From: a virus
Strand: one strand, 5' to 3'
DNA length: 37,489 nt
Virus record (IMG/VR): IMGVR_UViG_3300027607_000009
Span: 1 to 37,489 of that record
In this document: piece by piece, positions 1 to 37,489 of the stretch
How positions within the stretch are numbered: position 1 is the first letter of the stretch
Layout of the letters: every line of letters starts with the position of its first letter
Made by a program: the position numbers and the translations under genes
Notes under the pieces: model-generated
The model's database searches: none
Seen by the model: the letters and a program-made list of their open reading frames with translations, nothing else
What the model was told of the DNA's origin: nothing

Positions 1-53
1 ATCCATGTTGACTGATCAAAGGCAATCGTGGCATCGCGCGCGCTCCAAAGCGG

Positions 54-127
54 GCGGGTATAGCATAGTGGTAATGCTCCAGCCTTCCAAGCTGGCTAGA
101 GGGGTTCGATTCCCCTTACCCGCTCCA
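54..127 (+). tRNA. tRNA-Gly (anticodon UCC), prophage target
   Basis: A 74-nt cloverleaf can be drawn: acceptor GCGGGTA pairs with TACCCGC at 117-123, then discriminator T and an encoded CCA at 125-127. The anticodon stem is CCAGC/GCTGG with loop CTTCCAA, giving anticodon TCC (glycine, GGA/GGG codons). The T arm GGGG-TTCGATT-CCCC is canonical. It is presumably a host gene, and the integrase running towards it from the right stops inside it. That is the usual sign that the phage integrated at this tRNA and restored its 3' half. Confidence 0.95.
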
Positions 128-1706
128 CCACAAAAGTACCTTGTGGCGCCGGCCGGCCCGTTGCGAGGGCGAGGATCGCCTCAGCTCTTCCCTCAACCTC
201 GATCGACATGCCTCGCCGCTCAGCCTTTGGCGTCAATATCACGCGCGATACCAGCTGCCTGATGGCCCTTTGAGCATCACTGCCGGCCGGCGTGTCATCG
301 TTGATGAGGCGTGCCATATCCCGCACGACCCTCTCGTAAGCCTCTCCGATGTTCGGATGCAGTGTGATCACCCGCTCCGCCTCGCGTGCTCGATGTGCAG
401 TTGCGATCTCTTCGCGCTCAGCTCTCAGTTCCGCCAGGCGCGCGGCCACCTCATCGATATCGCCGGCACCGGCCTCGACCAGTTTGAGGATCCGCTCGAT
501 CTTTTGATCAAGCTCGCGTCCGCGGCGATTGGCAAGCTTGTCTGCGGCCGCTTGTTCGCGATCGAGCTTGGCGCGTTCCTGATGGTAGATCCGCAAAGCC
601 ATCGATAGTCGCTCGGGCCGAAGTAGCTCATCAGAGAGCCCGACCGTCACGCGCCGCTCCACCATTCCAATACTGGCGGTTCGGCGATTGCTGCACGTGC
701 CCTTGTTTCGCGCGTTGGAACACCCAACCTTGCCCTTGCTGACCACAATCATATTGCCGCCACATTCGCCGCATTCGATCAGGCCAGAAAGCATGCGCGC
801 CGGCCGACGCCTGGCGCCGAGCTTCGCTCCGCCATTCGCGCGCTTGCGCTCTCGAGCTCTAGCCCAGGTGTTGCGATCGACGATCGCCAACTCAGGCATT
901 GGCTTGCGGATCCACTCACTTTCTGGATTTTCCCGAATGACATATTTGCGGGTCTGCGGATCCATGATCTTGCTGGTCCGGCGGAAGATCAGCTCGCCGG
1001 CATAGATTGCGTTGCAAAGGATCCCATTGCCTCGCTTTTCCTGGCCATTGATGGCGCTGATTGACCATTTCCCGCCGCGTGGGCCTGGCACGCCTTCCTC
1101 ATTGAGTCGACGTGCGATCGTGAGCGGGCTGTCACCTTTGCCATATTCATCAAAGATGCGTTGCACGATCTTCGCTTGGCTTGGATCGATCTCGCGAAGG
1201 CCGCGGATCTGCTCGCCATGATCATCAAACTTGGCAATTCTGCGGTAGCCATAGGCAATCCCGCCAGGGATGAGGCCGCGGTCAACCTTGCCGGCCTGGC
1301 CACGGCGCACCTTGTCACCGAGATCCTTGCGAAACAGGCTTGCCATCGTGCCTTTGAAGCCGATGTGCATTTCCGAGATCTCACCCTCGGACAGCGTGAC
1401 GATGCCGGCGCCGGCGAATGAAACCTGCTTATAGAGCGCGGCGAGATCTTCCTGATCGCGGCTTAGGCGATCGATGGCCTCGGCCAACACGATATCGCAG
1501 CCACCATTGCTGACGTGCTCGAGCAGCGCTGTGAGACCAGAACGCTCGCGCACGGCGCCGCTGATGGCATAATCGGTGAACGTGCCAGTGATCTCCCATC
1601 CCTCGCGCTCGGCGCGCTCGCTGCAGACCCTCAGCTGATCGTCGATCGAGCTGTCTTTTTGCAGCTGGCTAGAAAATCTAGCGTAGAGGGCGGCGCGTAT
1701 CGTCAT
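96..1706 (-). CDS. int: Large serine recombinase / phage integrase
   Basis: A 536-aa site-specific recombinase that would integrate and excise the phage. The N-terminal resolvase domain begins ALYARFSSQ (nucleophile Ser12 or Ser13) and carries the family's arginines in AIDRLSRD (residues 78-84). A Recombinase domain follows, then a zinc ribbon with paired cysteines (IECGECGG then GCSN..GTCSN) and a long charged coiled coil. ATG 1706 is preferred because it begins at the resolvase domain; ATG 1724 and TTG 1751 are possible in-frame alternatives. It overlaps the upstream 44-aa gene by 29 nt and ends the leftward operon. The last residues (ERVRGIEPL) and the stop at 96-98 lie inside the tRNA-Gly gene. 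Serine integrases using tRNA targets are less usual than tyrosine integrases. Confidence 0.93.
   Translation of the reverse strand: MTIRAALYARFSSQLQKDSSIDDQLRVCSERAEREGWEITGTFTDYAISGAVRERSGLTALLEHVSNGGCDIVLAEAIDRLSRDQEDLAALYKQVSFAGAGIVTLSEGEISEMHIGFKGTMASLFRKDLGDKVRRGQAGKVDRGLIPGGIAYGYRRIAKFDDHGEQIRGLREIDPSQAKIVQRIFDEYGKGDSPLTIARRLNEEGVPGPRGGKWSISAINGQEKRGNGILCNAIYAGELIFRRTSKIMDPQTRKYVIRENPESEWIRKPMPELAIVDRNTWARARERKRANGGAKLGARRRPARMLSGLIECGECGGNMIVVSKGKVGCSNARNKGTCSNRRTASIGMVERRVTVGLSDELLRPERLSMALRIYHQERAKLDREQAAADKLANRRGRELDQKIERILKLVEAGAGDIDEVAARLAELRAEREEIATAHRAREAERVITLHPNIGEAYERVVRDMARLINDDTPAGSDAQRAIRQLVSRVILTPKAERRGMSIEVEGRAEAILALATGRPAPQGTFVVERVRGIEPL
99..127. other. Putative left attachment site (attL) in the tRNA 3' half
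   Basis: The tRNA 3' half is shared by the tRNA gene and the end of the integrase reading frame, so the crossover core probably lies in or near it. This is inferred from position only. No duplicate of this stretch is visible elsewhere in the window, so core length and the right site cannot be set. Confidence 0.4.
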
Positions 1707-1812
1707 GGCGGAATTGCGCGGCATGGTGATCGCGCGCGAGCTGTTTGGCAAGGGCGATAGCCAATGCGTCGAGCGGATCTTGCTCCGAAGTCAAGGCGCG
1801 CTTGGGTCTCAC
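1678..1812 (-). CDS. Small hypothetical protein upstream of the integrase
   Basis: A 44-aa reading frame starting with GTG in a GTGA overlap with the stop of the gene before it, matching the coupling seen throughout this operon. It is hydrophilic with an amphipathic, alanine-rich middle (DPLDALAIALAKQLARD) and a basic, histidine-containing end. It overlaps the integrase start by 29 nt in another frame. I do not recognise a family. Its place suggests translational coupling to the integrase or a small accessory role, but function is unknown. An internal TTG could also serve as start. Confidence 0.5.
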   Translation of the reverse strand: MRPKRALTSEQDPLDALAIALAKQLARDHHAAQFRHDDTRRPLR

Positions 1813-2777
1813 CGCTCTCCCAAGGTGGCAAACAGCTCAAGTGCGGCCTGGAAGTCGTCGAACACGATTGTCACCGTGCTCTCGCCGTCAATCCAGCTGT
1901 GTGTTAGCTTACCGACCCGACCCCCCGCTGCGCGGATCGCATCGGGTGCCTGCGCTTGGACAGCAGCGCCAATGTGGCCTGCGACTTTCAGCAATGTTGA
2001 AACGTGCGTTTCTTTGCCGTTCACGAAGCGCGAAATGGTAGCTTTTGATACCCCTGTTGCTCGCGCTACTGCCCTCACGCCTTCATTGCGACAAGCAACT
2101 CGCAACTTCTCGACCGCCTCTGCCAGCCCTTCCGCTGGTGCTGGGGATGGTGTGGCTTGCTTCAAGGCCAAGCGGATCGTTTCGAGCTTGTTCCGTATGC
2201 CCTGCCCTTGACTGACGCCATAGAAGTCGCCGTTAGATGGCCCGTCCAGCAGTTCCTCAAACAGCGCCAAGGCCTCTCCGATGCGCTTGGCAAGCTCACC
2301 CTCGCCCACCTCAGGCGGTCGGCCTGCGTAGAGTGGGCGGATCCATACCTTGGGCTCCCATCCAAGCCCGTCCTCCGGCTCAACACCCCAATAGGTTTCA
2401 TCACCAACACCCTCGCACTTTGCAGCAAAGGCGATGAGGTTGTTTTCAGGATCAGCCACGATCAGCTCATCCCACATGGGGGCCGTTTCAATCGGTTGCC
2501 AAGCAACAGGCTCCGCGTTGGCGCGAAGGGCAGTGAGGATGTCGGGCAATTCGTTCAATAGAAGGGCCAAGAGATTTGCCGCTTTCGACGCATAATCAGG
2601 ATCGTTTGACGCGCTAAGAGTCAGGAACTCTTCTCCATCACTGGACACAGTTGCGTGCCGACTTTCAGCCTTACGTCCCAATTGTGGGCTAGCGCGAAAA
2701 TGAGCGCGCACGAGAACTTTGCTCAGACGCTCAAGCTCATCCGCTAGCGCTTGTGGTGTGTGTTGCTTGTTAGTCAT
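1809..2777 (-). CDS. Hypothetical protein with DUF551-like segment and HTH
   Basis: A 322-aa protein; ATG 2777 overlaps the upstream gene by 8 nt. Three parts can be seen. The N-terminus (MTNKQHTPQALADELERL) is helical. The middle has WQPIETAPMWDELIVAD followed by tryptophan- and aromatic-rich sequence ending WIRPLY, the pattern of the short DUF551-like 'W.PIETAP' proteins of phages. Near the C-terminus VRAVARATGVSKATISRFVNG is a convincing Xre/LacI-like helix-turn-helix. After it comes a short WIDGESTVTIVFDDF beta-like tail. Ea8.5-type early phage proteins can show similar mosaics. Possibly a DNA-binding early regulator, since it lies in the repressor-controlled leftward operon; function not established. 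Confidence 0.75.
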   Translation of the reverse strand: MTNKQHTPQALADELERLSKVLVRAHFRASPQLGRKAESRHATVSSDGEEFLTLSASNDPDYASKAANLLALLLNELPDILTALRANAEPVAWQPIETAPMWDELIVADPENNLIAFAAKCEGVGDETYWGVEPEDGLGWEPKVWIRPLYAGRPPEVGEGELAKRIGEALALFEELLDGPSNGDFYGVSQGQGIRNKLETIRLALKQATPSPAPAEGLAEAVEKLRVACRNEGVRAVARATGVSKATISRFVNGKETHVSTLLKVAGHIGAAVQAQAPDAIRAAGGRVGKLTHSWIDGESTVTIVFDDFQAALELFATLGER

Positions 2778-2913
2778 TGAGCTGGTCTCCGTATTTGGTG
2801 ACGAACTCGGCAATCGGCATAATGCCGGCATCCGCGTATGCGCGCGCAGTTTCCAGATCGAGTTCCAAGAGCTCCGACCCACTATCCGTGTCTGGCATCA
2901 CTTGATGTGTCAT
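2770..2913 (-). CDS. Small acidic hypothetical protein (47 aa)
   Basis: ATG 2913 lies in an ATGA overlap with the preceding gene's stop, and the frame ends 8 nt inside the next gene. The 47-aa product begins MTHQVMPDTD and is acidic, with a helical centre (LELDLETARAYADAG) and an end like IAEFVTKYGDQLND. I recognise no domain. The tight overlaps at both ends and the absence of any other reading frame spanning 2778-2909 on this strand are the main reasons to call it real. Confidence 0.6.
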   Translation of the reverse strand: MTHQVMPDTDSGSELLELDLETARAYADAGIMPIAEFVTKYGDQLND

Positions 2914-3215
2914 GGGGTCACTCCGAGACCGCATTCGCGCAGCACTTTCTCCGCGAACTCCTGAGCGTCGAACGATGGATCGTTTTCGACCCTATTGTCG
3001 CGTTGAACTGTTGCGTTTGCGCTGCGCTGCAGCGCTTCGACGAGTTTCGGAGTGGCAGCAATCAACTCGCAGTCATCGTAAAACTGGGCCAGTTGAGATC
3101 GGCTGCCTGAGATTATGGTGCCGATGTGACGCCCTTCGTTTGGCTTCAGTCCAAACAAATTTACATGCCCAAGTTTGGTATCTTTGATGGCGCTCCAGGG
3201 TCCAGGTGTGGTCAT
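2910..3215 (-). CDS. Hypothetical early phage protein (101 aa)
   Basis: ATG 3215 sits in an ATGA overlap with the 31-aa gene before it, and the stop is itself in an ATGA overlap with the next gene. The protein opens MTTPGPWSAIKDTKLGHVNLFG, and the centre reads AQFYDDCELIAATPKLVEALQ. The order 'TPGPW...', then 'ND..LIAAAPELLEAL' is a pattern common in small phage proteins of unknown function carried by proteobacterial prophages. No catalytic motif or membrane segment is evident. Confidence 0.8.
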   Translation of the reverse strand: MTTPGPWSAIKDTKLGHVNLFGLKPNEGRHIGTIISGSRSQLAQFYDDCELIAATPKLVEALQRSANATVQRDNRVENDPSFDAQEFAEKVLRECGLGVTP

Positions 3216-3307
3216 GGGGTAGCTCCAAGGCTGAGCGCCAGTGCGACATGCGTGGCGACATAGGATGCGGCCAACAGGCCGATGAAAAGGAAGGTCCGCG
3301 CGATCAT
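3212..3307 (-). CDS. Single-pass membrane microprotein (31 aa)
   Basis: A 31-aa frame from ATG 3307 with ATGA overlaps at both ends. The product starts MIARTFLFIGLLAAS and continues hydrophobic to ALALSLGATP, so nearly the whole chain is one transmembrane helix with a short polar break (YVATHV). No family is recognised. It follows two other small membrane genes in the same operon, so a shared role at the membrane during early infection is possible but unproven. Confidence 0.5.
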   Translation of the reverse strand: MIARTFLFIGLLAASYVATHVALALSLGATP

Positions 3308-3429
3308 GGCTGAGCGTCCCACCAGCCCAACAGTCCACCTGCTACCATTCCGAGCGCCAAGAAGCCGAAGAAGACCAGGTCGGGCGGTAGCTCGGGCAAG
3401 CGGAGAATGAAGTTGCGCAGGCGGTTCAT
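3304..3429 (-). CDS. Single-pass membrane microprotein (41 aa)
   Basis: ATG 3429 overlaps the stop of the 97-aa gene (ATGA), and its own TGA overlaps the next start. The product has a basic start (MNRLRNFILRLPELPP), then one hydrophobic helix (LVFFGFLALGMVAGGLLGWW) and a three-residue tail DAQP. The positive-inside rule places the N-terminus in the cytoplasm. Function unknown. Spacing and composition support a real gene. Confidence 0.6.
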   Translation of the reverse strand: MNRLRNFILRLPELPPDLVFFGFLALGMVAGGLLGWWDAQP

Positions 3430-3719
3430 GACATCATCCCCAGCTTGAAAAGCCAGCCAATCACCAATGCGACCACAGGTCTCAGGAGGATCCAAGTCAC
3501 GGCCTTCCACGCGACCGAGGGATCACCTTTCTTGTATGGCCTCATTCGAAACACAAAAGCGGTGCTTAGAAGGCCGCATGCCCACCACAGCGAAAGTGGT
3601 GGCAGGCCAAGTGGAACAACAAACCAGTTCCAGAGGATCATTGCGGCAGCCGCATTCCAAATCCACATCACGAGCAGGATTGGAAATGCGAATAGGTACG
3701 TGGAAATTCGAGACATCAT
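3426..3719 (-). CDS. Small multi-pass membrane protein (97 aa)
   Basis: Start at ATG 3719 (overlapping the previous stop as ATGA) or the adjacent ATG 3716. Hydrophobicity suggests about three transmembrane stretches: FAFPILLVMWIWNAAAAMIL, LSLWWACGLLSTAFVF and ILLRPVVALVIGWLFKLG. A basic loop RMRPYKKGD lies between the second and third. Aromatic, tryptophan-rich helices are typical of small phage inner-membrane proteins. No homologue is recognised. A host-takeover or superinfection role would fit the early-left position, as inference only. Confidence 0.7.
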   Translation of the reverse strand: MMSRISTYLFAFPILLVMWIWNAAAAMILWNWFVVPLGLPPLSLWWACGLLSTAFVFRMRPYKKGDPSVAWKAVTWILLRPVVALVIGWLFKLGMMS

Positions 3720-4144
3720 GCGGCTTCCAACTGTTGGACGCGCTCAGCGGTGACGCTGTCGCGTCGTTGAAGGGTGTGGTCTGGGGCGCCGAGTTCGAGC
3801 GCGAGCATTTGCAGGTCCCAGAAATGGTCCATCACCTTGGGAGCGACTGGGCCTGCATCCACCGGGTCACGCGCCACGTTGCGCGCCCGCGCCAGCTCAC
3901 CAAGATAGTCCGCAGGATCAGCGATCATGCTCGCAGTGAGCTTGCCCTTTACGCCCGATGGAAAGATCAGATCGGTCTCAAGCTCGGGTAGGTCGGCCCC
4001 GGCTGCTGCCGCAATCGCCAACCACAGGCGTGCATGGCGATTGGCCTCGCGTTTGGTCACCTTACCTAATTCGACCAAGCGGATCGCGCGGGCGCGGCGC
4101 TTGGCGAATTGCTCAGCGGCGATCTGGGCGTGGAGGGCCGACAT
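3716..4144 (-). CDS. Hypothetical helical protein (142 aa)
   Basis: ATG 4144 is chosen because it forms a TGATG overlap with the stop of the preceding gene; an in-frame upstream start at 4192 would intrude into that gene. The N-terminal third is strongly basic and helical (QFAKRRARAIRLVELGKVTKR, shown to 20 residues or fewer at a time in the frame), followed by an alanine-rich stretch and an acidic C-terminal helix with SVTAERVQQLEAA. It resembles small phage proteins whose role is unassigned. No enzyme motif is visible. Confidence 0.75.
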   Translation of the reverse strand: MSALHAQIAAEQFAKRRARAIRLVELGKVTKREANRHARLWLAIAAAAGADLPELETDLIFPSGVKGKLTASMIADPADYLGELARARNVARDPVDAGPVAPKVMDHFWDLQMLALELGAPDHTLQRRDSVTAERVQQLEAA

Positions 4145-4563
4145 CAATTGTCGAACCAAAAGACGAGTCGATACTCTGCGTTTTCTGGCCAATCGAGATC
4201 GACGCCAAATAGGTCATAATGTGCCCAGTCCTTTCGGACCTCGGCGTCATTCGGGTTCTCAGCGCGCCAGGCCTCAATGAATTCCTCAAGCGAGCAATAG
4301 GACGCTGAATGGTGATCCGTCGGTGAGAGCATGTAGAGCGACCAAGCAAGTCGACTCACATCTTCAGGAATGTTTCGGGGGTAGATGGCGTTTCCGTCAT
4401 CCCGCGGCCCGCGAACACCAAACCGGCTGAACAGGCCATAATCTCGACGCGCGCACTTGGGTCGACCCCACCTGTCTGGCAGATTGTCGCTGCACCACTG
4501 ACCGATCCATTCGCCTGAATCGCGCTTACGTCTCTCAAGCACAATGTGAATGTCACAACCCAT
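4144..4563 (-). CDS. MGCDIH-type phage hypothetical protein
   Basis: A 139-aa protein beginning MGCDIHIVLERR, the signature opening of a widespread phage family usually annotated only as hypothetical. The conserved body is also present: YGLFSRFGVRG followed by a 'P.NIP.D' stretch and a late DLDWPENAEYRLVFWF. ATG 4563 is preceded by a strong AGGAGG at about 8-nt spacing. It is the first gene of the leftward operon and lies just downstream of the operator-containing promoter pL, so it is expected to be repressed in the lysogen. The biochemical role of the family is not known to me. Confidence 0.85.
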   Translation of the reverse strand: MGCDIHIVLERRKRDSGEWIGQWCSDNLPDRWGRPKCARRDYGLFSRFGVRGPRDDGNAIYPRNIPEDVSRLAWSLYMLSPTDHHSASYCSLEEFIEAWRAENPNDAEVRKDWAHYDLFGVDLDWPENAEYRLVFWFDN

Positions 4564-4593
4564 TTTCACCCTCCTGCGATGGCTGATGGCGCA

Positions 4594-4623
4594 TAAATGA
4601 TGGAAAACTCCATCATAAGTCAA
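4594..4623 (-). promoter_or_regulatory. Putative early leftward promoter pL
   Basis: On the minus strand TTGACT (4623-4618) is a good -35 box. The 18-20 nt after it contain the operator, then a weak AT-rich -10 region (CATTTA/ATTTAT around 4599-4593). The rightward promoter upstream of 6261 has the same geometry: TTGAC, then 2 nt, then the TGATGGA half-site. That parallel is the main support. The -10 assignment is uncertain. Confidence 0.6.
4597..4616. promoter_or_regulatory. Putative repressor operator OL
   Basis: A perfect inverted repeat, ATGATGGA-AAAC-TCCATCAT: 8-bp arms with a 4-bp spacer. It lies between the -35 and -10 regions of the putative pL promoter, so a bound repressor would block RNA polymerase. 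Two related sites occur at 6157-6176 and 6214-6233. Confidence 0.75.
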
Positions 4624-4697
4624 GCGGAAATTACCATCATTTGGGGTGGTTGTGCGCTTGTGCTAAGCTCAAGCGACTGAATTCAGGGATTTTTGTG

Positions 4698-5264
4698 ATG
4701 GCAAAAACATTTTCCGAGCGGCCGCTTTGGCAACGGATCATCATGATTGTGGGCTGGATCGCGGTCGGTCTGATCTTCTTCGTTCTGTATCTCGCGATGA
4801 CGAGTGATCCCGAGCCAGGGTCTGATGACTATTTGGCGCAACTGCAGTCCATGGCTGACTATCGACAAGAGCTGATCAACGCGGGCGATACCTGTGGCCT
4901 CGCGACAGCAGCGGCGGGCGTCATGATGGAGCGATCGCAGGAATCAGGGGTTGATCGATATGAGTTCGCCGAGGTCATCAGCCGGATGGAGATGCGGTGC
5001 ACGGCGGCATGGATGGAGTTCGGTGAGCTGAGCCCACCCAGTGGCCTGACCGATGACCGCACGCGCAGGGCAAGTGATGCAACCGAGATCTGCCGGTCAG
5101 TCGCCTACGCGCGCAAGGAATTGGCCAAGAGCTTCATGCCCGTGATCGACGGTGATGAGCGGCCAAGTGTGTTGGTGGAACTTCGCCGTGAGGTTGATGG
5201 AGCCGTGCGTGTGGCTCAACAATGCACAGAAGCGCGCGATGCTTTGCTAGAGGAGGGCATGTAA
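4698..5264 (+). CDS. Membrane-anchored hypothetical protein with extracytoplasmic Cys domain
   Basis: A 188-aa protein starting MAKTFSERPLWQR, with one transmembrane helix (IIMIVGWIAVGLIFFVLYLA, residues ~14-33) and a ~150-residue domain predicted outside the cytoplasm. That domain has four spaced cysteines (DTCGL, MRCTA, TEICRS, AQQCTE), suggesting two disulphides. ATG 4698 is preferred over an upstream in-frame start because the membrane domain begins here and AGGGA precedes it. It lies between pL and the convergent repressor gene, where lysogen-expressed accessory genes such as superinfection exclusion factors are often found. I recognise no family, so that role is a guess. Confidence 0.75.
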   Translation: MAKTFSERPLWQRIIMIVGWIAVGLIFFVLYLAMTSDPEPGSDDYLAQLQSMADYRQELINAGDTCGLATAAAGVMMERSQESGVDRYEFAEVISRMEMRCTAAWMEFGELSPPSGLTDDRTRRASDATEICRSVAYARKELAKSFMPVIDGDERPSVLVELRREVDGAVRVAQQCTEARDALLEEGM

Positions 5265-5265
5265 G

Positions 5266-5397
5266 ATGATTGATGGACTGACAGAGTTTGCCTTTGCTGT
5301 GGCGGCGCTCGCCACACCGCTTCTGCTGCTCTTCATTCTTATGAGGCTTGAATCAATCCTCATCGAGCTACAGCACCTGAACCGAATTCGTGATTAG
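5266..5397 (+). CDS. Small membrane protein (43 aa)
   Basis: ATG 5266 follows a strong GAGGAGG and begins 1 nt after the previous stop. The 43-aa product is a short polar start (MIDGLTEF), one hydrophobic helix (AFAVAALATPLLLLFILM) and an amphipathic tail (RLESILIELQHLNRIRD). It ends by overlapping the convergent repressor gene's stop by 3 nt. It is presumably co-expressed with the upstream membrane protein. No family recognised. Confidence 0.65.
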   Translation: MIDGLTEFAFAVAALATPLLLLFILMRLESILIELQHLNRIRD

Positions 5398-6158
5398 CCG
5401 AAGAGAAGATCGGTTTGCGGCATGATACGATGAACCCGCTTCACGCGCTTTCCAGGCACGGTGAATGTCAGCGGCGGGTTGAACTGTTCGAGCAGTAGAT
5501 CGCGCCCGAGCTTGCGCACCAATCGTTTGACCAGAACGGTGGCAACATCCTCATCTTCGCCATTGGTCAATTGGACCAAGACATAGTCACCAGGTCGGAC
5601 GGGGCGGACGGGATCGACGATCCCGACCTCACCTGGCTCGAAGCGCGGAACCATGCTCTCGCCTTGGAAATAGATCGCATAGAGATCACGCGCACCAAGT
5701 AGCGCGGGCGGGCGAATGATCATGCGCACAGAGTAGTCGGGATCGAATGAATTGCGTTCGACCTCAACGGCATTGCCGTGCTCATCCGCCAGCGTGATTT
5801 CGCCGCAATCGCCCGTGCCGACAAGCGGGATCATGGGTGATGACGAAGCCTGTGCGGCCGCACTCAGGTTGCCGGCAGGGTCCTCGGGTGGCTTGATTGC
5901 GCCAGTGATCTCAACCTCGCTGGCGACGGCGGCCGGATCGTTGGTCCGACCCACCAGATAGTCGACACTCAAGTTGGTCGCGAGCGCGAGGCGTCGCAAG
6001 CGCGCCTCCTTTGGGATCGAGCCAGAGCGGGCGACATCAGCAAAGACGCCTCCGCTCTTCTGGTCGCTGATTTCAAGCGAGAGCGAGCGGCGTGAACGGC
6101 CAGCATCAGCCAACCACGCGTCCACCCGCTCAAGGAAAATCTTGGCCTTCTCAGTCAT
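5394..6158 (-). CDS. CI/LexA-type phage repressor (S24 peptidase family)
   Basis: A 254-aa repressor. The N-terminal ~75 residues (MTEKAKIFLERVDAWL ... RLALATNLSVDYLVG) match the helix-turn-helix region of S24-type prophage repressors. The C-terminal domain has the Ser/Lys dyad: Ser168 in FQGESMVPRF and Lys211 in VLVKRLVRK, with 'PGDYVLVQL' between. A candidate self-cleavage Ala-Gly pair lies at 95-96 in the linker, so RecA-stimulated autocleavage is plausible. ATG 6158 is chosen because the reading frame before it has no repressor-like sequence. The start codon overlaps an operator copy (6157-6176), implying autoregulation. It is the only plausible master of lysogeny in the immunity region. 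Confidence 0.9.
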   Translation of the reverse strand: MTEKAKIFLERVDAWLADAGRSRRSLSLEISDQKSGGVFADVARSGSIPKEARLRRLALATNLSVDYLVGRTNDPAAVASEVEITGAIKPPEDPAGNLSAAAQASSSPMIPLVGTGDCGEITLADEHGNAVEVERNSFDPDYSVRMIIRPPALLGARDLYAIYFQGESMVPRFEPGEVGIVDPVRPVRPGDYVLVQLTNGEDEDVATVLVKRLVRKLGRDLLLEQFNPPLTFTVPGKRVKRVHRIMPQTDLLFG

Positions 6159-6176
6159 GATGGAACAATCCAACAT
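6157..6176. promoter_or_regulatory. Putative repressor operator at the repressor start
   Basis: ATGATGGA-ACAA-TCCAACAT is the same 8-4-8 layout as the sites at 4597 and 6214, with one mismatch between the arms. It begins one base before the repressor's own ATG (read on the minus strand), so occupancy would cut repressor expression. Confidence 0.6.
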
Positions 6177-6206
6177 TGCTTTCCGCAAATCAAAATGGGT
6201 TTTTCC

Positions 6207-6236
6207 TTGACAAGTGATGGAAACCTCCATCATACC
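6207..6236 (+). promoter_or_regulatory. Putative early rightward promoter pR
   Basis: TTGACA (6207-6212) is a consensus -35 box. An 18-nt spacer filled by the operator leads to CATACC (6231-6236), a weak -10. The GTG start of the first rightward gene follows about 25 nt later, with an AGAGGAG ribosome-binding site between. The arrangement mirrors pL. Confidence 0.65.
6214..6233. promoter_or_regulatory. Putative repressor operator OR
   Basis: GTGATGGA-AACC-TCCATCAT differs from the perfect palindrome at 4597-4616 in the first base of the left arm and in the spacer. It occupies the spacer of the putative pR promoter, 2 nt after the -35 box, exactly as in pL. Confidence 0.75.
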
Positions 6237-6260
6237 CGGCGCCGACAAGAGGAGCCGAGT

Positions 6261-6539
6261 GTGAACTTTAGCGATCCATCTCAAGATAGGGCCCAGTCGA
6301 CGACACCGTCGACCGGAAATCTGGGCCAATTGTCCGGTTACGATGCGGCGCTGCCAGCCATCGAGCGCTTCCTGAAGCACCACGACATGGCAGCAAGCAC
6401 GTTTGGTCGTGATGCGGTCAGTGATCCTGGCTTGGTGACTGGTCTGCGCGACGGCCGTGAGCTGCGCCGCGCCACTCGCGCAAAAATCATGGCCTTCATG
6501 ACCGAGTTTGAAGAGAGCCAAGCCGAGGCCGTGCAATGA
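6261..6539 (+). CDS. Cro-position DNA-binding protein (92 aa)
   Basis: GTG 6261 is chosen over in-frame upstream codons because AAGAGGAG sits at good spacing and it lies just downstream of pR. The C-terminal half (FLKHHDMAASTFGRDAVSD, then PGLVTGLRDGRELRRATRA) follows a pattern common in alphaproteobacterial small HTH proteins: 'FG..AV.DP.LV..LR.GRELR..TR.KI..FM'. As the first gene after pR, divergent from the repressor, it probably plays the Cro-like part. That role rests on position and the HTH resemblance. The N-terminal ~35 residues are Ser/Thr/Pro rich and probably disordered. Confidence 0.8.
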   Translation: MNFSDPSQDRAQSTTPSTGNLGQLSGYDAALPAIERFLKHHDMAASTFGRDAVSDPGLVTGLRDGRELRRATRAKIMAFMTEFEESQAEAVQ

Positions 6540-7036
6540 GCGTGCGTGGTCGAATTAAGCGCGCCGTGCGCGAGGCCATTGCTGCCAGCGGTGGAATCGA
6601 TGGTGCTGCGCGCACTGTCGACAAACAACGCAGTTGGGTTGGCGATTGGAACAATCGCAACAATGCAGCCACACCGAACCAGATCGATGCGCACACTCTC
6701 GATGAGGTGGCGCTGGTCGAAACCGGTCGCGCTCCAATCCTTGAGGCTCGCGCAGCTGAGTTGGGCTATTGCGCAATCCGCCTGCCCGAGTGCGAGGCTG
6801 GAGCAAGCCTGATCGCTTTGGAGCTGGGCAAATGCGCCAGTGAGTTCGGCGATGTCGCTCGCGAAGCGACAGCGGCTTTGGAGGATGACGGCAAGGTCTC
6901 TCCCAAAGAAGAGCAGCGCATCGTTCTGGAAATCGACGAAGCGGTGCAGCGGCTGCAAAGCCTGCGCGCGCTGGTCATCAACAGCAATCAATCTGGCCCT
7001 GTGTCGCTCAGCGACAAAGCGAAGGCGCAGGGGTGA
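6536..7036 (+). CDS. CII-like phage regulatory protein
   Basis: A 166-aa protein whose ATG lies in an ATGA overlap with the previous gene. The N-terminus (VREAIAASGGIDGAARTVDK, then SWVGDWNNRN) and the following TPNQIDAHTLDEVALVETGRAP match the layout of the phage regulatory CII / Cox-type family (PF06892, by memory). In that family an HTH is followed by 'P..I....L..L....G.PI...LA...G'. The C-terminal half is helical (GDVAREATAALEDDGKVSPK). It is expected to be a DNA-binding regulator of the lysis/lysogeny choice. A search against PF06892 would settle the family. Confidence 0.75.
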   Translation: MSVRGRIKRAVREAIAASGGIDGAARTVDKQRSWVGDWNNRNNAATPNQIDAHTLDEVALVETGRAPILEARAAELGYCAIRLPECEAGASLIALELGKCASEFGDVAREATAALEDDGKVSPKEEQRIVLEIDEAVQRLQSLRALVINSNQSGPVSLSDKAKAQG

Positions 7037-7626
7037 TGGCGGTGGGGGTCGCCGCACGCGATACGTTTGTTCTCAACCTGGCCTCGGTTGCGCCGTTGCG
7101 CGAGCTGGAGGACTGGTTTGCCAATGCTGCACCGGGTGAAAGCGCGCAATATGCCAGCGGCATCGACCTGCCCCGCAATGAAGAAAGTGTGCGCTGGGCC
7201 AACCGGATGCAATCGCGTGGATTGGCCAAACTGAGTTCGAAACCAGAGCGTCACTCAAAAGAGCGCTGGTGCTGGATCATCACCAAAGCCCCGCTTGAAG
7301 ACGCGCTGCCCAAGCAAGAGGCGGACACCGCACAGCGGGTCAATCCCACACGGTCGCAATGCGAACAATTGCTGACTCATTTGCGGACCTGCGCCGACAT
7401 TGGTCAAGAATGCCCGAGTTATCGTGCAATGGCGTCGCATCTGGACCTGCCGGAGAATGCGCGTGGTCGCGAGCGAGCGCGGTACTTGGTCCAGCGCCTC
7501 GAAGCAGATGGCGCGATCAAGGTAACTGCAGGATCATCCAAGCGCAGCCTTGTGGTGATGATCTGCGCGCCCGGTGTGGCGCAGGGCCAGTCAACCAAAT
7601 CATCGATATCGGAGGGTTGTGCATGA
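7036..7626 (+). CDS. Hypothetical protein with winged-helix-like C-terminus
   Basis: A 196-aa protein; ATG 7036 forms a TGATG overlap, and GTG 7033 is an alternative. The C-terminal part reads ECPSYRAMASHLDLPENARG, then ARYLVQRLEADGAIKVTAGS, ending in a beta-like SLVVMI. This is the pattern of a winged helix with a 'P....M....L......V...L..L...G.I' recognition unit, as in LexA-type N-termini and many phage replication accessory proteins. It lies between the CII-like gene and the sliding clamp, so a replication or regulatory role is plausible. The N-terminal half is unrecognised. Confidence 0.65.
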   Translation: MAVGVAARDTFVLNLASVAPLRELEDWFANAAPGESAQYASGIDLPRNEESVRWANRMQSRGLAKLSSKPERHSKERWCWIITKAPLEDALPKQEADTAQRVNPTRSQCEQLLTHLRTCADIGQECPSYRAMASHLDLPENARGRERARYLVQRLEADGAIKVTAGSSKRSLVVMICAPGVAQGQSTKSSISEGCA

Positions 7627-8771
7627 AATCGGGATTTTGCCCCGCAAGCGAACTGGCGAAAGCACTCAAGATCGCGGCCCAGGTCGTCGAGCGGCGCGAC
7701 ACGCTGCCAATCCTCAAGCATGTACTGATCGACGCTCGCGATGGCGAGTTCACGATCACCGCAGGTGATGACGGCGTCCAGTTCACGCAGCGGCTTGATG
7801 CAGAGATCGCAGAGCCGTTCACCTGCACTGCGCCGGCAGAGAAGCTCAGCCAAATCGCATCGGCAGTACCACAAGACAAGGCGATCACACTCAAGCTGCG
7901 CGAGAATGCGCGCCTTGGGGTCAGTGCGGGTCGAGGTCATTGGCAATTGCCGTGCCTAAAGCCTGATGATTTTCCTTTGATGCCGCCACCGGAAACGGGA
8001 TTTTCGGTCCGCGTGATGGCGCAAGCTTGGGCGGAATTGATCGAGCGGGTTCGGGGCTTTGCCGGCGAAGTTCCTGGCAAGACGCATTTCAGCGGCCCCT
8101 TGTGGCATGTGCGCGATGGGATCGCGAGCTTGGCTGCGACGCAGGGACATTGCCTGGTCAGCGCCCCTTATCGTGATCTTGCGTGGCCAGAAGACGCGCC
8201 TGAAATTGCGATTGGGCCAAAGGCGCTGCGCGTCATGGCCAGCATGGGCGCACAGGCCAGCGCGGATGAAGAGGCAAAATTCGCGTGGTCCGAGAGCTTG
8301 ACCCACTACCAGCAAGGTGGTGCTGAGCTGATCGGCAAAACTTTGGTCGGCACATGGCCCGACTATTCCAAATTTCTCCCCCAGGACGTTGCAAGCCCGC
8401 TGCGATTTGATCCTGCACACCTCTTGGCTGCGATCAAGCGGGTGCAGATCATTGCTCCAAGCAAGGATCCGGCGCTTGAGCTGACCCCAACAGACGGAAA
8501 ACTGGTCATTGCCACCTTTGCCAAAGACGGCGCGAGCGAAGCCAATGAGGCGGTCAGTGCTGAATGCAGCAAGACATTCCCGACCGCGATCAACCCCAAT
8601 TACCTGACCCAGATGATGGCTGCCATCGGTGGCGACACGATCGAGGTGCATCAGTCGGGACCGAATGAGAACGCGCTGTTTAGGCGCGTCCCAAGCGACG
8701 GTGCGGTGGGGATGATCCAACCGCTCAAGACGCTGGTTAAACCTGAAGCTGAAACGGAGGAGGCTCAATGA
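7623..8771 (+). CDS. dnaN: DnaN-type DNA polymerase III beta subunit (sliding clamp)
   Basis: A 382-aa protein with the family's hallmark start: helix ASELAKALKIAAQVVERRDT followed by LPILKHVLIDARDG, then ITAGDDGVQFTQR. A late KLVIATFAKDG-like strand and a C-terminal segment (FPTAINPNYLTQMMAAIGGD, 'F.iNp.YL...l..i') are also typical. Bacterial clamps are about 370 aa, so the length fits. The ring would tether the replicative polymerase to DNA. ATG 7623 overlaps the previous stop as ATGA; longer in-frame upstream sequence does not look clamp-like. No polymerase gene is seen in the window, so this clamp probably works with, or competes for, the host polymerase III. Confidence 0.88.
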   Translation: MKSGFCPASELAKALKIAAQVVERRDTLPILKHVLIDARDGEFTITAGDDGVQFTQRLDAEIAEPFTCTAPAEKLSQIASAVPQDKAITLKLRENARLGVSAGRGHWQLPCLKPDDFPLMPPPETGFSVRVMAQAWAELIERVRGFAGEVPGKTHFSGPLWHVRDGIASLAATQGHCLVSAPYRDLAWPEDAPEIAIGPKALRVMASMGAQASADEEAKFAWSESLTHYQQGGAELIGKTLVGTWPDYSKFLPQDVASPLRFDPAHLLAAIKRVQIIAPSKDPALELTPTDGKLVIATFAKDGASEANEAVSAECSKTFPTAINPNYLTQMMAAIGGDTIEVHQSGPNENALFRRVPSDGAVGMIQPLKTLVKPEAETEEAQ

Positions 8772-9088
8772 GGCAGCACATCTTTGATGAGCAGTTTGAT
8801 GAACTGGCGAAGGCGGTGTTTGCCGACGATCTCGCTCAGGCAAAAACGGTCCTGGTGCAAATGCGCCAAATTGCTGACCCAGATCTATTTGATCGTATTG
8901 TCAGGACTGAGCGTGCGGCTGTTCCGCAGCCGAGCGAACTCACAAATCCACTGGCAAAGAGCGAGCTATTTCCGGCGCACGGCCATGCACCAGGCTCGAC
9001 GATCAGCATGCCTAAGCTGGCGAAGAAGCCGGCCAAACCCAAACGCCGCAAGACCAAGGTGCGTCGCAAGCGGAAAGTGGCGGCGTGA
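8768..9088 (+). CDS. Hypothetical protein with basic C-terminal tail (106 aa)
   Basis: ATG 8768 overlaps the clamp stop (ATGA) and the product ends in a GTGA overlap with the next gene. The N-terminal ~45 residues are helical and acidic (DEQFDELAKAVFADDLAQAK). The last ~25 residues are almost all Lys, Arg, Pro and Ala (KPKRRKTKVRRKRKVAA), a nucleic-acid-binding type of tail. No domain is recognised. Lying between clamp and initiator-like genes, it may assist replication, but this is inferred from position. Confidence 0.7.
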   Translation: MRQHIFDEQFDELAKAVFADDLAQAKTVLVQMRQIADPDLFDRIVRTERAAVPQPSELTNPLAKSELFPAHGHAPGSTISMPKLAKKPAKPKRRKTKVRRKRKVAA

Positions 9089-9897
9089 GCAGACCTCACC
9101 GAATCGAATGGACGCATGCGATGATTGATCGGCTCAAGCGCATGTATGCCGACGGGTACAACATGACGCTGATCGGCCAGTCACTCGGGCTTAGCCGGCA
9201 GGTCGTCGGCCGAAAGTTGTGTGACTTGGGACTCAAACGCCCACGCCTGACCAAGCCTCAACTGTCGCGGACCGATGCACCAACTGTGTCACGAGATCGG
9301 GTGCCAGGCGCGGCAACGATCGAATTGCCACGCTCCAAGCGACTCACATCGACCACTGATCTAGTGGCGCACGCCTGCCAACTCGCGCATCTAAGTCATG
9401 CCCAGATGCGCGATGTGACCAAGACGCGATATGCTCGCGTCCGCTGGGCTGTTATTGCTTGCGCGAAATCGCAATGGCCGACTTTCAAATACGGTCAGCT
9501 GGGCAGGCTGGTTGGCATGGCCGACCACACATCGGTCATCTATGCGCTGCGCCAGGCTGAAAAGCTGCTTGTTATTGATCCAGAGTTTCGCGCGTTCTGC
9601 GAGCGATTGCTGGGTGACGATGCGCCTGTGGCGTTGGCGTGGATTGACCGACCACCACGCAGCGAACCTGCATGTGCGCGGCTGCTTGAAGGCATTCCCG
9701 AAGAAGGTGTTGGCCCAATCATTCATCCGACAAAGGAGCCGGGCCCCAAACTGTCACCGCAGGAATTGTTTGAACGTCGAGAGTGCGCTGAGACCGCGCG
9801 ACAGCAGAACGAACGCAGATGGCTTGCCGCAGAGCGCGCACGCTGGGGGAGCACCCGACAGACCCGCACCGGGCCCTTATCCGGGCAGGTGGCGTGA
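9085..9897 (+). CDS. Fusion of GcrA-like HTH and DnaA domain IV (initiator-like)
   Basis: A 270-aa protein with two DNA-binding regions. Residues ~8-52 (EWTHAMIDRLKRMYADGYNM then TLIGQSLGLSRQVVGRKLCD) follow the N-terminal helix pattern of the alphaproteobacterial cell-cycle regulator GcrA. Residues ~115-163 match DnaA domain IV: VRWAVIACAKSQWP, then YGQLGRLVGMADHTSVIYAL, where DHTSV (147-151) is the box that contacts DnaA boxes. There is no AAA+ ATPase domain, so this is not a full DnaA. The C-terminal ~70 residues are charged and helical. GTG 9085 overlaps the previous stop (GTGA). Next to the clamp and upstream of the helicase-primase, it is the best candidate for marking the phage origin. 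Confidence 0.85.
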   Translation: MSRPHRIEWTHAMIDRLKRMYADGYNMTLIGQSLGLSRQVVGRKLCDLGLKRPRLTKPQLSRTDAPTVSRDRVPGAATIELPRSKRLTSTTDLVAHACQLAHLSHAQMRDVTKTRYARVRWAVIACAKSQWPTFKYGQLGRLVGMADHTSVIYALRQAEKLLVIDPEFRAFCERLLGDDAPVALAWIDRPPRSEPACARLLEGIPEEGVGPIIHPTKEPGPKLSPQELFERRECAETARQQNERRWLAAERARWGSTRQTRTGPLSGQVA

Positions 9898-11180
9898 ATG
9901 TGCTGGGTCTATGTGCCGGGGTTGGAGGTCTCGAACTTGGCCTCAAGCTCGCCGTGCCCGGAGCGCGCGGCGTCGCTTACGTGGAGAGGGAAGCCTTTGC
10001 CGCCGCGAACCTTGTTGCGCGAATGGAAAGCGGCGCGCTTCATCCGGCGCCTGTCTGGTCTGATCTTGCCACTTTCGACGCTCGACAATGGCGTGGCATC
10101 GTGGATTGCGTCACTAGCGGAGACCCGTGCCAGCCCAACAGCGTCGCCGGAAAAGGCGAAGGCGCAGACGACGAACGCTTTCTCATCGACCAGGTTGTTC
10201 GCATCGTCGAGGAGTGCCGGCCTGATCGTGTGTTCCGAGAGAACGTCACAGGGAATGCTGACGGGCAGCTCGCCGCTTTGGTCCCGGCATTGGAAGGGCT
10301 GGGCTACCGCGTTGCGGCAGGAATATTCAGCGCGGCCGAAGTGGGGGCGAGTCATCGGCGCGATCGATTGTTCATTATGGCGCTCGCCGGCGACAGCCGA
10401 GGCTGGAGTGACAGCGCACGACCTGGTCACGGCGACGGGCGAGCCGTGGACGCCGGGTCAGAGAGCATACGACCCGGACACCGGGCGAATGGCGCAGACG
10501 GGACTGACCCAACAAGCTCAGATTTGGCAGACGCCAGCGACGGACAGTTTCCGCAGCAGGGGCGGCGATCGAAAGGACGAGATGGGTCCGGACCAGCAGG
10601 CTCGGACTTGGCCGACGCCGATGGCGGGTACACCAGCGCAGAACGGCAACAGCGCGGCGGGGAATTTGGACTTCAGCCGTCAGGTGATGGCCACAGTCGA
10701 GAAATGGGCGACACCCCAGGCCCGAGATCACTTTCCGCCGCACAGTCAGGAGCGGATCACTGCGATGAAGGCCGAGGGTCATGGGATGCGCAATCTCAAC
10801 GACGAGGCAGCAGCATGGCCGACGCCGGCAGCGAGAGATCACAAGGGGGCGAACAGCGAGGATCATGTGACGACGAACGGCACGGGCCGGATGCACATGG
10901 ATCAGCTTCCGAACTTTGTGGAACACACGTTCCCTTCTTCGCCCCAGGGCCAAACGACCCCAGCTGGCAAACCATCATCGGATTTGCGCCGGAGCTTGAA
11001 CCCGCGATTTGTCGAATGGCTGATGGGCTGGCCCATCGGGTGGACCGACTTCGAGCAACAGGAAATGGGGTTGTCCCTCTGGCAGCGGCTTGGGCGTGGC
11101 ATGCTCTCGATGCTTGTCACCGAGCCTCCCTTGCAAGCGACAGGCCAGCAACACGCGCAGCCCAGCAAGGGGTTGTTTGA
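9894..11180 (+). CDS. dcm: DNA (cytosine-5) methyltransferase
   Basis: A 428-aa C5-cytosine methyltransferase starting at GTG 9894 (GTGA overlap). Motif I is LCAGVGGLELG (6-16). The catalytic motif IV is SGDPCQPNS with Cys79. Motif VI is ENV (116-118) and motif VIII is HRRDRLF. Motif X (RATGNGVVPLAAAWAW) is at the end. The ~210 residues between VIII and the C-terminus are low complexity (LADASDG, LADADGG, ADAGSE repeats), in the place of the target-recognition region. Their DNA is also open in the +1 frame (see the overlapping entry). The product probably protects phage DNA from host restriction or modifies regulatory sites; specificity cannot be read. Confidence 0.9.
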   Translation: MNVLGLCAGVGGLELGLKLAVPGARGVAYVEREAFAAANLVARMESGALHPAPVWSDLATFDARQWRGIVDCVTSGDPCQPNSVAGKGEGADDERFLIDQVVRIVEECRPDRVFRENVTGNADGQLAALVPALEGLGYRVAAGIFSAAEVGASHRRDRLFIMALAGDSRGWSDSARPGHGDGRAVDAGSESIRPGHRANGADGTDPTSSDLADASDGQFPQQGRRSKGRDGSGPAGSDLADADGGYTSAERQQRGGEFGLQPSGDGHSREMGDTPGPRSLSAAQSGADHCDEGRGSWDAQSQRRGSSMADAGSERSQGGEQRGSCDDERHGPDAHGSASELCGTHVPFFAPGPNDPSWQTIIGFAPELEPAICRMADGLAHRVDRLRATGNGVVPLAAAWAWHALDACHRASLASDRPATRAAQQGVV

Positions 11181-11187
11181 TGCCTGA
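10420..11187 (+). other. Overlapping +1 frame with methyltransferase-like C-terminal motifs
   Basis: The +1 frame relative to the methyltransferase is open from ATG 9898 to the TGA at 11185-11187. From about 10420 it stops looking like a shadow. It has repeated W-x-T-P units (IWQTPAT, TWPTPMAG, KWATPQARDH, AWPTPAARDHKG), then LNPRFVEWLMGWPIGWTDFE. As I recall, both are known from the C-terminal region of phage cytosine methyltransferases. The same DNA in frame 0 encodes the usual motif X ending, so both frames look constrained. The product could arise by +1 frameshifting, making an alternative C-terminus, or the frame could be a relic of an ancestral frame change. Confidence 0.5.
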
Positions 11188-11776
11188 TGGTGCGGCCTTT
11201 GGTGTCGATCTACGGCGTGAGATGATCGACTTCGGATTGCCTTGGCATGGTTGCCGGCGATTGATGCAGTTGGGGTTTGACGGCCGTCTGATTGCGGAAC
11301 TGGGCGCACAACTGGCAATCGGCCAGGCGCGCGTTCAGATCTCGCGGGATGGCTATCATTTTGAGCCCCACGGACCCGATGCCAGGTTGCTTTTGGCGGT
11401 CCTAGAGCGCGGTGACTTTGTCGACATCTGTGCGGTCTCGACAAGCGATGCCGATAGCTGGGCGCTACGTATCGGCCAGGGTTGGTGCCTCGGTCACGAC
11501 GATTACGACAAGGCGCTCAATACGAGCCTGCGCGAACGTCAATGCATTCTGCGTGTCTTTGGCTCCCCACTCGACTGGCTGCGCGCGGGTTGTGCAGGCA
11601 TCTGTGTGCTGGATTGGGTGGCCGCGCTGCCAGAGTTGAGGCTTTTGAGCGAGCGGGTGCAATTGAAGGTGGATGCGGGTGCCGGCGAAAGGATGCGAGC
11701 CTTGCTCGCCTATGGCGATTTGCCGCGCGTGAGCGAGGCGCCGCCGGTCAGAATTCAGGAAAGGGAGGTGGCGTGA
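11180..11776 (+). CDS. Hypothetical phage protein (198 aa)
   Basis: ATG 11180 forms a TGATG overlap with the methyltransferase stop, and the gene ends in a TGATG overlap with thyX. The sequence is mixed alpha/beta with PWHGCRRLMQLGFDGRLIAE, then ISRDGYHFEPHGPDARLLLA and FVDICAVSTSDADSWALRIG, plus a leucine-rich end. I recognise no catalytic motif with certainty. Lying between DNA modification and nucleotide metabolism genes, an early DNA-metabolism role is plausible but unassigned. Confidence 0.75.
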   Translation: MPDGAAFGVDLRREMIDFGLPWHGCRRLMQLGFDGRLIAELGAQLAIGQARVQISRDGYHFEPHGPDARLLLAVLERGDFVDICAVSTSDADSWALRIGQGWCLGHDDYDKALNTSLRERQCILRVFGSPLDWLRAGCAGICVLDWVAALPELRLLSERVQLKVDAGAGERMRALLAYGDLPRVSEAPPVRIQEREVA

Positions 11777-12450
11777 TGCAGCGGGTTGATGTGCTTGACC
11801 ATGGCTATGTGAGGCTGGTTGATTCAATGGGCGGCGACTTGAGTGTCGTGCGTGCCGCCCGTGTTTCATACGATGCGGCGTGGCGTGCAGGAGAGGACCA
11901 AGGCAGCGATCATCGCTTGATCCATTACCTCTGGTCGCACCATCACACGACGCCGTTCGAGGCGGTGACGCTGACGTTTGAAGTGCATGCGCCGATCTTC
12001 GTTTTTCGGCAATGGCATCGCCATCGGACATGGTCATTCAATGAGTTGAGCGCGCGATATCGTGAGCTGCCTGACGAGTTCTATGTGCCGGACGTTGAGA
12101 ACATTTGCGCCCAATCCATGAGCAACAAGCAGGGGCGGGGCAGCGCCCTAGGCGGCGCGCAGGCCATGCAGGTTCAAGAACAAATCCGCGATTCGAACGC
12201 CGCTGCCTTTGTCGACTATCGCGAATTGATCAGGGCGGGGGTCGCGCGCGAGCTTGCCCGCTCTGTGCTTCCCGTTGGCACCTATTCGACGATGTTCGCG
12301 ACCGTCAATCTGCTCAATCTGATGAAGTTCCTCACGCTGCGATGTGATGAGCATGCGCAGTATGAAATCCGAGTTTACGCCGATGCGCTGCGTGAGCTTG
12401 CGCGGACTGTCGCGCCGATCTGTCTTGAAGCTTGGGAGGGTGAAAAATGA
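11776..12450 (+). CDS. thyX: Flavin-dependent thymidylate synthase
   Basis: A 224-aa ThyX, which makes dTMP from dUMP with methylene-tetrahydrofolate, NADPH and FAD. The diagnostic motif RHRTWSFNELSARY (residues 82-95) matches RHR-x(7)-S. The N-terminus has VRAARVSYD and HHHTTPFEAVTLTFEV, and the end has LNLMKFLTLRCDEHAQYEIR with the conserved late 'R....AQ.EIR'. All are typical. Length is usual for the family (~220-250). AAGGGAGG precedes ATG 11776. Phages carry it to raise dTTP supply for genome replication. Confidence 0.96.
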   Translation: MQRVDVLDHGYVRLVDSMGGDLSVVRAARVSYDAAWRAGEDQGSDHRLIHYLWSHHHTTPFEAVTLTFEVHAPIFVFRQWHRHRTWSFNELSARYRELPDEFYVPDVENICAQSMSNKQGRGSALGGAQAMQVQEQIRDSNAAAFVDYRELIRAGVARELARSVLPVGTYSTMFATVNLLNLMKFLTLRCDEHAQYEIRVYADALRELARTVAPICLEAWEGEK

Positions 12451-12689
12451 ACGATCCCGTCAACTCACCCAGCCATTACAATCAGGGTGAAATTGAGTGC
12501 GTCGACGCTGTCGAGGCCGCGCTCGGACCAGAGCAATTCATTGGTTGGCTGCGCGGCAATGTGATCAAGTACCAGTGGAGGCTCGGCCATAAGGGATCGG
12601 CGGCCGAGGATGCGGCAAAAGCGCGCTGGTACTCTGATCGTTTGGTCGAAACGTGCGAAAAACTCGCAGCAGAACCGAAACCAGAATAA
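12447..12689 (+). CDS. DUF3310 family protein
   Basis: An 80-aa protein opening VNSPSHYNQGEIECVDAVEA, followed by FIGWLRGNVIKYQWRLGHKG. This is the conserved core of the DUF3310 phage family ('V..P.HY..G..E.ID.I....F..GN.IKY..R...K'), sometimes annotated as nucleotide-kinase-like. ATG 12447 overlaps the thyX stop (ATGA). Co-occurrence with thyX suggests nucleotide metabolism, but the biochemical activity of the family is not settled to my knowledge. Confidence 0.88.
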   Translation: MNDPVNSPSHYNQGEIECVDAVEAALGPEQFIGWLRGNVIKYQWRLGHKGSAAEDAAKARWYSDRLVETCEKLAAEPKPE

Positions 12690-14645
12690 GTGCCCAACCA
12701 GAACCGCCTTGCCGGCCCCGCCTCGGCGGGAAGCCATGACGCTGCGCCATCGACCGCGCAGTTGCTTGAAATCGGCGCTGCCGGCCGCATTCGTGTGGCC
12801 CCAGACCTGCCGCGTGATCTGACCTGCGCGTTCCTGTCGCTGACCGATATGGGCAATGCCGAGCGCTGGCGGGTGCGCCACGGCGACGACTTTCGTTTTT
12901 GCGACAAGATTGGCTGGTTTATGTGGGACGGCCGGCGCTGGCGTCTGCTGTCTGAAGAAAAGGACGCGCTGCCGGCCGAGGTAATGCAGAGCGTTTTCAG
13001 CACAATCCGCGCGATCGCCAATGAGGCGGCGCTGATTGCGGCGCTGGGCTGTGAAATGCCAGACCTGCCCGACGAAAAGCTCGGTTGGTTCATGGCGTGG
13101 GCGCGCGGGGAGCAGGCCGAAGGCTGGGACGCCCTGACTCGCAGCATTGCGTGGCAATATCCTGCCAATGAGGAGGGTGAGCGGCCGCCTGAATACGACC
13201 AAGCGATCGAGCGCGCCAAAGCCTTCATTGAGACCTGCGATGTGCAGGATTTCGCGATTGAGACCCAGCCCAGCAAGCGCAAATTGTGGAGCCACACGAT
13301 CAAGGCACATGGCAAGCAATCCGAGGGATCGGGCAAGCTGGCGGCGGTTGCCAAGCTGGCTCGCGCCTTTCCCGGCATTGCAGTGGAGCCCGATGCCTTC
13401 GACCAGGACCGCATGGCGATAAACGTGCTCAACGGCACGCTGAGACTGGATCGCCGAAAGGTGAAGCGATCCGCCGAGGAGGTTGCGGCCGGAAAGTCGG
13501 TTTGGAAGGTGGATGGCTGGAAGATCAGAAAGCATCCGCACAATCGCGAGGATCTAATCACCAAGCTGGCCCCGGTGAAGTTCGCGCCAAGCGCCAAAGC
13601 CCCGGTTTGGGATGAATTCATCGCCAAAATGCAGCCCGACCAGGCAATGCGGCGATTCATCCATCAATGGTTTGGCCTGTCGCTGACCGGCGACATCGGC
13701 GAGCAGAAGCTGGCGTTCTTCTATGGCTCCGGTCGCAATGGCAAAGGTACATCGGTTGAGGCCGTGGCGCATCTGGCCGGCGACTATGCCGGATCTATCC
13801 CGATCGAGAGCTTTCTCGACAGCGGGATCAAGAGGCGCGGCGATCAGGCGACGCCCGATCTCGCGCGGCTCCCCGGCGTACGCTTTTTGCGCGTTTCCGA
13901 GCCGGAGCGGAATGCAAAGCTCAATGAGGGCCTGGTGAAGATGGTAACTGGCGGTGATCCGGTGGATGCCCGCCATCTCAACAAAGGCTTCTTCACCTTC
14001 CTGCCTGATTTCAAGATGACGATATCGGGCAATCACAAGCCAGACATCAAGGACACCAGCGACGGCATCTGGCGGCGCATGCAATTGGTGCCATGGGATC
14101 AGAAGGTTCCACGAGAGGAGGTTGATCGCGATCTCCCAGCCAAGCTGCAGGCCGAGGCGAGCGGCTTGCTCAACCGGTTGCTAGAGGGGTTGTGCGATTG
14201 GCGAGAGCATGGGTTAATCGAACCCAAGCAGGTGCGCATGGCGACCGAGGCCTATCGCGACCAATCCGACGAACTGGGCAAGTTCCTGTCTGACACATGC
14301 GATGTGGGCGATGACCTACCCGACCGTCCGATGCGGGTCGGGGCCAAGGAGCTGCACGACACCTATCTGGCCTGGTGCGCTGATGCTGGTGGGGCCAGTT
14401 GGAGCACCAGGGGCTTCAAGAAGGCGATGATCGACAAGGGGTTCGAGCAGAAGGCCTCGAACGGGATGAAGTGGCTTGGTATTGCGCTGCGCGACGGCGT
14501 CGATGCCGAAACGATCCGTGATGGAGATTGGAGCTCGGCGAAGCCCGCAGGAGAGGGCGGTGCGGCCGGCGATGGCGCGAGTGCCTTTGATGATGATCGC
14601 TGGGATGGTGAGTCTGATCCATGGAGGCCAGACGATGGGGATTGA
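12690..14645 (+). CDS. Phage P4-type DNA primase / SF3 helicase
   Basis: A 651-aa protein beginning with GTG directly after the previous stop. The middle carries a D5-type N-terminal region (residues ~150-300). An SF3 helicase ATPase follows with Walker A GSGRNGKGTS (346-355), a B-type motif around FLRVSEPE (399-406) and a C motif MTISGNHKPDI with the family's sensor Asn. The next segment (DGIWRRMQLVPWD) is also typical of P4/D5 proteins. The C-terminus has a winged-helix-like SWSTRGFKKAMIDKGF and a disordered acidic tail. It is the replicative helicase, probably with primase activity. No Toprim or CHC2 zinc motif is visible in the N-terminal 150 residues, so the priming domain is uncertain. 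Confidence 0.9.
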   Translation: MPNQNRLAGPASAGSHDAAPSTAQLLEIGAAGRIRVAPDLPRDLTCAFLSLTDMGNAERWRVRHGDDFRFCDKIGWFMWDGRRWRLLSEEKDALPAEVMQSVFSTIRAIANEAALIAALGCEMPDLPDEKLGWFMAWARGEQAEGWDALTRSIAWQYPANEEGERPPEYDQAIERAKAFIETCDVQDFAIETQPSKRKLWSHTIKAHGKQSEGSGKLAAVAKLARAFPGIAVEPDAFDQDRMAINVLNGTLRLDRRKVKRSAEEVAAGKSVWKVDGWKIRKHPHNREDLITKLAPVKFAPSAKAPVWDEFIAKMQPDQAMRRFIHQWFGLSLTGDIGEQKLAFFYGSGRNGKGTSVEAVAHLAGDYAGSIPIESFLDSGIKRRGDQATPDLARLPGVRFLRVSEPERNAKLNEGLVKMVTGGDPVDARHLNKGFFTFLPDFKMTISGNHKPDIKDTSDGIWRRMQLVPWDQKVPREEVDRDLPAKLQAEASGLLNRLLEGLCDWREHGLIEPKQVRMATEAYRDQSDELGKFLSDTCDVGDDLPDRPMRVGAKELHDTYLAWCADAGGASWSTRGFKKAMIDKGFEQKASNGMKWLGIALRDGVDAETIRDGDWSSAKPAGEGGAAGDGASAFDDDRWDGESDPWRPDDGD

Positions 14646-15480
14646 GCCAACACGTCCGGCGCTGCGATATCATGGCGGCAAATGGATGCTTGCGCCTTGG
14701 ATTATTGAGCATTTTGGCCCGCACCGCGTATATATCGAGCCGTTTGGCGGCGCAGCATCTGTGCTGCTGCGAAAGTGGCGCAGCTATGCGGAAATTTACA
14801 ATGATCTGGATGGCGAGATCGTTGAGTTTTTCCGTCTCCTGCAGGATACCGAACAGGCCGGCGAGCTGATCCATCTGTTGCAGATCACACCGTTCGCGCG
14901 TGCCGAATTCGACAAGGCTTATGAACCGACCGATTGCCCGATTGAGCGCGCCCGGAGGTTGTGCATTCGCTCTTTCATGGGTTTCGGAAGCGATGGCCAC
15001 AACGATGCTCGAAAGACCGGGTTTCGAGCCAATTCTGACCGATCAGGCAACACGCCGGCACATGATTGGATGAACTATCCAAATGGCTTGCAACGGGTCG
15101 TTGAACGCCTGCGAGGCGTGATCATTGAGAACAGGCCTGCGATCGATGTGATTTCGCAACACGACTGCGCCGATGCACTGATCTTCGCCGACCCTCCTTA
15201 TCTCAGCGATACACGCGCCCCGGCCAGGAGTGGGGCCCGAAAGAACTATCGACATGAAATGAGTGACGAAGAGCATCTTGTGCTGCTCGAAGCGTTGGCC
15301 GCTGTTGAAGGTGCGGTGGTGCTGAGCGGCTACCCGCACGCGCTCTATGATGACAATTTGCCAGGATGGGAGCGGATCGAGAGGGCTGCGCTGGCCGATG
15401 GCGCACGACCTAGAACCGAGTGCCTGTGGATCAACCCAAGGGGTCAGCAATGGCTTAACAACAAAGGGTTGTTCGAATGA
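14635..15480 (+). CDS. dam: DNA adenine methyltransferase (D12 class, Dam-like)
   Basis: A 281-aa N6-adenine methyltransferase. The N-terminus RYHGGKWMLAPWIIEHFGPH is the D12-class AdoMet entry (usually 'W.GGK'). Motif I follows as YIEPFGGAASVLL, and the catalytic motif IV is FADPPYLSDTR (DPPY at 186-189). Length suits Dam/DpnM-type enzymes. ATG 14635 lies 11 nt inside the helicase gene, which rules out the longer in-frame start. Specificity is probably GATC-like but cannot be read. With the cytosine methyltransferase it gives the phage two modification activities. Confidence 0.92.
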   Translation: MGIEPTRPALRYHGGKWMLAPWIIEHFGPHRVYIEPFGGAASVLLRKWRSYAEIYNDLDGEIVEFFRLLQDTEQAGELIHLLQITPFARAEFDKAYEPTDCPIERARRLCIRSFMGFGSDGHNDARKTGFRANSDRSGNTPAHDWMNYPNGLQRVVERLRGVIIENRPAIDVISQHDCADALIFADPPYLSDTRAPARSGARKNYRHEMSDEEHLVLLEALAAVEGAVVLSGYPHALYDDNLPGWERIERAALADGARPRTECLWINPRGQQWLNNKGLFE

Positions 15481-15650
15481 CCGAGCATGCACCACCGTTC
15501 CATCCGCCGCCGGGCGGAATGGTGTGGAATTCGGAATTGGAAGGCAAAAAATTGCGTCTTTTGAGGCGCTTGCTTTCGTGTGGAAGGGATGGAAGGCAAG
15601 TCGGGGATGCTCTCGCACGAAAACCGAAAAGTTTTGCCATGACCACTTAG
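15477..15650 (+). CDS. Small HTH-like protein (57 aa)
   Basis: ATG 15477 overlaps the Dam stop (ATGA). The product is a proline/histidine-rich start (MTEHAPPFHPPPGGMVWN) then a basic helical segment (KKLRLLRRLLSCGRDGRQVG, then DALARKPKSF). That resembles small Myb/sigma-type helix-turn-helix units found in phage proteins ('L..L...G.....IA..LGR....V'). The coupling supports a real gene. A DNA-binding role is a weak inference. Confidence 0.55.
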   Translation: MTEHAPPFHPPPGGMVWNSELEGKKLRLLRRLLSCGRDGRQVGDALARKPKSFAMTT

Positions 15651-15680
15651 CACTGTTTTGCCTTCCAACCTTCCAAATGA

Positions 15681-16313
15681 ATGAGTTTGTTAGCCTTAGA
15701 ACTTATGAAAGCTGCTGAAATGATGAGAGAAAACACCGCATCTTCGACCATTCCAATCGACGAAGTTTTGGGGTCCGATATGCCTACCAGCGTTGAAGAG
15801 GCGGAAGGCTTGCTGATCGAGGCGCATGATCTGTGGTGGCGATCCCCCGGTCAGTCTGCCAGGCCCTATGCGGGTGATGGGCCGTGGCATCTGGCGCAAA
15901 GCGAAGTGGGCGATGTGAAGGGTGACTATTCGATCACGCTGCTGGAGAATGAGGCGGGCAAGCTGCTTGAGACGCGCAAGGTCGACAGCCGCAGGCCACG
16001 CACTCCACTACGCAGTCACGAGGTCGACCGGCGTGATGCGATCATGGCGATGGTGGATTTGATCGAAGTGCCGATGGATCGCAAGATGGTGTGGCTGGCG
16101 ACACAGCAGCTGGCCAAGGGCGAAGGTCGCGTGCCGTGGACCGCTATCAAGCGTTGGACCGGGTACAAGCGCTCTGCGCGGCGATTGGCTGGACGATATC
16201 GTGAGGTGCTGGCAGCGATGATCTGCACTCTGCATGGCTGGCCGACCCGGCGCGCGCGAGAGATTGCCAACAAAACCACCAATCCGATGGCTGAACGCGA
16301 GCAATGGCGGTGA
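15681..16313 (+). CDS. DUF6362-like HTH protein, possible late regulator
   Basis: A 210-aa protein; ATG 15681 is the longest start, but no clear ribosome-binding site precedes it and ATG 15705 or 15720 could be used. The C-terminal part (MVWLATQQLAKGEGRVPWTA, then IKRWTGYKRSARRLAGRYRE) is a sigma-70-region-4-like helix-turn-helix, matching my recollection of DUF6362 ('R.VWARA.G..W..I....G.SR.TA.RR....L'). It is the last gene before the non-coding region ahead of the packaging genes, a common place for an activator of late transcription. That role is inferred. Confidence 0.75.
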   Translation: MSLLALELMKAAEMMRENTASSTIPIDEVLGSDMPTSVEEAEGLLIEAHDLWWRSPGQSARPYAGDGPWHLAQSEVGDVKGDYSITLLENEAGKLLETRKVDSRRPRTPLRSHEVDRRDAIMAMVDLIEVPMDRKMVWLATQQLAKGEGRVPWTAIKRWTGYKRSARRLAGRYREVLAAMICTLHGWPTRRAREIANKTTNPMAEREQWR

Positions 16314-16336
16314 ATTCAATGTGGGTCGTGCGATAA

Positions 16337-16431
16337 TTCCATAGCTTGAACCCTCAGCTCGCCTTGAGTTTTACGTGTGTCAAGTGTGGAATTCGGCGTT
16401 CCATAGCGAAATAGCGTTTCAGTTCCATAGC
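16337..16431 (+). repeat. Three direct repeats TTCCATAGC
   Basis: Identical 9-mers at 16337-16345, 16399-16407 and 16423-16431; the last two extend to GTTCCATAGC. Spacing is 62 and 24 nt. They follow the DUF6362-like gene and precede the late operon, so they may bind a regulator. Confidence 0.6.
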
Positions 16432-16521
16432 AAGTGCGGGGTATTCAGACCGTAGCTTGAGCGCTTGCGTTTGGGCGGACCCCCCTCCTTGATTGGCTGG
16501 AGCTGCCTCTGGCTAGTCCTC

Positions 16522-16561
16522 TGGGTCCAGCGGTGCGACTACCCTCACACTGCTGGACCCA
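16522..16561. repeat. Perfect 10-bp inverted repeat, 20-nt loop
   Basis: TGGGTCCAGC at 16522-16531 is the exact reverse complement of GCTGGACCCA at 16552-16561. No T-run follows, so it does not look like an intrinsic terminator. It may be a protein-binding site or part of the packaging region upstream of the HNH gene. Confidence 0.7.
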
Positions 16562-16595
16562 TCCCTGCATTGCAGCTGTTGACGCGAGGTGATCT

Positions 16596-16922
16596 GTGGG
16601 CAAGCTCAAGCAGCTGCCAGCGCGGATCGGCGGGCTCGGAGCACGGGTCAAATCGCTGCCCAAGCGGGCGGAATCATTCTACACCTCGGTTGAGTGGAAG
16701 GCCTATCGCAAGGCGCACCGCGCTTGGACCCGAGCGAAGCAAGGCGGCGTTTGGTGCCGGGTCTGCGGTGCGGTGGGCCGGTTGATCCTCGACCACGAGA
16801 TCGAACGCAAGGATGGCGGTGATGACTTCCCGCCATACGATCAAGCTCATTGGTATTGCACCGGTTGCCATAACCGGAAGACGGCCGAGGCTCGCAAGGC
16901 GCGAGCGCTGGGAAAAAGGTGA
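16596..16922 (+). CDS. HNH endonuclease
   Basis: A 108-aa HNH nuclease starting at GTG 16596 with GAGGTGA upstream. It has CRVCG and CTGCHNRKT zinc-knuckle pairs around the catalytic stretch LILDHEIERKDGGDD, giving the order C-x2-C ... DH ... C-x2-C-H-N. In HK97-like phages with cos ends such a gene sits directly before the terminase genes and is needed for specific cleavage by terminase. Its size and position here fit that role well. Confidence 0.93.
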   Translation: MGKLKQLPARIGGLGARVKSLPKRAESFYTSVEWKAYRKAHRAWTRAKQGGVWCRVCGAVGRLILDHEIERKDGGDDFPPYDQAHWYCTGCHNRKTAEARKARALGKR

Positions 16923-16923
16923 C

Positions 16924-16935
16924 GGGGGGAGGGTC
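16924..16935 (+). other. Possible cos-associated G-rich motif
   Basis: GGGGGGAGGGTC follows immediately after the HNH stop and leads into CAAAAC. From memory, similar G-rich 'GGGGAGGGTCAAA' stretches lie just downstream of HNH genes in many cos phages. A related C-rich copy on the other strand sits before the gene (16478-16488). Assignment as cos is inference. Confidence 0.35.
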
Positions 16936-16995
16936 AAAACTTCCCAGAGACACCGCCCAGAAAACCGCCGCCTATCTCATTCGGAGTTTTTTTTC

Positions 16996-17460
16996 GTGTC
17001 AGACGGGGTTTTGAAGAAAGACCTGTTTGGCAACCCCATTGAGGCGCCCGCAGAGACGCGTGGAAGGCCTAAAGTTGAGTGGGACAAGCGCACATCGAAT
17101 ATGGTGCTGCTGTGCTTTGCGCGGCAATGGACACTGGCCAGGACGGCTAAGCATGTTCGGTTGAGTGTCCCCACGCTCAAGAGGGTATATTCTTCGGAGT
17201 GCTCGATGCGCACCAGCGCGATCGAGCGAATGGAGATGCGCCAACTTGAACGGTTGAACGACGCTGCCGAAGCGGGAAGTGTGCCAGCTGAGAAAGAGCT
17301 ATCGCGCAAGCTTGAACAACTTCGCATGCGTGACTCGCACGCGAAGCAAGCGCCCAAGCCCAAAGCGAAGCCGCTCGGAAAAAAGGAGGCGGCAAGGTTA
17401 GCGGCGATGGAACCCAGCGAACTGTATGATGTGCCGCCCGCTCCAGGGGCTGTGAATTGA
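16996..17460 (+). CDS. terS: Terminase small subunit
   Basis: A 154-aa protein, GTG 16996 preceded by CGGAG. The opening VSDGVLKKDLFGNPIEAP is followed by RGRPKVEW. A helix-turn-helix comes next (LARTAKHVRLSVPTLKRVYS), then a coiled oligomerisation helix (ERMEMRQLERLNDAAEAGSV) and a basic, alanine-rich end. This is the typical small terminase plan: DNA recognition, ring formation, then contact with the large subunit. It overlaps the large subunit gene by 4 nt. Confidence 0.85.
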   Translation: MSDGVLKKDLFGNPIEAPAETRGRPKVEWDKRTSNMVLLCFARQWTLARTAKHVRLSVPTLKRVYSSECSMRTSAIERMEMRQLERLNDAAEAGSVPAEKELSRKLEQLRMRDSHAKQAPKPKAKPLGKKEAARLAAMEPSELYDVPPAPGAVN

Positions 17461-19244
17461 GCGCCCCGATCAGCCGGGTGCCGCGCACCAAGTGGAGCAC
17501 CGCATGCCCAGATTGGGAGCGGCGCATTGTGGAGCGCGAGAGCTTGGTCCCATTCGACCCGCTCTATCCTGACTATGCCGCCAAGGCGGTCGCGGTGTTC
17601 AAATCGCTGCGAATGGTAGATGTGCCAGGCAAGCCGACGTTCGGAGAGGCTTGTGAACCGTTTGTGTTCGATTTCGTTGGGGCCATTTTTGGCGCCTATG
17701 ACGAAAGAGAGGGCGTCCGCCACATCACAGAATTCATGCTGTTGATCAGCAAGAAGAATGGGAAGTCGACGATTGCGGCCGGGATTATGGTCACGGCCCT
17801 GATCCTAAATTGGCGCGACCTGGCCGAACTGATCATTCTCGCACCAACGATCGAGGTCGCCGGCAACAGCTTCAAGCCGGCAGCCGCGATGGTGCGTGCT
17901 GATCCAGATCTGGAACGGAAGTTCCACATCATCAACAACACGCGCACGATCCGCCATCGCCAGACGCAGGCAGAGCTGCGGGTCGTTGCCGCCGATACGG
18001 GTACAGTGGGGGGCGCCAAAGCTGGCTTCATCTTGATCGATGAACTTTGGTTGTTTGGTAAGCGCGCCGATGCAGAAGATCTATTCGAAGAGGCCACAGG
18101 GGGAATGGCCTCGCGGCCTGAGGGGTTTGTTGTCTATCTGACCACACACTCTAACGAGCCACCGGCGGGCATCTACAAGGAGAAGCTCGAATATTTCCGC
18201 GATGTGCGTGACGGCAACATCGCTGACCCGACCTGTTTTGGAATGCTCTATGAGTGGCCAGAGCAGATGATCGAGGACCAGGCCTACCTTAAGGCTGAGA
18301 ATTTCTATCTCACCAACCCTAATCTGGGTCGCTCCGTGTCGACCGACTTCATCGCCGGCAAGCTGCGCAAAGCCTCGCGCGGCGAACTTGATGAAGGTGA
18401 GGAAGATGCGTCACTGCAAGTGGTGCTCGCCAAATATCTCAATGTTGAGATTGGTGTGCGATTGCGCCGCGACCGGTGGCGTGGTGCTGATTTTTGGGAT
18501 CAGCGCGGTGACACGACATTGACTTTAGAGGCCTTGCTCGATCGCTGCGAAGTAGTGGTGGCCGGGGCTGATGGTGGCGGCCTGGACGATCTCTACGGAT
18601 TGTGCATCGCCGGCCGCGAGCGTGAAAGCAAGAGATGGCTTTTTTGGTTCAAGGCGTGGGTCTGGCCAGAAGTTCTGAAGCTGCGCAAGCAAATTGCACC
18701 GCGCCTCAAGGACTTCAGTAATGATGGCGATTTGGTGATTTGCGAACCGCTGGCAGCCGCCGAGCTCGATCCTCTCGATGAGAACTGGGAGAGTGCTGAC
18801 ACGCCACAAGACATCGCCGAGATCGTGGAGATTCTGGTCCAGGTACGTGATAGCGGATTGATGCCCGACAAGGCTGCAATCGGACTTGACCCGCACGGTG
18901 TTGCCGATCTGGTCGACGCTTTGGCTGATGCGGAATTTGCCGATGAGCAGATCGTCGCAATTGGCCAAGGCTATCGATTGATGTCAGCGGTTGTCGGTTT
19001 GGCCCGCAAGCTCAAATTCGCGCAAGCCGCACACAATGGTGCACCGATGATGGCGTGGTGTGTTGGGAACGCGAAGGAAGAGCAGGGCCGCCAAACCGTG
19101 ATGCTGGTCAAGAACGGAACAGCGACCGCGAAGATTGATCCACTGATGGCGGCAATGAACGCAACCAAACTACTCGAAATGAACCCCGAGGCCGCCGGGC
19201 CTGGCCGCTCGGTATATGAGGATCGTGAAGCGATTGTAATCTAA
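17457..19244 (+). CDS. terL: Terminase large subunit
   Basis: A 595-aa packaging motor and nuclease of the Terminase_1/HK97 type. The ATPase has Walker A SKKNGKST (98-105) and Walker B FILIDELW (191-198). 'GAKAGFILIDE' is typical, as is YLTTHSNEPPAGIY in the coupling region. The nuclease domain starts at CEVVVAGADGGGLDDL, with the metal-binding Asp in 'GADGG..D', and a further acidic site at AIGLDPHGVADL. It starts with TTG 17457 overlapping terS (TTGA). It translocates DNA into the prohead and cuts it. Confidence 0.95.
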   Translation: MSAPISRVPRTKWSTACPDWERRIVERESLVPFDPLYPDYAAKAVAVFKSLRMVDVPGKPTFGEACEPFVFDFVGAIFGAYDEREGVRHITEFMLLISKKNGKSTIAAGIMVTALILNWRDLAELIILAPTIEVAGNSFKPAAAMVRADPDLERKFHIINNTRTIRHRQTQAELRVVAADTGTVGGAKAGFILIDELWLFGKRADAEDLFEEATGGMASRPEGFVVYLTTHSNEPPAGIYKEKLEYFRDVRDGNIADPTCFGMLYEWPEQMIEDQAYLKAENFYLTNPNLGRSVSTDFIAGKLRKASRGELDEGEEDASLQVVLAKYLNVEIGVRLRRDRWRGADFWDQRGDTTLTLEALLDRCEVVVAGADGGGLDDLYGLCIAGRERESKRWLFWFKAWVWPEVLKLRKQIAPRLKDFSNDGDLVICEPLAAAELDPLDENWESADTPQDIAEIVEILVQVRDSGLMPDKAAIGLDPHGVADLVDALADAEFADEQIVAIGQGYRLMSAVVGLARKLKFAQAAHNGAPMMAWCVGNAKEEQGRQTVMLVKNGTATAKIDPLMAAMNATKLLEMNPEAAGPGRSVYEDREAIVI

Positions 19245-19246
19245 CT

Positions 19247-20500
19247 ATGAGCTTGATGGATCGCCTCGCTGCCGCATTCGGCGTGTTGCCTATGTCGGCC
19301 AATGGTGTGCAGGCCGCAACGTCAGCCGAGATTGCGAAATACGGCGATCTCGCTCTGCTGTACCATGTTGGTGGAGGATACGCATCTCGCACTGGTGAAC
19401 GGGTCACCGAGACATCGGCGATGCGCAATGCGACGTTTAACCGTGCCGTCACGCTGATCTCCAGCTCGATCGGAATGTTGCCGTTCAACCTGATGGTGCG
19501 GAATGGCGATGAGATTGAAAAGGCTCGCGACCACCAGGCCTGGCGCTTGATGAGAGAGCGGCCAAACCCGCTTCACACGCCGTACCAATTCAAGGCCTAT
19601 ATGCAGGGCCGAGCCTTGCTAAAGGGTAATGCTTACGCGCAAAAGGTTCCAGGTGTTCGCGGAACTCAGGCTCTGTGGCCGCTCGATCCAGATCTGGTGA
19701 CGCTTGAGCTGTCGAGGGACATGACCCCCCGCTACCGCTACCGTCCAAAGAAAGGCGAAGAGCGGACCTTCAAGGTCGATGAGATATTTCATCTACGCTC
19801 GCCATGGTCGAGTGATGGGATCAACGGCGATGGCTGGTTGAAGCTCGCTGTAGATGCCTTGGGCTTGGCCGACCTAACTGACGAGAGTGCGGCGCGGCTG
19901 CTCAAAAACGGCGCCTATGTTGGTGGTGTTCTGGAGCATCCTGGCAACCTGTCGCCAGAGGCGATCAAGAGCCTGCGCGCTCAGTTCAACGAGAAGTTTG
20001 TTGGCCCGGAGAATGCCGGCAAGTGGATGGTTGCCGAAGAGGGCATGAAGGCCAAGCCGTTGGGTGCGACTGGTAAGGACGCTGAAGGCCTTGGTCATCG
20101 CAAGCATCAGTCAGAAGAGATCGCGCGCTTCACCGGTGTTCCGCGTCCATTGCTGGCATTTGACGAGACCAGCTGGGGATCGGGCATCGAGCAGCTGGGT
20201 TTGTTCTTCGTCACCTACTGTTTGCTGCCTTGGTTCAACGCCTGGGAGGAAGCCGCCGCCAAGGCGCTGCTCAGTGATACCGAGCGAGCTGACCACTATT
20301 TCAAATTCAATGAAGGCGCGCTGCTGCGCGGCTCACTCAAAGATCAAGCCGAATTCCTGTCCAAGGCCATAGGTGGTCCTGGTCAGGGTGGCTGGATGGT
20401 GCCCGATGAGGCCCGCGAGAAAATGGACATGAACCCGATGCCCGATGGGGCTGGAACCAATCCTGCATGGCAGATGGAAAGCGAGAGCAATGCTGAATAG
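19247..20500 (+). CDS. Portal protein (HK97 family)
   Basis: A 417-aa portal starting 2 nt after terL. Diagnostic blocks are ATFNRAVTLISSSIGMLPFN, then HQAWRLMRERPNPLHTPYQF ('l.. PN..mt..ef') and a central RSPWSSDGINGDGWLKLAVD. Later come FTGVPRPLLAFDE and GSGIEQLGLFFVTYCLLPWF, the classic 'g..p...lg....t.sn.eq...f....l.P'. It forms the dodecameric DNA gate at one capsid vertex. The Asn/Met-rich end (DMNPMPDG) is usual. Confidence 0.95.
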   Translation: MSLMDRLAAAFGVLPMSANGVQAATSAEIAKYGDLALLYHVGGGYASRTGERVTETSAMRNATFNRAVTLISSSIGMLPFNLMVRNGDEIEKARDHQAWRLMRERPNPLHTPYQFKAYMQGRALLKGNAYAQKVPGVRGTQALWPLDPDLVTLELSRDMTPRYRYRPKKGEERTFKVDEIFHLRSPWSSDGINGDGWLKLAVDALGLADLTDESAARLLKNGAYVGGVLEHPGNLSPEAIKSLRAQFNEKFVGPENAGKWMVAEEGMKAKPLGATGKDAEGLGHRKHQSEEIARFTGVPRPLLAFDETSWGSGIEQLGLFFVTYCLLPWFNAWEEAAAKALLSDTERADHYFKFNEGALLRGSLKDQAEFLSKAIGGPGQGGWMVPDEAREKMDMNPMPDGAGTNPAWQMESESNAE

Positions 20501-21377
20501 TCTTCCCCTTCGCGTGATGGCCAAAGCTCGGCCGGGTGCCCTGCCGTTGCCGGCTGACCGCTCGGTGTCAGCGCTGACGAAATCGTCGGTTCTCGACAAG
20601 TGGTGCGAGGAATCGGCCGGGATCTGCGCGCTCGAAGTGGGGGACAATGTGATCACGATGTTTGACGTGATCGGCGAGGATTTTTGGACAGGCGGAGGTG
20701 TCACCGCTCAGAAAGTTGCAAAGCAGCTTCGGGCAATAGGTGATCGTCCGGTAGAGGTTCAAATCAACTCACCTGGTGGTGACATGTTTGAGGGCATCGC
20801 CATCTACAACGTGCTTCGTGAGCATCCACAGGAGATCACGGTCAAGGTTATGGGGATGGCAGCAAGCGCTGCCTCGCTGATCGCGATGGCGGGTGATCGC
20901 ATCGAGATTGGTGTCGCCAGTTTCATGATGATCCACAATTGCTGGGTTGTCTCGATGGGCAACCGCCATGACATGCAAGAAGTTGCGGATTGGCTGGCGC
21001 CATTCGACCAAGCGATGGTCGACATGTACGCGTTCCGCACCGGCGCCGACCCTGAGGACATCGCCAAGTGGATGGACGCCGAAACCTATATGAGCGGTTC
21101 GACCGCTATCGAGCGCGGCTTTGCCGACGACATTTTGCCTTCAGACGCCATCAGCGAAGATGAGAACGCCCGCGCGCAGGCAAAGGACGTGAATCCATTG
21201 CGCGCGATGGAGTTGTCGCTCGTTCACTCAGGAAGCACGCGCAGCGAAGCGCGCGCCCGGATCAACTCAATTAAGGGCACGCCAGGCGCTGCCCAAGGTG
21301 GCACGCCAGGCGCTGTCAACACCGACCCGATGCCCGTGGCATCTAACATCCTCAAGGCAATCCAAAGCCTCAAATAG
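20490..21377 (+). CDS. ClpP-like prohead maturation protease
   Basis: A 295-aa serine protease; ATG 20490 overlaps the portal gene by 11 nt. It has EVQINSPGGDMFEGIAIYN, the nucleophile Ser126 in GMAASAASLIAMAG, and His149 in MMIHNCW, together the ClpP-type catalytic arrangement; a downstream acidic residue would complete the triad. It cuts the scaffold-like N-terminal delta domain of the capsid protein during maturation. The C-terminal ~70 residues are a linker with a short GTPGA repeat (GTPGAAQGGTPGAVN) and a final helix likely to target the prohead. Confidence 0.92.
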   Translation: MLNSLPLRVMAKARPGALPLPADRSVSALTKSSVLDKWCEESAGICALEVGDNVITMFDVIGEDFWTGGGVTAQKVAKQLRAIGDRPVEVQINSPGGDMFEGIAIYNVLREHPQEITVKVMGMAASAASLIAMAGDRIEIGVASFMMIHNCWVVSMGNRHDMQEVADWLAPFDQAMVDMYAFRTGADPEDIAKWMDAETYMSGSTAIERGFADDILPSDAISEDENARAQAKDVNPLRAMELSLVHSGSTRSEARARINSIKGTPGAAQGGTPGAVNTDPMPVASNILKAIQSLK

Positions 21378-21388
21378 GAACATTTCCC

Positions 21389-22654
21389 ATGATGAAAACA
21401 ACCGCTCTCTTGGCGAGCGCTGCTGCGCTTGCCATGCCCTCCGCTGTTGCTGCCGCCCCTCGGGCCGACGCAACCCAAAACCCCAACGAACTGCTTGCGC
21501 AGCTGACCACGGCGTTTGAGGAGTTTCGCTCCAAGAATGACGAGCACCTTGCCGCGAAAGTTGATGACGTTGTTCTTCGTGAACACGTTGATCGCATCAA
21601 CGACACAATCGCAAATTTGGAAGAGTCGATTGATCGGGCTCTGGCTCAACAGGCCGCTGCGGCCGGTCAAGAGCGACCTTTGCGCGATGCCGAATACACG
21701 GCTGAATTCGAGGCGTATTTCCAAGGTGGCGTCACCTCGGCTCGCCTTGAAGAAGTCAAGGCGACGGCCACCAAGACCGACGGTGAAGGTGGTTATCTTG
21801 CCCCTGTTGAATGGGATCGCACGATCACCGATCAGCTGAAGCAAATCTCGCTCATCCGGCAGTATGCTTCGGTCCAGCGCATCAGCGGCGCGGGCTTCTC
21901 CAAGGTGTTCAACAATCGCTCGATCGGCTCGGGTTGGGTTGGCGAAGAAGCCGCTCGCCCCGAAACTGGCACCCCCACTTTGACTTCACTCCAATTCCCC
22001 CTGGGTGAAATCTACGCCAATCCGGCGGCGACTCAGGGTCTTCTCGACGACGCTGAAGTCGACGTTGAGGCTTGGCTCGCCAGCGAGGTCGAGACCGAGT
22101 TTGCACGGCAGGAAGGTATCGCCTTCCTTTCCGGAGATGGGTCAAACAAGCCTCACGGACTCCTTGGCTATGTCACCGGAGGTGCCCACGAAAGCCGCCA
22201 TCCATGGGGTGCCATCGAGACGGTTTCGTCGGGCGCGGCTTCTGCTCTAACAGGCGATGGGCTGATCGATCTGATCTATGAATTGCCCGAAGAGTTTGAG
22301 GCTAACGCACGCCTCTTCGTGAACCGTGACACTGCGCGGCGCGCCCGCAAACTGAAGGACGGTCAGGGCAATTACCTGTGGCAGCCGAGCTATCAGGCTG
22401 GCGAGCCTGCGACACTTGGCGGTGCGCCGGTTGTTCATATGCCTGGTATGCCGACTGTGGCGGCTAACGCAATCGCTGCGCTCTACGGCGACATGCGTGA
22501 GTGCTATCAGGTTATCGATCGCATTGGCATCCGCGTTCTGCGGGATCCTTACACCAACAAGCCTTATGTCCACTTCTACACGACGAAGCGCGTTGGTGGC
22601 GGCGTCAAGAATCCTGAAGCCATGAAGGCTTTGAAGATCGAAACCGGCTCGTAA
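21389..22654 (+). CDS. HK97-type major capsid protein
   Basis: A 421-aa major head protein. A delta domain of ~100 residues is predicted helical (ELLAQLTTAFEEFRSKNDEH, then HVDRINDTIANLEESIDRAL) and is followed by the start of the mature fold. The HK97 fold is recognised by GGYLAPVEWDRTITDQLKQI, GWVGEEAARPETGTP, IYANPAATQGLLDDAEVDVE and GDGSNKPHGLLGY. Also typical are the final EC-Y-V-IDRIGIRVLRDPYT and FYTTKRVGGGV blocks. The extreme N-terminus (MMKTTALLASAAALAMPSAV then AAAP) looks like a Sec signal peptide, which is odd for a capsid. A terminator follows. Confidence 0.96.
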   Translation: MMKTTALLASAAALAMPSAVAAAPRADATQNPNELLAQLTTAFEEFRSKNDEHLAAKVDDVVLREHVDRINDTIANLEESIDRALAQQAAAAGQERPLRDAEYTAEFEAYFQGGVTSARLEEVKATATKTDGEGGYLAPVEWDRTITDQLKQISLIRQYASVQRISGAGFSKVFNNRSIGSGWVGEEAARPETGTPTLTSLQFPLGEIYANPAATQGLLDDAEVDVEAWLASEVETEFARQEGIAFLSGDGSNKPHGLLGYVTGGAHESRHPWGAIETVSSGAASALTGDGLIDLIYELPEEFEANARLFVNRDTARRARKLKDGQGNYLWQPSYQAGEPATLGGAPVVHMPGMPTVAANAIAALYGDMRECYQVIDRIGIRVLRDPYTNKPYVHFYTTKRVGGGVKNPEAMKALKIETGS

Positions 22655-22673
22655 GGCCATTTCAATTCGGTGT

Positions 22674-22703
22674 GGGCGGGCCACAGGGGCCCGCCCTCTT
22701 TTT
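22674..22703 (+). terminator. Rho-independent terminator after the capsid gene
   Basis: A perfect 9-bp GC-rich stem, GGGCGGGCC / GGCCCGCCC, with a 5-nt loop (ACAGG), followed by TCTTTTT. It lies 20 nt after the capsid stop. It may partly terminate, raising capsid message relative to the connector and tail genes downstream. Confidence 0.9.
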
Positions 22704-22741
22704 GAGGCCTGTGCGCAGGCTTCAAGAAGAGGAGTGATACT

Positions 22742-22879
22742 ATGGCAAAGAAACCAACTTCCACGCGCCGTCCGAAGCGTGAGCAACCAGACATGAACGA
22801 TCCGGCGTTGAGCGACGCCGAGGCTGTTCAAAAGAACCTCGACAAGGCCCAACCTAAACCCAAAGCGGCCAAGAAGTAA
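22742..22879 (+). CDS. Small basic hypothetical protein (45 aa)
   Basis: ATG 22742 follows GAAGAGGAG and lies between the capsid terminator and the connector gene. The 45-aa product is lysine/proline rich at both ends (MAKKPTSTRRPKREQP and AQPKPKAAKK) with an acidic middle (NDPALSDAEAVQKNLDK). No family recognised. Short charged proteins in this position may be head decoration or assembly factors; that is speculation. Confidence 0.6.
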   Translation: MAKKPTSTRRPKREQPDMNDPALSDAEAVQKNLDKAQPKPKAAKK

Positions 22880-22912
22880 GATACGGCCTTGCGGCAAGCG
22901 AAAGGGTGAGTG

Positions 22913-23482
22913 ATGCGATTCCAGCTTGCGCCCTATGATCTGCCGGCCGATTATGCCGAGCAGATCCTCTCGCTTGCCGATGCCAAAGATCATCTCCGCG
23001 TCCTGCACAGCGACCAGGATGGCCTGATAGAGCTCTATCGCAATGCGGCTGTCGACATGGTCGAGCGTTATTGCGGGGTCTATCTCGGCGAGCGAACTGG
23101 CGTTGTGTGGAATGGCGAGTCGCTACCAGCCACCATCGATCTCGGTTTCTGGCCGGTAACCAACATCACTGGGCTGACCTATCTCGACAGCGATGGTGAA
23201 AGCGTAACAGGTGATCATTCGGACTGGAGGATCGGCGTTCACGATCGAATCCATCTCAATCCCGGCGCAGACCTGCCGAGCGATGTGTGTGCCGGCGTCG
23301 CCATTACCTTCGATGCTGGGTTTACCGACGCAAACCGCCCACCTGCCTTGGTCCAAGCGATCAAGTTCTTCTTGGCCCACCTCTTCTTGAATGCCGAGGC
23401 CGTCAGTGCCGGCGCAATAGGCGGAGAGGTGCCTCTCGGGTTCAGGGCTATGTGCGCGCAGTATCGCATGCCGGTGATCTGA
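22913..23482 (+). CDS. Head-tail connector (gp6-like)
   Basis: A 189-aa protein; ATG 22913 (GTG 22910 possible) with AAAGGGTGAG upstream. It has LADAKDHLRVLHSDQDGLIE, then LYRNAAVDMVERYCGVYLGE, the classic 'l.eaK.hLRvd...dD..i..li..A...ve.ytg' of phage gp6/YqbG connectors. Its late VQAIKFFLAHLFLN segment also fits. It would form the ring below the portal. Order (capsid, connector, closure, gp10, tail completion) supports the call. Confidence 0.9.
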   Translation: MRFQLAPYDLPADYAEQILSLADAKDHLRVLHSDQDGLIELYRNAAVDMVERYCGVYLGERTGVVWNGESLPATIDLGFWPVTNITGLTYLDSDGESVTGDHSDWRIGVHDRIHLNPGADLPSDVCAGVAITFDAGFTDANRPPALVQAIKFFLAHLFLNAEAVSAGAIGGEVPLGFRAMCAQYRMPVI

Positions 23483-23483
23483 T

Positions 23484-23813
23484 ATGAATGGATCTGGCAA
23501 TCGCGATCGCCTGGTGAACTTCTTTCCTCGCGTGAAAACCGAGGATGACTGGGGCACCGAGGGTGAGGGTGATGGAACGGCTATTCCTGCCTTTGCGAAG
23601 GTGTTCTACGGCCGGGGTTCTGAGCGCCGCGAGGCGGCCCAGGCCGGCAGCGACCAAAGGGCCACCTTCAACGTTCTGTCGAGCGTGCAGTTGCGCTCTG
23701 CAGATGAGACCTGGGAAATCGATTATGATGGCTCTCGCTGGGCCATCAATGCCATTGTGCCCATCGGCCAAAACCGAGAATTAGACTTTACGGCGACCAG
23801 AAAAGGGGCGTGA
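23484..23813 (+). CDS. Head closure / head-tail joining protein
   Basis: A 109-aa protein of the head-tail joining type (PF05521-like, from memory). It has the early 'RDRLVNFFPR' then an acidic WGTEGEG loop, a central VFYGRGSERREAAQAGSDQR and the usual beta-strand run (ATFNVLSSVQLRS ... WEIDYDGSRWAINAIVPIGQ) ending 'r.Ldft....'. It starts 1 nt after the connector stop. It seals the connector and provides the tail docking face. Confidence 0.88.
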   Translation: MNGSGNRDRLVNFFPRVKTEDDWGTEGEGDGTAIPAFAKVFYGRGSERREAAQAGSDQRATFNVLSSVQLRSADETWEIDYDGSRWAINAIVPIGQNRELDFTATRKGA

Positions 23814-23817
23814 CGCC

Positions 23818-24294
23818 ATGCCCAAGCGTATGAAGACGAGCGGGTTCCGCGAGTTTGAGAAGGCGCTTGGCGAGGTCACCAAGGCGACGCAGCGGCGTGC
23901 ATTGGGGCGCAGGGCGCTCAAGAAGACCGCCGAGCCCATCACGCAGCGGATGGCTGAGTTGGCACCTGACGATCCAGCGACTGGGGCGCCGCTTGATCTG
24001 ACAAGTTCGGTCTCTCAGTCGCCGCGCCAGAAGTCTGGCCGCGCCACGAAGTTTCGCAAGCAAAGCAAGACCGAGCAGGTGATCCACATTGGACCGACCA
24101 AGGACGGTTACCCGCAGGCGATCATGCAGGAATTTGGCACGGTCCATCACCGCGCTGTCGGGCATATGCGGCGCGCATGGGATGCGTTCGGGGGTTTGAA
24201 AGCGCTCGATCGTCTCGGCCGTCATTTGTGGGCCGACCTTGAGAAGACGCTCAAACGGCAAGAGCGGCGTCTCGCCAAGAAGCGCAAAGGGTGA
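23818..24294 (+). CDS. HK97 gp10-like neck/tail component
   Basis: A 158-aa basic protein opening MKTSGFREFEKALGEVTKAT, with AEPITQRMAELAPDDP ('A..l...ak..aP..TG.L..si'), then a strand-rich centre (VIHIGPTKDGYPQAIMQEFG), and PQAIMQEFGTVHHRAVGHMRRAW ('ya...EfGT....p.Pf.rpA'). This is the standard HK97-gp10 pattern. The C-terminus is Lys/Arg rich. It functions at the head-tail interface. Confidence 0.88.
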   Translation: MPKRMKTSGFREFEKALGEVTKATQRRALGRRALKKTAEPITQRMAELAPDDPATGAPLDLTSSVSQSPRQKSGRATKFRKQSKTEQVIHIGPTKDGYPQAIMQEFGTVHHRAVGHMRRAWDAFGGLKALDRLGRHLWADLEKTLKRQERRLAKKRKG

Positions 24295-24297
24295 GCT

Positions 24298-24714
24298 GTG
24301 AACTACGAACGCGACATGTTGGCGCGTCTTCGCGGCGACATCCCTTTGGCCGCCGTGTTCGGATCGCGGATTGCTTGGTTTGAAGCGGCTCGAAGCTGGG
24401 GCTTCGACAGCCCGTATATGGTGCTGCAAGAGATATCGCCCGGCCGCAACTATACACATGACGGCGCGAGCGGGATGCACAATCCTCGCGTTCAGTTTGA
24501 CATGCGCGCGCCCGTTGGTGGTGCAGCTGAGCTTGAGGCTGGCAGGGCCGCACTGCTCGGCGTGATGGAGCGCGACGGCGATGTGCAAGGATCAACCAAA
24601 TTTCATTTCGGCACGCTGATCGACAGCGATCAGGAGGTCGAGGACCTGGGTAATGACCGCAAGCTTCTCCGCCTGCGACAAGATTATCAATTCTTCTGGA
24701 ACGCGGTGATTTAG
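24298..24714 (+). CDS. Tail completion protein (DUF3168-like)
   Basis: A 138-aa protein starting with GTG 24298. It begins ERDMLARLRGDIPLAAVFGS and has PYMVLQEISPGRNYTHDGAS with a later FDMRAPVGGAAELEAGRAAL. That follows the DUF3168 order ('l...l..d..l..l.g.ri....p....P...l......') of tail terminator proteins preceding the tube gene. Position directly before the tube protein agrees. It caps the tail tube where it meets the head. Confidence 0.85.
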   Translation: MNYERDMLARLRGDIPLAAVFGSRIAWFEAARSWGFDSPYMVLQEISPGRNYTHDGASGMHNPRVQFDMRAPVGGAAELEAGRAALLGVMERDGDVQGSTKFHFGTLIDSDQEVEDLGNDRKLLRLRQDYQFFWNAVI

Positions 24715-24729
24715 GAAAGGAATCGCGAA

Positions 24730-25158
24730 ATGACAAAGACTGCCTTTGGCGTCATCTTCAAGATGGCAGATAGCGGATCCTCTCCGGTCGCTGTCGCAAA
24801 TTGCAGCTCGGTGCAGCTGCCAAGTCGATCACGAGCAACGGTTGAGTCGACCACCCACGACAACCCCAACCAAGCCAAGACATTTGTTGCGGACGGCACG
24901 TATGACCCAGGCGAGATCACCATTCAGGGCCACTACGTTGCCGGCAGTTCTGGTGATGACGCGTTCATCGCAGCGCTGACGTCCGGTACGGTTCAAGATT
25001 GGGAAGCTCTTCCCAAGGCGGACTCGGGCACTGAGACGCAATCGGGCAGCGCAATTGTCACCGATTATGGGCCAGACGGCATGGAGATTGACGGCCTCCA
25101 GACCTTCTCGGCCACTCTCAAGGTGACCGGCGCGATCGCTCAGGATGCGACACCGTAA
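24730..25158 (+). CDS. Major tail tube protein
   Basis: A 142-aa protein rich in beta strand, beginning TKTAFGVIFKMADSGSSPVA, then SVQLPSRSRATVESTTHDNP and GEITIQGHYVAGSSGDDAFI. The closing 'GLQTFSATLKVTGAI' is characteristic of tail tube subunits ('...fs.tlkvtG.it'). AGGAA precedes ATG 24730. It lies directly upstream of the frameshifted tail chaperones, as in other siphoviruses. It polymerises around the tape measure. Confidence 0.88.
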   Translation: MTKTAFGVIFKMADSGSSPVAVANCSSVQLPSRSRATVESTTHDNPNQAKTFVADGTYDPGEITIQGHYVAGSSGDDAFIAALTSGTVQDWEALPKADSGTETQSGSAIVTDYGPDGMEIDGLQTFSATLKVTGAIAQDATP

Positions 25159-25159
25159 T

Positions 25160-25573
25160 ATGGCAAACTCAAAGAAAGCCGAGGTAGAGCTGGAGATCGA
25201 CGGCGAGACCTTCACGATGGTCTTCGACATGGCTGCAATTGCCCGATTTGAGGATCAAACCAACCTGTCTATCTTTGCTGTGTTGGAGCAGTTCGCCGAC
25301 GAAGAAGGTCGCGACCCACCAAAGCTCAGCGTGATGGGTGCCATCCTTGAAGCGGGCCTTCACCGCCACCACCCCGAGATCGACAGGGATGCAGCCATGG
25401 AAATGGTTGTGAGCCCAGCTGGTCAGGAGGCAATGGCGAAGGCCTTCGAACTCGCGATGCCTCCGGCAGATGAGGGAAACGCAAAGGCGGCAAAGCCAAA
25501 GCCGCCGGCAAAGGCGAAGCGCAAAGGATCGACTGGGAAGCGTTCCAGGGCAACGCGCTCGAAGCGGGCCTAA
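25160..25573 (+). CDS. Tail assembly chaperone (gpG-like)
   Basis: A 137-aa protein from ATG 25160. The ordered part EVELEIDGETFTMVFDMAAI, then FEDQTNLSIFAVLEQF, matches tail assembly chaperones of the GTA/HK97 type. The 0-frame tail is low-complexity Lys/Ala/Pro. At 25474-25480 the sequence G-GGA-AAC permits -1 slippage. Most ribosomes would make this short form; a fraction would make a 222-aa fusion with the downstream frame. The two forms together guide the tape measure and tube during tail assembly, as known for lambda gpG/gpGT. Confidence 0.9.
   Translation: MANSKKAEVELEIDGETFTMVFDMAAIARFEDQTNLSIFAVLEQFADEEGRDPPKLSVMGAILEAGLHRHHPEIDRDAAMEMVVSPAGQEAMAKAFELAMPPADEGNAKAAKPKPPAKAKRKGSTGKRSRATRSKRA
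25474..25480 (+). promoter_or_regulatory. Programmed -1 frameshift slippery site
   Basis: GGGAAAC, read in frame 0 as G-GGA-AAC, is a canonical X-XXY-YYZ heptamer, one base different from the GGGAAAG of lambda G-T. The -1 frame is closed by TGA at 25471-25473 immediately upstream and open from 25474 to 25824. The site therefore lies exactly where fusion becomes possible. Confidence 0.88.
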
Positions 25574-25827
25574 GTCCAAGCGATTTCTGGGAGGCCACAC
25601 CGCGCCTCCTGCTGATTGCCTGGCGGGCCTACGAGCGTAGGCGTGGCTGGCTTGCTTATCATGCTGGCGCGGGTGTTCACGATTCCAGGGTGACACTCAG
25701 CGAACTGATGGGGGTCGATCCCTCGAATGCTTCGAGCGGCCGTCCGCAAGCGCGGGCGATGAGCGTTGAAGAGATGATGCACAACTTCAAGATTGCAGCG
25801 GTCGTGAGCCGAGGCAGGAGCGGTTAG
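25474..25827 (+). CDS. Tail assembly chaperone extension (gpT-like, by -1 frameshift)
   Basis: The -1 frame after the slippery site has no credible start of its own. It reads through a basic linker into RIDWEAFQGNALEAGLSPSD, then FWEATPRLLLIAWRAYERRR and a later VTLSELMGVDP and MMHNFKIAAV. The pattern 'W......G...G..P..FW..TP.EL......' is that of the C-terminal tail chaperone (T-type, and GTA homologues). The stop at 25825-25827 abuts the tape-measure ATG. Expressed product: gpG residues 1-107 plus 115 residues from this frame. Confidence 0.88.
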   Translation, partial: GKRKGGKAKAAGKGEAQRIDWEAFQGNALEAGLSPSDFWEATPRLLLIAWRAYERRRGWLAYHAGAGVHDSRVTLSELMGVDPSNASSGRPQARAMSVEEMMHNFKIAAVVSRGRSG

Positions 25828-27900
25828 ATGGCGAAGAATTCAGTCATCGGCGCGCTTCGCGCGATGCTCAGTCTCGATACGGCTGAATTCGAAGAAGGTG
25901 ATACCCGTGCCCGCCGCAAGTCGAAGGCATTGGAGCGGGTGCTGGATCGACGCTTCACCAAGATGGCGAAGAGTACCCGCAAAGTCGGCAAGGCGCTCTC
26001 GAAGAACATAAGCCTTCCCATCGCAGCGGCCGCCACCGCATTCAGCGCAGCGGCTCATAAGATTGCCACTGACTCGCGCGACATCAAGAATTCAGCTCAG
26101 GTTGCTGGCGAAGGGTTTGAGGAGTTTCAGCGCCAGGCCCACGCCGCCAAGACAGTTGGGATCGAATTCGACAAGCTCGGCGACATCTTCAAGGATATGC
26201 GCGACCGCGTTGGCGATTTTCTCGCCACGGGCGGTGGCCCGATGGCGGACTTCTTTGAGAACATTGGCCCCAAAGTCGGGGTGACGGCGCAGAACTTTAA
26301 GGATCTGAGCGGCAAGGATGCGCTCCAGCTCTATTTCGACAGCCTGCGCAAAGCCAATGTCAGCCAGGAGGAGATGGTGTTCTATCTGGAGGCCATGGCC
26401 TCTGATGCCACCAATTTGATCCCGCTGCTTGAGCAGAATGGCAAGCAGTTCGAGCGACTGGGCGAGAGCGCCAACATCGTCACCAGTGAAGACCAGGCCC
26501 GCTTCGAGAAGTATCTTGAGGCGCAGCGCAAGCTTGGTGAGGCTGGCGAAAAGCTGGTGATCGCCTTTGTGAATTCAGGCCTTCTCGACACGATCACCGA
26601 GCTGGTTGTGCAATTCGCTGATTGGACCAGCGACCTCGCTGAAACCAATCCGACCTTACTCAAGGTTGGGGCTGCAGCTGCAGGCGTCTTGGCGGTGCTA
26701 GGGCCAATCCTATCGGTTGTTTCAACGCTTCTTCCGCTGCTTAAATATGCGCCGGCTGTTCTGCGCGCGGTGGGCGTCGCGTTCCGCTTCATGCTGGGGC
26801 CGATTGGCCTGGTTCTGCTCGCGATCGAGGGTATTTACCTCGCTTGGAAGAATTGGGACAAGATCGAGCCGATCCTTCGCAATCTCTACCAGGGTGTGAA
26901 GACCTGGATCATCGACAAGCTCGGAGCGGTCTGGCGCAAGGTCCAGAAAGACATTGATGATGTCATCGGGCTTTTCAAAGGCATGTATACCGCGATTGTC
27001 GGCAATTCCTATGTGCCAGACATGGTCGACGGCATTGATGATGAGATGTCGCGCCTCGACGCGGTCATGGTGCGCCCCGCGAAGAAGTCGGCCGAAGAGG
27101 TCAAGCAGGCCATGCGCGATATGGCGCAAGAAACGCGCTCTCTGCTCGCGCGCCTCTTCCCTGAAATTGAAGCCGCGCGGCAGCTGGTGGCCGACCGTCG
27201 CCTGATTGATGGGTCCAATCTGAGCGACGCTGACAAGCGCCGCGCGCGTTTCCGTCTGGTGGGAGGCGGCGGCAAAGGCAATTTCGAGATTGCAGCACTC
27301 GGCCAGGGTCCATTGCGCGAAGCTGAAAAGGTTGAGCAGGCGGCTGAGCGGATGAGCGATGCGCTGCGCGAGCAGGCCGACAAGGCGCGGGTTCAAACTG
27401 TCCGGATCGCCGACAGCTTCAAGGACATGGCGAACCAGGCAATGAGCGCGCTGCGGAGCATGGTCGATGGTATTCGCAGCGGCGATTTCCTCTCCATCCT
27501 CGAAGGCGTGCTCGGTATATTCTCCTCGCTTGGCGGCGCGGGTGTTTTAGGCGGCAAGGTGCAAGGCTTCCTAAACCAGCCCTTGCCTGGGTTTGCTAAC
27601 GGCGGATCAATCCGCTTGGGCGGAATGTCGGGCATCGATCGCAACATTCTCTCACTGAACGGATCGCCCATCGCGCGCGTCTCACGCGGCGAAATGGCGC
27701 ATATCACGCCAGCCAATGACAGTGGTCGTCGCGGCGGCGTGACCAACATCTATTACACTCTGCCCAGCGACGAATTCTGGAACCGGGTCGATGCGCAGGC
27801 TGATGGCCGCGTCTCGATGGCTCGCAGGGGCATCGCTGCTGAAGCCGTGGCCGCTTCGGGTGCGGCGTTCGCCAAGCGTCAAAGCAAGAGATTTTCCTGA
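25828..27900 (+). CDS. Tail tape measure protein
   Basis: A 690-aa protein starting immediately after the chaperone stop. The N-terminus LRAMLSLDTAEFEEGDTRAR, then LSKNISLPIAAAATAFSAAA, is typical of tape measures ('g......ls....a...a....v........l'). The middle has hydrophobic helices (VGAAAAGVLAVLGPILSVVS; FMLGPIGLVLLAIEGIYLAW) and long coiled stretches. The C-terminus (GFANGGSIRLGGMSGIDRNI, with GEMAHITP) resembles the glycine-rich end that precedes Ig-like or lysozyme-like tails in this class. At roughly 1.5 Angstrom per residue this predicts a tail of about 100 nm, as family-based inference. Confidence 0.92.
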   Translation: MAKNSVIGALRAMLSLDTAEFEEGDTRARRKSKALERVLDRRFTKMAKSTRKVGKALSKNISLPIAAAATAFSAAAHKIATDSRDIKNSAQVAGEGFEEFQRQAHAAKTVGIEFDKLGDIFKDMRDRVGDFLATGGGPMADFFENIGPKVGVTAQNFKDLSGKDALQLYFDSLRKANVSQEEMVFYLEAMASDATNLIPLLEQNGKQFERLGESANIVTSEDQARFEKYLEAQRKLGEAGEKLVIAFVNSGLLDTITELVVQFADWTSDLAETNPTLLKVGAAAAGVLAVLGPILSVVSTLLPLLKYAPAVLRAVGVAFRFMLGPIGLVLLAIEGIYLAWKNWDKIEPILRNLYQGVKTWIIDKLGAVWRKVQKDIDDVIGLFKGMYTAIVGNSYVPDMVDGIDDEMSRLDAVMVRPAKKSAEEVKQAMRDMAQETRSLLARLFPEIEAARQLVADRRLIDGSNLSDADKRRARFRLVGGGGKGNFEIAALGQGPLREAEKVEQAAERMSDALREQADKARVQTVRIADSFKDMANQAMSALRSMVDGIRSGDFLSILEGVLGIFSSLGGAGVLGGKVQGFLNQPLPGFANGGSIRLGGMSGIDRNILSLNGSPIARVSRGEMAHITPANDSGRRGGVTNIYYTLPSDEFWNRVDAQADGRVSMARRGIAAEAVAASGAAFAKRQSKRFS

Positions 27901-28502
27901 TGGCTGTGGTCGATCTTCCCACGTCGCCTGGCCCGGCCGATGAAGGCTGGTTGCCGATCAATTTCGGAAGCAACCAGCAAGGCCCGCTTGGTGGCGCCGA
28001 GACGCGGATTAACCGACTTGGATCAAAATGGCAGATATCGGTGCAACTTCCACGAATGGATCCGGAAGTTGCGGCCGAGTGGTCGGTGGTCCTGACTGAT
28101 GGGCTCGACAATCTCGTGCGCTACAGAATTCGCCAGGTTGGCATGCCGGGTGGCTCGCCAGGTAGTCCGGTGGTCGACGGCAACGGACAGGCCGGCAGCA
28201 CGCTTGCCTGCCGTGGCTTCAATCCCGGTTATGCGATCCGTAAGGGAAAGTTCTTCTCCTTGATCTCGGGCGGCCAGCGCTACTGCTATCGCGCGAATGC
28301 AGCTGCCCGCGCAGACGCTAACGGAGAGGTCGACCTACCCATCGTGCCAGCCCTTCGCGCGCCGCCATCTGATGGCGACGTGCTGGAGTTCGCTTCGGTT
28401 TACATTGAGGGCCGGCTTGGCGGTGCTGAAGACGCAGGCCACTTCACCGATGTTTCGCGCCTCGCGCGCGGTTTCCAATTCACGATCCGAGAGATGCGAT
28501 GA
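27900..28502 (+). CDS. Minor/distal tail protein (200 aa)
   Basis: ATG 27900 overlaps the tape-measure stop. The sequence is beta-rich with INFGSNQQGPLGGAETRINR, then WQISVQLPRMDPEVAAEWSV and SGGQRYCYRANAAARADANG, ending FQFTIREM. It follows the tape measure, where distal tail/baseplate hub proteins lie. The 'trinR.G.kw...v.lP.m....A..w' layout is seen in tail proteins of similar alphaproteobacterial phages. No finer family assigned. Confidence 0.78.
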   Translation: MAVVDLPTSPGPADEGWLPINFGSNQQGPLGGAETRINRLGSKWQISVQLPRMDPEVAAEWSVVLTDGLDNLVRYRIRQVGMPGGSPGSPVVDGNGQAGSTLACRGFNPGYAIRKGKFFSLISGGQRYCYRANAAARADANGEVDLPIVPALRAPPSDGDVLEFASVYIEGRLGGAEDAGHFTDVSRLARGFQFTIREMR

Positions 28503-29125
28503 GCGGCACTGATCGAGTGGTCACGATGGCCGCATTCATGACGCTTGAGGCGCCGAGTGGGACTGTGCGCATCTGTGATGGCGGTTTTCTGAAGTTCGAT
28601 GATGGAAGCGGCCTTGAGACCTTCGAATCTGAACATTCCGTGTTTGGCTCGATTGCCGAGATGGATGCGTTCGAGGCCGCCTTTGGCGATGTCGCGGAAA
28701 GCGCGTCGATTGCCTTTCACCCGCATCCCGATGCGGTCCTGACAGATTGGTACACTCCGGCTCTGCGCGATTCCGCAGTTAAGTTCTGGCTTGGCGAAGT
28801 CGACCGCGAGACGGGAGTTGCGAGCAATGCTGAGCTGCTTGCCGATATGCTGGTTGACGTGCCAGCGCGTGAGATATCTGCCGAGGGTGAATTGACGCTT
28901 GCTATGGAACTGAGCGGACGAGCTGAACGGCTGTTCTTGACGAACCAGGGCAACGTTTGCAGCGAGCGCTTTCACAAGAGCGTCTGGGCAGGCGAAGATG
29001 GCTTCAACAATTGCACAGATACGCCGGTGCCGGTCGCATGGGGTGCGGCCGCACCACCCACAGGCACCAGTACGCGCGGCGGGGGTTTCACAGATCCCAA
29101 CTCACCAACACCGAGCTTGCTGTGA
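28499..29125 (+). CDS. Tail protein, probable distal hub component (208 aa)
   Basis: ATG 28499 overlaps the preceding stop by 4 nt. Short beta-strands open the chain (MTLEAPSGTVRICDGGFLKF), followed by GSIAEMDAFEAAFGDVAESA and FHPHPDAVLTDWYTPALRD. The order after the previous tail gene and before the DUF6950-type protein parallels lambda M-L-K. Cysteines near NVCSERFHKSVW and FNNCTDTP may bind metal (gpL-like proteins carry an Fe-S or Zn site near the C-terminus), a guess from spacing. The extreme C-terminus is a disordered Gly/Pro/Thr tail. Confidence 0.75.
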   Translation: MSGTDRVVTMAAFMTLEAPSGTVRICDGGFLKFDDGSGLETFESEHSVFGSIAEMDAFEAAFGDVAESASIAFHPHPDAVLTDWYTPALRDSAVKFWLGEVDRETGVASNAELLADMLVDVPAREISAEGELTLAMELSGRAERLFLTNQGNVCSERFHKSVWAGEDGFNNCTDTPVPVAWGAAAPPTGTSTRGGGFTDPNSPTPSLL

Positions 29126-29556
29126 TCAAAGACGCGCATCTCCATCCGACCGAAAAGACGCTCGCCAAGTTTCGGGACAAGCCGCTGAGCTGGAAAGGTG
29201 CAAATTGCATCAAGCTAGCGCGAAAGCAGGCCATCAACATGGGCCACCAGGTTCCGCCCGTTCCGCTCTTCGCGAGCGAACGTGGTGCGATCAAGGCTCT
29301 TCGCAAGCAGGGTGTTCGCAGCACAGCTGAACTACTCGACAAGTGGTTTGAGCGTCACCCAGCACCGGCCTTTGCTGAGCTGGGTGATCTGGTGGTCCTG
29401 CCTGGCGATCGAGATGGCGAGCGCGACGACGTGCTGGCCGCGATTGGGATCGCTGATGGGCGCGGCAATGTCTTTGCCTGGCATGGCAGCGATCTTTCAA
29501 AAATGAGTGTGATCAAGCTCGCTGAGACCGAGATCATCGCAGCGTGGAAATTGTAG
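29122..29556 (+). CDS. DUF6950-like tail protein (NlpC/P60-like position)
   Basis: A 144-aa protein from GTG 29122 (GTGA overlap). Its pattern LAKFRDKPLSWKGANCIKLA has a Cys after a Trp-Lys-Gly, and later FAELGDLVVLPGDRD and VLAAIGIADGRGNVFAWHG carry a His-containing strand. This matches my memory of DUF6950, a family occupying the place of NlpC/P60 tail peptidases (lambda K-type). Cys at ~26 and a late His would be the catalytic pair if it is active. Function as a cell-wall-degrading tail component is inferred. Confidence 0.78.
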   Translation: MIKDAHLHPTEKTLAKFRDKPLSWKGANCIKLARKQAINMGHQVPPVPLFASERGAIKALRKQGVRSTAELLDKWFERHPAPAFAELGDLVVLPGDRDGERDDVLAAIGIADGRGNVFAWHGSDLSKMSVIKLAETEIIAAWKL

Positions 29557-29571
29557 GGCAGGACGCGGATC

Positions 29572-31518
29572 ATGGCAGGTGTCTTTCGCGCAGTCGGCGT
29601 TGTCGCTGGCGCCGTCGCGAGCGTAGCCGCCTTTGTGCCTGGCGGTCAGGCTGTCGCTGCCATCGCCGGCGCGGTTTCTGTTGTCGCAGGTGGCCTTTCA
29701 GAGCTGGTAGCCTCCCCGCGATCAGCGCGCGCCAAAGGCAGCGTCAATGACCGGGTGATCGGCGCCAACAATCCAATGCCCTATCTGATGGGTCGATGTT
29801 ACTCTGGCGGCGTCCAGGTTCATGACATTGGCTGGGGCGGCGAAGTTGATGGGGTCGAAAACCCCTATCGCATGATGACCACGGTTCATTCGTGTGCGGG
29901 ACCAGTTGACGCGCTGGAGGCGGTCCAGGCCAATTTCGCCACGGTGTCATTCGCGACCAGCACGCCGGCTTTGGCGGCCGCGACCGGATATTACGAAGAT
30001 CACTGGTATCGCGACTATCAACTCGGTGAACAGCCAGAGGTGGCCGCACTTGATGCGCAATGGTCAGGTGTACCCAGCTGGGGGGCGAGCTATAAGCTCT
30101 CCGGCAAGGCGGCGCTCGCGCATTCTCTGTTGTTCGACAAGGATGGCGAGATATTTGCTGGCGGCCAACTGCCGGTCATCGGAGCCATTTGGCGCGGTGT
30201 TCGCGTGTACGATCCCCGGCTCGATAGCACCTATCCAGGCGGATCGGGCTCGCAGCGGATCGATGATGAAACCACTTGGGCATACAGCCAGAATCCCGCA
30301 CTACATGCGCTCGCCTATGCCTATGGCCGCTTTGAGAATGGCAAACTGGTATTTGGCGGCAATCTCGGCTCGGCGGCAATTGATCTCGCCAATTTGGTGG
30401 CGTGGGCCAATGTCTGCGACGCCAATGGTTGGACCCTTGGCGGCGAAATCTACGAGCCCGGATCTAAGTGGGACAACCTGAAGCGCATCGCGATTGCAGG
30501 CGGCGCCAAGCCTGTTCTGATCGGCGGCGTTCTGCGCTTTGACTACCAAGCCCCACGCATCAGCCTCGCCACGATCACCCGTGACGACATTGCTCCGGGT
30601 GGTTTGCGCGACCAGCTCGGCAGCAATTGGAAATCGCGTCACAACACGATCATCTTCCGTGTCCGCAGCGAGGCCCACAACTGGGATTATCCGCAATCCG
30701 ACCCGGTGTCAGTTGCGTCCTTTGTCACCGAAGATGGCGAAGAGAAGATCGACGAGGTCAAGTACGAACTGGTCACCGACGTTGATCAGGGCGCCGAGCT
30801 GGCAATTTACGAGCTCTATGAACGGCGGGCCTTGGGCGCGATCAATCTGCCGCTCAAACCCCACTTGAAGGCCTATGTGCCTGGCGACGCGCTAACCCTG
30901 GACGCGGAACTATCACCCACTGGCGTGGCGATGAAAGTGCGGATGACGCGTAGGCAAATCGATCCGATCAGCGCGACCATTCAGGCGACCTTCGTAGAGG
31001 AGGATGACGACAAGCACGTCGCGGCCGGCGTTGTCAGCGGTGTTTTGCCGACCGCGCCGCCGACTGCCAGCGGTGAGGATATCGACCGATTGGTGGCTGC
31101 CAATCAGATTCAGGCACCGCTCACCAGTCAATTGATCACGAACTCCTATGTCACCGATCTCGACCCAATGGATGGTCTGTGGTCGGCGACTGACACCTCG
31201 ATCGATGTTGAGGCTCACACCCGGACCTATTCCGACAAGGCAACCTCAATCGCCGCCGCAACGATCACCACCGAAGACGACGGCACGACGCCGTTGGCAG
31301 CCGAGACGGTCTATCACCTCTATTACGATGACAGTTCGCGCAGCGGCAGCGGTGTGACGATTAAGGCCACGCAAGTCCTGGCAGACGCGGTGAACTCTCA
31401 GGAACATCCATATCGCCACAATGTCGCGCGCGTGGTGACCGATGCGCTTGGCGGCGGTGGGTCGAGCGGTGGCGGGGCCATTCCTCCAGGCGTCCAAGAA
31501 GATGATTGGTACAGCTAA
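29572..31518 (+). CDS. Tail tip attachment / host-specificity protein
   Basis: A 648-aa protein of the lambda J / GTA type. It opens with a hydrophobic glycine/alanine stretch (GVVAGAVASVAAFVPGGQAV), as usual for the I-J region. 'SVNDRVIGANNPMPYLMGRC' is followed by a long tail-tip body with WGASYKLSGKAALAHSLLFD, VRVYDPRLDSTYPGGSGSQR and LANLVAWANVCDANGWTLGG. The C-terminus has a repetitive Ser/Thr/Asp part (AEAHT-like, TITTEDDGTTPLAAETVYHL) and GGGGSSGGG. It is the largest tail-tip gene and thus the best candidate for initial host recognition, with the two distal genes. Confidence 0.9.
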   Translation: MAGVFRAVGVVAGAVASVAAFVPGGQAVAAIAGAVSVVAGGLSELVASPRSARAKGSVNDRVIGANNPMPYLMGRCYSGGVQVHDIGWGGEVDGVENPYRMMTTVHSCAGPVDALEAVQANFATVSFATSTPALAAATGYYEDHWYRDYQLGEQPEVAALDAQWSGVPSWGASYKLSGKAALAHSLLFDKDGEIFAGGQLPVIGAIWRGVRVYDPRLDSTYPGGSGSQRIDDETTWAYSQNPALHALAYAYGRFENGKLVFGGNLGSAAIDLANLVAWANVCDANGWTLGGEIYEPGSKWDNLKRIAIAGGAKPVLIGGVLRFDYQAPRISLATITRDDIAPGGLRDQLGSNWKSRHNTIIFRVRSEAHNWDYPQSDPVSVASFVTEDGEEKIDEVKYELVTDVDQGAELAIYELYERRALGAINLPLKPHLKAYVPGDALTLDAELSPTGVAMKVRMTRRQIDPISATIQATFVEEDDDKHVAAGVVSGVLPTAPPTASGEDIDRLVAANQIQAPLTSQLITNSYVTDLDPMDGLWSATDTSIDVEAHTRTYSDKATSIAAATITTEDDGTTPLAAETVYHLYYDDSSRSGSGVTIKATQVLADAVNSQEHPYRHNVARVVTDALGGGGSSGGGAIPPGVQEDDWYS

Positions 31519-31551
31519 CGGCGCGCGGCGCCATTCTCAGAAGGCAGAGCG

Positions 31552-31953
31552 ATGACTTCACAATTGCAAGAGTGGCTTCTTCAGCTGCAGAATGACGGCT
31601 TGGGCGGCCCCAAGGCGGAAATGCCTGCAATTCCCAGAGGCAAGGATCACACCGTCACGCTTGAGCTTGCTGGTGACTTCAGTGCGGCCGCTTTCGTTAT
31701 GAATGTGCGACTGGCGCCCGATGCACCAGGCGATCCGTTGGCGACATTCAATTGCTCACCAGGGGCATTTGCGAATGGCGTCACACCCGTAACTCTGCAG
31801 CTCTTGGCGGCTGATCAGACAAACATTCCTGCAGACGCTGACAGCACGTTCGTGCTCGATCTGGTTTACGAGATCGATTGCACGCCGGCCGGCGGCGTCC
31901 GCTACACCTTGGCTGCTGGCATTCAGCCTGTGCGCGGAGCTGTAAACCTATGA
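31552..31953 (+). CDS. Hypothetical tail-fibre-associated protein (133 aa)
   Basis: ATG 31552 is preceded by AAGGCAGAGCG. The N-terminus (MTSQLQEWLLQLQNDGLGG) is helical and the rest is predicted beta with VTLELAGDFSAAAFVMNVRL, then FANGVTPVTLQLLAADQTNI. That layout recalls small BppU-like or Ig-like baseplate domains but is not specific. It is translationally coupled (ATGA) to the SGNH-hydrolase-like gene and may help attach it to the tail tip. Confidence 0.7.
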   Translation: MTSQLQEWLLQLQNDGLGGPKAEMPAIPRGKDHTVTLELAGDFSAAAFVMNVRLAPDAPGDPLATFNCSPGAFANGVTPVTLQLLAADQTNIPADADSTFVLDLVYEIDCTPAGGVRYTLAAGIQPVRGAVNL

Positions 31954-33272
31954 GTGTTCGCCGCCCCTTGATACTGGCACCTCAAGGTGTTCCGATCCAG
32001 GCGACGATCGTCTGGGAAGCGGCGCCAGACTATGCAATTAGGTTTGCCCCAAACACACCATTGCCAGTGCCGACGGATCGAACTGGCGCGCATTTCTATG
32101 GCCAATCGCTCACATTGGGGACGGACGTCACCGCCGCCGCGCTGATAACAGGCGCTGCGGTGTCGGGTTCGTTCATGGCGAATGGCGGCGTTCGGGTTCA
32201 CTATGACGAACCTGGCCGCACCAATCCGAACCAACCAATGGAAGGGACGCAGTTCACCTCTCTTGTCGCGCTTCAGGAGCAAGTGAATCCGAATGACAGC
32301 CAGATGCAGGAGACCTTCGCGTCGGGCTTGGCCACTCGATCGTCTTACGACCTGGTGGCAACTGTTACGGGGCGCGGCGCCTACACAATCGACCAACTCA
32401 GACCGATTGATGGCGAGGACACGGGTTGGTTCCATTTTGCCAACACCCTGTCGGCGATTGAGCATTCCAAGCGACTGACTGAAGATGCCGGCGAGACATA
32501 CGGCTTGGGTCCAATGATCTTCATTCAGGGCGCGGCCGACGCACTGAACAACACCGCGCCGGCCGATTGGAAGACCGGAATCCTGGCGCTTCACCAAGAA
32601 TTCGTTGATTGCATCCCCGCCCAAACCGGCATTGAAATGCCGTTCAATTGGAAGATGATCATCGACCAGCAGGGCATGGGCCAGAACAGCACAACGTATG
32701 CTGAACTGGCGGTCGCAGCGATCGAGCTCCACCGCGAACATCCAGACAAATTCGCTTGCGTTGGTCCGCGCTATCCGCTCGCCCACTGCAACAGCGGTGC
32801 AGACGTTCACCTGCTATCAAATACGTCTCGCAACTACGGTGAGAAGATCAAGGAGGCCTTTGACGCCGTTGTGGCGGCAATCGGTTGGGATCCCTGCCAC
32901 ATCACCGATGTTCAGCGTTCTGGGACGACTATCACGGTTACCGTCCACGTCCCGGTTCCCCCGCTGGTTTTCGACACGTCGTTGATCACTGCAATCGACA
33001 ATCATGGCTTCAACCACACGGTGGCAAGCATCACGAATGTCGACATCACGGACGATGGAACTGGCACCAACACAGGCACGATCGAGATCGAGCTGGACGC
33101 CGCCGTCTCTGGCGATCTCGAATATGCCTATCATAACAACACGATCAATGTTCGGGCCGGCCCAGTGAATGGGCCTCGCGGCACCGTCCGCGATTCCAGC
33201 GCATTCACCACAACAAACGACAGCACTGCGATGCCTAACTTCCTGTGTGTCGACAAATGGACGGTGGCATAG
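31950..33272 (+). CDS. SGNH/sialate-O-acetylesterase-like tail protein
   Basis: A 440-aa protein from ATG 31950. The catalytic signature is AHFYGQSLTLGTD (Ser53 in GQS-x3-G, block I), with the Gly block GRGAYTIDQL (141-150). A block III QGAAD (193-197) and a late DVHLLSNTSRNYGEKI (Asp/His, block V) follow. QGAAD differs from the more usual QGESD, so activity should be tested. C-terminal beta sandwich-like sequence (~residues 325-440) follows. It is downstream of the tip protein and probably removes acetyl esters from host surface polysaccharide to expose or weaken the receptor. Confidence 0.75.
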   Translation: MSVRRPLILAPQGVPIQATIVWEAAPDYAIRFAPNTPLPVPTDRTGAHFYGQSLTLGTDVTAAALITGAAVSGSFMANGGVRVHYDEPGRTNPNQPMEGTQFTSLVALQEQVNPNDSQMQETFASGLATRSSYDLVATVTGRGAYTIDQLRPIDGEDTGWFHFANTLSAIEHSKRLTEDAGETYGLGPMIFIQGAADALNNTAPADWKTGILALHQEFVDCIPAQTGIEMPFNWKMIIDQQGMGQNSTTYAELAVAAIELHREHPDKFACVGPRYPLAHCNSGADVHLLSNTSRNYGEKIKEAFDAVVAAIGWDPCHITDVQRSGTTITVTVHVPVPPLVFDTSLITAIDNHGFNHTVASITNVDITDDGTGTNTGTIEIELDAAVSGDLEYAYHNNTINVRAGPVNGPRGTVRDSSAFTTTNDSTAMPNFLCVDKWTVA

Positions 33273-33938
33273 ATGGTAGTTCCAAGCGACTTTCTCAGGC
33301 ACTGGGGCGGCTTTCGCCTGTCGCAAGCCAATTACAGCGGCGGTGCCGGCGGTACGCTCACCAACCTGGTTGCCGGCGGCGGTGATCTTGTCGTCAACGG
33401 TGCGACACCGACGTTTGCAAGCGTTGGCAATCTTGAGGGCATGTTGTTCAGCGATGACGTCACGGAGACAATTCGCGGACGGATGCGCAGTCCGCGCGAC
33501 TTCACCATTGTCGTTGCAGGCCGCGTCAATTCAGGCGGCGGCACCAAAGAATTCGCAGGCGGCACAAGAACGAATACGAACACCTGGTCTTGCCGTTACA
33601 ACGGCCAGCGCGGTCAAGCGTTCTATCCGAACGCCAGCAGCGGCTACACACCAACCGGCGAGATTCCGAACAACGGCACAGACCCGTTCGTTGCAGCATT
33701 CACGTTCGTCTCGCGCACACGGACCAGCTATTGCCAAACGCCTGGCAACACCCCCGTTTCCCAGATCGGAACAGCTACCCCATGGGCGAGCTGGCCCGAA
33801 TTCCAGATTGGCGGGCACCGGCTCGACTATCTCGATGATACGATCATAACTGGCGTGGACATATTCGGCGAACCCCTTGCGCTGACCGATCCGACCCAGC
33901 TCTCGCAACTGCTTATCGATGAAGAGGCGCTTTTCTGA
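33273..33938 (+). CDS. Distal tail protein with LamG-like lectin fold (221 aa)
   Basis: Starts directly at the previous stop. It is glycine/serine/threonine rich and beta-strand dominated. The body 'DFTIVVAGRVNSGGGTKEFA' followed by 'WPEFQIGGHRLDYLDDTIIT' and 'GVDIFGEPLALTDPTQLSQL' matches a concanavalin/LamG sandwich ('f.iGg....f.G.i.evriy...Lt..e...l'). Such C-terminal proteins often bind sugars at the tail tip. It is therefore a receptor-binding candidate; confidence in the fold is moderate. Confidence 0.65.
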   Translation: MVVPSDFLRHWGGFRLSQANYSGGAGGTLTNLVAGGGDLVVNGATPTFASVGNLEGMLFSDDVTETIRGRMRSPRDFTIVVAGRVNSGGGTKEFAGGTRTNTNTWSCRYNGQRGQAFYPNASSGYTPTGEIPNNGTDPFVAAFTFVSRTRTSYCQTPGNTPVSQIGTATPWASWPEFQIGGHRLDYLDDTIITGVDIFGEPLALTDPTQLSQLLIDEEALF

Positions 33939-34005
33939 CACTCGATGCAGTGCTGAAAACACCAAAGGTGACCAAATTTCGGTCGCACCATTCTGGAGAG
34001 ACCTG

Positions 34006-34374
34006 TTGATACCTGAAGCCAAGTTCAGCGGCTATATGGCGCTGATCACCGGGGCGCTCGGCTTTGCCGCGCCCTGGCCGTATATCGTCGCCGGCATGTT
34101 CTTTGCGGTGGCGGGAGGATTTGTCGGCATGGTTGTGAGTCCACCAACCGAACGCCTGACGCTACCCCTAACCGTTGTCGTTGCGATGGTGATTGGTGCG
34201 TTTGCCGGGATGGCACACCCTCACTTCGCTGCAGGCGGTGCGTGGATCGGTTGGGTCTCTGCATTGCCCTTGCCGCTGGTAATGGGGGTTGCAGGACTCG
34301 CTTCGCCGTGGCTCGCCCGCCGAGCAGCGAGCGGCAACATGTCCCTGCCCTGGAAACGAGGAGAGGGCCAATGA
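34006..34374 (+). CDS. Multi-pass membrane protein, holin candidate (122 aa)
   Basis: Start chosen at TTG 34006 with GGAGA upstream; the longer ATG 33919 would overlap the previous gene by 20 nt and adds a non-membrane stretch. About four transmembrane segments are visible: ALITGALGFAAPWPYIVAGM, FFAVAGGFVGMVV, LPLTVVVAMVIGAFAGM and IGWVSALPLPLVMGVAGLAS. The C-terminus is basic (ARRAASGNMSLPWKRGEG). Small membrane proteins immediately upstream of an amidase endolysin are commonly holins. No specific holin family is recognised. Confidence 0.7.
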   Translation: MIPEAKFSGYMALITGALGFAAPWPYIVAGMFFAVAGGFVGMVVSPPTERLTLPLTVVVAMVIGAFAGMAHPHFAAGGAWIGWVSALPLPLVMGVAGLASPWLARRAASGNMSLPWKRGEGQ

Positions 34375-34646
34375 TCGAATTAATTTGGCTCCTCTATCTT
34401 CCGGCATCGCTGGTGCTTTTATGGCACGCGGCTTCGATTGACAGGGACGGCATCGATCGCTGGATGTGTTGGTTGCTTGCTGTAACCGTCATGCTGTTCG
34501 GCACCGGCCGAATGCTGTTCTGGTTTGACCCAGCGATGCTGCCCCACTTCCGCTGGATATTCGACACCGCCCATGTTGCGATGCTTGTCTTTGCGTTCCT
34601 TTGGGTGTGGCGCAAGCGCCGTGAGACCTGCCCGCTCTTTAACTGA
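34371..34646 (+). CDS. Small membrane protein, holin/antiholin candidate (91 aa)
   Basis: ATG 34371 overlaps the previous stop (ATGA). Three transmembrane helices are visible: LIWLLYLPASLVLLWHAASI, WMCWLLAVTVMLFGTGRMLF and IFDTAHVAMLVFAFLWVWRK, with a basic end (KRRETCPLFN). It lies directly before the endolysin. A pair of small membrane proteins ahead of an endolysin often makes a holin and its regulator. Which is which cannot be told from sequence. Confidence 0.7.
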   Translation: MIELIWLLYLPASLVLLWHAASIDRDGIDRWMCWLLAVTVMLFGTGRMLFWFDPAMLPHFRWIFDTAHVAMLVFAFLWVWRKRRETCPLFN

Positions 34647-34697
34647 GCGATGCCCAAATTTCCCGCCTTCAATCCTTGTAATTGAGGAGAACCCGTC

Positions 34698-35294
34698 ATG
34701 TCTGAATTGCGCGAACTAACCAGGCAGCTGCAGCGCCGCGTCGGCGCCACTGTCGACGGCAAGTTCGGCCCACAAACCGCCCGCAAGGCGCTCGAAGCGC
34801 TCGGCGACGACACAGCCGCCATCGCATCTGACCCGTTGGTCCAGGGCACTGGCCGCAACATTGATCGCATCGTCATCCATTGCACTGCCACGCCAGAAGG
34901 TCGCGATGTCAGCATTGAAGAGGTCACGCGGTGGCATACCGATCCCAAACCTCACGGCCGCGGTTGGAGCCGTGTCGGCTATCACTACCTGATCAAGCTT
35001 GATGGCACGATCGAGCGCGGACTCGATGAAGATGTTACCGGCATCCATGTCCGCCACCACAACGAAGGTGCGATCGCGATCGTCTATGCAGGCGGTCTCG
35101 ACGCGAATGGCAACCCCAAAGACACCAGAACCGCCGCTCAGAAAGACGCCATGGCTCGCCTGGTGAGCGGCTTGAAATGCGCTTATCCCTCCGCCGAGGT
35201 GCTTGGACATAACGATCACCCAGGTGTCGCAAAAGCCTGCCCCTGCTTTGATGTTCGTGAATGGTGGGGTTCGATCGAGGGAGTTTCGGTATGA
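34698..35294 (+). CDS. Endolysin: N-acetylmuramoyl-L-alanine amidase (type 2)
   Basis: A 198-aa amidase cutting the N-acetylmuramoyl-L-Ala bond of peptidoglycan. The N-terminal ~45 residues (LQRRVGATVDGKFGPQTARK) form a short peptidoglycan-binding-like domain. The catalytic domain has the zinc ligands His61 (VIHCTATPEG), His171 (GHNDHP) and Cys181 (KACPCFD), with Lys179 and GYHYLIKLDGTIERG, as in T7 lysozyme (PF01510). AGGAG precedes ATG 34698. No signal peptide is seen, so release depends on a holin. Confidence 0.94.
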   Translation: MSELRELTRQLQRRVGATVDGKFGPQTARKALEALGDDTAAIASDPLVQGTGRNIDRIVIHCTATPEGRDVSIEEVTRWHTDPKPHGRGWSRVGYHYLIKLDGTIERGLDEDVTGIHVRHHNEGAIAIVYAGGLDANGNPKDTRTAAQKDAMARLVSGLKCAYPSAEVLGHNDHPGVAKACPCFDVREWWGSIEGVSV

Positions 35295-35821
35295 TCCTGC
35301 TCCTGCTCACTGGCTGGCTCATCGCGGACTTTCTCTCCGGTGTCGTTCACTGGTTCGAGGACCAATTCATCACCAGCAACACACCCTTGCTAGGCGCTCT
35401 GGTGGGGGCGCCCAACGAATTGCACCACTCAGATCCGCAGGCATTCCTCGCCAGCTCATTCTTCGATCGTAGCTGGACCACCTGGTTGGCCGTTGCTCCA
35501 ATATCGCTCGCCTGGTTAGCAGCGTTCGGTTTCTCCTGGGCGTGGTTTGCCGCAACGATAGGCGGCTGTCTTGCCAATGAGACCCATGCCTGGGCGCACA
35601 AGGCTGTTCGTCCCGCATGGATATCGGCGTTGCAGGAGACGGGTGTCTTCCAAAGGCCCGCTCAGCATTCTCGCCACCACCGGGGAAGCATGACGACACA
35701 CTACTGCACGTTGTCGGGTTGGCTCAACCCTTGGCTTGAACTGATCCGATTCTGGTATTGGCTTGAGCGCGGCCTCGCGCTGATCGGAATCCGTCCGGTG
35801 ACAAAGCTGGAGACACCCTGA
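35291..35821 (+). CDS. CarF/TMEM189-like lipid desaturase (plasmanylethanolamine desaturase family)
   Basis: A 176-aa membrane protein between endolysin and spanins; ATG 35291 overlaps the endolysin stop (ATGA). It matches the di-iron desaturase family of CarF/PEDS1, which forms the plasmalogen vinyl-ether bond. Visible conserved blocks are LIADFLSGVVHWFED (His20), APNELHHSDP (His45, His46), NETHAWAHK (His99, His103) and QHSRHHRGSMTTHYCTLSGW (His126, 129, 130, 137). It then continues LNPWLE, the family's 'HYC...G..NP.L'. Two to four membrane helices separate them. The usual family is ~200-280 aa, so this is a compact version. A lipid-modifying role at lysis or in the lysogen is inference. Confidence 0.85.
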   Translation: MILLLLTGWLIADFLSGVVHWFEDQFITSNTPLLGALVGAPNELHHSDPQAFLASSFFDRSWTTWLAVAPISLAWLAAFGFSWAWFAATIGGCLANETHAWAHKAVRPAWISALQETGVFQRPAQHSRHHRGSMTTHYCTLSGWLNPWLELIRFWYWLERGLALIGIRPVTKLETP

Positions 35822-36171
35822 TGCCAGTGATCAAGTTCTTCAAAGGGCTGACCCCGCTCGGCCGCATCATCAGCGCCCTAATCACCGTCGTCTTGGTTGT
35901 TCTTGTTGTAAGCTTTGTGCGCGACCTCATCGTAGGCAACACAGAGGTAATTGCAGACATTGAGACGGAGCGTGCTGGCGCGGCCGTCAGCAATGCGCAG
36001 GACGCCTTCGAAGACCTCGCCGAGATCGAGGCGACGCGGGAGCGACACCTGGGCGTCGTGGAGGCCACAGAGGCGGCGATAAGCGCTGCTGAGACCCAGG
36101 CCGAGAAGGACTCGCTGGCTGCAGCGGCCATGTGCGAGATCGATCCTGCCTATTGTGAGAAGGAAGAGTGA
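35821..36171 (+). CDS. Inner-membrane spanin subunit (i-spanin)
   Basis: A 116-aa protein; ATG 35821 is in a TGATG overlap. It has an N-terminal signal-anchor helix (IISALITVVLVVLVVSFVRD) and a periplasmic helical, alanine/glutamate-rich coiled coil (AGAAVSNAQDAFEDLAEIEA; VEATEAAISAAETQAEKDSL), ending in a Cys-containing tail. It is coupled to a lipoprotein gene downstream, the standard two-component spanin plan (Rz/Rz1). It would fuse inner and outer membranes as the last step of lysis. Confidence 0.85.
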   Translation: MPVIKFFKGLTPLGRIISALITVVLVVLVVSFVRDLIVGNTEVIADIETERAGAAVSNAQDAFEDLAEIEATRERHLGVVEATEAAISAAETQAEKDSLAAAAMCEIDPAYCEKEE

Positions 36172-36536
36172 TGAAACGGCTCACCATTTTACCTTTGCTG
36201 TCCGCATGTCTGGCTGGGTGCATCACCTCTCCGCCGGTCATAACCGACAAGGCCCCCTGTTCAGGCCTCATTCCCTCTCAACTCAAGGACGCGGTACCTG
36301 GTGCATCCCTGCCGCAATTGCCTGAAAAGCCAGACGCCGATCGCAACACCGAAGCCTACACAGCTTGGGTCGAGCAAATTACTGATCGATGGCGGGTCTT
36401 TGGCATCGCGCAGACCGCAGCGAAGCGCCAGGAATTCGAAGAGAAGCAGGCGATCATTGAAGGTCAGGAGCGTTGTGAGAAGCGCGACGCCGAGGCGATT
36501 AAGCGCGCCGAGCCGAAATTCCTTGGCCTTATCTAG
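36171..36536 (+). CDS. Outer-membrane spanin lipoprotein (o-spanin)
   Basis: A 121-aa lipoprotein. ATG 36171 (GTG 36168 possible) starts MKRLTILPLLSACLAGCITS, a signal with lipobox LAGC; Cys17 would be lipidated. The mature part is proline-rich near the front (SLPQLPEKPDADRNTEAYTA), then helical. It follows the i-spanin gene with a TGATG overlap. The pair would bridge inner and outer membranes. The length is larger than Rz1 but usual for separate o-spanins. Confidence 0.85.
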   Translation: MKRLTILPLLSACLAGCITSPPVITDKAPCSGLIPSQLKDAVPGASLPQLPEKPDADRNTEAYTAWVEQITDRWRVFGIAQTAAKRQEFEEKQAIIEGQERCEKRDAEAIKRAEPKFLGLI

Positions 36537-36781
36537 CCGAGCCGTTCGAATTTGACGGGCGCGGGCTCGACCGTGAAGCCGGCATTGGCCAGTTCGATCT
36601 CGATCGCGTCCGCAGCCATATCGAGCAGGGCAGAGGCTTCTATGCCGCTGATGGGTATCGCGTCGTCATTGTGTTCAGCCTCCGCAATGGGCCTCGCCAC
36701 GGCGCGCAGGCAGGTAACGAGGTTGTTCAATCGTGCCTCGCCTCTTTGGCTGATCACAAACCCGGTCATTTGCTCGGTCAT
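36533..36781 (-). CDS. Hypothetical protein (82 aa), divergent from the LuxR-type gene
   Basis: A minus-strand frame starting at ATG 36781 (AGGAA ~10 nt upstream) or ATG 36769. The product is MTEQMTGFVISQRGEARLNN then LVTCLRAVARPIAEAEHNDD, with an alanine-rich helix ASALLDMAADAIEIELANAG and a beta-like end. No family recognised. It ends 4 nt inside the o-spanin gene (convergent) and is separated from the plus-strand regulator by a repeat-rich 180-nt region, so it may be controlled from there. Confidence 0.6.
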   Translation of the reverse strand: MTEQMTGFVISQRGEARLNNLVTCLRAVARPIAEAEHNDDAIPISGIEASALLDMAADAIEIELANAGFTVEPAPVKFERLG

Positions 36782-36960
36782 GCGGTGGGGTTCCTGTCTT
36801 CGATTTCGATAGAGACAAGCTTGACGGGAAAATCGATCGCTGCATACCTGCACAATGAAAGTACAGGTTTGTACAGGTCTGGATTCGCAGAATTCTGCGG
36901 TTTCTGGAGCATAGTTTCTTCCGGCGCATGGCTTGCGTACAGGTCTATTGAGAGGCGATT
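36782..36960. promoter_or_regulatory. Divergent control region with GTACAGGT repeats
   Basis: About 180 nt between the minus-strand 82-aa gene and the LuxR-type regulator. GTACAGGT occurs at 36861-36868, 36871-36878 and 36937-36944; the last two extend to GTACAGGTCT. A near-copy in reverse orientation, ACCTGCAC, lies at 36846-36853. A perfect 14-bp palindrome CGCAGAATTCTGCG is at 36886-36899. This is the layout of an autoregulated operator; no clear -35/-10 pair is called. Confidence 0.65.
36886..36899. repeat. Perfect 14-bp palindrome
   Basis: CGCAGAATTCTGCG reads the same on both strands and lies inside the divergent control region between two GTACAGGT copies. Likely a dimer-binding site, but the protein is unknown. 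Confidence 0.65.
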
Positions 36961-37413
36961 TTGGCCAACGACCGAGGCCAGATTGATCTAACTGAGCGTC
37001 AAGTCGACGTGATGATTCGCGTGTGCGAAACCGACACCTATCAGGATGCGGCAGAACTCCTTGGCGTCTCCAAATCCACCGTCAGCCATCACGTGAACGC
37101 GGTCAAAGATGCTTATGGGATCTACAGTCTCTACCGATTGAAGGCTGCGTTTCGCGATGACTACGATCTGGAGCCGATCAATCCCGATGCCGTACCGGAG
37201 CCGGATGCTCGATTAGAGGTCCTGCCAGGTTGGCGGCAATGGGCGGAGGATCACCCTATCCAGGCACGGATCACCTGGATGTTCGGTTTGGCTGCTGGCT
37301 ACACAATAGTGCTGGCCGGCCTCGCGCTGGCGATCTTCTTCTTTACGTCTGCGATCGAGGTATTTGATGCGCCTATGGTCGGCGCTGAGCCCACGGAGCC
37401 CAGTCAGGAATAG
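36961..37413 (+). CDS. Membrane-anchored LuxR-type HTH regulator
   Basis: A 150-aa protein from TTG 36961 with GAGAGG upstream. The N-terminal ~60 residues are a GerE/LuxR-type helix-turn-helix: LTERQVDVMIRVCETDTYQD, then AAELLGVSKSTVSHHVNAVK, then YGIYSLYRLKAAF. A linker (~residues 65-100) leads to one transmembrane helix (TWMFGLAAGYTIVLAGLALA) and a short acidic end predicted outside the cytoplasm. There is no autoinducer or response-regulator domain. The gene lies after the lysis cassette with its own repeat-rich control region, so it is probably a stand-alone regulator, possibly active in the lysogen. Confidence 0.85.
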   Translation: MANDRGQIDLTERQVDVMIRVCETDTYQDAAELLGVSKSTVSHHVNAVKDAYGIYSLYRLKAAFRDDYDLEPINPDAVPEPDARLEVLPGWRQWAEDHPIQARITWMFGLAAGYTIVLAGLALAIFFFTSAIEVFDAPMVGAEPTEPSQE

Positions 37414-37489
37414 CCTCACCGCGATAGCGCCTCAATGCGGAGTTCAGGCAACCGCCAAAATGAGAAAGTGTTGCGGCCAAAGAGCAGCC

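Follow-up and report, generated by a model that had tools for sequence, protein, structure and literature searches.

We found that positions 4594-6236 of the window (the whole stretch of DNA analysed, the 37,489-base virus record IMGVR_UViG_3300027607_000009) very probably belong to a CI-type immunity region, that is, to the region with which an uncharacterised temperate phage switches between lysis and lysogeny. It is well supported that this switch has five operators, two of them weak in the window, rather than three, and is richer than the original prediction had described. The five-operator layout is common to 13 other alphaproteobacterial phages and prophages (12 relatives and the cultured Aurantimonas phage AmM-1), with OR1 and OL1 in the spacers of pR and pL, OR2 and OL2 upstream of the -35 boxes, and OR3 at the repressor start codon. 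The comparison with the relatives thus favours the compact lambda-like switch, with operators inside pL and pR, that had been proposed from the window's sequence. The features are listed in Table 1.

Table 1. Operators, promoter elements and genes of the putative immunity region
Feature	Position	Strand	Remarks
First leftward gene (pL operon), 139 aa	4144-4563	-	phrog_10141, unknown function, 2.4e-11
pL -10 candidate TCATTT	4595-4600	-	17 nt spacing; weak consensus match
OL1	4597-4616		Perfect palindrome; within pL spacer, 1 nt from TTGACT
pL -35 box TTGACT	4618-4623	-	TTGAC there in 12/12 relatives
OL2	4621-4640		Degenerate; upstream of and overlapping pL -35 box; contains half-site 4633-4640
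Repressor (CI-like), 254 aa	5394-6158	-	N-terminal HTH and C-terminal S24 peptidase-like domain
OR3	6157-6176		One mismatch; adjoins repressor ATG, covers candidate PRM -10
Candidate PRM -10 GATTGT	6165-6170	-	Inside OR3, 6 nt before ATG
Candidate PRM -35 TTGATT	6188-6193	-	Inferred; 4/6 consensus match
OR2	6192-6211		Degenerate; upstream of and overlapping pR -35 box; missed in the original prediction
pR -35 box TTGACA	6207-6212	+	TTGAC there in 11/12 relatives and AmM-1; not in L010
OR1	6214-6233		GTGATGGA-N4-TCCATCAT, one arm change; within pR spacer, 1 nt past TTGACA
pR -10 region	6230-6236	+	TCATAC (17 nt spacing) or CATACC (18 nt); weak consensus match; OR1 end overlaps
First rightward gene, Cro-position protein, 92 aa	6261-6539	+	34% identical to L010 protein in same place
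CII-like regulator	6536-7036	+	PF06892, E 2.3e-12; phrog_101 CII-like activator, 3.6e-16

The operators are 20 bp long and built as 8-N4-8, with the window consensus ATGATGGA-N4-TCCATCAT. When all 37,489 bases were searched with up to three mismatches allowed, this consensus matched at OR1, OR3 and OL1 and nowhere else; 0.22 matches were expected by chance, and none of 100 dinucleotide shuffles reached three. The three palindromes had been placed correctly, and the one called imperfect, OR3, carries a single arm change, as does OR1. Both outer sites begin, as claimed, directly after a TTGAC(A/T) box, at a distance of 1 nt, and OR3 overlaps the repressor ATG (6158, minus strand) by 2 nt. A matrix made from OR1 and OR3 alone gave OL1 a score of 23.9, which none of 300 shuffles equalled. 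The search for more operators elsewhere in the window gave a next best score of 13.3, compared with 24-26 for the three sites, which is the chance level for its length. Since the sites are short, with 16 specified bases, they might be chance palindromes or repeats with no regulatory role; the excess over the expected number argues against this, and the reading is already refuted by the 13 other phages in which the layout is kept while the sequence changes, so that we give it practically no credence.

The 12 relatives were gathered in IMG/VR and among Sphingomonadales genomes (order and family of Erythrobacter), and the repressors of the 11 with an intact gene are 31-57% identical to that of the window. 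Two further phages, L011 and L012, were left out of the comparison because their repressors match in the C-terminal part only. Upstream of every relative's repressor gene there are three 20-bp palindromic 8-N4-8 sites, which start, counted from the A of the start codon (0), at -75 to -78 (OR1; -87 in L010), at -53 to -55 (OR2) and at -18 to -21 (OR3; -29 in L022). OR1 has a counterpart at the same position in the 12 relatives and AmM-1, and OR3 in all the relatives. The OR1-OR2 distance is 24 bp in 10, and the OR2-OR3 distance 35 bp in 11, of the 13 phages (12 relatives and window); in L022, OR3 lies 10 bp closer to OR2 (25 vs 35), about one helical turn. On the left side, each 2-kb stretch behind a repressor gene was scanned with a matrix made from the OR sites only, and the best site lay at a TTGAC box in every phage (13/13). 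Shuffling the same stretch 300 times gave no site as good in 11 of the 13 phages, one in L021 and six in L026. The own pL region was the best or second-best target of the matrix in 12 of the 13, and the matrix of one phage mostly found the pL of phages of the same operator class, not of other classes. OL1 begins inside or directly after the TTGAC box, and in ten relatives the upstream distance to OL2 is 29-30 bp. As in lambdoid switches, operators are therefore shared by pR and pL, which diverge from and flank the repressor gene, and there are three OR sites, one of them over the putative PRM; the middle one is degenerate in the window. In one relative (L009, IMGVR_UViG_3300003961_000002, positions 3882-4110) a short tandem duplication beyond the HTH disrupts the repressor reading frame, while all five operators are intact; it may be a clear (non-lysogenising) mutant or an assembly error.

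The window's own second sites are the degenerate ones. On the reverse strand OR2 reads GTCAAGGA-AAAA-CCCATTTT and scores 5.9, where the mean is -16.5 and 0.13% of window positions reach as much; its distance to OR3 is 35 bp, the usual one among the relatives, and that to OR1 is 22 bp rather than the typical 24. OL2, ATGATGGT-AATT-TCCGCTTG on the same strand, scores 4.5 (0.16% of positions) and is separated from OL1 by 24 bp; L024 (23) and L025 (24) have a similar spacing, the other relatives one of 29-30 bp. The weak half-site ACCATCAT noticed earlier at 4633-4640 is indeed present and turns out to be the right, good arm of this full-length degenerate site. The original prediction of a single operator in each lytic promoter did not hold as a description of the architecture: every relative has two per lytic promoter, and in the window OR2 and OL2 remain, in degraded form, where the second sites of the relatives lie. 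A single-operator state may be the endpoint of this phage's drift.

It might still be that only three sites work in the window phage, one in each lytic promoter and one at the repressor start, with OR2 and OL2 as non-functional remnants. The two score far below the other three, and the PRM -35 box, poor in most relatives, is best in the window (TTGATT), a slight hint that activation from OR2 could be dispensable there. However, both sit where the relatives have good sites, they keep GGA-N4-CCC and TGGT-N4-TCC cores, very few positions of the window score as high, and they could be filled cooperatively with the help of a strong neighbouring site. We therefore regard the loss of their function as a serious possibility but not as the preferred reading, which is that of five operators with two weak ones.

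The -35 boxes of pR and pL are strong, and their -10 hexamers are poor relative to the E. coli consensus. A sigma-70 consensus scan of positions 4200-6600 found no promoter, and because of this imbalance between the two boxes the scan carries no promoter claim. For PRM, most of the phages have a -10-like hexamer that lies within OR3, its end 6 nt ahead of the start codon: it is GATAAT in L024, L025 and L026, and GATACT, GATACG, GATGAT and GATTGT in L023, L004, L005 and the window, respectively. Given this position, the PRM -10 box probably lies within OR3 and the repressor mRNA is probably leaderless. The presence of OR3 in the same place in the relatives supports the earlier suggestion that a third site at the repressor start is suited to autoregulation. 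If the PRM start is taken at the ATG, OR2 is centred, judged by position only, at about -43.5. In lambda, OR2 is centred near -42 of PRM, where CI activates this promoter, and the nearness of the two positions makes positive autoregulation via OR2 likely in the relatives; in the window phage it is uncertain. On the rightward side, the first gene of L004, L005, L006, L009 and L022 starts about 8-10 nt past the -10 region of pR, so a leaderless pR message is probable in these phages, and in the window a Shine-Dalgarno-like AGAGGAG precedes the GTG start at 6261.

Which protein recognises the operators? Within one phage the half-site is mostly the same, and between phages it differs: ATGATGGA in the window, ATGCGGGA in L004, L005, L023 and L026, TGGA/TGGG types in L006, L007, L009 and L021, GCGGA in L022, GGGGA in L024 and L025, and TTAGC in L010. 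Apart from L010, the phages almost always keep a GG 3.5 and 4.5 bp from the dyad; the bases that vary between phages are those at 5.5-7.5 bp. Recognition-helix regions of the S24 repressors pair with these classes, GKPDLIRD with CGGGA, YVRDLLDPD with TGGA/TGGG, and TDGS-inserted helices with GGGGA. In a partial Mantel test with the C-terminal distance held constant, operator distance correlated with HTH distance (r 0.66, p 0.0001; r 0.63, p 0.0004 without L010), p-values that are optimistic, being partly affected by ancestry within classes, since the correlation is based on 12 related repressors. Without L010, operator and C-terminal distances were not correlated (r -0.07). As the half-site tracks the recognition-helix region and not the C-terminal domain, there is good computational evidence that the S24 repressor binds the operators, as the original prediction had assumed. 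The sites could instead be read mainly by the Cro-position protein or the CII-like protein; the Cro-position gene adjoins OR, and Cro proteins of lambdoid phages usually share the operators of the repressor. We think this very improbable, because in 12 phages the half-site changes with the S24 repressor's HTH and because, as judged by eye, L004 and L005 have the same half-site as L023 and L026 but different HTH regions in the Cro-position protein.

The S24 repressor has the features of an S24/LexA-type CI protein. Its S24 domain matches PF00717 (E 4.6e-7), and the protein matches a transcriptional repressor family in PHROGs (3.9e-15). In the model predicted from an alignment of the repressors of the window and 11 relatives (mean pLDDT 80.8), the C-terminal half matches the folds of LexA and lambda CI (Z about 12) and the N-terminal half that of P22 c2 (Z 7.8), with an HTH identity of 23%; the predicted HTH helices are 23-30 and 38-45. 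The sequence profile of the family matches P22 c2, the solved structure whose sequence the N-terminal domain resembles most, and the 434 repressor, consistent with a 434/P22 c2-type HTH. The N-terminal HTH of the window's protein stays below any Pfam HTH model, and that of L004 reaches HTH_3. Ser168 (in GESM) and Lys211, the S24 Ser-Lys dyad, are invariant in the 12-sequence alignment, and Cys118-Gly119 (Cys-Ala in most relatives) falls, by the aligned ranges, where the LexA/lambda cleavage bond would be. In repressors of this type, RecA stimulates self-cleavage at a bond that joins Ala or Cys to Gly. The predicted peptidase fold, the dyad and Cys118-Gly119 together make RecA-dependent induction plausible.

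We propose that the S24 repressor binds the 20-bp operators, probably as a dimer. At OR1 and OL1 it would span the spacer of pR and pL together with the beginning of the -10 box and so exclude RNA polymerase, silencing the leftward operon and the rightward operon with its Cro-position, CII-like and replication genes. OR2 and OL2 would be second, probably cooperative sites in the relatives, and weak ones in the window phage. Since OR3 covers the repressor gene's -10 box and start codon, a high level of repressor would turn off its own leaderless message, and the switch would be released once the repressor is cleaved in the SOS response.

The neighbouring genes fit this picture in their order: the S24 repressor and the CII-like gene are arranged as expected of a CI-type immunity region, and in relatives, too, OR is followed by a small protein and then by a CII-like one. 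The Cro-position protein has no Pfam match, and among viral contigs no relatives of it or of the CII-like protein were confirmed. Between the repressor and pL, an open reading frame at 4698-5264 (plus strand) starts beside OL2 and faces the repressor; its product has one N-terminal hydrophobic stretch and four cysteines and matched no family or phage protein. Relatives carry other small membrane or lipoprotein-like genes at this place, and the genes between repressor and pL are candidates for expression in the lysogen. Similar cysteine spacing suggested that the product of 4698-5264 and its counterpart in L005 are a shared membrane protein, but BLAST gave this no support and it is not claimed. 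Further along the plus strand, the window encodes a DNA polymerase III beta clamp (7359-8771; PF00712, PF02768), which is annotated near the repressor in AmM-1 too; a protein (9085-9897) that weakly resembles GcrA at its N-terminus and also the C-terminal part of DnaA, both below the Pfam cut-offs, and is possibly linked to the alphaproteobacterial cell cycle; and a ThyX-type thymidylate synthase (11482-12450; PF02511, 1.3e-52), near which lie a C-5 cytosine methylase (9819-11180) and a D5-like primase/helicase (12690-14645). A large serine recombinase, the integrase, is encoded at the left end of the record (96-1751, minus strand).

AmM-1 (AB967974) is among the closest known systems. Its CI repressor is 29% identical to that of the window over its length, and, like the window group, it has three OR and two OL sites, placed around TTGAC boxes at closely similar distances, with an OL spacing of 29 bp and OR3 just before the ATG of the annotated CI gene. 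Unlike the window, its operator is GCGG-N8-CCGC; the sites are unannotated in its record. Rhizobium phage 16-3 (DQ500118), also alphaproteobacterial, has an S24-type C repressor and, as annotated, two operators each at PR and PL that flank the -35 box. Its repressor, however, resembles that of the window in the C-terminal part only (39% over 97 aa), its ACAA-type operators are 12-14 bp long, four are annotated and none of these as OR3, and OL lies directly behind the repressor gene, compared with about 780 bp away in the window. No ACAA-type operators were found in the window, and with 16-3 differing in both sequence and layout, the phage falls outside the 16-3 immunity type, which is defined by a full-length homologous repressor and such operators. 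Lambda shares the C-terminal fold of the repressor. In lambda, OR1-OR2-OR3 lie between the divergent PRM and pR, OR3 covers PRM, and the cI message is leaderless. The window differs from it in its 20-bp sites with a free N4 centre, its two OL sites, its OR3 at the start codon and its unrelated site sequence. The likeness to P22 c2 concerns the N-terminal domain, and the P22 operator has a different sequence. A literature search, with most subscription journals outside its reach, found no paper on the operators of this phage group.

The kind of switch is therefore already known from lambda, P22 and phage 16-3, and what is described here is a new, little-studied branch of it. We tentatively suggest, at somewhat less than even confidence, that the branch is a widespread and undescribed alphaproteobacterial class in which the five-operator frame is fixed, the PRM -10 box lies in the uncontacted N4 centre of OR3, and recognition helix and operator have co-diversified to give many immunity types; the phage of the window would be a derived member that has largely lost OR2 and OL2 and has a stronger PRM. 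Because the layout stays constant while the operator changes with the recognition helix, the group forms a natural data set for the code of repressor-operator recognition. It could help to predict the immunity of prophages against particular phages and could supply orthogonal repressors for sphingomonads, and it provides exact, testable sites in bacteria in which few phage switches have been studied.
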